DNA of 42,311 bases from Clostridia bacterium (lineage in GTDB: Bacteria > Bacillota > Clostridia > TANB77 > CAG-465), in NCBI GenBank assembly GCA_028684095.1, contig JAQUGQ010000013.1:1-42311 (forward strand). Reading direction: 5' to 3'. Below are positions 1 to 42,311 of this stretch, piece after piece. The position numbers and the translations under genes are program-made. The notes beneath the pieces were generated by a model. The model saw only the letters and a program-made list of their open reading frames with translations. It did not search any database and was not told the DNA's origin. Every line of letters starts with the position of its first letter. The stretch's first letter is position 1.

Positions 1-1
1 T

Positions 2-70
2 TTAACGCCTAATCAATTTAAACAAAAAGAAATAAAAAGGTTAAAAAACGAGAAAGTATTGCAAAATTAA
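2..70 (+). CDS. C-terminal end of a truncated protein (possibly transposase/integrase)
   Basis: An open frame enters from the left edge and ends at TAA 68-70. It starts L-T-P-N-Q-F-K and continues with a very lysine-rich tail. A final 'LTP.QF' is common at the C-terminus of IS3-type OrfB transposases, but 22 residues are too few to assign a family. The stop codon lies inside the loop of a perfect 10-bp hairpin. Confidence 0.3.
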   Translation, partial: LTPNQFKQKEIKRLKNEKVLQN

Positions 71-83
71 TTACAATACTTTC
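52..83 (+). terminator. hairpin at the end of the left-edge gene
   Basis: GAAAGTATTG (52-61) pairs perfectly with CAATACTTTC (74-83) around a 12-nt loop. A pyrimidine-rich stretch follows from about 88, but not a clean U-run, so termination is plausible rather than certain. Confidence 0.45.
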
Positions 84-122
84 AGTACTCTTTCTTTTTC
101 AAGTCTAATTTATTGGGTATAG

Positions 123-461
123 TTCATAATACGGGAATCTATTTTAGGCGGTAGTACCAAAGTTGATATTGATAGTGATAAACTTTACCTTGTAAATGAG
201 CATAATAAATATCTTATTGCATTACTGTATAATGTAGATTTTATTAATGCACGGGTTGGATGGCTATTACAAAAGATGTGCATAATATCTGAAAACTTGG
301 GTTTCATTATTTCACCAATGACAACGTGGCATAGGCATAGGATAATAGAATGTTATAAAGCGATTAAAGGAAACCTATATAAAGCATATTTAAATTTAGA
401 AGAACTAGACGAAGGTATGATATATTTAGTAATAGATTGGACTGAATTTCTTGAAAATTAG
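123..461 (+). pseudogene. unrecognised gene remnant without a start codon
   Basis: The frame is open from after TAG 120-122 to TAG 459-461. The first ATG is only at 276, but the reading upstream of it (147-275) looks equally protein-like (G-G-S-T-K-V-D-I, then Y-L-I-A-L-L-Y-N-V-D), with no ATG/GTG/TTG start or ribosome site. The fragment from 276 would encode 61 aa ending I-D-W-T-E-F-L-E-N. I do not recognise the family. The most economical reading is the 3' part of a gene that lost its 5' end, next to another truncated gene at the window edge. Confidence 0.35.
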
Positions 462-499
462 TCGTAGTTAAAAAGCATTCTCTTTTAATGTAAAATGTT

Positions 500-532
500 G
501 CAACATATTTTAATAATATGTTGCATTTTTTT
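500..532 (+). terminator. rho-independent terminator
   Basis: GCAACATATT (500-509) pairs with AATATGTTGC (515-524) around a 5-nt loop. A run of seven T follows (526-532). It ends the remnant at 123-461, and its right arm doubles as the -35 region of the next promoter. Confidence 0.85.
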
Positions 533-549
533 ACATTATGGTGTATAAT
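521..549 (+). promoter_or_regulatory. promoter of the glucan synthase genes, overlapping a terminator
   Basis: A perfect -10 TATAAT (544-549) lies 17 bp from TTGCAT (521-526), a weak -35 that sits in the right arm of the preceding terminator hairpin. Confidence 0.6.
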
Positions 550-575
550 TTAGAAAATAAATATATGCAGATTTA

Positions 576-3500
576 ATGTTATATAATGATGCATCAAAAC
601 ATAAAAAACGAGAGGAATGGAAAATTTTGAAAGATAGATTAAACCAAATATTCAGAGATGTAAAAAATAATTATTCTACTATATCTGAAACATACAAAAT
701 ACTTGAAAAAACATTTGAAATGGGTCTTTTAATTCATCCTGCAGGTCAGTGGTTACTTGATAATATGTATATAATAAATCAAGAATATTCTGATATATTA
801 GAACATAAAGTTAATGTTATAAACAAAAGATTACCAACAATTAAAACAAAAGATGGCTCAAGACATACAATTATATATTTTATAGCTTATGAACTTATAG
901 AGGAGAATAAAGGATATACAGATCAAAATTATATAGCTGATTCTTTAAGACACCATCAAAAAGTAGCATATTTAACATCAGAAGAATTAAATTTGTTTCC
1001 TTTAATGCTTCGTATTTCTATAATTAAGTTTATATCAGGAATTTGCTTTAATATAGCAAATTCACAGCTTCAAAAAATCGAGGTTGAAAAAATAATATCT
1101 ACAGATTTAAAATATGATGATACTAAAAAAATAAAAAATATAATATATCGTGATTTGAAAATATTTAAATCAGATATTTCAAATATTGAAAAATTAAAGG
1201 ATACAAATACTTCATTTGTTGAGTACTTAGCATCAAGACTAAAAGGATTTGGAGAAGGCGGAGAAAAGTATTACAAAATACTTAATGATGAAGCTGAAAA
1301 GATAGGTTTTACAGTTGAAGAAGCTATTGTAAAAGAACATATGGAAATGGCAAAAACAACTGATTACATGGGTAAAGCTATACATGGCCTTAAACAATTA
1401 CAAGGACTAAACTTTAGAGAAATATTTGAAAGTGTAAATAAAATAGATGAAACTCTGAAACAAGATTATACTAATGAATTTGTAAAATGTGACTACAAAA
1501 CAAAAGCAAGATACAGAAATAGAGTAATAAAGTTATCAAAAAAGTATGCTTTATCTGAGACATATGTAGCAAAAAAAGCTGTTGAATGTTCAGTTAAATA
1601 TCAAAAACATGTTGGATTCTTTTTATCTGGTGATGAAAAATATTTTCTTAAAAAAGAGCTTGATAAATCTTATACAGGAGACATTATATATAATAATATA
1701 ATTAAACCAATAAAACCATTTTTTTATGTATTTTTGATTTTTACTTTTGCACTATTAATAACAATACTCGCAAAAGATCTATTCATTACTAATAATCCTA
1801 TATACAAGTGGATGTATTATATATTTACTTATATTTTTGCTATTGAAGTAGTAGAAAAATTAATGAGCTATTTTATTAGAAAAATTGTTCCACCTAAAAT
1901 ATTACCAAGATTTGATTTTGCTAAAACAATAGACAAACAATATTCTACATATATAGTAATGCCCACTGTAATTTCTTCTTATGATAAAATCGATATTATG
2001 ATAAGAAAAATGGAAGTAACGTATCTTGCTAACAGATCTGAAAATATGTATTATATGTTACTTGGTGATTGTTTATCTGCGGACAAAAAAGTAATTGAAC
2101 AAGATGAAAAATTTTTTAAGTATGCTAAAGAAAAACTTGATATTTTAAATAAAAAATACAAATCAGAGAATAAATTATTTAACTTTATATATAGAAAACG
2201 TATATTTAGTAAAGCTGAAAATGCATATATGGGTTGGGAAAGAAAAAGAGGAGGACTTAAGCATTTTAATGAATTAGTTCTTGGAACTATGACAAAAGAG
2301 AAACTAAACGAGGTAATGTACTTAGCATATGATGATATTTGCAACACTAAATATGCAATAACAATAGATGAAGATACAGAACTTTCTTTAAATACTGCTA
2401 AAGATTTAGTTGCTATTATTGCTCATCCACTAAATACTCCTAAACTTTCTAAAGACGGTAGAATAGTAAAAAGTGGTCATGGTTTAATTCAACCAGCAGT
2501 TGGTTTAGATATCGAATCTGCAAATAAAAGTATATTTTCAAAAATATTTGGAGGTTTTGGAGGATTAGATATATATACAACAGCTGTATCTAATACGTAT
2601 CAAGATGTATTCAATGAAGCTATATTTTGTGGAAAAGGTATATATGATATAGCATTATTTGAAAAATTATTATCTAATGAAATACCAGAAAACTTAGTAC
2701 TTAGTCATGATTTACTAGAAGGATCATATATGAGAACGGGCTTAGCATCAGATATACAAGTTCAAGATGGTTTTCCTAATAATTTTGTTGCATATATGAA
2801 CAGAAATCACAGATGGTATAGAGGAGATATGCAAATTGTTAAATGGTTGTTTAGTCCTAAGTCACCTCTTAACTTCTTATCAAAATGGAAAATATTTGAT
2901 AATTTAAGAAGACCTTTATTAGATGTATTTGCGATTTTAATTATGTTAACTTCGTTATTTGTATCACAAGAAATGTTTGTAAGATCAGTATTAGTAGTGT
3001 TTTCTGTAATTAACTTTGGATATTTATTAGCGCTACTTGATGCATTTATATTTGGTAGAACAAAACATACTAAAGATTTATTATACATTCCTATAATTCA
3101 TGGTGTAAGTGCTACCATACTTACTATGACATTTGACTTTTTAACACTTCCATATAGAGCATATACATCAATAGATGCTTTTGTAATATCTTTATATAGA
3201 ATGTGTATATCTAAAAAACATTTACTAGAATGGACAACTGCTGAAATATTAGAAAAAGAAGCTAAAAGTAAATTAATATATTATTATTACAATATGATAC
3301 CAAATTTAGTAGTCGCTGCTATTATATTACTTAACATAATTTGTATAGACAATATGTTATTTGTATCAGAGTTTCAATTATTTATTGCAATTTCATTTAT
3401 AATTACTCCTTTGCTTGCATATCTACTTGGAAAAAATCATTTATTTGGTAGAAAGAGAAGATTAGATAAAATGCAAGATAATGAGTTGTTAGATATAGCT

Positions 3501-6176
3501 AAAAGGACATGGTATTTTTTTGAACTTATGATGACACCAGTTAATAACTATTTACCTACTGACAATTATCAAGAAAATAGAAGATACAAAATTGCAAATA
3601 GAACTTCTTCTACAAATATAGGTTTTGGAATTCTTGCAATAATTAATGCTTATGATCTTAAATTTATAAAATTATCTGAATGTTTAGAGAAATTAAGTAA
3701 TGTAATGGGAACTATAAATAAATTAGAAAAATGGAATGGACATTTGTTAAATTGGTATAATATAAAGACACTGGAACCACTAAGACCTAGATTTATATCT
3801 ACAGTTGATAGCGGTAACTTTGTAGCATGTATATATATATTAAAAGAATTTCTAATTGAACAAAAACAGTCAAATAATGATAGAGATAAGAATATAATAA
3901 CAGAAAATATTATAAATAGTTGTAACAATATTATAGAAACTACAGACTTTACTAAGTTATATGATATGTCAAGAAATCTATTTACAATTGGGTATGCTCA
4001 AGATGAAGGTAAGATAGTAGATAGTTATTATGATATGCTTATGTCAGAAAATAGAATAGCTAGTTTGATTGCTATAGCTTCAAGACAAGTTACTTCAAAG
4101 CATTGGTTTGCACTATCTAGAAATTTAATTAATGTAGATGGATACAAAGGTTTAGTATCATGGAGCGGAACATCATTTGAATATTTCATGCCATATCTAT
4201 TTAATAAATCATATGAACATACATTAGTTGATCAGTCTTTATTTTTTGCTAAATACAGTCAAAGAAAGCATGCAAAAGCAAATAATATTCCTTGGGGAAT
4301 CTCTGAATCAGCATATGCTGTTAAAGATAATGATCTAAATTATCAATATAAAGCTTTTGGTATACCATGGCTTGGACTTAAAAGAGGTTTAAATGATTAT
4401 TTAGTTATATCACCTTATGCATCAATGTTAATGCTTGAGTATGCACCTCAAGAAGTATATAAAAATATAGTTAAACTTAAAAAATTAGGATCATATGGAT
4501 CATTCGGATTTTATGAATCCATAGATTATACAAAATCACATTTAGATAATAAAGAATATGAAGTAGTTAAGACATATATGGCACATCATCAAGGGATGGT
4601 ATTAACTTCAATTAATAATTATATAAATTCTGGAATAATTAAAAATCGTTTTCATGCAAATCCTAATATTGAAGCTTGTGAAATATTACTAAAAGAAAGA
4701 GAAAAAATAAAAGCAAATCTAAAAAAAGATAAGAAACTTTCTGATAAGGCATTTAAACAAAAAAATTCAGATAAATATACAATGTATTTATCTAGTAAAC
4801 ATTCAACTAAGAAAAGTATTACTCCTAATACTGATATGCAAATAGCAATTCTTAAGGGTAAAAGTTTATCTACAATTTTAACAAGTTGTGGATCAAGTTA
4901 TCTTAAATATAGAGAAAAAATAGTTAATAGACAAAAGTTTAAAGATTTATATTCAAGTGGAAATTATGTTTTCTTAACAGATGAATTTACAGATAAAACA
5001 TTTTCAACTTCTGATACAGATATTTTAAACGATTCAAACAGCTATATAAACAAAACAAACTTTGTTTCAACATTAAGTAGTGCTGAGTATTACATTGAAT
5101 GTGGTAATTTGGAATCAACAACAACAGTTTTTTTATCTCCTGAATATAATATAGAAGTAAGAAAAGTTAGTGTATATAACAATAGTAATATAAAGAGAGA
5201 AGTTAGAATAAATACATATGTTGAACCAGCAATGACAGATTACATGACTAATGTAGTACATCCTTCGTTTAATAGTTTACAAATTGAAACATATTATGAT
5301 GAAACTTTAGATACATTAGTTGCAAGTAAAAGACTTAAAAAAGATGATGATCAAGAATTATATGTATTTGCAAAACTAATAGGAATTGATTTAATAAAAG
5401 ATGTAGAAACTGAAAAATCTAAAATAGATTTTTCAACTTCATGTTCATATAATGCTTTTGATAGTAAAGTATCTAAATATCCATTGTGGCCAGTACTTTC
5501 ATATAGAGCAAAAATCATATTAACCGAACATGAAAGACAAGATTTTTATTATATTTTAGGTGCAACGGATTCTAAATATAAAATGTCAAATGCTATTATT
5601 AATTTAACTCCAGATAGTTTGAAAAAACAATATAAATTATCATGTGAATTAAACACAGTAGTATCTAGATATTTGAAATTAATACCAGGAAAAGCATATT
5701 CATATAACAAAATAATAAGAGAACTACTATTTGATAAAAAGGAATTGGATGTTAAATATTGGGATACTAGTATAAACCAACCAATGCTTTGGAAATATTC
5801 TATATCGGGTGATTTTCCAATATTACTTGTTAATATAGATAACATTGAAAGTGTCGGAATTATTGATGAAGTAATAGATTTTATGGATTATGTTAAAAAC
5901 AGAAAGATAGATATAGATATTATAATACTTGTGAGTAATAACAAGTACAGTGATAAAATGTATGAATATGTAAAGTTAGCAATACATAATGCTACATATA
6001 TGGATTATACTAAAGGTAATATATATTTATTTGATATTAATAATCTAGATAAAAAAGATATTGATTTATTTAAATTTATATGTAGAAAAGAAATATCATC
6101 TATTGATAGTTTTTTATCAACTGAACAAAAAAATATTGTGATTGACGAAGATAATGAAATAATAGAAGAGGTGTAG
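576..6176 (+). CDS. cyclic beta-1,2-glucan synthase-like protein, GT84 plus glycoamylase-like part
   Basis: This 1866-aa membrane protein matches the first two thirds of NdvB/ChvB/Cgs synthases, which polymerise UDP-glucose into beta-1,2-glucan and cyclise it. Residues 1-370 hold the N-terminal region. Membrane segments lie near 382-403, 412-430 and several between 780 and 955. The GT84 glycosyltransferase domain between them shows an I-D-E-D-T acidic motif (~597-601), V-L-S-H-D-L-L-E-G (~708) and R-N-H-R-W-Y-R-G-D-M-Q (~742). The glycoamylase-like domain (GH189 in recent work) follows, with A-N-R-T-S-S-T-N-I-G, S-W-S-G-T-S-F-E-Y, P-W-G-I-S-E-S-A, and M-A-H-H-Q-G-M near 1334. A beta-sandwich follows. 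Full-length homologues are about 2800 aa and end in a GH94 domain; here that domain is the next gene. No good ribosome site precedes the ATG, but TAA 558-560 rules out an earlier start. Family assignment is firm; cyclising activity is inferred. Confidence 0.9.
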   Translation: MLYNDASKHKKREEWKILKDRLNQIFRDVKNNYSTISETYKILEKTFEMGLLIHPAGQWLLDNMYIINQEYSDILEHKVNVINKRLPTIKTKDGSRHTIIYFIAYELIEENKGYTDQNYIADSLRHHQKVAYLTSEELNLFPLMLRISIIKFISGICFNIANSQLQKIEVEKIISTDLKYDDTKKIKNIIYRDLKIFKSDISNIEKLKDTNTSFVEYLASRLKGFGEGGEKYYKILNDEAEKIGFTVEEAIVKEHMEMAKTTDYMGKAIHGLKQLQGLNFREIFESVNKIDETLKQDYTNEFVKCDYKTKARYRNRVIKLSKKYALSETYVAKKAVECSVKYQKHVGFFLSGDEKYFLKKELDKSYTGDIIYNNIIKPIKPFFYVFLIFTFALLITILAKDLFITNNPIYKWMYYIFTYIFAIEVVEKLMSYFIRKIVPPKILPRFDFAKTIDKQYSTYIVMPTVISSYDKIDIMIRKMEVTYLANRSENMYYMLLGDCLSADKKVIEQDEKFFKYAKEKLDILNKKYKSENKLFNFIYRKRIFSKAENAYMGWERKRGGLKHFNELVLGTMTKEKLNEVMYLAYDDICNTKYAITIDEDTELSLNTAKDLVAIIAHPLNTPKLSKDGRIVKSGHGLIQPAVGLDIESANKSIFSKIFGGFGGLDIYTTAVSNTYQDVFNEAIFCGKGIYDIALFEKLLSNEIPENLVLSHDLLEGSYMRTGLASDIQVQDGFPNNFVAYMNRNHRWYRGDMQIVKWLFSPKSPLNFLSKWKIFDNLRRPLLDVFAILIMLTSLFVSQEMFVRSVLVVFSVINFGYLLALLDAFIFGRTKHTKDLLYIPIIHGVSATILTMTFDFLTLPYRAYTSIDAFVISLYRMCISKKHLLEWTTAEILEKEAKSKLIYYYYNMIPNLVVAAIILLNIICIDNMLFVSEFQLFIAISFIITPLLAYLLGKNHLFGRKRRLDKMQDNELLDIAKRTWYFFELMMTPVNNYLPTDNYQENRRYKIANRTSSTNIGFGILAIINAYDLKFIKLSECLEKLSNVMGTINKLEKWNGHLLNWYNIKTLEPLRPRFISTVDSGNFVACIYILKEFLIEQKQSNNDRDKNIITENIINSCNNIIETTDFTKLYDMSRNLFTIGYAQDEGKIVDSYYDMLMSENRIASLIAIASRQVTSKHWFALSRNLINVDGYKGLVSWSGTSFEYFMPYLFNKSYEHTLVDQSLFFAKYSQRKHAKANNIPWGISESAYAVKDNDLNYQYKAFGIPWLGLKRGLNDYLVISPYASMLMLEYAPQEVYKNIVKLKKLGSYGSFGFYESIDYTKSHLDNKEYEVVKTYMAHHQGMVLTSINNYINSGIIKNRFHANPNIEACEILLKEREKIKANLKKDKKLSDKAFKQKNSDKYTMYLSSKHSTKKSITPNTDMQIAILKGKSLSTILTSCGSSYLKYREKIVNRQKFKDLYSSGNYVFLTDEFTDKTFSTSDTDILNDSNSYINKTNFVSTLSSAEYYIECGNLESTTTVFLSPEYNIEVRKVSVYNNSNIKREVRINTYVEPAMTDYMTNVVHPSFNSLQIETYYDETLDTLVASKRLKKDDDQELYVFAKLIGIDLIKDVETEKSKIDFSTSCSYNAFDSKVSKYPLWPVLSYRAKIILTEHERQDFYYILGATDSKYKMSNAIINLTPDSLKKQYKLSCELNTVVSRYLKLIPGKAYSYNKIIRELLFDKKELDVKYWDTSINQPMLWKYSISGDFPILLVNIDNIESVGIIDEVIDFMDYVKNRKIDIDIIILVSNNKYSDKMYEYVKLAIHNATYMDYTKGNIYLFDINNLDKKDIDLFKFICRKEISSIDSFLSTEQKNIVIDEDNEIIEEV

Positions 6177-6182
6177 AAAAGT

Positions 6183-8276
6183 ATGAAACATAAGACGAAA
6201 AATGAAGATTTTGATTTAATAGCTTTTAATTCATACGGTGGGTTTTCTAAAGATGGAAATGAGTACCATATATTAAACACAAAAACACCTCTACCTTGGT
6301 GTAATGTGCTTGCTAATGAAAATTTTGGAACAATAATATCAAATTATGGAACTATATATACATATTTTAGAAATAGTAGAGAAAATAAATTAACAAATTG
6401 GTGTAATGACTGGACAAATACAGTACCTGGTGAAAAATTTAAAGGTATATTTGATGAAGGATATAACTTGAATTATGGTTTTGGATATGTTAAAGTAAAC
6501 CAAATTGATGATAATATTAGAAAAGATATGACAATATTTATACCTATGGAAGATAATTTAAAAGTACAATATATTGAACTTGAAAATTTATCAAATATAG
6601 AAAAAAAAGTTTGTATAACATATACTATATCTCCAGTTCTAGGTGTAAGTAGTGAAATTGATTCAGAAAATGTAATCTCAAAACAGGAATTTGACTCAAT
6701 GCTTTTAAAAAATCCATACAGTAAAGATTTTTCTACATGTGTATCATATGTTACTGTTTTAGATTATTCTAATAAAGAAGATTTTGATGTAACATATGAT
6801 ATAGTAGATTATGTAACTACTATTAACGTTACAATTAATCCAAATGAAAAGATTAGTTTTAATATACTATTTGGTAGTTATGAAGCAGATAAAGAACATT
6901 TAGAATATGTATTAAACATAAGAAATAAATATTCAGTTAAGGAAAAATTTGATAAAATATGTTATAATACATTTTCATATTGGAAGTCAAAAGTAAAGAG
7001 AAATATAAATACAGGTGATGAATATATAAATATAATGGCAAATGGTTGGCTGTTATATCAAACTATAAGTTGTAGATTATTTGCTAAAAGTGGTTTTTAT
7101 CAATCTGGTGGAGCAATAGGATATAGAGATCAACTTCAAGATACGATGGCCCTTATTTCATCTTGGCCAGAGAAAACAAGAAGTCAGATTATACTTCATT
7201 CAAGTAAACAATTTGAAAAAGGAGATGTACTTCATTGGTGGCACGATCATACAAATGCAGGAATAAAAACATATTTTAGTGATGACTATTTATGGCTTGC
7301 ATATGTATTATGTGAATATATATCAAAAACTTCAGATATATCAATATTAGATGTAGAAACAACATATTTACAAAACAAAGATATGGGAAATCAAAGAGAA
7401 CTATATGAAATATTTGAATCATCAGAAATAAAAGATAGTATATATAATCATGCTAAAAAAAGTATAACGTATGGACTATCTAGAATAAATGAAAAAAATG
7501 GACTTTTAGATATAGGTGATGGCGATTGGAATGATGGATTTAGTAGTATAAGAGGTCAGTCGGTTTGGCTTACACTATTTATGATTGATTTATTGGCTAA
7601 ATTCATATCAGTTGCAACTATTAAAGAAGATAACGAAATGATGCAAATATGTGAAAAGTATAGACACATATTAAAAAATAGTGTCGTTGCAAGTGCCTGG
7701 GAAGGAGAACATTTTGTTAGAGCTTTTTTTGAAAATGGTGAAGTCCTAGGTTCATCTACTAACACAGAATGTAAAATAGATTTAATATCTCAAGCATGGG
7801 CAGCTATAGCATTAAAAGGATATCCTGATATGAGAGAAGAAATTAATTTAGCATTAGAAAGTGCAGATAAATTTTTAGTAGATAAGGAACATCAAATAGT
7901 AAAACTATTGTATCCACCTTTTGATAAACCAAAAAACAACCCTGGATATATAAAAGCATATGTACCAGGTACGAGAGAAAATGGTGGTCAATATACACAT
8001 GCATCTACTTGGCTTGCTAAGGCATATTTTGAAATAAGTGAAAAAGAAAAAGGAATGGAAATATTAAAATATATAAATCCTATATATCATTCTGATTGTA
8101 AAGAAAAAGCTGATATATATATGGTTGAACCATATGTTATGGCAGCGGATGTATATGCAAATGATGAGCATATGGGTAGAGGTGGTTGGACTTGGTACAC
8201 TGGTTCATCAGCTTGGACATATAAAGTAATTGAAGATGAATTTTTATGTAAAAAGGAAGAAAAATTATTAAAATAG
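6183..8276 (+). CDS. GH94-type (glycosyltransferase 36) domain protein, split C-terminal part of the glucan synthase
   Basis: This 697-aa protein corresponds to the C-terminal GH94 domain of cyclic beta-1,2-glucan synthases. It begins with the conserved N-S-Y-G-G-F-S-K-D-G-N-E-Y and T-P-L-P-W-C-N-V pattern and shows G-A-I-G-Y-R-D-Q-L-Q-D. It carries the GH94 catalytic signature G-D-G-D-W-N-D near residues 445-451, whose aspartate is the general acid in family members, and later R-E-N-G-G-Q-Y-T-H. In the family this domain phosphorolyses beta-1,2-glucan chains and sets chain length. It has no membrane segment or signal peptide. The gene is in the same frame as its upstream neighbour, separated only by TAG (6174-6176) and two codons. 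An AGAGGTG ribosome site inside the upstream 3' end sits 9 nt before the ATG, so translation is probably coupled and the two products may work as one complex. Confidence 0.88.
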   Translation: MKHKTKNEDFDLIAFNSYGGFSKDGNEYHILNTKTPLPWCNVLANENFGTIISNYGTIYTYFRNSRENKLTNWCNDWTNTVPGEKFKGIFDEGYNLNYGFGYVKVNQIDDNIRKDMTIFIPMEDNLKVQYIELENLSNIEKKVCITYTISPVLGVSSEIDSENVISKQEFDSMLLKNPYSKDFSTCVSYVTVLDYSNKEDFDVTYDIVDYVTTINVTINPNEKISFNILFGSYEADKEHLEYVLNIRNKYSVKEKFDKICYNTFSYWKSKVKRNINTGDEYINIMANGWLLYQTISCRLFAKSGFYQSGGAIGYRDQLQDTMALISSWPEKTRSQIILHSSKQFEKGDVLHWWHDHTNAGIKTYFSDDYLWLAYVLCEYISKTSDISILDVETTYLQNKDMGNQRELYEIFESSEIKDSIYNHAKKSITYGLSRINEKNGLLDIGDGDWNDGFSSIRGQSVWLTLFMIDLLAKFISVATIKEDNEMMQICEKYRHILKNSVVASAWEGEHFVRAFFENGEVLGSSTNTECKIDLISQAWAAIALKGYPDMREEINLALESADKFLVDKEHQIVKLLYPPFDKPKNNPGYIKAYVPGTRENGGQYTHASTWLAKAYFEISEKEKGMEILKYINPIYHSDCKEKADIYMVEPYVMAADVYANDEHMGRGGWTWYTGSSAWTYKVIEDEFLCKKEEKLLK

Positions 8277-8297
8277 AATATTTAGTATAATACATAT

Positions 8298-8338
8298 AAA
8301 AACAAGTTAAACTCTAATTTGAAGTTTAACTTGTTTTT
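8298..8338 (+). terminator. rho-independent terminator
   Basis: A 15-bp perfect stem, AAAAACAAGTTAAAC (8298-8312) with GTTTAACTTGTTTTT (8324-8338), ends in a T-run. It closes the two-gene glucan operon. Confidence 0.9.
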
Positions 8339-8456
8339 ATTGAGTAATTATACTGAATTGATTTCTATAATTAGAATAAATGACTGTGCATATTATATTA
8401 GTCAATAAACTTAAAAAGCGAATCTTCGATATCGCTAGAATATTTTTAAAAAAGTA

Positions 8457-8485
8457 TTGACATCAACATACATATATCATATAAT
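8457..8485 (+). promoter_or_regulatory. consensus sigma-A promoter
   Basis: TTGACA (8457-8462), a 17-bp spacer, then TATAAT (8480-8485). The predicted transcript starts about 8492, upstream of the GAGGGG ribosome site of the hydrolase gene. Confidence 0.85.
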
Positions 8486-8510
8486 TAAATTAATAAAAGA
8501 GGGGTTAGTT

Positions 8511-9395
8511 ATGAAAAAAATATCATTTATAACAGAAGATAATATCAAATTATATGGATTATTGTATGAACCAGAAGTTTTAACAAAAGAGGTTGTTATT
8601 TCTATACATGGAATGACTAGTAATTGTTTTAAGAAACGTGAAGATATATTAGCTAGTGAAATAACTAAAAATAATATATCATATTTTTGTTTTAATAATA
8701 GAGGTCATGACCTTACAGTATATATTGATAAATATATAGAAGGCGAAAGAACAAAGATTATATCAGGATCATCATATGAAGATATTTTGGATTCATACTA
8801 TGATATAACTGGTGCAATTAAATTAATGATGGATATTGGATATGAAAAAATTCATTTACAAGGACATAGTCTTGGTTGTACAAAAATTGTATATACATAT
8901 AATAGACTTAAAAATGAAAATAATATAGAAATATTAAATAAAATATCATCAATAATTTTATTATCTTTAGTGGATATAGTTGAAACACAAAAATATTCTC
9001 TAAATGGTAAGTTTGATCAAATATTAGAATATGCTAATCAAAAAGAAAAAGAGAATAAACATAATGAATTAATGCCTGAATATTCATTTATACATCCTAT
9101 AAGTGTAAAATCATATTTAAGATGTTTCAAATATAACGAAAATATAAATTTTTCTAGATTTGGAGATAAAAATTATGTTTTTAAAGAATTGAACAATATT
9201 AGTGTACCATTATTTATGCGTTGGGGTAATGATAAAGAAATGATAATTCAAGATGTTAAAGAATTAGTAAATTTTTTAAATCTTAAAGTAAATAACATAC
9301 ATAAAAATATAGGATATATTGATGGAGCTAAACATAGTTATGAGGGAAATGAATTAATTGTGGCTAGTGAAATTATAAGTTTTTTGAAAAATTAG
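8511..9395 (+). CDS. alpha/beta-fold hydrolase
   Basis: This 294-aa cytosolic serine hydrolase has a lipase/esterase-like fold. Visible features are the oxyanion-type S-I-H-G-M near residues 28-32, an N-N-R-G-H-D segment, the nucleophile elbow G-H-S-L-G near residue 120, and a late G-A-K-H-S that supplies the likely catalytic histidine. The substrate cannot be read from the sequence; distant homologues include carboxylesterases and DUF1749-like proteins. The start is the ATG at 8511, behind GAGGGG with 6-nt spacing. The in-frame TTG at 8457 is the -35 box, not a start. A small membrane protein gene follows 22 nt downstream and probably shares the transcript. Confidence 0.8.
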   Translation: MKKISFITEDNIKLYGLLYEPEVLTKEVVISIHGMTSNCFKKREDILASEITKNNISYFCFNNRGHDLTVYIDKYIEGERTKIISGSSYEDILDSYYDITGAIKLMMDIGYEKIHLQGHSLGCTKIVYTYNRLKNENNIEILNKISSIILLSLVDIVETQKYSLNGKFDQILEYANQKEKENKHNELMPEYSFIHPISVKSYLRCFKYNENINFSRFGDKNYVFKELNNISVPLFMRWGNDKEMIIQDVKELVNFLNLKVNNIHKNIGYIDGAKHSYEGNELIVASEIISFLKN

Positions 9396-9417
9396 ATTAA
9401 TATTAGGGAGGTGAAAA

Positions 9418-9807
9418 ATGAAAGAATATATGTGGTTTATAATAAATTTATTACTTATTGTATATATAATTGTTGCTGTAATTCCATATGGAGATATAGT
9501 TAACGCATGGTCAAGTGGTGGAAGTCCTAATTTCGAACAAGGTATTACTATGTTTCTTATATCATTCCCTGGAATAGTAGGTGCAATTTCACTTATAATA
9601 TTTCAAAGAAAACATGAATTTAATTGTGTATTAAAACCTATGAAATGGTTTAATGTAAGTTTATACATTTCAAGTATTATAAGTTGTTTAGGACAAGGGT
9701 TACTTTTGATGTTCCTAATGCCATTTGTTATTTTAAGTATGCCTATATTATTTTTTGTAGGATTAGCACAGGATATAAAAATATCAAAACAAAATAGAGT
9801 TAAATAA
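9418..9807 (+). CDS. small integral membrane protein, unknown function
   Basis: This 129-aa hydrophobic protein has about four predicted membrane segments (around 5-25, 42-62, 77-95 and 96-118). The last cytoplasmic tail is basic (D-I-K-I-S-K-Q-N-R-V-K). The ribosome site GGGAGGTG stands 5 nt before the ATG. It lies 22 nt behind the hydrolase gene and directly before a strong terminator, so it is likely the second gene of a two-gene operon. I do not recognise a family and see no catalytic motif. Confidence 0.7.
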   Translation: MKEYMWFIINLLLIVYIIVAVIPYGDIVNAWSSGGSPNFEQGITMFLISFPGIVGAISLIIFQRKHEFNCVLKPMKWFNVSLYISSIISCLGQGLLLMFLMPFVILSMPILFFVGLAQDIKISKQNRVK

Positions 9808-9815
9808 TACAATGT

Positions 9816-9862
9816 AAATTAGCAGAAAAAATATTTCATTGAAATGTTTTTTCTGCTAATTT
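9816..9862 (+). terminator. rho-independent terminator
   Basis: A 22-bp stem (9816-9837 with 9841-9862, one G-U pair) has a 3-nt loop and a central A6/T6 tract. It separates the hydrolase operon from tig and could work in both directions. Confidence 0.85.
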
Positions 9863-9884
9863 AACATTATTTTAACCTAAAATA

Positions 9885-9912
9885 TTGAAATAGCAAAAGT
9901 TTATGATATAAT
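9885..9912 (+). promoter_or_regulatory. promoter of tig-clpP-clpX
   Basis: TTGAAA (9885-9890), a 16-bp spacer, then TATAAT (9907-9912), about 38 bp before the tig start. No CIRCE or CtsR-type repeat is visible beside it. Confidence 0.75.
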
Positions 9913-9949
9913 ACTATAGTATAAATTTTTAAATGATGGAGGAATTAGA

Positions 9950-11233
9950 ATGAACGTAAAATTAGAAAGAAAAGAAAATTCAAAAGTTGAATTAGAATTC
10001 AACTTAACAAAGGAAGAGTTTAATGCTAGATTAGAAAAGGTGTTTGTAAAAAATGCGAAAAATTTCAATGTTCCAGGATTTAGACCAGGAAAAGCACCAA
10101 GAAATATTATAGAAAAAATGTATGGCGAGGAAAGTTTAAACTATTCTGTAATTGAAGATACAGTAGATGAAGACTTTAAAACTGCAGTAGAAGAAAATAA
10201 TTTAGAAGTGGTTTCTAAACCAGAACTAAATGTAGTACAAATTGGTAGAGATATTGATACTATATATACAGTTACTGTTTTTGTAAAACCTGAAGCTATT
10301 GTTAAACAATATAAAGGATTAGAAGTTGCTAAATTTGAGAAAAAAGTAACTGATGAAGATATTGATAAAGACATAGAAGTTACAAGAGAAAAAAATTCTA
10401 GATCTGTAACTGTTGACAATAGACCATTAGAAAATGGAGATATTTCAAACATTGATTTTGAAGGTTTCGATAATGGAGTAGCTTTTGAAGGCGGAAAAGG
10501 TGAAAAATTTGACTTAACTATAGGTAAAGGACAATTTATTCCAGGATTTGAAGAAAAACTTATTGGTATGAATATAGGTGAAACTAAAGATATTGAAGTA
10601 TCTTTCCCTGCTGATTATCATATGGATACTTTAGCTGGAAAACCAGTTGTATTTAAAGTTACATTAAATTCTATATCTAAAAAAGAATTACCAGCTTTAG
10701 ATGATGAATTTGCACGCGATATATCTGAATTTGAAACATTAAATGATTACAAACAATCAGTAAAAGAAAAATTAGAGAAAAAAGTTATAGCTGAAAATAA
10801 AGCATCTAAAGAAATTGCAGTGTTTGATAAATTATTAGAAAATACTGAAGTTGTAGTGCCAGAAGCTATGATTGAAGAACAAGTAGAAAATTTGGTTAAA
10901 CAAACAGAACAAGAATTATCATATCAAGGAATGACAATAGATACTTATTGCCAATATCTTGGAGTAGATAAAGATGTTATGAAAGCTAACTTTAAAGTAC
11001 AAGCTGAAAAAGATGTAAAATTTAGATTAGCTATAGAAGCAGTAATTAAACTTGAAAACATTGAAGTAACACAGGAAGATATAAATACTAAAATTGATGA
11101 ATTAGTTAAACAATATGGAAAAGAAGAAGAAAATAATTTTAAAAATAATGAAAATATTAAACAATATTTAACTGAACAATTAAAACAAGAAAAGTTAATT
11201 AATTTAATTGTTGAAAGTAGTATAGAAAAATAA
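9950..11233 (+). CDS. tig: trigger factor, ribosome-associated chaperone / peptidyl-prolyl isomerase
   Basis: This 427-aa protein has the usual trigger-factor length and order. The ribosome-binding N-domain carries the signature N-V-P-G-F-R-P-G-K-A-P (~residues 39-49, family signature G-F-R-x-G-x-x-P). An FKBP-like isomerase domain lies around 150-245 (G-K-G-Q-F-I-P-G-F-E-E), and a charged helical C-terminal chaperone domain follows. It binds near the ribosome exit tunnel and shields nascent chains. The ribosome site is GGAGGAAT before the ATG. It is the first gene of the common tig-clpP-clpX cluster, with 41 nt to clpP. Confidence 0.97.
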   Translation: MNVKLERKENSKVELEFNLTKEEFNARLEKVFVKNAKNFNVPGFRPGKAPRNIIEKMYGEESLNYSVIEDTVDEDFKTAVEENNLEVVSKPELNVVQIGRDIDTIYTVTVFVKPEAIVKQYKGLEVAKFEKKVTDEDIDKDIEVTREKNSRSVTVDNRPLENGDISNIDFEGFDNGVAFEGGKGEKFDLTIGKGQFIPGFEEKLIGMNIGETKDIEVSFPADYHMDTLAGKPVVFKVTLNSISKKELPALDDEFARDISEFETLNDYKQSVKEKLEKKVIAENKASKEIAVFDKLLENTEVVVPEAMIEEQVENLVKQTEQELSYQGMTIDTYCQYLGVDKDVMKANFKVQAEKDVKFRLAIEAVIKLENIEVTQEDINTKIDELVKQYGKEEENNFKNNENIKQYLTEQLKQEKLINLIVESSIEK

Positions 11234-11274
11234 TTATATTTGTTATTATTTAAATATATAAGGGGGAAAATATT

Positions 11275-11883
11275 ATGCATAATAGTTTAGTACCAATGGT
11301 AATAGAACAAACAAGTAAAGGTGAAAGATCTTATGACATTTATTCAAGACTTTTAAAAGAAAGAATAATATTTTTATCAGATGAAGTTAACGACGTTACA
11401 GCATCTTTAACAATAGCACAATTACTATTTTTAGATGCAGAAGATCCAGGTAAAGATATATTTTTATATATTAATAGTCCCGGTGGAAGTGTTACAGCTG
11501 GTATGGGTATATTTGATACAATGAATTATATAAAATCAGATGTATGTACAATATGTGTTGGTATGGCAGCAAGTATGGGAGCATTTTTACTTACAGCAGG
11601 AGCTAAAGGTAAAAGATATGCACTTCCAAACTCTACAATAATGATACATCAACCATTAGGTGGTTATCAAGGTCAAGCTAGTGATATGAAAATACATGCA
11701 GAACACATAATTAAAACAAGAGCTAAATTAAATAGAATTTTAAGTGAGAGAACTGGAAAATCTTTAGAAGAAATTGAAAAAGATACAGATAGAGATAATT
11801 TCTTAGATTCTTATGAAGCAAAAAGCTATGGACTAATAGATGAGGTAATGAGTAATATTAACGATATAACTAAGGAGAAATAA
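11275..11883 (+). CDS. clpP: ATP-dependent Clp protease proteolytic subunit
   Basis: This 202-aa serine peptidase assembles into a tetradecameric chamber. The catalytic serine lies in G-M-A-A-S-M-G (~98) and the histidine in M-I-H-Q-P (~125). The oxyanion/substrate strand N-S-P-G-G-S-V is present, and the aspartate is in the D-R-D-N-F-L segment (~172). AAGGGGG precedes the ATG. clpX follows after a single nucleotide, so translational coupling with its ATPase partner is expected. Confidence 0.97.
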
Positions 11884-11884
11884 T

Positions 11885-13165
11885 ATGGCTAAAAAAAGAA
11901 GAGATAATGGTGACGGCTACGATAGTATGGTATTTTGTTCGTTTTGTGGTAAATTAAAACAAGAAGCTAAAAAATTAATTGCTGGTCCAGATGGACTTTT
12001 AATATGCGATGAATGTGTAGAATTATGCCATAAAATAATAGTAGAAAATGAAGAATCTGAGTATATTGAAGATAATGATAAAACAATGTCATCTCTTAAA
12101 ATGACTGAGTTATATCCACCAGAAAAAATAAAAGAAGTACTAGATGAATATATAATAGGACAAGATTTTGCTAAAAAAGTTTTATCGGTAGCAGTATATA
12201 ACCACTATAAAAGAATACAAAACTCATCTAAAATAGATGATGTAGAAATGCAAAAAAGTAATGTACTTCTTTTAGGTCCTACTGGTTGTGGTAAAACATT
12301 GCTTGCACAAACACTTGCTAAAGTATTACATGTGCCTTTTGCAATAGCAGATGCTACTACACTTACTGAAGCAGGATATGTTGGAGAAGACGTAGAAAAT
12401 ATTTTACTTAGACTTATTCAAGCAGCAGATTATGATATAACAAAAGCAGAAAAAGGTATCATATATATAGATGAGTTAGATAAAATATCTAGAAAATCTG
12501 AAAATACTTCTATTACACGTGATGTAAGTGGTGAAGGTGTACAACAAGCATTACTTAAAATAATAGAAGGAACAGTTGCTAGTGTTCCACCACAAGGTGG
12601 AAGAAAACACCCTCAACAAGAATTTATTAAAATAGATACAACTAATATTCTATTTATATGTGCAGGAGCTTTTGAAGGATTAGATAAAATAATAATAGAT
12701 AGAGTTGGTACAAAATCAATGGGATTTGGTGCTAAGATTGAAGCTAAAAAAGATATTGATTTAGGTAAAATATACTCACAAGTACAATCATACGATATTA
12801 TAAAATTTGGTTTAATACCAGAACTTGTAGGTCGTATACCAGTAATAACATATGTAAGTCAATTAGATAGAGCATCATTAATAGATATATTATCTAAACC
12901 AAAAAATGCACTTTTAAAACAATATAAGAAGCTACTTAAAATGGATAATGTTGATCTAAGTTTTGATAGAGAAGCATTAGAGCTTATTGTAGATAAGGCA
13001 ATAGAGAGAAAAACTGGTGCTAGAGGACTTCGTTCTATTATAGAAGATGTTATGGTAGATTCAATGTTTAAAATACCATCAGATAAGTTAATTAGAAGTT
13101 GTCATATAACAAAAGATGTTGTAGAAAAGAAATCAGAACCAATTTACGAATACAGAAGAATATAA
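11885..13165 (+). CDS. clpX: ClpX unfoldase subunit of ClpXP
   Basis: This 426-aa AAA+ ATPase recognises, unfolds and feeds substrates to ClpP. The N-terminal zinc-binding domain shows C-S-F-C (18-21) and C-D-E-C (41-44). Walker A is G-P-T-G-C-G-K-T (~131-138), Walker B is I-I-Y-I-D-E-L-D-K, and pore-loop and sensor segments (E-G-V-Q-Q-A-L-L-K) follow. The ClpP-docking tripeptide, usually I/L/V-G-F, reads M-G-F here (S-M-G-F-G-A-K, ~278). The start overlaps the end of clpP by context (TAATATG). Confidence 0.97.
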
Positions 13166-13176
13166 AAAGCTATATG

Positions 13177-13208
13177 TTGGAGTGTGAATTACTTATTTTA
13201 CACTTCAA
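13177..13208 (+). terminator. weak hairpin after clpX
   Basis: TTGGAGTGT (13177-13185) pairs with ACACTTCAA (13200-13208) with one G-U pair. No T-run follows, so it is more likely an RNA-stabilising or partial terminator. Confidence 0.35.
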
Positions 13209-13232
13209 TATTTGTTATACAAAGACAAATGA

Positions 13233-13261
13233 TTGAATAAAATATGAAATATGAGTAAAAT
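13233..13261 (+). promoter_or_regulatory. probable promoter of the ABC exporter pair
   Basis: TTGAAT (13233-13238), a 17-bp spacer, then TAAAAT (13256-13261), 38 bp before the first ABC gene. Confidence 0.5.
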
Positions 13262-13299
13262 TAAATGATAACTATAAGTTATTTTAAAGGAGTATTTGA

Positions 13300-15426
13300 A
13301 TGTTATTGGAGTTAAAAAATATTAAAAAAAGTTTTAAACTAGATAAAGAACAAGAATTTATAGCATTAGAAGATATTAATTTATCTTTTGAAAAAGGAGA
13401 GTTTGTTTCTATTGTGGGACCTTCTGGTAGTGGAAAATCAACACTGCTTAATTTAATAGCAGGACTCGATTTTCCTACTAGTGGTGAGCTTGTAATAGGA
13501 GATAAGACTTCTAAGAAATTTAGGAAAAAAGACTGGGATTTATATCGTAAAAATAATATTGGATTTATATTTCAAAATTTCAATTTAATTGAGCATTTAA
13601 CTGCTTTAGAAAATGTTGAGATAGTAATGAATTTAATAGGTCTAAGTTATTTAAAAAGACGTAAAAGAGCTACTGAACTATTAAAAGAAGTAGGGCTTGA
13701 TTGTCATATGAATCATAGACCATCAGAATTATCTGGTGGACAAAAGCAAAGAGTAGCTGTGGCTCGTGCTTTAGCTAATGACCCTGATATAATACTTGCA
13801 GATGAACCGACTGGTGCATTAGATCAGCATACTGGAACACAAATAATGGAACTAATAAAATCTATTGCTAAAGAAAAACTTATAATAATGGTAACTCATA
13901 ACAATAAATTAGCTGAAGATTATTCTAGTAGAATAATAAAAGTAAAAGATGGAAAAATTGAAAATGATACAGTAATTAAAGAAGAGAAAAAAAATAATAT
14001 AGAATCTACTTTAACTAAAAAAGATAAAGCTATGTCATTTTTTGAAGCATTTAAATTATCACTTAGAAATATGGGTAAGAAAAAAGGAAGAGTTGCAATT
14101 ACTACTATTGCAGGTTGTATAGGAATAATAGGTTTTACACTTATAACTGGACTTGGTAACGGAGCAAATATATATATTGATAAACAGCTTAATAAATTTG
14201 GAACTGCAAATGTTTTAGTTGTAAATAAAGAAATTAAACAAACTAATGCACTAGGTAAAGAAGAAATTATGACTACAAAAAACAGCGAAGATTATAGTAA
14301 GATTTTAAATGATGAATATATAAAATCTAAAACATCGACTGTAAGACAATATATAATATTAAATTCTGCAACAATTACAGTAAAAAAAGAAAATGTAAAT
14401 GTTGAGGAAGCAGAAGAAAAAGGACATAGTTTTAACCTTTACGCTTTGGCAGAAGATAAAGATTTAGATTTTCTAAAAGAGAATGTAGATGGTAATTTAC
14501 CAATAGAAGGTGAAAACCAAGTATTAGTAAATCAAGCTACTGCAAGAAGACTATTAAAAGATCTTGATTTAAGTGAAGACGATGTAAAAATTGCAATAGG
14601 AAAAACTATAATTTTAACAATTAGTATGCCAGGTTCTGATATAAAAATTCAAAAAGAATTTAATATATCTGGAATAGCAAATGAGTTAGATTTAGGTGTA
14701 ACTAATATATATTATAATTATAATGATGTTGCAAATTGGTCAAAAGGTGTTGATATTTTTGGAAAAAGCTTATATAGTTTACTAACTGAAAATGCATATA
14801 TCTATGAACTAGTTATATCAGATGTAAATGAAACAAAAGCAGTTTCTGATTATATATCTTTAAAAGAAAATGGTGGTTCTGGTAAAATAACAGTAATGAG
14901 TGCTGGTACTCCTCAAGAAGGTTATAGTGCAAATAATATGGCTATAGTTATCAAAAATATTTTTTCTCAGCTTATAATGATGGCACAAATAGTAATAAGT
15001 ATATTTATAATAATAGCACTTATAGTATCTTCAATTATGACTTCTATAGTTCTTTATTCAAGTATAATTGAAAGAAAAACTGAAATTGGTATTATAAAGG
15101 CTGTTGGTGGAAGAAATAAGGATGTTATAAGAATATTTGAAAGTGAAGCAATCCTTATGGGAATATTTTCAGGAGTATTAGGAGTAGCTATATCATTTAT
15201 ACTTGCTCCTATTTTAGAAAAGTTAATATCTAGAGTTTTAAATTTAAATTTACCTGGAATTATTACAATACCAATATCTACAATACCGTTTACAAATATA
15301 ACATTCCCTTTTGCAACTATTATAACAATAATTGCATTTAGTGGATTAATTTCTGCTATAGCAGGGTATTTACCCTCAAAAAAAGCAACTAAGATGCATG
15401 TTATAGATGCACTTAGAGATGAATAG
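13300..15426 (+). CDS. ABC transporter, fused ATPase and FtsX-type permease (first of a pair)
   Basis: This 708-aa fusion has a MacB/LolD-like ATPase at residues ~1-225: Walker A G-P-S-G-S-G-K-S near 40-47, signature L-S-G-G-Q, Walker B I-I-L-A-D-E-P. A permease follows with one membrane segment near 260-280, a ~270-residue extracytoplasmic MacB_PCD-like domain, and three C-terminal FtsX membrane segments (~555-700). Such transporters act as mechanotransmission exporters for peptides, lipids or antimicrobials; the substrate is not readable. The next gene, 9 nt away, has the same architecture, so a heterodimer is likely. No two-component system adjoins the pair, unlike BceAB-type loci. Confidence 0.88.
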   Translation: MLLELKNIKKSFKLDKEQEFIALEDINLSFEKGEFVSIVGPSGSGKSTLLNLIAGLDFPTSGELVIGDKTSKKFRKKDWDLYRKNNIGFIFQNFNLIEHLTALENVEIVMNLIGLSYLKRRKRATELLKEVGLDCHMNHRPSELSGGQKQRVAVARALANDPDIILADEPTGALDQHTGTQIMELIKSIAKEKLIIMVTHNNKLAEDYSSRIIKVKDGKIENDTVIKEEKKNNIESTLTKKDKAMSFFEAFKLSLRNMGKKKGRVAITTIAGCIGIIGFTLITGLGNGANIYIDKQLNKFGTANVLVVNKEIKQTNALGKEEIMTTKNSEDYSKILNDEYIKSKTSTVRQYIILNSATITVKKENVNVEEAEEKGHSFNLYALAEDKDLDFLKENVDGNLPIEGENQVLVNQATARRLLKDLDLSEDDVKIAIGKTIILTISMPGSDIKIQKEFNISGIANELDLGVTNIYYNYNDVANWSKGVDIFGKSLYSLLTENAYIYELVISDVNETKAVSDYISLKENGGSGKITVMSAGTPQEGYSANNMAIVIKNIFSQLIMMAQIVISIFIIIALIVSSIMTSIVLYSSIIERKTEIGIIKAVGGRNKDVIRIFESEAILMGIFSGVLGVAISFILAPILEKLISRVLNLNLPGIITIPISTIPFTNITFPFATIITIIAFSGLISAIAGYLPSKKATKMHVIDALRDE

Positions 15427-15435
15427 GGGGTACAT

Positions 15436-17487
15436 ATGTTAAAAGTAGATATTAAATCCAAAATATATAAAATGAAAAATGAAAATTTCAAAGCATTAGA
15501 TAATGTAAAATTTGAAGTTGAAAATACTGGTATAGTATGTATATTAGGACCATCGGGAAGTGGTAAAACAACTCTAATGAATATAATTGGTGCATTAGAT
15601 AGTGACTTTGATGGTGATGTAGCCATCAACAATAAATCTATAAAAGAATTTAAAAGTAAAGATTTAGATAGTTATAGAAAGAACACTATAGGATTTATAT
15701 TTCAACAATTTTATTTGATAAATAAATTTTCTGCTTATGATAATGTAAATGTAGCTTTAAATTTATCTAACGTTAAAGATAAAAAAAATAAGGTTATGAA
15801 TTTACTTAAACAGGTTGAAATGGACAAATTTTCAAAAAGAAAAGTAAATATACTTTCTGGTGGACAAAAGCAAAGAATAGCTATTGCTAGAGCTTTAGCA
15901 AACGATCCAGATATAATTTTAGCAGATGAACCGACTGGTGCATTAGATAGTAAAATAAGTACTGAAATAATGGAACTTTTAAAAGAACTTTCAAAGACAA
16001 AACTTATACTTATTATAACTCATTCACAAGAACTTACAGACAAATATGCTGATACCATAATAAAAATGGAAGATGGTAAAGTTATTAATATAGAAAATGT
16101 TAAAGAAAAAAGTGAGGATATTGAAAATATAAAAGCAGAGACTAATTCAAAATCTGGTATGTCATTTTTTACTGCATTTAAATATTCACTTAAAAATTTA
16201 ACTTCAAGAAAAGCAAGAGTGATTTCAACTTCTATAGGTATGTCTATCGGAATAATAGGAATAGGACTTGCACTAGCATTATCTAATGGAACTATGAATA
16301 TGGCAAAATCACAAGTAGAAGGTATAATGCCAGTTAATATGGTTACAGCAACTGTTAAATCTCAAGGTGATAATAGACCAGTTAAAGCAATGATGACTGG
16401 TGATGATAGTAAAATGTTTAAATTTTCGGATTTAGAGGATATAAAAAAATTAAATAGTAATATATCTCATTATTGGTCTGTACCCACAAATGTATATAAA
16501 GAATTTTTTAGTGAATTTTCAATTAGCAAAAACGATGCTGAATCTGAAGCAGTAGAAAGTACCTCTTTCTATACTACTAATGGATTTGAGCCTTATGAAA
16601 ATATTAAAGGAAATTTAACGTTAGGTAGAGCTTCTGAAAACAAAGATGAATTAGTAATATCATTAAATACTGCTGAATATTTAATTGCTGGTGATAAATC
16701 TTTGAAGATAGATGATTTATTAAATAGAGATATATATGCTAAGTTTGGACCTATGCAATCTTATGGAAAAGAAGATGAAAATAACAAGATATTATCATTT
16801 AAAATTGTTGGAATAACATCGATAAACACAATGGGATATTCAATGTATCAAAATTCAATGGATACTTTAAATTTATATGAAACTATATTCGATGAGAAAA
16901 AAGAAGATATGAAGTTTATAGAAACATATATATATTTAAATAAAGATTTAAATACTAGTGAAATAAAAAATATAATAAGTGATATTAATACAAAACAAGA
17001 TAAATTTGAATTTAAAGGTGCTGCTGACTCAACACTATCTAGCGTTGAAACTGTACTTAATGTTGTAAGAAATGTTCTTATCGGATTTTCAAGTATATCA
17101 GTAATAGTTGCAATACTTATGATAGGAATAGTAATATACATCTCAGTTATAGAAAGAATATCAGAAATAGGTATTTTAAGAGCAATAGGAGCTAGAAGAA
17201 AAGATATAAGAAATATATTTTTATCTGAATCTGTTATAATTGGATTACTATCTGGAATATTAGGAGTATTAGTGACAAGTGGATTATGTATTGTAATAAA
17301 TAAAGTAATAGTTAGTATGCTATCGAGTTATGGAATGAATATGGGAGATGTACAAATTGCAAATTTAAGTAATGTTGCAGCAATATCATTAATTGTTGTT
17401 TGTGTAATATTATCAGCAATAGCTGGAATTATTCCATCACTTAAAGCAGCTAAAATGGATCCGATAGTAGCACTAAGAAGAAGTTAA
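15436..17487 (+). CDS. ABC transporter, fused ATPase and FtsX-type permease (second of a pair)
   Basis: This 683-aa protein is a diverged paralogue of the gene just upstream. The N-terminal ATPase has G-P-S-G-S-G-K-T (~38-45), L-S-G-G-Q-K-Q-R and [10 protein letters not shown]. One membrane segment follows near 260-280, then an extracytoplasmic domain and a C-terminal FtsX domain with three segments, ending in the family-typical P-I-V-A-L-R-R-S. It starts at ATG 15436 behind AGGGGG that follows the upstream stop codon. The two probably pair in the membrane as a tandem exporter. Both ATPase sites look intact. Confidence 0.88.
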   Translation: MLKVDIKSKIYKMKNENFKALDNVKFEVENTGIVCILGPSGSGKTTLMNIIGALDSDFDGDVAINNKSIKEFKSKDLDSYRKNTIGFIFQQFYLINKFSAYDNVNVALNLSNVKDKKNKVMNLLKQVEMDKFSKRKVNILSGGQKQRIAIARALANDPDIILADEPTGALDSKISTEIMELLKELSKTKLILIITHSQELTDKYADTIIKMEDGKVINIENVKEKSEDIENIKAETNSKSGMSFFTAFKYSLKNLTSRKARVISTSIGMSIGIIGIGLALALSNGTMNMAKSQVEGIMPVNMVTATVKSQGDNRPVKAMMTGDDSKMFKFSDLEDIKKLNSNISHYWSVPTNVYKEFFSEFSISKNDAESEAVESTSFYTTNGFEPYENIKGNLTLGRASENKDELVISLNTAEYLIAGDKSLKIDDLLNRDIYAKFGPMQSYGKEDENNKILSFKIVGITSINTMGYSMYQNSMDTLNLYETIFDEKKEDMKFIETYIYLNKDLNTSEIKNIISDINTKQDKFEFKGAADSTLSSVETVLNVVRNVLIGFSSISVIVAILMIGIVIYISVIERISEIGILRAIGARRKDIRNIFLSESVIIGLLSGILGVLVTSGLCIVINKVIVSMLSSYGMNMGDVQIANLSNVAAISLIVVCVILSAIAGIIPSLKAAKMDPIVALRRS

Positions 17488-17507
17488 AAACATAAAATAA
17501 TATAATT

Positions 17508-17550
17508 AAAAGTAAGAAGTAAGTATATATTGAACTTACTTCTTACTTTT
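17508..17550 (+). terminator. rho-independent terminator
   Basis: A 17-bp perfect stem, 17508-17524 with 17534-17550 (AAAAGTAAGAAGTAAGT and its complement), ends in T4. It closes the ABC pair. Confidence 0.88.
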
Positions 17551-17569
17551 ATGAAAAAATCTATTTACC

Positions 17570-17598
17570 TTTACATTACCTAATAAATATAGTATAAT
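17570..17598 (+). promoter_or_regulatory. promoter of the YigZ-like gene
   Basis: TTTACA (17570-17575), a 17-bp spacer, then TATAAT (17593-17598), 18 bp before the TTG start. Confidence 0.65.
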
Positions 17599-17615
17599 AT
17601 GTAGGGTGATATAAC

Positions 17616-18045
17616 TTGAATAAAGATAAATACATATTAAAAAATAACATAACAAACAGTGAATATGGTGAAATATCTTCTGGATATTTTGAAATAAAGA
17701 AATCTAAATTCTATTCATATATTTTTAATATAACATCAATTGAAGAAGTAGAAGAGTATACAAAAAATGTTAAAAAAGATCATAAAAAAGCTAGACATTT
17801 AGTTTATGCATATGAATATTATATAGATAATGTTAAATACTCAAAATTTTCTAATGATAATGAACCTCAAGGTACAGGAGTTAATGCTATTATATCTACC
17901 ATGGAACATGAAAATATAACTAATTACTTAGTTATAATAGTAAGATATTTTGGTGGTACATTACTTCGGAGCAGGTCCACTTCTTAGAAGTTATTTGACT
18001 AGTTTTAAAGAGGCATTTGCAAAATGTAATAAACAAATAATGTAA
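17616..18045 (+). pseudogene. YigZ/IMPACT (UPF0029) family protein, frameshifted
   Basis: The TTG start at 17616 follows AGGGTGAT. The protein shows the UPF0029 pattern: F-E-I-K-K-S-K-F, A-R-H-L-V-Y-A-Y, S-N-D-N-E-P-Q-G-T-G, then V-R-Y-F-G-G. The family next has L-G-A-G-x-L-V-R-A-Y. Here the frame runs into R-S-R-S-T-S and stops at 17985-17987. Removing one base near C17967 restores L-L-G-A-G-P-L-L-R-S-Y-L and leads to TAA 18043-18045, giving 142 aa. So this is either a real one-base insertion or a sequence error. Even when restored, the product lacks the C-terminal DUF1949 domain of ~200-aa YigZ. The family role is poorly defined; eukaryotic IMPACT modulates Gcn2. Confidence 0.8.
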
Positions 18046-18118
18046 AATAATATATATATTTACTTTTTTATAACATTATTGTAATATTTGAAATTTTAAT
18101 GTAATATAGAATATATTG

Positions 18119-18147
18119 TTGTTTTTTATAATAATATGTGCTAAAAT
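18119..18147 (+). promoter_or_regulatory. probable promoter of the anchored protein gene
   Basis: TTGTTT (18119-18124), a 17-bp spacer, then TAAAAT (18142-18147), immediately before the AGGAGG ribosome site. Confidence 0.5.
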
Positions 18148-18165
18148 ATTTTAGGAGGTTATCTT

Positions 18166-18846
18166 ATGGAAAAAAGAAATAATATTTTAGGAGTTATGTT
18201 AATAATTGTAATAGTATTACTAGTTATGTTAATAGTATTAATATTATACAATACTCAAATTTTTAATAACACTAATGAAAAAGAAACATCAAAAGTTGAA
18301 ACTAGTTTATCGGGTGATAATACAACCAATACTAATACAGCTACTGCTGTTAATGAAGTAAAAACGGTTACTGTAGAGAAAAGTGTATGTCCAATTTTCG
18401 ATATAAGTAAAAGTAAAAAAGTACAAAATGGTTACAAATATACAGGTGAAATTAGCTATAATAATGGAATGATATCACATGCTTCTATAAATACAGATGG
18501 AACTGTAACTGTTAATTTTCTTTCTAATGAAAATAATAAAAATTATGTTGTTCAAGGATTGTCTGGAAAAGTTATAGACATATCTTGTGGTTCATATGGT
18601 GATGGTGCATCTGCTTATATGGTGTTTTTAATGGCGGATGGAACTGTTGAAATTTCAAGTGAACTTAATGATTCATATCAAAGTGGTATCATAAAATCTA
18701 CAGGTAAGGTAATTGGTTTAACAAGTAATATTACTAGAATTGAACATGTAGTTTCTATTTTAGATTCAAGTGAACGCAAAGTTACAAGATTAACTTTTGT
18801 AGCAATAGATGATAAAGGATATTTTTATGATTTATTTACTTTTTAA
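18166..18846 (+). CDS. membrane-anchored extracytoplasmic protein, unknown function
   Basis: This 226-aa protein has a short basic start (M-E-K-R-N-N), one strong membrane segment (~8-28) and no lipobox. A Thr/Asn/Glu-rich linker (~35-68) follows, then a ~155-residue domain expected outside the cell. The linker's low complexity is typical of surface-exposed spacers. The distal domain has alternating hydrophobic/Gly-rich strands (for example G-S-Y-G-D-G-A-S-A-Y) that suggest a beta fold. I do not recognise a family. It is flanked by its own promoter and terminator, so it is monocistronic. Confidence 0.7.
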   Translation: MEKRNNILGVMLIIVIVLLVMLIVLILYNTQIFNNTNEKETSKVETSLSGDNTTNTNTATAVNEVKTVTVEKSVCPIFDISKSKKVQNGYKYTGEISYNNGMISHASINTDGTVTVNFLSNENNKNYVVQGLSGKVIDISCGSYGDGASAYMVFLMADGTVEISSELNDSYQSGIIKSTGKVIGLTSNITRIEHVVSILDSSERKVTRLTFVAIDDKGYFYDLFTF

Positions 18847-18874
18847 GAAATAACAATGACATATCTTAATGTAA

Positions 18875-18918
18875 AAATGCTTGTAAGAAGGTAAACTTTT
18901 TACAAGCATTTATTATTT
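18875..18918 (+). terminator. rho-independent terminator
   Basis: A 16-bp stem, 18875-18890 with 18896-18911 (AAATGCTTGTAA... and its complement, one G-U pair), is followed by a T-rich tail. Confidence 0.82.
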
Positions 18919-19004
18919 TTAAAGTTATATTTATTAAAACAAATAACAAATAATGTAATAAACAAACAAATATTCACTTTTTCTATATTTTTTTAATAAA
19001 ACTA

Positions 19005-19033
19005 TTGACAAACACTTGTTCATATTATATAAT
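19005..19033 (+). promoter_or_regulatory. consensus promoter of the LysM protein gene
   Basis: TTGACA (19005-19010), a 17-bp spacer, then TATAAT (19028-19033). The spacer contains a LexA-like palindrome. Confidence 0.85.
19009..19022. promoter_or_regulatory. LexA-like operator 1
   Basis: CAAACACTTGTTCA fits the Gram-positive LexA box CGAAC-N4-GTTCG at 8 of 10 fixed positions. It lies between the -35 and -10 boxes, where a bound repressor would block RNA polymerase. Confidence 0.55.
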
Positions 19034-19046
19034 AGTACTAATAAAA

Positions 19047-19060
19047 CAAACAAATGTTTT
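19047..19060. promoter_or_regulatory. LexA-like operator 2
   Basis: CAAAC-AAAT-GTTTT is a second inverted-repeat site 38 bp downstream of operator 1, next to the ribosome site. It matches CGAAC-N4-GTTCG less well (7 of 10). Confidence 0.4.
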
Positions 19061-19073
19061 GAGGAGGAATATT

Positions 19074-19418
19074 ATGGAATATGTATATAGTAATGGAAGC
19101 AATACAATGAACGGTTCAAAAAGGGGAAGTAAACTTAGAAAAAATAAAGTGAAGCAAATATTTCAAAATATATTAATGTTAGTGTTTATTTTTATAATAA
19201 TTAGTATGTTTTTTAATGTAAGTTTAGGTAAAGACAAACTTACTACAAAAACTATTATTGTAGATTCAGGTACAACTTTATGGAATATAGCAAATAAAAT
19301 TTGTATAAATAATGAAGATTTAAACGTTCAAAATGTTATAATACAAATTAAAAAGATAAATAACCTGCAAAGTAGTATGATATATGAAGGTCAAGAATTA
19401 TTAATATATAATTATTAA
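19074..19418 (+). CDS. YneA-like single-span LysM protein, probable SOS-induced division inhibitor
   Basis: This 114-aa protein has a basic N-terminal segment (~20-30) and one membrane span (~34-53). It ends in a LysM peptidoglycan-binding domain recognisable from the D-S-G-T-T-L-W-N-I-A motif and a terminal Y-E-G-Q-E-L-L-I-Y. The size and order match Bacillus YneA and related SOS proteins that delay septation while DNA is repaired. The regulatory context supports this: a consensus promoter with a LexA-like box in its spacer and a second box downstream. The start is ATG 19074 behind GAGGAGG; the longer frame from 19005 uses the -35 box as a false TTG. In Bacillus, yneA lies beside lexA; here it stands alone. 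Function is inferred from architecture and operators. Confidence 0.72.
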   Translation: MEYVYSNGSNTMNGSKRGSKLRKNKVKQIFQNILMLVFIFIIISMFFNVSLGKDKLTTKTIIVDSGTTLWNIANKICINNEDLNVQNVIIQIKKINNLQSSMIYEGQELLIYNY

Positions 19419-19460
19419 TAAAAAATGTATAAAGTTATTTAAAGCACATATAATATATGT

Positions 19461-19508
19461 AATAGAGTGATGTATTGAGATTATTTAATACATTACTCTA
19501 TTTTTTGT
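19461..19508 (+). terminator. rho-independent terminator
   Basis: A 16-bp stem, 19461-19476 with 19487-19502 (AATAGAGTGATGTATT and its complement, one G-U pair), is followed by T6. Confidence 0.87.
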
Positions 19509-19556
19509 TGCAAAATTATTATAAACATAACAATCAATAAATATTGAGGGATTATT

Positions 19557-19683
19557 TATTAATTTAACAGGAAAAACACTAAGGATAAACGGAGTTATTG
19601 TGGGGACATTTATAATAAATGGAATACCAATTGATATAGCATTTAATGTAAATTATAATAAATATCAAGTTGAAAATGTATAA
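19557..19683 (+). other. short orphan reading frame without a standard start
   Basis: A GAGGG ribosome-like site is followed by an open frame to TAA 19681-19683 reading I-N-L-T-G-K-T-L-R-I-N-G-V-I-V-G, then I-I-N-G-I-P-I-D-I-A-F-N-V. It has the look of a small beta-rich protein. The only codon at proper spacing is ATT, and no ATG/GTG/TTG occurs. It is either a remnant or a rare ATT start. I do not recognise it. Confidence 0.25.
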
Positions 19684-19727
19684 ATAGTACAAATATTTCA
19701 TAATTATATAATTAGAGGTGATATAAA

Positions 19728-21569
19728 TTGTGTGGAATTGTTGGATTTACAAATTTTAAAAAGAAAATAGAAAATAAAGATAATTTATTGCAGAGAATGA
19801 CAGAAAAAATCACTAGAAGAGGTGAGAATGAAACAGGATACTATTGGGCAAATAATGTACTATTAGGACATAAAAGATTAAGTATAATTGATATAAACGG
19901 TGGTAGTCAACCTATGACATTTAAAAAAGGCAATAAAACATATACTATTGTATATAATGGAGAGATATATAACTATGACGAAGTAAGAAAGATTTTAATA
20001 GATAATGATATAGAACTAGTAACTAGGTGTGATACAGAAATGGTTATAAAGCTATATATGCTATATGGAGATAAATTTTTAAAATCTCTTAATGGAATCT
20101 TTGCTTTTTGTATATATGAAGAAAGTGAAAATAAGTTATTTCTAGCTAGAGATCATATAGGAGTTAAACCACTCTTTTATACTATACATGATGATGAACT
20201 GTTTTTTGCATCAGAAATGAAAAGTATATTTGAATATGATAAAATACCTAGAGTTATAGATAAAGCAGGAATATGTGAACTATTTGGTTTAGGTCCTGCG
20301 AGAAATCTAGGATCTGGGGTATTTAAAGACATACATGAAATGAAACCAGGACATTATGGTATATTTGAAAGTGGAAAAATAGAAATACAGCAATATTTTA
20401 AAGTTAAAAGCTATAAACATACAGATAATTTAGAAACAACTATAAATAAAATTCGTAGTCTATTAGAAACAAGTATAAAAGGGCAACTAATAGCTGATGT
20501 AAATGTAGGTGCATTTTTGTCTGGTGGAGTAGACTCTAGTATTGTTACAGCTGTAATTGGTAAAAACTTAACTGATAACAATAAACTTAAAACATTTTCA
20601 GTTGACTATGTAGATAATGATATAAACTTTAAAAAAACAGATTTTACACCATCTAGAGATAATGAATTCATAGAGATGATGAAAGAAAGATATAACTTAA
20701 ATCATAAATATATTGTAATAGATAGCAGTAAACTTTATGATAGATTGTATGATGCAATGAGAGCTAGAGATTTACCTTCAATGGCAGATATAGATAGTTC
20801 ATTACTGCTACTATGTGAAAATGTTAAAGAAGATGTTACAGTAGCTCTTAGCGGAGAATTTGCAGATGAAATATTTTGTGGTTATCCATGGTTCTACAGA
20901 AAAGATACATTAGAGAGTAATACTTTCCCTTGGTCAATTAGTTTAGATTTAAGAAAAGATATTCTAAACAAAGATATAAGTAGTAAAATAGATTTACAAT
21001 CATATGTTGATACTAAATATAAAGAGGCAGTTGATGACATACCACTAGATGGTACAGATAATGAATCAGATATTCAGATGAAGAAATCATCATACCTTAC
21101 TATGAACTACTTTGGACTTAATCTATTAGATAGAACAGATAGAATGAGTATGCAAAATAGTTTAGAAGTAAGAGTACCATTTACAGACTATGAATTAGTA
21201 GAATATGTATATAACATACCATGGGATATGAAGAATTATATGAATCAAGAAAAAGGTATTTTAAGAGCAGCATTTAAAGATATATTACCAGAAGCAATAA
21301 TAAACAGAAAGAAAAGTCCATATCCTAAAACTTGTGATCCTAAGTATACTAATCTAGTAACTAATAAATTAAAAGAAATAGTAAATAACGGAAATAACAG
21401 AATACAAGAACTAGTTGATATGGAACATGTAAATTATATAATAAATGCTAGTGATGATGAATTTACAAGACCATGGTTTGGTCAGCTTATGGGTAGAACA
21501 CAACTTATGGCATATTTGATACAACTAGAGATGTGGCTTGTAGAATATAATGTTAAAATAGTTTTGTAA
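19728..21569 (+). CDS. asnB: asparagine synthetase, glutamine-hydrolysing
   Basis: This 613-aa class II enzyme makes asparagine from aspartate, glutamine and ATP. The TTG start is fixed by the Ntn-amidotransferase signature M-C-G-I-V-G, since Cys2 becomes the N-terminal nucleophile; AGAGGTGAT precedes it. Residues ~2-190 form the glutaminase domain (G-H-K-R-L-S-I-I-D, Y-N-G-E-I-Y-N). Residues ~240-590 form the synthetase domain with the PP-loop L-S-G-G-V-D-S-S (~263-270) and the conserved S-G-E-F-A-D-E and R-V-P-F-T-D segments. It stands alone between terminators. Related enzymes can amidate other substrates (e.g. LtsA/AsnB in cell walls), but nothing here suggests that. Confidence 0.93.
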   Translation: MCGIVGFTNFKKKIENKDNLLQRMTEKITRRGENETGYYWANNVLLGHKRLSIIDINGGSQPMTFKKGNKTYTIVYNGEIYNYDEVRKILIDNDIELVTRCDTEMVIKLYMLYGDKFLKSLNGIFAFCIYEESENKLFLARDHIGVKPLFYTIHDDELFFASEMKSIFEYDKIPRVIDKAGICELFGLGPARNLGSGVFKDIHEMKPGHYGIFESGKIEIQQYFKVKSYKHTDNLETTINKIRSLLETSIKGQLIADVNVGAFLSGGVDSSIVTAVIGKNLTDNNKLKTFSVDYVDNDINFKKTDFTPSRDNEFIEMMKERYNLNHKYIVIDSSKLYDRLYDAMRARDLPSMADIDSSLLLLCENVKEDVTVALSGEFADEIFCGYPWFYRKDTLESNTFPWSISLDLRKDILNKDISSKIDLQSYVDTKYKEAVDDIPLDGTDNESDIQMKKSSYLTMNYFGLNLLDRTDRMSMQNSLEVRVPFTDYELVEYVYNIPWDMKNYMNQEKGILRAAFKDILPEAIINRKKSPYPKTCDPKYTNLVTNKLKEIVNNGNNRIQELVDMEHVNYIINASDDEFTRPWFGQLMGRTQLMAYLIQLEMWLVEYNVKIVL

Positions 21570-21644
21570 AATATATATTATAATATTTTTGATATTTATT
21601 TAATCAGTTCAATCGTAAACTGTATTCTGTATAATATCCAACAC

Positions 21645-21673
21645 TTGAAATATAAACATTTCTATGATATAAT
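21645..21673 (+). promoter_or_regulatory. promoter of the coiled-coil protein gene
   Basis: TTGAAA (21645-21650), a 17-bp spacer, then TATAAT (21668-21673). Confidence 0.75.
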
Positions 21674-21729
21674 ATATGCATAATTTATATCAATTTCAAA
21701 TAATAATTTAGATGAAAGGGGGTGTTTTT

Positions 21730-22191
21730 ATGCAAAATAATACTAAAAATATTTTTTCTATAGTTTTGGAGATTATGAAATTAGAAGCAAGTTATGAGGA
21801 ATCACAAGAGGAACATAACCATCTACTCTGTCTATTAAATAAATTTGGTAAGGATAACAAGAATAAAATAAGTATTGCAAAATATCAGTGTGATACCTTC
21901 AAAAAGCAGATTGATGAGTTAATCAAACAAATTTCAGAGATGCACCTTAGCACCGTTGAGCAAATCTATTATGATTTATACAAAGAAAATAGTGAACTTC
22001 TGAAAAAATCTTGGAAATGTGAAACTGAAATCGAATATATATCATCATCACTTATATTTGATTGCATATGTGATGATGAAATTGATTCGAAACTTGCAAA
22101 GCAAAGAGATGAGTTAAAAGAGCAAAAGAGAATAGCTACAGAAAAAATGAAAGATATTGAATTGAAAATGAGTGTAATATATTCTCAATGA
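21730..22191 (+). CDS. small coiled-coil protein, unknown function
   Basis: This 153-aa, strongly charged, almost entirely helical protein has heptad-like patterns at ~15-75 and ~115-148 and four to five cysteines without CxxC spacing. It has no membrane segment or signal. The AAAGGGGGTG ribosome site fits ATG 21730 (6-nt gap) better than the ATG at 21712. It has its own promoter and terminator. The codon and residue mix (CTC, CTT, CAC; more Gln and Cys) looks less A-biased than its neighbours, which may hint at acquisition. I do not recognise a family. Confidence 0.65.
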   Translation: MQNNTKNIFSIVLEIMKLEASYEESQEEHNHLLCLLNKFGKDNKNKISIAKYQCDTFKKQIDELIKQISEMHLSTVEQIYYDLYKENSELLKKSWKCETEIEYISSSLIFDCICDDEIDSKLAKQRDELKEQKRIATEKMKDIELKMSVIYSQ

Positions 22192-22202
22192 AACTGTAAC
22201 TT

Positions 22203-22246
22203 AAAAAAGTAATTAAAGTTGTAATAGCAGCTTTAGTTACTTTTTT
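22203..22246 (+). terminator. rho-independent terminator
   Basis: A 19-bp stem, 22203-22221 with 22228-22246 (two G-U pairs), 6-nt loop, ends in T6. Confidence 0.87.
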
Positions 22247-22309
22247 CTTTTATAATTTAACCTAAAAATAATTTACATTGATATATGATAAAAAAAAATA
22301 AAATTTGTA

Positions 22310-22338
22310 TTGCATAAATAATATTTATATGATAAAAT
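22310..22338 (+). promoter_or_regulatory. promoter of the small membrane protein locus
   Basis: TTGCAT (22310-22315), a 17-bp spacer, then TAAAAT (22333-22338). Confidence 0.5.
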
Positions 22339-22364
22339 TAAAAAGTAGAAGGTAGGTGAAACAA

Positions 22365-22604
22365 ATGAGTAATGAAGTAGAAAAAAAGAAAAATAACAAT
22401 ATAAGCTTTATAACATATGTAATGATAACTCTACTTATTAGTAGTGCATTAATATTTTTAGGTGTATCATATCTTACATATATTAATTAAACTAAGATTG
22501 TTGATGGAATAGTACAACCAGTAGATGAAATATATAAAAATCAATTATCAAAGGATGACTGCATTAGATTGACACTATCTGTATGGGGGACTAAGATATT
22601 ATGA
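22365..22604 (+). pseudogene. small single-span membrane protein interrupted by an in-frame stop
   Basis: ATG 22365 follows GTAGGTG. The frame encodes 41 aa: a lysine/asparagine-rich start, then a membrane span (~17-37, I-T-Y-V-M-I-T-L-L-I-S-S-A-L-I-F-L-G), ending Y-L-T-Y-I-N at TAA 22488-22490. The same frame then continues protein-like for 37 codons (T-K-I-V-D-G-I-V-Q-P-V-D-E-I-Y-K-N-Q-L-S) to TGA 22602-22604. This reads like a membrane-anchored protein with a nonsense mutation after the anchor and further decay downstream. A functional 41-aa membrane peptide is the alternative. Confidence 0.5.
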
Positions 22605-22627
22605 ATCTACAAATTAGAAAAATAAAT

Positions 22628-22671
22628 AAATATTAGGTGTATAAATATAAAATTTTATACACCTAATATTT
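22628..22671. terminator. 18-bp hairpin, weak terminator
   Basis: A perfect 18-bp stem, 22628-22645 with 22654-22671 (AAATATTAGGTGTATAAA and its complement). Only a broken T-tract follows. Confidence 0.5.
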
Positions 22672-22965
22672 ATAGTATTATTTTATATATTGTATAAGAG
22701 GTTATATAAAATGAAAATAGTAACATCAAATATATTTCACATATGGATAAAGAATTATATTCATATACTGGTTTGAGTTCTTGAAAAGTTATATACCCGG
22801 TAAACTGGCATAAAATTTAAAACGATATGGCAGTAAAAATGCATTTAAGTGCCATAATCATTAAACATATAGTTTAAAATCTATATGTTTTTTATGCTAT
22901 AAAACTTAATTTACAATTTTTTCCTAATAATATTTGTTAAATATATGAAAATAACATATATTTAA
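22672..22965. other. gene-free stretch with several hairpins
   Basis: No convincing gene. An AAGAGG site precedes ATG 22711, but that frame stops after 21 codons. Potential RNA structure: CCGG-TAAA-CTGG near 22797-22808, TATGGCA (22826-22832) with TGCCATA (22850-22856), and a terminator-like stem AAACATATAG (22863-22872) with CTATATGTTT (22881-22890) followed by more T. It could be a small RNA or leader ending at 22892. It matches no riboswitch I can name. Confidence 0.35.
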
Positions 22966-22994
22966 TTGTTTATTATATCTATTATTGATATAAT
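22966..22994 (+). promoter_or_regulatory. promoter of the two-gene ABC exporter, with an inverted repeat across it
   Basis: TTGTTT (22966-22971), a 17-bp spacer, then TATAAT (22989-22994). A perfect 9-bp inverted repeat, TATTATATC (22971-22979) and GATATAATA (22987-22995), spans the spacer and -10, as an operator for a dimeric repressor would. Confidence 0.55.
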
Positions 22995-23047
22995 AATAGA
23001 TAAGTAATAATTGTCAAATAATACAAAATATAGATTAGGAGAAAATA

Positions 23048-23752
23048 ATGAATAAATTTATTGAGTTTTCAGATATAAAGAAAACATATAAGGTAGGAGA
23101 TATTGAAATTCATGCTGTAAATGGTGTTACATTTTCAATTGACAAAGGAGAGTTTGTAATAATAGCAGGACCAAGTGGTGCAGGTAAAAGTACAGTTTTA
23201 AACATTTTAGGTGGAATGGATGCTAGTGATGGTGGAAACTTTTTTGTTAATGAAAAAGAAGTTAGTAAATTAAATCAAAAAGAACTTACTACATATCGCA
23301 GAAACGATATAGGATTTGTTTTTCAATTCTATAATTTAGTACAAAATCTAAATGCTTTAGAAAACGTTGAGCTTGCAACTGAAATTTGTAAGAAATCTTT
23401 TGACCCTAAAACTATATTAGAACAAGTTGGTTTAATCGATAGATTATATAACTTTCCTTCTCAATTATCTGGTGGGGAACAACAACGTGTATCAATAGCT
23501 AGAGCCTTAGCTAAAAATCCAAAACTTTTGTTATGTGATGAACCTACAGGTGCATTAGATTATACTACTGGTAAATCAATATTAAAATTATTGCAAGATA
23601 CATGCCGCACTACTGGTATGACGGTTATAGTTATAACTCATAATTTGGCTATAACTCCTATGGCAGATAAAGTTATAAAGATGAAAAACGGAAAAGTTGA
23701 AAGTATTACTATAAATGAAACTCCAACTCCTGTTGAAAGGATTGAATGGTAA
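23048..23752 (+). CDS. ABC exporter ATP-binding protein (MacB/LolD type)
   Basis: This 234-aa ATPase drives the FtsX-type permease encoded next. Walker A is G-P-S-G-A-G-K-S (~39-46), the signature L-S-G-G-E-Q-Q-R (~141), and Walker [12 protein letters not shown] (~160). It has the switch histidine in V-I-T-H-N. Tyr-rich Q-loop context F-Q-F-Y-N-L is typical of the LolD/MacB/FtsE group. The TAGGAG ribosome site is 5 nt before the ATG. The 3' end overlaps the permease start (TAATG). Confidence 0.92.
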
Positions 23753-26388
23753 TGGGCAAAACTCTATTTAAAGATATCTTTAGAGAAATAAAAAAATCCT
23801 TTAGTAGATTTATAGCTATACTAGCTATAATTGCAATTGGTATAACTTTTTTTGTTGGTATAAAAATGACATGTCCTGACATGAAGATAACTGCAGATCA
23901 ATACTTTAAAGATAATAGACTTATGGATTTTTATCTTGTGTCTAGTGTTGGATTTAATAAAGAAGATATAGAAAGTATAAAAAAAGTAGATGGAATAAAA
24001 GGAATTATGCCTTCATATTCTATTGACGCTATGATAGATATAGAAGATACAAGTTATGTTGTTAAAATAAATTCACTGCCAAATACTAACGATGAGAATT
24101 ATATAAATAGACCATTACTTGTATCTGGTAGATTACCTACAACTACTGGTGAATGTGTTATAGAAAAAAGTAATTTCAAAGAAAATAATTTTGAAATAGG
24201 ATCTAAAATTAAACTAACTTCAGGTAATAGTAGCAATATATTAGATAATGTCTCAACTGATGAATTTATTGTTGTAGGTATAGTACAATCTCCTTTATAT
24301 ATTTCAAAGGAAAGAGGTACAAGTGTTATAGGTAATGGTAAAATTTCAACATTTATGATTATACAAGAATCAGATTTTAAATTACCAGTATATAACGGTA
24401 TATATATAACTGCAAGTAATTCAGAAGGATCATTTGCATATACAGATGAATATGATAATAAAATAGAGTCACTTCGTAAATCTTTAGAAGATGTAGCTAC
24501 AGTAAGATCAAATATTCGTTATGAAGATATAAAATTAGAAGCAAATATAATAATTCAAAATAAAGAGAGTGAATTAAAAACAGCACAAGCAAATTTTGCT
24601 AATGTTAGTAAATATTTAACGTTAAATCAGAAAAATGATTCGACTCAAGAATTTGCAACTGCTGAAAAAGAAATACAAGATGCAAAAGATAAAATAGGTT
24701 CACTTCCAAAAGTTACTTGGCATGTACTAGATAGAAAAATGAATGTAGGGTATGTAGAGTATGAAAATGCTGCTGATAGAATGGATGCAATATCTAAAGT
24801 ATTTCCTATAATATTTGTTTTAGTTGCAATTTTAATTTGCTTCACAAGTATTGGCAGACTTGTTGATGAGCAACGTATATATATAGGAACAATGAAGGCT
24901 TTAGGATATCGTAAGAGATTTATAGTATTAAAATATTTAATATATGCTTCCTTTGCAAGTATCATAGGGGGTATAATTGGTATTTTAATTGGATTTACAG
25001 CATTTCCTAGTTTTTTTGCCAATGCCTATTCTGCATTATATACACTACCAAAATTAATACTGCAGTTTGATAATACATTTGCTATATTAGTTATGATAGC
25101 AGCAGTGCTAGTTACATCCCTTTCAGCTATTACAGTATGTTATGAAACTCTTATGCAAAATACTGCTAGTCTAATGGTTGTAAAAGCACCAAAACCTGGT
25201 AAAATTATATTATTAGAACGTATACCATTTATTTGGAATAGACTTAAATTTACACATAAAGTAACAGCCCGTAATCTATTTAGATACAAGAGTAGATTCT
25301 TTATGACAGTTGTTGGTGTCGCTGGATGTACTGCATTATTACTTGTAGGATTTGCGCTTAAAGATTCAATAGGAACAATTGGAACAAAACAATTTGGAGA
25401 GATATATACTTATCAAATGTCAGTTAATACAAAAGATGGTTTATCAAAATCAGAATATGAAAACATTTCAAATTTGATTTCAAATATTCCAAATTATGAA
25501 GCAAAACTAAATTTATTATTAAAGAGCATAGATATAGGATTAGGCTCAAAAGAGAGCAGTTGTAATATTATAGTACCTGAAGATACAAAAGGCATAAATG
25601 ACTATATAACGTTACATGATCGTGTATCGCAACAAAAATATATACTAAGTGATAATGAAGTAATATTAACAGAAAAATTAGCAAATGTAATTGGAGCAAA
25701 AATAGGAGATGATATATATATAAAGAATGGTGAAAAAGATAAATATAAAGTTAAGGTAAGTGGTATAACAGAAAATTATTTACTTCATTATTTATATATG
25801 TCACCAAAGTTATATGAAAATCTATATTTAATAAAACCAGAATATAATCAAATAGATGTAAAACTAACTGCATTAGAAGATAGTCAAAAAGATATAATAT
25901 CAAAAAGTATTGTATCTTCAAAGGGTGTAGCATCAGTAACATTCAGTAATGATATGTTAAAAACATTTGTTGAAATGATAAATACTGTAAATTATGTAGT
26001 TTTAATATTAATAGTAGCTGCTGCATTATTATCCTTTATAGTGTTATATACATTAACAAATATAAATATAAGTGAGAGAATAAGGGAGATTGCAACAATA
26101 AAAGTTTTAGGGTTTTATGAAAAAGAAGTTTCAAGCTACGTATATAGGGAGAATCTCATACTTACGTTAATTGGATCATTATTTGGTTTAATATTAGGAT
26201 TTTATTTAGCAAAATTCGTAATAGGTACAGCTGAAGTAGAAATGCTTATGTTTGGAAGAGAGATATATCCAATGAGTTTTGTAATATCAGTGTTACTTAC
26301 ATTAGTATTTGCTTGGTTTGTAAATGTGGTTTTACTTAAAAAAATAAAGAATATTAATATGGTTGAAGCACTTAAAACAGTTGAATAA
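23752..26388 (+). CDS. ABC exporter permease, double-FtsX family
   Basis: This 878-aa permease has ten predicted membrane segments: one near the N-terminus (~20-40), three around 350-470 (first FtsX domain), one near 515-540, and three to four at ~735-870 (second FtsX domain). Large extracytoplasmic domains follow the first and fifth. A short helical, coiled-coil-like insert precedes the first FtsX domain (~265-325); it appears shorter than in many homologues. A 1-nt overlap with the ATPase stop (TAATG) and AAAGGA 10 nt upstream favour ATG 23752 over ATG 23746. The substrate is unknown; the family exports lipids, peptides or lipoproteins. No sensor kinase is nearby. Confidence 0.9.
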   Translation: MGKTLFKDIFREIKKSFSRFIAILAIIAIGITFFVGIKMTCPDMKITADQYFKDNRLMDFYLVSSVGFNKEDIESIKKVDGIKGIMPSYSIDAMIDIEDTSYVVKINSLPNTNDENYINRPLLVSGRLPTTTGECVIEKSNFKENNFEIGSKIKLTSGNSSNILDNVSTDEFIVVGIVQSPLYISKERGTSVIGNGKISTFMIIQESDFKLPVYNGIYITASNSEGSFAYTDEYDNKIESLRKSLEDVATVRSNIRYEDIKLEANIIIQNKESELKTAQANFANVSKYLTLNQKNDSTQEFATAEKEIQDAKDKIGSLPKVTWHVLDRKMNVGYVEYENAADRMDAISKVFPIIFVLVAILICFTSIGRLVDEQRIYIGTMKALGYRKRFIVLKYLIYASFASIIGGIIGILIGFTAFPSFFANAYSALYTLPKLILQFDNTFAILVMIAAVLVTSLSAITVCYETLMQNTASLMVVKAPKPGKIILLERIPFIWNRLKFTHKVTARNLFRYKSRFFMTVVGVAGCTALLLVGFALKDSIGTIGTKQFGEIYTYQMSVNTKDGLSKSEYENISNLISNIPNYEAKLNLLLKSIDIGLGSKESSCNIIVPEDTKGINDYITLHDRVSQQKYILSDNEVILTEKLANVIGAKIGDDIYIKNGEKDKYKVKVSGITENYLLHYLYMSPKLYENLYLIKPEYNQIDVKLTALEDSQKDIISKSIVSSKGVASVTFSNDMLKTFVEMINTVNYVVLILIVAAALLSFIVLYTLTNINISERIREIATIKVLGFYEKEVSSYVYRENLILTLIGSLFGLILGFYLAKFVIGTAEVEMLMFGREIYPMSFVISVLLTLVFAWFVNVVLLKKIKNINMVEALKTVE

Positions 26389-26457
26389 TTTATTTTACTA
26401 CTCATATTGATTAAATTTTAAATATATTATATAATATTAAAAGAGGTGCTAGAGAAA

Positions 26458-27405
26458 ATGAATAAACAAATAAAAGAGTTTAATGATTTCAAAAATATAA
26501 GAATAGTAGATAATTTTTATCAAACTTCTAGCTTTTTTCCAATGCCAACAACACTTATTGGAACACTTTGTGATAATGATATGACAAGTTTAGGTTCGTA
26601 TTCTTTGTGTTTTCCGTATTATATAGCGGGTAAAGATAGTTATGCAATGTTACTTTGTTGTAGAAATAGTTCTAATACGTGTAAAAATATTTTGAAAACA
26701 GGTAAGTGTACAATAAATTTTATACCTGATAAAAAGAAATATTTTAAAGAGGCTGTTAGACTTGGATATCCAGGTGATACTCCGGAAGAAAAAATGAAAA
26801 ACTGTATGTTTACTTTAGTTGATGGTAAGAGGACTAGAGATAATGAATCAGAAAAATATCCTAAAATTGTTAAAGAGGCATTTCAAGTGTTTGAATGTAC
26901 ATGGATGAATGAATTAGACAATGCTACCTCTGATACAGTACAAGATGAATATCTGCCACCATATCACGATTTTAATGGTATTACAAGTATGTATGGAGCA
27001 CACTTTATACTTAAAATAGATAATATATTACTTAAAAGTAAATATCATAAAAGTATATTAGAAGGTGTAACAAAATCCAACTTTCCGTCAGTTCCAGTAG
27101 ACTATGGGTATAGGGATAGTAAAAACTTCTGGTATACAAGATTTATAAAACCAATAGATGAACCAATACCAAAGAACAAGGAAATAAGTCTAGATACAGT
27201 AAAATATGCCTCATCTAGAATGGATACTGATATTAAGTTTACAGATGAAGCTTGCCTTAGTCTTATAAAAGTTCCTAGAGTGTTTTTAAACATCGTACTT
27301 AAATCATGTATTGCATGGGCTAAAGAAAATGATGTTAAACTTATTACAGCTGAACACATTAAGATAATAAATGACAAAAGAAACAAAGATAAAAAAGTTA
27401 AATAA
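26458..27405 (+). CDS. flavin reductase-like (FMN-binding split barrel) protein with C-terminal PCP_red-like helices
   Basis: This 315-aa cytosolic protein has two parts. Residues ~15-220 resemble the flavin reductase-like split-barrel domain (start F-F-P-M-P-T-T-L-I-G-T, then Y-A-M-L-L-C-C-R-N-S, C-T-I-N-F-I-P). Residues ~255-305 resemble the small PCP_red helical domain (F-T-D-E-A-C-L-S-L-I-K-V-P, A-W-A-K-E-N, I-T-A-E-H-I), found at the end of BchB/ChlB and in assorted redox proteins. It probably binds FMN, but its electron partner is unknown. AAGAGGTG fits ATG 26458; the GTG at 26446 is part of the ribosome site. It sits alone between an ABC operon and a convergent gene. Confidence 0.65.
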   Translation: MNKQIKEFNDFKNIRIVDNFYQTSSFFPMPTTLIGTLCDNDMTSLGSYSLCFPYYIAGKDSYAMLLCCRNSSNTCKNILKTGKCTINFIPDKKKYFKEAVRLGYPGDTPEEKMKNCMFTLVDGKRTRDNESEKYPKIVKEAFQVFECTWMNELDNATSDTVQDEYLPPYHDFNGITSMYGAHFILKIDNILLKSKYHKSILEGVTKSNFPSVPVDYGYRDSKNFWYTRFIKPIDEPIPKNKEISLDTVKYASSRMDTDIKFTDEACLSLIKVPRVFLNIVLKSCIAWAKENDVKLITAEHIKIINDKRNKDKKVK

Positions 27406-27410
27406 TAATT

Positions 27411-27450
27411 AAAAATGTTAAGGGAATAAATTCATTCCTTTAACATTTTT
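27411..27450. terminator. bidirectional rho-independent terminator
   Basis: A 17-bp stem, 27411-27427 with 27434-27450 (one G-U), has A5 on the left and T5 or more on the right. It serves the gene on the left and the convergent L,D-transpeptidase gene on the right. Confidence 0.88.
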
Positions 27451-27461
27451 TAAACAAAACA

Positions 27462-27812
27462 TTATATTATTTCAACTGTATCTCCAATTAAAACAAGATC
27501 ATAAAGTTCAATAACATCTTCATTGTATAAACGTATACACCCTTTTGAAATATTTTTACCAATTGAATTTGGATTATTCGTACCATGAATACCATAATGG
27601 GGTTTAGATAAACCTAGCCATCTAACACCAAATGGTCCACCAGGATAAAGTATTTTTCTAATTATTGTGAATACTCCCTTTGGTGAAGGTGTAGATTGTT
27701 TACCGACAGCAATAGGATAAATTTTAAACAGTTCATTATCTATGTATAGTGATAGTGTATGTTCAATAATATTTATACTAATATTATAAATTGGCTTAGG
27801 ATATATATACAT
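27462..27812 (-). CDS. minimal L,D-transpeptidase (YkuD domain)
   Basis: This 116-aa protein consists of little more than a YkuD catalytic domain. It shows the substrate strand P-S-P-K-G-V-F-T-I and P-G-G-P-F-G-V-R-W-L-G-L. The active-site block is H-G-T-N-N-P-N-S-I-G followed by S-K-G-C-I-R-L, whose cysteine is the nucleophile. Family members form 3-3 peptidoglycan crosslinks or attach proteins to the wall. It has no signal peptide, anchor or LysM domain, which is odd for a wall enzyme. GGAGG is 7 nt from the ATG at 27812 but only 1 nt from the ATG at 27818, so 27812 is preferred. Confidence 0.88.
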   Translation of the reverse strand: MYIYPKPIYNISINIIEHTLSLYIDNELFKIYPIAVGKQSTPSPKGVFTIIRKILYPGGPFGVRWLGLSKPHYGIHGTNNPNSIGKNISKGCIRLYNEDVIELYDLVLIGDTVEII

Positions 27813-27818
27813 AATCAT

Positions 27819-28102
27819 TCCTCCAACTAACTAATATATGTTTATTCATAAGTATAGAATTTTATACTTTATAAATTTGTATAAAATATGGAATATTTAA
27901 ACCAAATAGAAACAATGCAAGGAAAAAAGTAGAATGTTTTGTTATTAATAAATTAAGTAATCTAAACGGTAGTGCAAACTTATCATTTAAATAATATATT
28001 GCCTCTTTAAATGATATTATAAAGTTTCAGGTATGATTTGTTTGAAAAATTATAAAATATCACTATAAATATTATTTTTATACTAAAAATTACTGTAAAG
28101 TA
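27819..28102. other. gene-free stretch
   Basis: The leader of the minus-strand transpeptidase gene, including an inverted repeat AAGTATA (27850-27856) with TATACTT (27863-27869) that could be an operator or part of its promoter. The rest (27880-28100) is AT-rich with no frame or structure I can support. Confidence 0.4.
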
Positions 28103-28131
28103 TTGACAATTAGATGAAAGTATAATATACT
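28103..28131 (+). promoter_or_regulatory. strong promoter of a short RNA
   Basis: TTGACA (28103-28108), a 17-bp spacer, then TATACT (28126-28131). Transcription would start near 28138-28140, only about 10 nt before a GC-rich hairpin. Confidence 0.7.
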
Positions 28132-28137
28132 ATTTAT

Positions 28138-28180
28138 AGTAGATCGTACCTTGGCAACCTTTGGGCCCAAGGTCTTTTTA
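28138..28180 (+). ncRNA. candidate short structured RNA upstream of an Abi_2 gene remnant
   Basis: A promoter leads straight into ACCTTGG (28148-28154), a 12-nt loop, CCAAGGT (28167-28173) and then CTTTTTA, i.e. a ~43-nt self-terminating RNA. The loop contains ACCTTTGGGC, which could compete for the same CCCAAGGT arm, so two pairings or a pseudoknot are possible. It is unusually GC-rich for this window. Its place directly before an Abi_2-type gene recalls the reported abiF RNA motif, but I could not compare it with that model. Simple attenuation of the downstream gene is the alternative. Confidence 0.5.
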
Positions 28181-28214
28181 TACCAAAAAAAAAATATATA
28201 TAGGAGAAGAATAT

Positions 28215-28352
28215 ATGAAAATATTTAAGACAATCGAAGAGCAAATAGAAATATTAAAACAAAGAGGGTTAATTATAAATAATTATAATGAAACGAGAAA
28301 TATTAAAACAGAAAAACAAGTATTAATTAAAATACTTGTTTTTTATAATTGA
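28215..28352 (+). pseudogene. truncated Abi_2 (AbiD/AbiF-type abortive infection) gene
   Basis: ATG 28215 follows TAGGAGAAG. The first ~25 residues match the Abi_2 N-terminus: F-K-T-I-E-E-Q-I-E-I-L-K-Q-R-G-L-I-I-N-N. Normal members continue for 250-350 aa with an N-Y-Y-R-L-x-G-Y-type motif. Here the frame leaves the family after about residue 28, runs through a terminator hairpin and ends at 45 aa. The gene is therefore a 5' remnant; its promoter-hairpin leader survives. Confidence 0.6.
28312..28344. terminator. bidirectional terminator
   Basis: AAAAACAAGTATT (28312-28324) pairs perfectly with AATACTTGTTTTT (28331-28343) around a 6-nt loop, with A and T tracts outside. It lies 19 bp from the metK stop on the minus strand. 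Confidence 0.85.
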
Positions 28353-28362
28353 ATAGGTATTA

Positions 28363-29376
28363 TTAACTAAAATGTCCAAATCTTGCTAGTTCTTCATATT
28401 TTATGTCTCTAAGTCTTAAGTCTTTTATAATATTAGCAGGTTTACATTCATCATATAATCTTTCATCTGGTTCTATTGTACCTTCATTACAATCTATATA
28501 TATTGCGAGTGGATGATCTATTCCAATTGCATAACTCAGTTGAACTTCACACCATTTAAGATTTTTAAATTTTAATAAACGTTTTGCTATTTCTCTTGCT
28601 TTATATGCGCCACTTCTATCCACTTTACTTGGATCTTTACCACTGAAAGCACCGCCACCAACATTAGCGAAAGATTGATAACTATCCACAACTATTTTTC
28701 TACCTGTAAGTCCAGCATCTCCTTCAAATCCGCCTATTTCAAATTTACCTGTTGGATTGATAAGATATTCATGTATTTTTATGTTATATTTACTTACTAT
28801 ATTTTCTACTAAATCTTTTATTAAATTATCAGTTTCATTTCTTTGCTCTTCTGTATTTTGATAACATATTGTAAAAGTTTTAATTTCCAATAATTTAAAG
28901 TTAGTATCATATAGTCCAGTTATTTGTGATTTTCCATCAGGTTTAAATCTATTATCTGTTTTTCTAAGTTCATCATATTTTTTAGACAATTCTTGTAATA
29001 TAACCATAGCAGTAGGAAGACATTGTACAGTATCGTTACAAGCATAGCCAAACATCATTCCATTATCTCCAGCACCACCTATATCAACACCTTGTGAAAT
29101 ATCATTACTTTGTTTGCCTAAGTTGTTTATAACTTCATAGTCTGTATTATACCCTATATCTGATAATACTCTTTTTGTTATAACTTCTACATCAATATCA
29201 GCATTACTAGTTACTTCTCCTGTAATAAATATTTTTCCTTTACCACCAACAACTTCAATACCACATCTACTATATTTGTCATGTTTCAAACATTCATCTA
29301 GTATTGCATCACTAATTTGATCACATACCTTATCTGGATGTCCTCTAAAGACAATCTCATTACTATATAATTTCAT
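28363..29376 (-). CDS. metK: S-adenosylmethionine synthetase, short divergent form
   Basis: This enzyme makes S-adenosylmethionine from methionine and ATP. Conserved blocks are present: G-H-P-D-K-V-C-D-Q-I-S-D-A, G-A-G-D-N-G-M-M-F-G-Y-A (usually GAGDQG), E-G-D-A-G-L-T-G-R-K-I-V-V-D-S-Y and G-G-G-A-F-S-G-K-D-P-S-K-V-D-R-S. At 337 aa it is about 50-60 residues shorter than standard MetK (~390). The N-terminus is shorter, the mobile loop before GAGD is only a few residues (Q-G-V-D-I-G-G-A-G-D), and the H-G-G-G histidine is replaced (N-V-G-G-G). AATAATGGAGGAATAAT leads to the ATG. It is divergent from lysA. The metal- and ATP-binding residues look intact, so activity is likely, but this may be a second, specialised copy. 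Confidence 0.9.
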   Translation of the reverse strand: MKLYSNEIVFRGHPDKVCDQISDAILDECLKHDKYSRCGIEVVGGKGKIFITGEVTSNADIDVEVITKRVLSDIGYNTDYEVINNLGKQSNDISQGVDIGGAGDNGMMFGYACNDTVQCLPTAMVILQELSKKYDELRKTDNRFKPDGKSQITGLYDTNFKLLEIKTFTICYQNTEEQRNETDNLIKDLVENIVSKYNIKIHEYLINPTGKFEIGGFEGDAGLTGRKIVVDSYQSFANVGGGAFSGKDPSKVDRSGAYKAREIAKRLLKFKNLKWCEVQLSYAIGIDHPLAIYIDCNEGTIEPDERLYDECKPANIIKDLRLRDIKYEELARFGHFS

Positions 29377-29401
29377 TATTATTCCTCCATTATTATATAT
29401 G

Positions 29402-29422
29402 TTAGTTAGCTTAATTAACTAA
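29402..29422. promoter_or_regulatory. inverted repeat in the metK leader
   Basis: TTAGTTA (29402-29408) and TAACTAA (29416-29422) form a 7-bp inverted repeat between the metK promoter and its start. It could be an operator or an RNA hairpin. No S-box or other SAM riboswitch is recognisable here. Confidence 0.35.
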
Positions 29423-29431
29423 TTAATGATG

Positions 29432-29460
29432 ATTATATCATATCTATTGTTATTTGTATA
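29432..29460 (-). promoter_or_regulatory. probable metK promoter
   Basis: On the minus strand: TATACA (29460-29455), a 17-bp spacer, then TATAAT (29437-29432). Confidence 0.5.
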
Positions 29461-29547
29461 GTATAAGTTCTTTTTATACTCAAAAGTAAATAAGATTAGT
29501 ATATATACATTATATATTAAAAAAATAATATTAAAAAAGGAGGAATT

Positions 29548-30846
29548 ATGATAAATATAAATAACCCAGAAATAAATGAAATTGGTCATCTTGTAATAGG
29601 TGGAATGGATGTAGTAGATTTGGTAAAAAAATATGGAACTCCTCTATATGTGATAGATGAAGAAACTTTCGTAGAAAATATGAGAAAATTTAAAAACTCT
29701 ATTGATAAATTCTATAATAGAAATGGACGTGTACTTTATGCAAGTAAAACATTTTGTTGCATAGAAGCAATTAAAATAGCAGCCGCAGAAGGACTTGGAA
29801 TAGATGTTGTATCAGGTGGAGAGTTATACACAGCTATAAAGGCGGGGATTAATCCATTAAAAATAGTTTTTCATGGAAATAATAAAAGTATACAAGAGCT
29901 TGAAATGGCAATAGAAAGTAAAGTAGGAAGAATAATTGTAGATAGTATATATGAACTTAATGTTTTAAATCAAATTGCAAAAGAAAAAAGTGTAATAGTT
30001 GATATAATGCTTAGAATAAAACCTGGTATAGATGTTCATACACATGATTATATTAAAACAGGACAAATAGATAGTAAATTTGGTATTGCTTTAGAAAATA
30101 AAGAGGCAGAAGAAGCGGTTAAAGAGGCTATAGGTAAACAAAATATAAATTTAATGGGGTTACATTGTCATATAGGTTCACAAATATTTGATGTAGAACC
30201 TTTTGAAGATACTGCAGAAATAATGTTAGAATTTATAGCTGATATAAAAAACAAATATAACTATGAAATACTAGAACTAAACTTAGGTGGTGGTTTTGGT
30301 ATAATGTACACAAATGAAGATAATCCAGTGGCTTATGAAAAATATATGGAATTGATATCTAAAGTAGTAATAGAAAGCTGTAGTAAATTTAATATAAAAG
30401 TACCATTTATTTATATAGAACCAGGTAGATCAATATCAGGACCTGCAGGAATAACATTGTACACTGTTGGAACAATCAAAGAAATAGAAGGTATAAGAAA
30501 GTATGTATCTATTGATGGTGGAATGACAGATAATCCTAGATATGCATTATATCAAGCAAAGTATACAGTAAGAGTTGCAAATAAAATGAACGAAACAATA
30601 GATGATGTAATAACTTTAGCAGGTAAATGTTGTGAGAGTGGAGACTTACTTGGTGAAAATATGAAAATTCAAAAACCTGAACCATTAGATATTATAGTTG
30701 TATACTCAACAGGAGCATACAATTATTCGATGTCATCAAATTATAACCGTATTTTAAAACCACCTGTAATTATGATAAATGATAGAAAATCTAGAGTAAT
30801 TGTAAAAGGTGAAACATTTGAAGACCTTATAAGAAACGATATATAG
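29548..30846 (+). CDS. lysA: diaminopimelate decarboxylase
   Basis: This 432-aa PLP enzyme of the alanine-racemase-like fold makes lysine from meso-diaminopimelate, the last step of the DAP pathway. Y-A-S-K-T-F-C-C (~64-71) carries the PLP lysine. H-C-H-I-G-S-Q is near 207, L-N-L-G-G-G-F-G-I is the phosphate-binding loop, E-P-G-R-S-I lies at ~291, and C-C-E-S-G-D is the conserved cysteine/acid block near 362. AAAGGAGG lies upstream of the ATG. It is monocistronic and divergent from metK. Confidence 0.95.
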   Translation: MININNPEINEIGHLVIGGMDVVDLVKKYGTPLYVIDEETFVENMRKFKNSIDKFYNRNGRVLYASKTFCCIEAIKIAAAEGLGIDVVSGGELYTAIKAGINPLKIVFHGNNKSIQELEMAIESKVGRIIVDSIYELNVLNQIAKEKSVIVDIMLRIKPGIDVHTHDYIKTGQIDSKFGIALENKEAEEAVKEAIGKQNINLMGLHCHIGSQIFDVEPFEDTAEIMLEFIADIKNKYNYEILELNLGGGFGIMYTNEDNPVAYEKYMELISKVVIESCSKFNIKVPFIYIEPGRSISGPAGITLYTVGTIKEIEGIRKYVSIDGGMTDNPRYALYQAKYTVRVANKMNETIDDVITLAGKCCESGDLLGENMKIQKPEPLDIIVVYSTGAYNYSMSSNYNRILKPPVIMINDRKSRVIVKGETFEDLIRNDI

Positions 30847-30917
30847 TAATGTTTATTATTACAATTCTAAGAAAAAAATAGTTACAATAATATTTATTAA
30901 TGCAATATCTATTATAT

Positions 30918-30956
30918 AAAACGAGTTTCTAAGTACATTAGAAGCTAGTTTTTCTT
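30918..30956 (+). terminator. rho-independent terminator
   Basis: AAAACGAGTTTCTAA (30918-30932) pairs with TTAGAAGCTAGTTTT (30938-30952; one mismatch, one G-U), followed by a T-rich run. Confidence 0.7.
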
Positions 30957-31058
30957 TTTATTGTATTATTACAACGAAATTTAACATATTTACTTTATTT
31001 TTGTCTTAAAATATAGTATAATTATTGTCATATAAAAAAAAAATTAGGAGTGATTTTA

Positions 31059-31985
31059 TTGAGTATGAAGGTAGGTATACCAAGAGCCCTATTGTATTTT
31101 AAATATAGAGACATGTGGATTAATTTTTTTAGGAAATTAGAAATAGATATAGTTATAAGTCCACAAACAAATAGAGAAATATTAAATAATGGACTTAAAT
31201 ATTCTATAGATGAATCATGTTTGTCATCTAAGGTGTTTATGGGTCATGTAGAGTATTTAAGAGACAAATGTGATCTTATATTTATTCCAAGAGTAGCTAA
31301 AACAGGTAAAAAACAAGAACTTTGTGTTAAGTTTTTTGGACTTTCTGATATTGTAAATAATACTTTTTCAGAAGTCAAAATCTTAGATTATAATCATGAT
31401 GTAGATAAAAGACAAAGTGAAATGAAGGCATATTTGGATTTGGGATTAAAATTAGGTAAATCGCCTATGCAAATTCTAAAAGCATATACATATGCTTTTA
31501 AATGTAAATTAGAAAAAGACAAAAAACGTTTAGATAAACAAAATGAACTACTACTTTTTGATGATAAATTAAAGGTTTTAATAGTATCTCATTCATATAA
31601 CACATATGATGAATATATAGGTGGACCTGTAGTAAATTATTTAAAAGAATTAAATGTTACCCCTATATTTGCAGATATAGTTGATAAAAAGCTAGCTAAT
31701 AAAGAGGCTAATAATATATCGGAAAAAATTTATTGGGCATATAATAGAGAATTATTAGGTGGAATTGAAGTATATAAAGATAGAGTTGATGGCATTATAC
31801 TTATTACAACTTTCCCATGTGGTCCAGATTCTTTGGCAAACGAAATGATAACGAAAAGAGTAAAAAACAAACCTATAATTACAATAATATTAGATGAACA
31901 AGATGGAAGTGCTGGTATGATTACTAGAATTGAAAGTTTCATAGATATATTGCAAATAAGAAAAGCTAGAAAAATAGTTAAATAA
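31059..31985 (+). CDS. DUF2229-type, acyl-CoA dehydratase activase-related protein
   Basis: This protein (~308 aa) matches the DUF2229 segment of giant (R)-2-hydroxyacyl-CoA dehydratase activase-like proteins: it starts K-V-G-I-P-R-A-L-L-Y-F and includes D-E-S-C-L-S-S-K-V-F-M-G-H, F-I-P-R-V and D-E-Q-D-G-S-A-G-M. In many bacteria DUF2229, the dehydratase-like domain and the ATPase activase are fused in one ~1400-aa chain; here they are three consecutive genes. AGGAG is 8 nt before TTG 31059, 14 nt before ATG 31065 and overlaps GTG 31050, so TTG is the best start. The function is probably ATP-driven electron transfer through Fe-S clusters; the substrate is unknown. Confidence 0.8.
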   Translation: MSMKVGIPRALLYFKYRDMWINFFRKLEIDIVISPQTNREILNNGLKYSIDESCLSSKVFMGHVEYLRDKCDLIFIPRVAKTGKKQELCVKFFGLSDIVNNTFSEVKILDYNHDVDKRQSEMKAYLDLGLKLGKSPMQILKAYTYAFKCKLEKDKKRLDKQNELLLFDDKLKVLIVSHSYNTYDEYIGGPVVNYLKELNVTPIFADIVDKKLANKEANNISEKIYWAYNRELLGGIEVYKDRVDGIILITTFPCGPDSLANEMITKRVKNKPIITIILDEQDGSAGMITRIESFIDILQIRKARKIVK

Positions 31986-31997
31986 AGGAGAATAATT

Positions 31998-33071
31998 ATG
32001 AGTAAGCAGAAAACAGCATGTTTTCCACAAATAGCAAACTATAGTATACCGGTAGATATGTATGTGAAAAATGTATTAGATATGAAAACAATTACTTGTC
32101 CTATGACTACTAAAAAAACTTTAGAGTTAGGTAGTAAACATAGTCCTGATTACGTTTGTACACCTTTTAAATATTCACTAGGAAACTATATTGAAGCTAT
32201 TGAAATAGGTGCAGATACTTTAATAATACCTGCTATTGGATGTAGATTAGGTTACTATGATGAAGTTCAAAAAACAATACTTGAAGACTTAGGATATAAA
32301 ATTAATATGGTAAATTTATTTGAACATGGAAATAATATCATGGGAATATATAAATTATGCAAAACGTACAATCCTAAATTAAAGATAAAAAAATTTATCA
32401 AAACGTTATATTTGGTATCTAAAACAGTAATATATATGGATATAATGGAAGACTATATAAGGAAAAATATTGGATTTGAAAAAGAAGATGGAAAAATGGA
32501 AAAAATATATCAGTTGTTTTTACAGGGTATAAAAAAATCTACTAGAGTTAAACACGTAAAAAAACTTTACGAAAAGTATTTTGCGATGCTAAAAGAGGTT
32601 GAAATAGATAAGCCTGAAAATCCTATAAGGGTTGGAATAGTTGGTGATTTATATACAATATTGGAACCTTTTGGAAATTGTAATATAGAAAAGCATTTAG
32701 CTAAAAAAGGAATAGAAATTAATAGACCTATGACATTAACTCATATGTTTGGAGAACTACAAAACGAAAAATTATTACTTAAACAAAGTGGAAAATATCT
32801 AAAATATGCAATAGGCGGAAATGCTACTGATAGTGTAGCTAAAGCAAAAATGATGGCAGAAAATAATATTGATGGTATAATTCATATTAAGGCTGCTTCT
32901 TGTACACCAGAAATTACAGCTATGAGTGCTTTGCAAAATATTTCAAATGATTATAAAGTACCAATACTTTACTTTACATTTGATACTGAAACTAGTGAAA
33001 CGGGTGTTTTAACTAGAATAGAAGCTTTTCATGATATGTTAATCATGAAAGACTTAAAGGAAGTGAGATAA
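31998..33071 (+). CDS. 2-hydroxyacyl-CoA dehydratase-like (HgdB/D-type) Fe-S protein
   Basis: This 357-aa protein belongs to the HGD-D / BcrB-C fold. It has cysteines in typical cluster-ligand contexts: T-I-T-C-P-M-T, Y-V-C-T-P-F-K-Y-S-L-G-N, A-I-G-C-R-L-G-Y and K-A-A-S-C-T-P-E-I-T-A. R-V-G-I-V-G-D-L-Y opens the second Rossmann-like half. Such proteins either dehydrate 2-hydroxyacyl-CoAs or, as in double-cubane cluster proteins, reduce small molecules after activation. AAAGGAG precedes the ATG, 12 nt behind the DUF2229 gene. The activase gene follows after 3 nt. Confidence 0.8.
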   Translation: MSKQKTACFPQIANYSIPVDMYVKNVLDMKTITCPMTTKKTLELGSKHSPDYVCTPFKYSLGNYIEAIEIGADTLIIPAIGCRLGYYDEVQKTILEDLGYKINMVNLFEHGNNIMGIYKLCKTYNPKLKIKKFIKTLYLVSKTVIYMDIMEDYIRKNIGFEKEDGKMEKIYQLFLQGIKKSTRVKHVKKLYEKYFAMLKEVEIDKPENPIRVGIVGDLYTILEPFGNCNIEKHLAKKGIEINRPMTLTHMFGELQNEKLLLKQSGKYLKYAIGGNATDSVAKAKMMAENNIDGIIHIKAASCTPEITAMSALQNISNDYKVPILYFTFDTETSETGVLTRIEAFHDMLIMKDLKEVR

Positions 33072-33074
33072 TTT

Positions 33075-34026
33075 ATGAAAAAAGCATATTTAGGTGTAGA
33101 TATAGGATCAATTTCTACGAAGGCAGCAGTTATTGATGAAAATAATAAAGTTATTGCTAGTAAATATATATGGACTAGCCGGAAACCCTGCACAAGCTGT
33201 AAAAATTTTATTAAAGGATATAGAAAAAACAATTGATAATCAATATAAAATAGTGAACGTAGGAACAACAGGTTCTGCTAGAAAACTTATAGGTACTATG
33301 CTTAATGCAAAAGTAGTGAAAAATGAAATAACTGCTCATGCAATAGGTACATTATCTATTGTTCCAGATGCTAGAACAATTATTGAAATTGGTGGACAAG
33401 ATTCAAAAATAATAATAATTGAAGATGGTATTGTAACAGATTATGCTATGAATACTTTATGTGCAGCTGGTACAGGTTCATTTTTATCAAGTCAAGCTAA
33501 AAGACTTGAATTAGATATAGAAGAATTTTCTGAAATGGCTTGTAGTAGTGATAATCCAACTAAAATAGCAGCAAGATGTACAGTTTTTGCTGAAAGTGAT
33601 CTTGTACACAAAGCACAAATTGGACATAAAAAAGAAGATATAGTAGCAGGACTTTGTAGAGCAGTAGTTCATAACTATTTGAACAATGTTGGTAAAGGAA
33701 AGTCAATAAAAAATCCGGTTGTATTTCAAGGTGGTGTAAGCAAAAATAAAGGGGTTGTACGTGAATTTGAAAGAGAACTTAATACCAAGGTATATGTTGA
33801 TGAAAATGGACATATAATGGGTGCTATAGGTGTTGCTATACTTGCGAAGCAGCAAAAGGATGAAATAGATTTTTCATTTGATATTACTGATATAGAATTT
33901 GAAACAAAAGGTATAGAATGTGATAAATGTGCTAATAACTGTGAAATAATATGTGTTTATAAGGATAAAATACTTGTTGATGCATGGGGAAATAAATGTG
34001 ATAGAGGTAGAGCTAAAGTAAAGTAA
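33075..34026 (+). pseudogene. acyl-CoA dehydratase activase (BadF/BadG/HgdC ATPase), one-base frameshift
   Basis: ATG 33075 starts the family N-terminus, G-V-D-I-G-S-I-S-T-K (ATP phosphate loop). The frame should continue Y-I-W-T-A-G-N-P-A-Q-A, but one extra base within 33174-33177 throws it off. The other frame then runs intact to TAA 34024-34026, with G-G-Q-D-S-K-I-I and the cluster-ligand blocks C-A-A-G-T-G-S-F and A-R-C-T-V-F-A-E-S. The C-terminal extension C-D-K-C-A-N-N-C-E-I-I-C is cysteine-rich. Restored length is 316 aa. Activases are [4Fe-4S] homodimers that use ATP hydrolysis to push electrons onto the dehydratase encoded just upstream. A sequence error would make this an ordinary intact gene; otherwise an alternative start at ATG 33133 would lack the phosphate loop. 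Confidence 0.82.
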
Positions 34027-34027
34027 A
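34001..34027 (+). repeat. 27-bp repeat, copy A (3' end of the activase gene)
   Basis: The 27 bp beginning ATAGAGGTAGAGC encode most of the final D-R-G-R-A-K-V-K and stop of the activase. The same 27 bp recur at 35774-35800 and 41434-41460. Confidence 0.85.
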
Positions 34028-34060
34028 GTAAAAGTATTAACGTCAAAATATTTACTTTTT
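34025..34060 (+). terminator. possible terminator after the activase operon
   Basis: AAAGTAAA (34025-34032) can pair with TTTACTTT (34051-34058), followed by T. The stem is short and AT-rich. Confidence 0.4.
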
Positions 34061-34163
34061 AATCTTTAATTAATAGAATAATATTAATTTGGAATATATT
34101 TTTTAGTAAATATATTGATATATTATGGATTTTGTGATATATTGTAAATAGGAAGTGATTGTT

Positions 34164-35057
34164 ATGGAAAAAATTAAGAATAAGATTTTAAGTTTTTTTA
34201 AGAATGTCAAATTAAGTGTTAATGAAAAAAAAGACAAAAAAGTAATTATTATTCTAGTTGTAATAATCTTAATGTTATTACTATTGTTGTTTTTTGTATT
34301 TAAGACTTGGTTTTTTGTTTTTACTTTAGTAGGTATAATGTTAATATACTTTTTCAGAATTATCATTAGTTCAATTACAAAAGGATTTACAAAAATATTT
34401 TACATATTATTGATAGTGATATATTTTATACTGATGTTTAATATGGGTTTAAATTCGGTAATAATTAAAGATTCTAATGTTAATATTTCTAAGCAAATAA
34501 ATTATACAAAAGAATTTGATTTGAATAATAATTTAGGAAAGTATAAAGTTGAGTTAGTCACAGAAAAAACAAGCTATACTTTAAAAATTACAATAACATA
34601 TGATAATAAAAATTTACCAAGTGATTTTTACTGGTTTCCGATAGAATCTAGAGCATATGAAGATCAAGGTGTAATGGTTAGAAATAATGATTTAATGGCT
34701 TGTTTTATACATTCTGACGATGAAAAAATAGGAATTAAATATAGTGCTGAATTTGGACCTAGTTGGGATACTGATGAAAATAATAACCCGATTTTAAGAG
34801 AATTTTCAACTAGTACAGTAACGTATAAATTTCCTAATATAGTACTATTAAAGGACATTGCAAAGTATGATAAAATAAGTATATTTAAGTTTTATGCAAA
34901 AGAAGTTGGAATCAAAGATGTCAAAATTGAAAATTCTGCTGAGGGTGCTAAGTCTACATCATATGTTCATAAATATGAAAATGCATATAATTTGCATCCT
35001 GCGATGGCCGCAGCAACTATAAATTGGGCAGATATTTTCAAAGAAATGGGTATATAA
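34164..35057 (+). CDS. membrane protein with extracytoplasmic domain, unknown function
   Basis: This 297-aa protein has a lysine-rich cytoplasmic start (K-K-D-K-K), then three hydrophobic segments (~27-47, 50-68, 76-97). A ~200-residue domain follows, probably outside the cell. The domain has F-Y-W-F-P-I-E-S-R-A-Y-E-D-Q-G and ends N-W-A-D-I-F-K-E-M-G-I. No catalytic motif or family is recognised. AGGAAGTGA fits ATG 34164; the GTG at 34155 is inside the ribosome site. It is 18 nt before a second anchored protein gene, so the two are probably co-transcribed and may act together at the membrane. Confidence 0.65.
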   Translation: MEKIKNKILSFFKNVKLSVNEKKDKKVIIILVVIILMLLLLLFFVFKTWFFVFTLVGIMLIYFFRIIISSITKGFTKIFYILLIVIYFILMFNMGLNSVIIKDSNVNISKQINYTKEFDLNNNLGKYKVELVTEKTSYTLKITITYDNKNLPSDFYWFPIESRAYEDQGVMVRNNDLMACFIHSDDEKIGIKYSAEFGPSWDTDENNNPILREFSTSTVTYKFPNIVLLKDIAKYDKISIFKFYAKEVGIKDVKIENSAEGAKSTSYVHKYENAYNLHPAMAAATINWADIFKEMGI

Positions 35058-35075
35058 TTCTAAGGAGGAATTAGT

Positions 35076-35768
35076 ATGAAAAAATTAAAAGTCTTTTTCT
35101 CAGTAATAGTAGTTTTGTTAATCATTTGTTTTGCTGTATTAATGTATTTTTTTAGAACAACTAAAAATATAGATGTCAGTTGGAATGAAGAAGATTATAA
35201 CTCTTGTATTACTAAATCAGGAGTAACTATTGAAAATATGGATAGTTTAAATTTAATTGAACTTATAAATGGTGATTTTACATCTACTGGAAGTAATAAT
35301 ATTAATAATAGTTTTACTAATGAAGAGATTAGTGCTATGTTATCAAAAACAAATAATACAATTGGTCCTATAGAAGATATTAAAGTGAAATTTTTAGGAA
35401 ATAATGAGGCAGAAGCATCTTTTAAATTCAAAGAAAATGTATATAGGTATTTTGAATCTAATGAAAGTTTAAATGCTAAAATTAATAGTTATGGTAATTT
35501 AAAAAATATTGTAATAGGTACACCTGTATATATAAAAGTAAAGTTAGATTCTGCTAAAGATAAACAAATATCAGGGAATATTCAAAATGTATATTTAGGT
35601 AATATACAAATGCCAGAAGATATTGTTAAAGAATCTGAAACTGTACTTGTTGATATGTTAAATACTATTATATCTAATTACAATGGATTTAACATAGAAG
35701 AAATGAATTTTGAAAGTGATAAACTTAATTTTAAAGGTCAGTTACCAGAAGTTGTTAAAGGGAAATAA
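35076..35768 (+). CDS. membrane-anchored extracytoplasmic protein, unknown function
   Basis: This 230-aa protein has one N-terminal span (~5-26) and a ~200-residue outer domain. The layout is like YpmS/DUF2140-type proteins (short anchor, alternating strands, G-N-I-Q-N-V-Y-L-G-N near the end), but that link is only a resemblance. AAGGAGG precedes the ATG. The last ~70 codons and the DNA beyond are duplicated at 41230-41486. The stop is followed within 6 nt by a 27-bp copy of the activase 3' end, so the right border is a recombination joint. Confidence 0.65.
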   Translation: MKKLKVFFSVIVVLLIICFAVLMYFFRTTKNIDVSWNEEDYNSCITKSGVTIENMDSLNLIELINGDFTSTGSNNINNSFTNEEISAMLSKTNNTIGPIEDIKVKFLGNNEAEASFKFKENVYRYFESNESLNAKINSYGNLKNIVIGTPVYIKVKLDSAKDKQISGNIQNVYLGNIQMPEDIVKESETVLVDMLNTIISNYNGFNIEEMNFESDKLNFKGQLPEVVKGK

Positions 35769-35825
35769 ATTTAATAGAGGTAGAGCTAAAGTAAAGTAAA
35801 AAACATATAACAAAACTAAAAGGAA
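35556..35825 (+). repeat. ~260-bp direct repeat, copy 1
   Basis: It runs from AAAGATAAACAAATAT to the left arm of the downstream terminator (AAAAGGAA). Copy 2 at 41230-41486 differs by a few point changes, a ~14-bp deletion near its left end and one extra A. It covers the 3' third of the anchored-protein gene plus the 27-bp repeat. Confidence 0.88.
35774..35800 (+). repeat. 27-bp repeat, copy B
   Basis: Identical to 34001-34027. Here it follows the stop of the anchored-protein gene and is non-coding debris (it would read N-R-G-R-A-K-V-K-stop). Confidence 0.85.
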
Positions 35826-35847
35826 CTGATTTAAAACAGTTCCTTTT
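35818..35847 (+). terminator. rho-independent terminator
   Basis: AAAAGGAACTG (35818-35828) pairs perfectly with CAGTTCCTTTT (35837-35847). The T-tract lies within the stem and only A follows, so strength is moderate. Confidence 0.65.
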
Positions 35848-35936
35848 AAAAATTAGAGCTTTTTTCTAAATAGTCTGTGAATTTATATTATTTTAACAAA
35901 ATATGTGTATTTCTTTAATATTTTGTTAATGAAGTA

Positions 35937-35964
35937 TTGAAAAAAAAAAAGTATATGATAAAAT
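35937..35964 (+). promoter_or_regulatory. promoter of the first prepilin-like gene
   Basis: TTGAAA (35937-35942), a 16-bp A-rich spacer, then TAAAAT (35959-35964). About 70 nt of leader follow before the start. Confidence 0.55.
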
Positions 35965-36033
35965 TTATATAATCAAAAATATATTTTGTTTTAAGTTGTA
36001 AAGAAATTATAAATTGAGAGGATGATAGTTAAA

Positions 36034-37515
36034 ATGAAAAGAAAAAAAGGTATATCATTGATAGTATTAGTTATAACAATAATAGTTATAATAATACTAG
36101 CAGGAGCAGTAATATTAAGCTTAGCAAATAACAACCCAATAGCAACATCAAATGAAGCAATGTTTAAATCAAATATATCAGAATATAATTCGGAACTTGC
36201 ATTAGCTATACCAAACGAATATTTAAATAATAATTCCTTTGAACCAAGTACATTTAATAAAGGTGTTTGGGATGGAACTGGTGATGGAACTGGAACAATA
36301 AAAGAATATATAACAAGTATATCAGTAGCAGATGGAGCAAAATTTGCAATACAACATGGTAAATTAATATATGTAGGAGAAGATGACACTGAAAAAGTTT
36401 GGCTTGCAGAAATAGAAATTAGCTCAGAAGCATTTGTAATAGAAGCAAATATACCGGTACTTACTGCAGGAATGACAGCAAAAAAATGGAATGGCAGTTC
36501 ATGGGATACAGTATCAAATCCAGATACAGATACAACGTGGTATGATTATGAAAATAAAGAATGGGCAAATACACAAACAACAGATGGAAGTATGTGGGTA
36601 TGGATACCAAGATATGAGTACCAAATACCAACACCACATAATTTTTCAGCACAAACAATATTAGTAAACTTTGTAAATAACACATCAACAACAGCAACAA
36701 GTGGATATACAGTGCATCCGGCATTTACATTTGGAAGCACAGAGCTTACAGGAATATGGGTAGCAAAATTTGAAGCAAGTGGAAGTATAAGTGCAGTAGA
36801 TGTAAAACCTAATGTACCATCGCTTACAAATATAACAATGGATGCAATGTTTACATCATGTAGAAATATGGAGATAAATACTAGATATGGCTGGGGAACA
36901 AGCGGAAGTGGAATTGACACACATTTAATAAAAAATGTAGAATGGGGTTCTGTAGCATATCTAACACAAAGTATATATGGAAAAAATTCAGAAGTATGGA
37001 TAAATCCAAATATTAATTATACAACAGGTCAAGCAGGAATAAGTGTAAGTTCATCGGGTACAATATCAACATATTCATATGAGGATTTAACATATGGAGT
37101 ACAAGCAAGTACAACAGGAAATGTATATGGAGTATATGATATGAGTGGAGGAGTTTATGAATATGTTGCTGCATATGTAAATAATGAATATGCAAATTCA
37201 TCAACATCGTGTTTGAGTTTGGTAAGTGCAGCAAGTCAATATAAAGATGTATATTTAGTAGGAACAAGTGATACACAAGGTGATAATTATTCAGCAAATT
37301 CTAGTAAAGTAGGAGATGCAGTGTATGAAACATCATTATGGTATGATGATAATTCATATATGCCTAATTTGACTAGGCCGTTCTTTGATCGTGGTGGCTG
37401 GTGTTATGATGTTACTGCTTCAGGTTTGTTCTACTTCGGTTCCAATGCTGGTGATGCATATGGTAATTGTCGGATTCCGCCCGGTAGTTTCAGTTTCAGG
37501 CACACTTTAATATAA
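36034..37515 (+). CDS. prepilin-like surface protein with hypervariable lectin/FGE-type C-terminus (1)
   Basis: This 493-aa protein has a prepilin-type start: basic K-R-K-K, the cleavage point G|I-S-L-I, then a ~22-residue hydrophobic helix (V-L-V-I-T-I-I-V-I-I-I-L-A). Mature position 5 is Val, not the usual Glu. An Asn-rich pilin-like segment and W-D-G-T-G-D-G-T-G repeats follow, then a domain with M-W-V-W-I-P-R-Y-E-Y, G-I-W-V-A-K-F-E-A-S and V-Y-D-M-S-G-G-V-Y-E-Y. This is the pattern of FGE-sulfatase/C-type-lectin-fold proteins. The last ~47 residues (R-P-F-F-D-R-G-G-W-C-Y ... S-F-S-F-R-H-T-L-I) look like a DGR variable region. ATG 36034 lies 12 nt after GAGAGG; ATG 36022 would abut it. A paralogue follows at 37769. 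Confidence 0.78.
   Translation: MKRKKGISLIVLVITIIVIIILAGAVILSLANNNPIATSNEAMFKSNISEYNSELALAIPNEYLNNNSFEPSTFNKGVWDGTGDGTGTIKEYITSISVADGAKFAIQHGKLIYVGEDDTEKVWLAEIEISSEAFVIEANIPVLTAGMTAKKWNGSSWDTVSNPDTDTTWYDYENKEWANTQTTDGSMWVWIPRYEYQIPTPHNFSAQTILVNFVNNTSTTATSGYTVHPAFTFGSTELTGIWVAKFEASGSISAVDVKPNVPSLTNITMDAMFTSCRNMEINTRYGWGTSGSGIDTHLIKNVEWGSVAYLTQSIYGKNSEVWINPNINYTTGQAGISVSSSGTISTYSYEDLTYGVQASTTGNVYGVYDMSGGVYEYVAAYVNNEYANSSTSCLSLVSAASQYKDVYLVGTSDTQGDNYSANSSKVGDAVYETSLWYDDNSYMPNLTRPFFDRGGWCYDVTASGLFYFGSNAGDAYGNCRIPPGSFSFRHTLI
37363..37515 (+). other. candidate DGR variable region (VR1)
   Basis: From about here base composition and codon use change sharply. 37381-37500 is about 46% GC by my count, and most codons end in T or C (TGT, TAT, GAT, GTT, ACT, GCT, TAC, TCC), while the body of the gene favours A-ending codons. 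The encoded R-G-G-W-C-Y ... S-G-L-F-Y-F-G-S ... S-F-R motif matches the RGG...AGLF...SFR layout of lectin-fold DGR targets, where adenines of a template repeat are randomised. Confidence 0.6.
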
Positions 37516-37607
37516 CTAAATATTTAATATATTTGTAAAAATACCACAAACTTGAAAAGAATTCTATAATGTGGCTCAATGTCAATAGTTGGAGTCTAAA
37601 AAACTAG

Positions 37608-37641
37608 AATTGTACTGATTTTTTAATTAGTACAATTTTTT
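37608..37641 (+). terminator. rho-independent terminator
   Basis: A 13-bp stem, 37608-37620 with 37625-37637 (AATTGTACTGATT and its complement, one G-U), TTTT loop, then T4. The 253-bp spacer between the prepilin-like genes otherwise holds only the next promoter; no template repeat is seen in it. Confidence 0.8.
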
Positions 37642-37674
37642 GTTTCTAAAAATAGGAATAAAATTATAAAAATA

Positions 37675-37702
37675 TTGACAAAAAAAATATATATAATATA
37701 AT
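37675..37702 (+). promoter_or_regulatory. promoter of the second prepilin-like gene
   Basis: TTGACA (37675-37680), a 16-bp spacer, then TATAAT (37697-37702). Another TATAAT overlaps at 37692. Confidence 0.65.
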
Positions 37703-37768
37703 AAACTTGATAGTTAATTTATATTGTAATTTGCATAGTTTTTTAAAAGAAAAATGGAGGTATTTTAA

Positions 37769-39091
37769 GTGAAAATAAAAAAAGGTATATCATTAATAGT
37801 ATTAGTAATAACAATAATAGTTATAATAATATTAGCAGGAGCAGTAATACTAAGTTTAGCAAATAACAATCCAATAGAATCAGCAAATGAAGCAACATTT
37901 AAAACAAATGTGGCGGAATATAATTCAGAACTTGCAATGGTTATAACAAATAAATATTTACAAAACAGTTCTTTTGATTCAGCAACATTTAACGCAGGAG
38001 TATGGGATGGTACTGGTACTGGTGATGGAACAATAAAACAATTTATAACAAGTATGTCTGAAGTAGATGCAGCAAAATTTGAAATACAAGATAGTAAGTT
38101 AGTTTATGTAGGAACAAATGTAACAGAACAAGAATGGGTTACAAGTATGGGTATGGTAAATGGAGAAGTAACACCTCCAGAAGAAACAGGACTTGGATTA
38201 AATGTAATAGCAACAGATAATGTAACATTTGATGGAGAAGCGGCAACATATCAAAATCCAATAATACCAAAAGGATTTAAAGCAATAAATACAACTGGTG
38301 CAAGTTGGGTTAATCTAAGTACAGATTGGAATACTGGTTTAGTAATAGAAGATGCAAGTGGAAATCAATTTGTATGGGTACCAGTAGATGGAACATATGT
38401 ACCATATGCAAAGTGGTGTACAACTAATATACCATTTGCAGAAACAACAGATGATAGTATACTATCTGGTGCTGTAAATGAAAATACACAAGTAACAACT
38501 TATGGTGGCTTTTATATAGCAAGATATGAATCAATGTTTGACTATAACTCCGGTAGTATAAGAGTAGCAAGTAAAGTTAGTACAAATAAAACAACTTCAA
38601 GTTGGACTAGAGATAGTTCACATACAGGATACTTATTTAACTTTATAAATTATACAGATGCAAAAACATATTCAGAAAATATGGCAGTAAGCTATAGTTA
38701 TGATGCATCAAAAGTTAAAAGTGGACTTGTAACAGGAACTGAGTGGGATACAGCAATGAGATGGATTAGTAATAATTCAGGTCCAAGTGTAACAGATAGT
38801 AGAACATGGGGTAATCATAGTGATTCAACATCCCCAGCAAATATATCTGGATATGCAAGTTTACAAATATCTGGATTTAGTGAATATTGGAAAGCAAAAA
38901 ATATATATGATTTAGCAGGAAATACATGGGAATGGACAAATGAAATTTATAGCTCTGACCGTGTCTTTCGCGGAGGCAGCTGTTACTTAAGTAATAGTGG
39001 TAGTATTTACCCAGCTGCTTTTCGTATGAGTTTCAGTGCTACTAGTGTCAGCTACGACATAGGTTTTCGTGTAGGGCTTTATGTATTGTAG
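37769..39091 (+). CDS. prepilin-like surface protein with hypervariable lectin/FGE-type C-terminus (2)
   Basis: This 440-aa paralogue of the preceding gene has a near-identical first ~60 codons (K-I-K-K-G|I-S-L-I-V-L-V-I-T-I). GTG start 37769 lies 8 nt after GGAGG. The distal domain is clearly FGE-sulfatase/C-type-lectin-like: Q-F-V-W-V-P-V-D-G-T-Y, F-Y-I-A-R-Y-E-S, G-T-E-W-D-T-A-M-R, and I-Y-D-L-A-G-N-T-W-E-W-T-N-E. It finishes with R-V-F-R-G-G-S-C-Y ... P-A-A-F-R ... I-G-F-R-V-G-L-Y-V-L, the canonical end of DGR target proteins. The FGE catalytic role is unlikely; the fold probably presents a ligand-binding face on a pseudopilus or anchored protein. No pilus assembly genes are nearby. Confidence 0.8.
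   Translation: MKIKKGISLIVLVITIIVIIILAGAVILSLANNNPIESANEATFKTNVAEYNSELAMVITNKYLQNSSFDSATFNAGVWDGTGTGDGTIKQFITSMSEVDAAKFEIQDSKLVYVGTNVTEQEWVTSMGMVNGEVTPPEETGLGLNVIATDNVTFDGEAATYQNPIIPKGFKAINTTGASWVNLSTDWNTGLVIEDASGNQFVWVPVDGTYVPYAKWCTTNIPFAETTDDSILSGAVNENTQVTTYGGFYIARYESMFDYNSGSIRVASKVSTNKTTSSWTRDSSHTGYLFNFINYTDAKTYSENMAVSYSYDASKVKSGLVTGTEWDTAMRWISNNSGPSVTDSRTWGNHSDSTSPANISGYASLQISGFSEYWKAKNIYDLAGNTWEWTNEIYSSDRVFRGGSCYLSNSGSIYPAAFRMSFSATSVSYDIGFRVGLYVL
38951..39091 (+). other. candidate DGR variable region (VR2)
   Basis: About 44% GC by my count, against an A-rich gene body. The run of codons between R-G-G-S and I-G-F-R is almost all NNY (TGT, TAC, AGT, AAT, GGT, ATT, GCT, TTC, ACT, GTC, AGC, GAC). 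The invariant end I-G-F-R-V-G-L-Y-V-L would correspond to the region around the homing (IMH) site. It differs from VR1 in motif type, so the two would need different template repeats. Confidence 0.62.
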
Positions 39092-39237
39092 CTACTTTTT
39101 ACTAAAACTAGATCAAAAATGGTACAAAATGAAATTTGAGAGTGAAAATTATAAATATGATACATGAAAAAATCAATAAGTCATAGTAATAATCAGAATT
39201 CGTTATCACGAGTTTAATTTAACAAATATACAGTTAT
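39092..39237 (+). other. gene-free stretch after the second prepilin-like gene
   Basis: AT-rich, with no frame or ribosome site. I looked for a near-copy of either variable region (a template repeat) and saw none. Confidence 0.4.
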
Positions 39238-39270
39238 AAGTATCTACATTCATTTGTAGGTGCTTTTTTT
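39238..39270 (+). terminator. rho-independent terminator
   Basis: AAGTATCTACA (39238-39248) pairs with TGTAGGTGCTT (39255-39265; two G-U pairs), then T5 or more. Confidence 0.82.
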
Positions 39271-39329
39271 AGTTAAAATAACAATTAATAGCATATTACT
39301 ATTAATAAAAAGATTATTTAAATGAACAC

Positions 39330-39358
39330 TTGAAAAAATATATGGAGAATGATATAAT
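39330..39358 (+). promoter_or_regulatory. promoter of the HELNH protein gene
   Basis: TTGAAA (39330-39335), a 17-bp spacer, then TATAAT (39353-39358). Confidence 0.75.
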
Positions 39359-39424
39359 ATTCTTATTTAAATGATAAATTTAAGTGAAAAATAGTATTAT
39401 TTAAAATTGAAAGGGTATTATAAA

Positions 39425-41194
39425 ATGGATATTAATGGATTTGAAGAGATAAAAAAAGATTTTGTTAAAAGATTTACAAAAAGGTATGATAGAAAATATA
39501 AAGAGCAAATAGAGGAAAAATTAAACAAAGTTGAAATTATGAAATTACCTCCAAAAGCTGGAGCTGCTGCTAGTTATAGATCATATACTTTGCACGATTA
39601 TGGAATAAATACGGATACTGAAGGGCAGATAATTGTTGATCATGAATTAAACCATGCCGTAAGTGGGAGTAGTAAATTCGGTAGATATAACTATAAAACA
39701 GGTGAAATGGACACAAGAAATGAAAACGAATCATATTCCAATATTTCACAAGAATATTATGATTTTATATCCAAAGATCAAGACTTAGAAAAAGTATTAG
39801 TAATGGAATCTGGATATTTTGAAAGTAGATGTTTTTGTGAATTTTTGAATGAATATATAAATATTGGTATGAATTCAGACAGACTTTCTAAAGGTTCAAT
39901 GGTATATAAAGATGGTTCTTATGTTACTAATGATTTTTTTGGATCATATTATGATTCTGGATTAAATTTATTTGGTACTCTATCTTCAATAATTGGTGAA
40001 GATAAAATTGTAGATTTACATTTAGGTCACATTACATTATCCGAAATAATGAAAGATTTTGATGAAAAATACAGTGATTCTTTGGATAAAAATGAAATAA
40101 AAAAATTTAATACACCTATGATTAAATTATTATATAATATGAACAATGTTTATGAAAATCTAGATAGTAAAGAATATGAATCTGCACTTAATACTTTACA
40201 TAAAGCCTATGAAATAAAGTTAAGTAATTTAGATATAAAAAAAATTGAAGATGTTGAAAAAACATATAATGAAATTAAAAATATGCAAAATATGATGTTA
40301 TTTTCTGTTCCACAAGAAAAAATGGAAAATGAAGAGTATATAAAATCAATTGAAAGAATTGAAGAAAACTTTATACAAAAAGTTAATTGTTTGAAATTAA
40401 ATATAAGTACACAACAATTTATAGATAATATTTCATATAAAAATGTTATTCCAATATCGATAGACGATTCTAAAAGATTAAGCAAAATGATTATTGCTTC
40501 GAATAACAATGCAAATATAGAAGAACAATTTAATGATTATACTTTATCTGTAGATGAAACTAAAGATAAGAAAAACGGATTATACAGAAGTTTATTTAAT
40601 GCATATCAATTAGTTAAAGATTCTTTGTATAATCATTGTGATGAAATGCAAGGTATGTTAAAAAATATTGAAAAACTAGATTCAATTAAATCAGAAGAGG
40701 AATATATTAATTTATATAGTACTCTATATGAGCAAATAAATGAAAAAGCAAAAACAAATATGCATAATTTTATGTCCGCTGAAAATTTAAAATCAGAATT
40801 TTCAATTGAAAGATTTAAAAATATAAAATCTCAGATAGAAATAATAAAAAAATCTGCATATGTGGATAAAAACGGCCTTTGTTTAGGATACGATTCTGAA
40901 ATCGAAAAATCATTTAATTTAAAATTAGAATATTATAAAAACTATAGCCAATCAATACTTAGAAATTTCATAGAATCTGTGGACAAATCTAACGTAGCAT
41001 ATATTAAAAGACTAGAAATTTTTTTCAAAGAAAATCAAGAAAAATTTAATAAAATGCCATTTGAAGATATTGATATAAAAAATAAATTTTTAGAATCTTT
41101 AAAAAATGATGTATATAGTAGTAAAGAAATAGTTGAATCTAAAAGAAATTATGATAATAAACAAGTTGTAAAAAAAGAACATTCAGATAAGTAA
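39425..41194 (+). CDS. putative zinc metallopeptidase-like (HELNH) protein with long helical C-terminal part
   Basis: This 589-aa protein has no signal peptide or membrane segment. Residues 73-77 are H-E-L-N-H, a gluzincin-type HExxH zinc site, set in I-I-V-D-H-E-L-N-H-A-V-S-G. A glutamate-rich helix (~133-146, M-E-S-G-Y-F-E-S-R-C-F-C-E-F) could supply the third ligand. Residues ~210-589 are charged and helical with heptad-like patterns. I do not recognise a named family. The start is ATG 39425 behind GAAAGGG; the TTG at 39407 is upstream of that site. It lies between the prepilin-like genes and phage debris, inside the 260-bp direct repeats. A toxin or phage/host-interaction role is possible but unproven. 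Confidence 0.65.
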   Translation: MDINGFEEIKKDFVKRFTKRYDRKYKEQIEEKLNKVEIMKLPPKAGAAASYRSYTLHDYGINTDTEGQIIVDHELNHAVSGSSKFGRYNYKTGEMDTRNENESYSNISQEYYDFISKDQDLEKVLVMESGYFESRCFCEFLNEYINIGMNSDRLSKGSMVYKDGSYVTNDFFGSYYDSGLNLFGTLSSIIGEDKIVDLHLGHITLSEIMKDFDEKYSDSLDKNEIKKFNTPMIKLLYNMNNVYENLDSKEYESALNTLHKAYEIKLSNLDIKKIEDVEKTYNEIKNMQNMMLFSVPQEKMENEEYIKSIERIEENFIQKVNCLKLNISTQQFIDNISYKNVIPISIDDSKRLSKMIIASNNNANIEEQFNDYTLSVDETKDKKNGLYRSLFNAYQLVKDSLYNHCDEMQGMLKNIEKLDSIKSEEEYINLYSTLYEQINEKAKTNMHNFMSAENLKSEFSIERFKNIKSQIEIIKKSAYVDKNGLCLGYDSEIEKSFNLKLEYYKNYSQSILRNFIESVDKSNVAYIKRLEIFFKENQEKFNKMPFEDIDIKNKFLESLKNDVYSSKEIVESKRNYDNKQVVKKEHSDK

Positions 41195-41229
41195 CTATAT
41201 TAAAACGTTAGAATTTGACTAAGGTTGAG

Positions 41230-41428
41230 AAAGATAAACAAATATAATGTATATTTAGGTAATATACAAATGCCAGAAGATATTGTTAAAGAATCTGAAA
41301 CTGTACTTATTGATATGTTAAATACTATTATATCTAATTACAATGGATTTAACATAGAAAAAATGAATTTTGGAAGTGATAAACTTAATTTTAAAGGTCA
41401 GTTACCAGAAGTTGTTAAAGGGAAATAA
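41230..41428 (+). pseudogene. 3' fragment of the anchored-protein gene (duplicate of 35076-35768)
   Basis: The last ~60 residues (N-V-Y-L-G-N-I-Q-M-P-E-D ... L-P-E-V-V-K-G-K) are repeated with a few changes (V-to-I, E-to-K, E-to-G). A ~14-bp deletion after AAAGATAAACAAATAT breaks the frame, and there is no proper start. Non-functional. Confidence 0.85.
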
Positions 41429-41433
41429 AATTA

Positions 41434-41460
41434 ATAGAGGTAGAGCTAAAGTAAAGTAAA
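41434..41460 (+). repeat. 27-bp repeat, copy C
   Basis: Identical to 34001-34027 and 35774-35800, inside the longer repeat. Confidence 0.85.
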
Positions 41461-41492
41461 AAAACATATAACAAAACTAAAAGGAAAAAATA

Positions 41493-41687
41493 TATTCAGA
41501 TGATGAAGTAGAAGAAGTATTATCTAAATTTGATAGTTGTGAAATAGAAATAGAGATAAACCAGCTATCATTAAAATCAAGGGCTTTATTGCAAGGGGCA
41601 ACTCTGATAAAAGGAGAACTTATTGAGAGAGATGGAGATGTAGCACCTGAAGTAGCAATAGGATTTAGATCTATAAAGATGAAGTAG
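41493..41687 (+). pseudogene. fragment of a phage major tail (tail tube) protein
   Basis: The open frame from 41493 to TAG 41685-41687 has no start. It reads C-E-I-E-I-E-I-N-Q-L-S-L-K-S-R-A-L-L-Q, then D-V-A-P-E-V-A-I-G-F-R-S. The A-P-x-V-A-x-G-F-R-S motif is typical of major tail proteins of siphophages of Gram-positive bacteria. Both ends are missing. It joins directly to the 260-bp repeat on the left. Confidence 0.6.
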
Positions 41688-41758
41688 GAATAGTACCAAC
41701 AAGACTAACAGAATGGTTTAATGAAGTGCCTGATCCACAAACAGTAGAAGAGGGATAA
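41672..41758 (+). pseudogene. second, unassigned fragment (probably phage)
   Basis: In another frame, overlapping the end of the tail fragment, the DNA reads Y-K-D-E-V-G-I-V-P-T-R-L-T-E-W-F-N-E-V-P and stops at TAA 41756-41758. It looks like the C-terminal end of a different protein fused by deletion. The family is not recognised. Confidence 0.35.
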
Positions 41759-41861
41759 AAACATCATTATTTTTGATAAATGTTGACATAAAACTTGTAA
41801 AAAATCGATAAATGTGGTAAAATAATGATGTAAGAATATATTATATGAGGAGGCTATTAAT

Positions 41862-42134
41862 ATGAGAGTCTTAGAAAAAGGTAATCCAAACGGCTGGGAA
41901 AAGGAAGTAACATGCACAGGAAAAGGTAATGGTGATGGTGGGTGTAATGCACGGTTAATGGTTGCAGAAGCTGATATATTTGTTACAGCTTCTCATTGTC
42001 GTGATGAAGTAGACTACTATTACACATTTTTATGTTCTGAATGCAACACAAAAACCGATATTCCTGAAAGAGATATTCCATCAAGAGTCAGAACAAAAGC
42101 AATGGACGAGTATAAAGGCAAAAATAACAGATAA
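41862..42134 (+). CDS. small zinc-ribbon-like protein
   Basis: This 90-aa soluble protein has cysteines arranged as C-T-G-K-G-N-G-D-G-G-C (18-28) and L-C-S-E-C (57-61) plus S-H-C-R, enough for one zinc site. The C-terminal part is basic and polar (P-S-R-V-R-T-K-A-M-D-E-Y-K). GAGGAGG is 9 nt before the ATG. Similar small Cys-rich proteins occur in Firmicutes genomes and prophages without known function. It has its own terminator and lies between phage debris and an insertion-element end. Confidence 0.7.
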   Translation: MRVLEKGNPNGWEKEVTCTGKGNGDGGCNARLMVAEADIFVTASHCRDEVDYYYTFLCSECNTKTDIPERDIPSRVRTKAMDEYKGKNNR

Positions 42135-42140
42135 TGGCAA

Positions 42141-42184
42141 AGAGAGTAGATGTAATACAATTGTTGTACATCTACTCTCTTTTA
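42141..42184 (+). terminator. rho-independent terminator
   Basis: A 14-bp perfect stem, AGAGAGTAGATGTA (42141-42154) with TACATCTACTCTCT (42167-42180), followed by TTTT. Confidence 0.9.
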
Positions 42185-42189
42185 TAGAT

Positions 42190-42311
42190 TATCCCCTTGA
42201 ACTACCCCAGGTATACAACCACTGGCTATGCCAGTGAGAATAGAAAAGCTTTTAGCTGTAATGAAAAAAATCCCCCTTTATGATATAATAGTGATATTAC
42301 GACAATACACA
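42190..42311 (+). mobile_element. probable left end of an IS200/IS605-type element, cut by the window edge
   Basis: A subterminal hairpin CACTGGC-TAT-GCCAGTG (42220-42236) lies just inside ACCCCAGGTATACAAC. It is followed by a -10-like TATAAT (42284-42289) and the start of what may be a tnpA leader. Short imperfect hairpins near unrepeated ends are the hallmark of IS200/IS605 elements, which lack inverted terminal repeats. The transposase itself lies beyond the window, so the call rests on the hairpin and the unusually GC-rich flank. Confidence 0.5.

Follow-up and report, generated by a model that had tools for sequence, protein, structure and literature searches.

Probable convergent fission of the cyclic glucan synthase gene at a disordered linker in Clostridia

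Members of the cyclic glucan synthase (CGS) class have been described as single chains (PMC10901819, PMC10834661, PMC11842490). Here we describe a clostridial CGS encoded by two adjacent genes, and consider it likely that convergent gene fission has produced a CGS of two subunits, the halves of which probably dock again. Judged from alignments and trees, the same linker, between the Rossmann-fold-like (RFL) subdomain and the GP2 domain, appears to have been cut independently in four or more lineages of Clostridia, unless many re-fusions are assumed. All the domains concerned are already known and the novelty lies in their division between two genes; a search of the open-access literature yielded no description of a split CGS.

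Two genes encode the domains of one CGS

The window, the whole 42,311-nucleotide stretch of Clostridia bacterium DNA that was analysed, carries the one CGS of its genome as two open reading frames, termed here genes A and B (Table 1). An initial sequence-only reading had held that these ORFs (1866 and 697 aa) lie in one frame with a TAG and two codons between them, and that an AGAGGTG motif is correctly placed for re-initiation at gene B; both statements were confirmed from the sequence. The 1866 aa of ORF A are counted from the ATG at 576, and 1849 aa would result from the TTG at 627, which is preceded by GAGAGGA, falls in the start column of most relatives and is probably the true start. A terminator scan detected no terminator-like site on the plus strand between the two genes, and assigned the hairpin downstream of gene B, the stem of which is a near-perfect palindrome, to the minus strand.

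Table 1. Features of the CGS gene pair, in window positions
Feature	Position	Strand	Details
Terminator-like hairpin upstream of gene A	499..525	+	
Gene A, membrane synthase/cyclase subunit	627..6176	+	ORF opens at ATG 576; likely start TTG 627
GT84 active-site Asp codons	2367..2711	+	A residues 598, 600, 712 = Atu D624, D626, D739
GT84 primer Tyr A667	2574-2576	+	= Atu Y694
Glycoamylase-like/GH189 cyclization domain core	4026..4664	+	PF10091, A residues 1151-1363
GP1, first GH94 supersandwich domain, kept in gene A	4842..5561	+	PF06165, A residues 1423-1662
RFL subdomain	5679..6119	+	A residue ~1702 onward, matches Atu 1847-2012
Disordered RFL-GP2 linker with the cut	6120..6203	+	pLDDT <50 at model residues 470-497; hypervariable in alignment
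Shine-Dalgarno AGAGGTG for gene B	6167..6173	+	9 nt before ATG 6183, in the end of gene A
TAG stop of gene A	6174..6176	+	Two codons, then ATG 6183 of gene B
Gene B, GP2-GP3, GH94 phosphorylase subunit without GP1	6183..8276	+	697 aa, ATG 6183
GH94 general acid Asp B451	7533-7535	+	= Atu D2528 (alignment)
Hairpin with T-rich flanks after gene B	8296..8340	.	Likely terminator of the A-B unit

Residues 28-1085 and 1116-1786 of A align to the Agrobacterium Cgs (8rf0/8rf9) with an E-value of 8e-228, and A also matches the GH189 domain of TiCGS from Thermoanaerobacter italicus (8wy1; E 2e-122). B matches the C-terminus of the Agrobacterium enzyme (E 3e-123), and its Pfam matches are to the second supersandwich and the GH94 catalytic barrel (PF17167, E 1.4e-98); in an NCBIfam scan of the gene pair no CGS model reached its cut-off. 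The GT84 residues D598, D600, D712 and Y667 are conserved in A, and the GH189 catalytic glutamates A1158 and A1244 align with Atu E1300 and E1386. In the alignment underlying the tree, the GT84 aspartates, the priming tyrosine, the GH189 glutamate pair, the HH motif and the GH94 aspartate were invariant in 13 of 13 family rows checked.

The order of domains in A followed by B is that of the Agrobacterium Cgs, with which the GT84 Asp triad, the priming Tyr, the GH189 Glu pair and the GH94 acid are shared (PMC10901819). The cyclization domain of TiCGS, the founding member of GH189 and itself from the Bacillota (PMC10834661), matches that of A, in which its catalytic E1356/E1442 and its HH pair are conserved. 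However, the Agrobacterium Cgs is one chain of 2,818 aa and in TiCGS, too, GT, GH189 and C-terminal GH94 are described as parts of a single polypeptide (PMC10834661), whereas the window has two genes, and hence two chains, separated between RFL (ending at Atu 2012) and GP2.

The CGS pair is closely followed by trigger factor, ClpP and ClpX genes arranged in tandem (window 9950-13165). A search of phage records gave no match. At 31050-34026 three consecutive ORFs have DUF2229, HGD-D and BadF/BcrA-type ATPase domains, which are often united on a single large protein of the acyl-CoA dehydratase activase-like kind, and these ORFs are possibly another split gene in the same genome.

Position of the cut

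In the cryo-EM structure of Cgs the C-terminal half consists of GP1 (1536-1846), RFL (1847-2012), GP2 and GP3 (PMC10901819). In the alignments residue 1701 of A corresponds to Atu 1846, and residue 10 of B to Atu 2042; gene A therefore carries NTD-GT84-GH189-GP1-RFL and gene B GP2-GP3. The break had been placed at the outset between the glycoamylase-like part and GH94, but since gene A still holds the PF06165 domain and an RFL-like domain, the true site is about 500 residues further on, at the RFL/GP2 junction inside the phosphorylase half.

In our alignment this junction is a hypervariable, gap-rich linker in all fused homologues. We modeled GP1-RFL-GP2-GP3 as one read-through chain, with the TAG read as Q, from an alignment of 21 fused relatives; since it was folded as a single chain with fused homologues, the resulting model (pLDDT 78, pTM 0.79) cannot demonstrate the binding of separate chains. 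It superposes on residues 1540-2778 of the Agrobacterium Cgs over 1113 residues at 3.5 Å, and its stretch at the junction is the longest internal one with pLDDT <50.

A proposed two-subunit synthase

We propose that A would synthesize a tyrosine-primed glucan from UDP-glucose and then cyclize it, while B would be translated by coupled re-initiation from the ribosome-binding site within the last codons of A and would dock on GP1/RFL, rebuilding the rigid C-terminal half. The half so rebuilt would bind the growing glucan across RFL-GP2-GP3 and trim it by phosphorolysis. In the Agrobacterium enzyme the glucan passes along RFL, GP2 and GP3 on its way to the phosphorylase site, and truncation at 1846 abolishes activity whereas the D2528A change does not, i.e. 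the phosphorylase aspartate is dispensable (PMC10901819). Given these properties, A would presumably not function on its own, and the loss of B should be costly, which fits its retention beside A. That chain-length control should be the sole role of B seems doubtful, since the C-terminal domain of the Agrobacterium Cgs is also a scaffold (PMC10901819).

Alternatively, B might be a free cytosolic beta-1,2-oligoglucan phosphorylase uncoupled from A, which alone would make linear or cyclic glucan. The complete, cellobiose-phosphorylase-like core of B, a supersandwich and an alpha/alpha barrel aligning to 3qde over 636 residues at 2.8 Å, would suit such a role, but B scores 416 bits to the GH94 part of CGSs against at most 169 bits to stand-alone phosphorylases. 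Its GH94 fold and likely substrate class are common to the 1,2-beta-oligoglucan phosphorylases Lin1839 and LpSOGP; these, however, are soluble, stand-alone enzymes of higher activity whose single chain includes GP1, GP2 and GP3 (PMC3960220, PMC10901819), whereas GP1 of the window lies in A, where both it and RFL are kept under constraint. The dispensability of phosphorylase activity in Agrobacterium (PMC10901819) also accords with uncoupling, as does a single f5 MAG (G060, locus L044) in which A and B are about 6.6 kb apart, although B adjoins A in almost all genomes. On balance we regard a free phosphorylase as unlikely, and favor the two-subunit synthase. At L044 several unrelated ORFs, one with Listeria-Bacteroides repeats, lie between the halves, and translational coupling is thus not universal.

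Conservation of the split within the family

No fused single gene was found in the 36 family genomes searched, which span 5 genera: in 36 of 36 the GH94 catalytic part lay outside any fused ORF. Thus close relatives with an intact single gene, named by the sequence-only reading as the sign of a nonsense mutation or error, did not come to light; together with the two ORFs of the window, this identifies a two-subunit variant rather than a standard CGS member. In 34 of these genomes a single main ORF of ~670-720 aa encodes the separate GH94, the extra breaks in B being confined to G001 and G030. The loci concerned (L007 and L058, respectively) have additional frameshifts in B, and in A too for G001, which look like recent decay or MAG errors; appearing as frameshifts, they were not accepted as evolved cuts.

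At the 29 readable A-B junctions the genes mostly either overlap or directly adjoin one another (-53 to +37 nt, with one at +129), the gap or overlap usually being <55 nt. The stop of A is in the frame of B at 9 of the 29, as chance predicts, so that a same-frame stop is not diagnostic; the in-frame TAG, to which weight had initially been given, is incidental, the sister species having TAA there and most other relatives being out of frame. Upstream of B, 29/29 relatives have a Shine-Dalgarno match of 5 nt or longer, as against 2% of background windows, a contrast somewhat inflated by the choice of the B start partly on its Shine-Dalgarno score. Between the window and the sister species, the only one returned when the contig was scanned for matches, dN/dS is about 0.12-0.16 for both genes (0.081/0.696 for A and 0.098/0.620 for B), and both are under purifying selection. 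The initial proposal of an evolved gene fission with re-initiation is supported by the family-wide split and the conserved ribosome-binding site, with its break point revised as above.

These observations leave very little probability to a recent nonsense mutation, a sequencing error or a decaying pseudogene, for which the in-frame TAG only two codons before an ATG, and the real frameshifts elsewhere in these genes of related MAGs, might otherwise speak. Every family member is split at the same place, in mostly different frames, a comparison that rules out a recent nonsense mutation as the cause; both genes are constrained, the ribosome-binding site is conserved, and the same architecture recurs in another genus, in genomes that are single contigs. 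Programmed stop-codon readthrough or recoding that also yields a fused protein, to which the frame maintained across the stop in the window and its sister G002 would be open, is hardly credible and was rejected on the same comparison, since a conserved readthrough could not join A to B in the 20/29 relatives where the two overlap or differ in frame, the stop varies among TAG, TAA and TGA, and a good ribosome-binding site and start follow it.

Recurrence of the cut in other lineages

Sampling of the order, class and phylum gave a single ORF of ~2,600-3,000 aa as the normal state in most Clostridia and the wider phylum, in keeping with the one chain of ~2800 aa earlier ascribed to homologues. 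The RFL/GP2 cut was also encountered in f5, of the same order as the window's family; in f60, with a TAATG overlap; in f15, in 9/9 matching genomes of 3 genera; and in f26, where nearly all CGS-carrying genomes of genus g166 have a separate ORF of ~810-830 aa. Several of the split g166 genomes are single contigs of 4.5-6.4 Mb, which removes assembly error as an explanation.

Splits at RFL/GP2 occupy four or five separate positions in the trees. The AU test under LG+G4 rejected one fission that all split lineages would share by inheritance or transfer (p 2.2e-6), and likewise a single clade of f1, f5 and f60 (p 1.6e-36). A clade of f1 and f5 was not rejected (p 0.22) and is present in the mixture-model tree with a support of 80, and the two were therefore counted as one fission event. 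With cuts placed at random along 2,560 residues, the probability of 4 out of 9 falling in the 60-residue linker is 3e-5, which is only a rough yardstick as both linker length and event count are approximate. As in bacterial gene fission generally, tandem, overlapping or nearly abutting genes have here replaced a fused ancestor; unlike the general case, a single inter-domain linker of one large enzyme has been cut several times, and whole families have kept the cut. The same site may have been cut again because the linker is disordered, the folds flanking it are self-contained and the cost would be low once B has its own start.

Cuts at other sites were also observed. Independent fissions at or within RFL in f2 (L040-L042) and f157 (L090) leave a GH94 protein that is larger, at about 905-935 aa, and L053 and L077 are cut inside GP2. 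L039 and L043 (f5, genus g9) have a three-gene CGS, in which the RFL/GP2 cut is accompanied by a second, out-of-frame cut in the transmembrane region of A (query residues ~790/830). Compared between these loci, both pieces of A have a dN/dS of about 0.07-0.09 and hence still look selected; L043 has a C-terminally truncated gene B.

Implications

More tentatively, B might be a dissociable regulator that sets ring size, or the choice of linear or cyclic beta-1,2-glucan, through its abundance or its attachment to the RFL face of A, and the cut might have been repeatedly selected for this reason; we consider this improbable. The split CGSs would clearly illustrate how gene fission can converge on a single disordered linker, and are a warning to annotators that such genes should not be labelled truncated. 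The phosphorylase of CGSs can lose its catalysis but the domain itself cannot be lost. Its repeated natural separation at one linker, which would allow B to be supplied or withheld in trans, offers a ready-made test of scaffold versus chain-length roles and bears on why a dispensable phosphorylase is kept on the chain.
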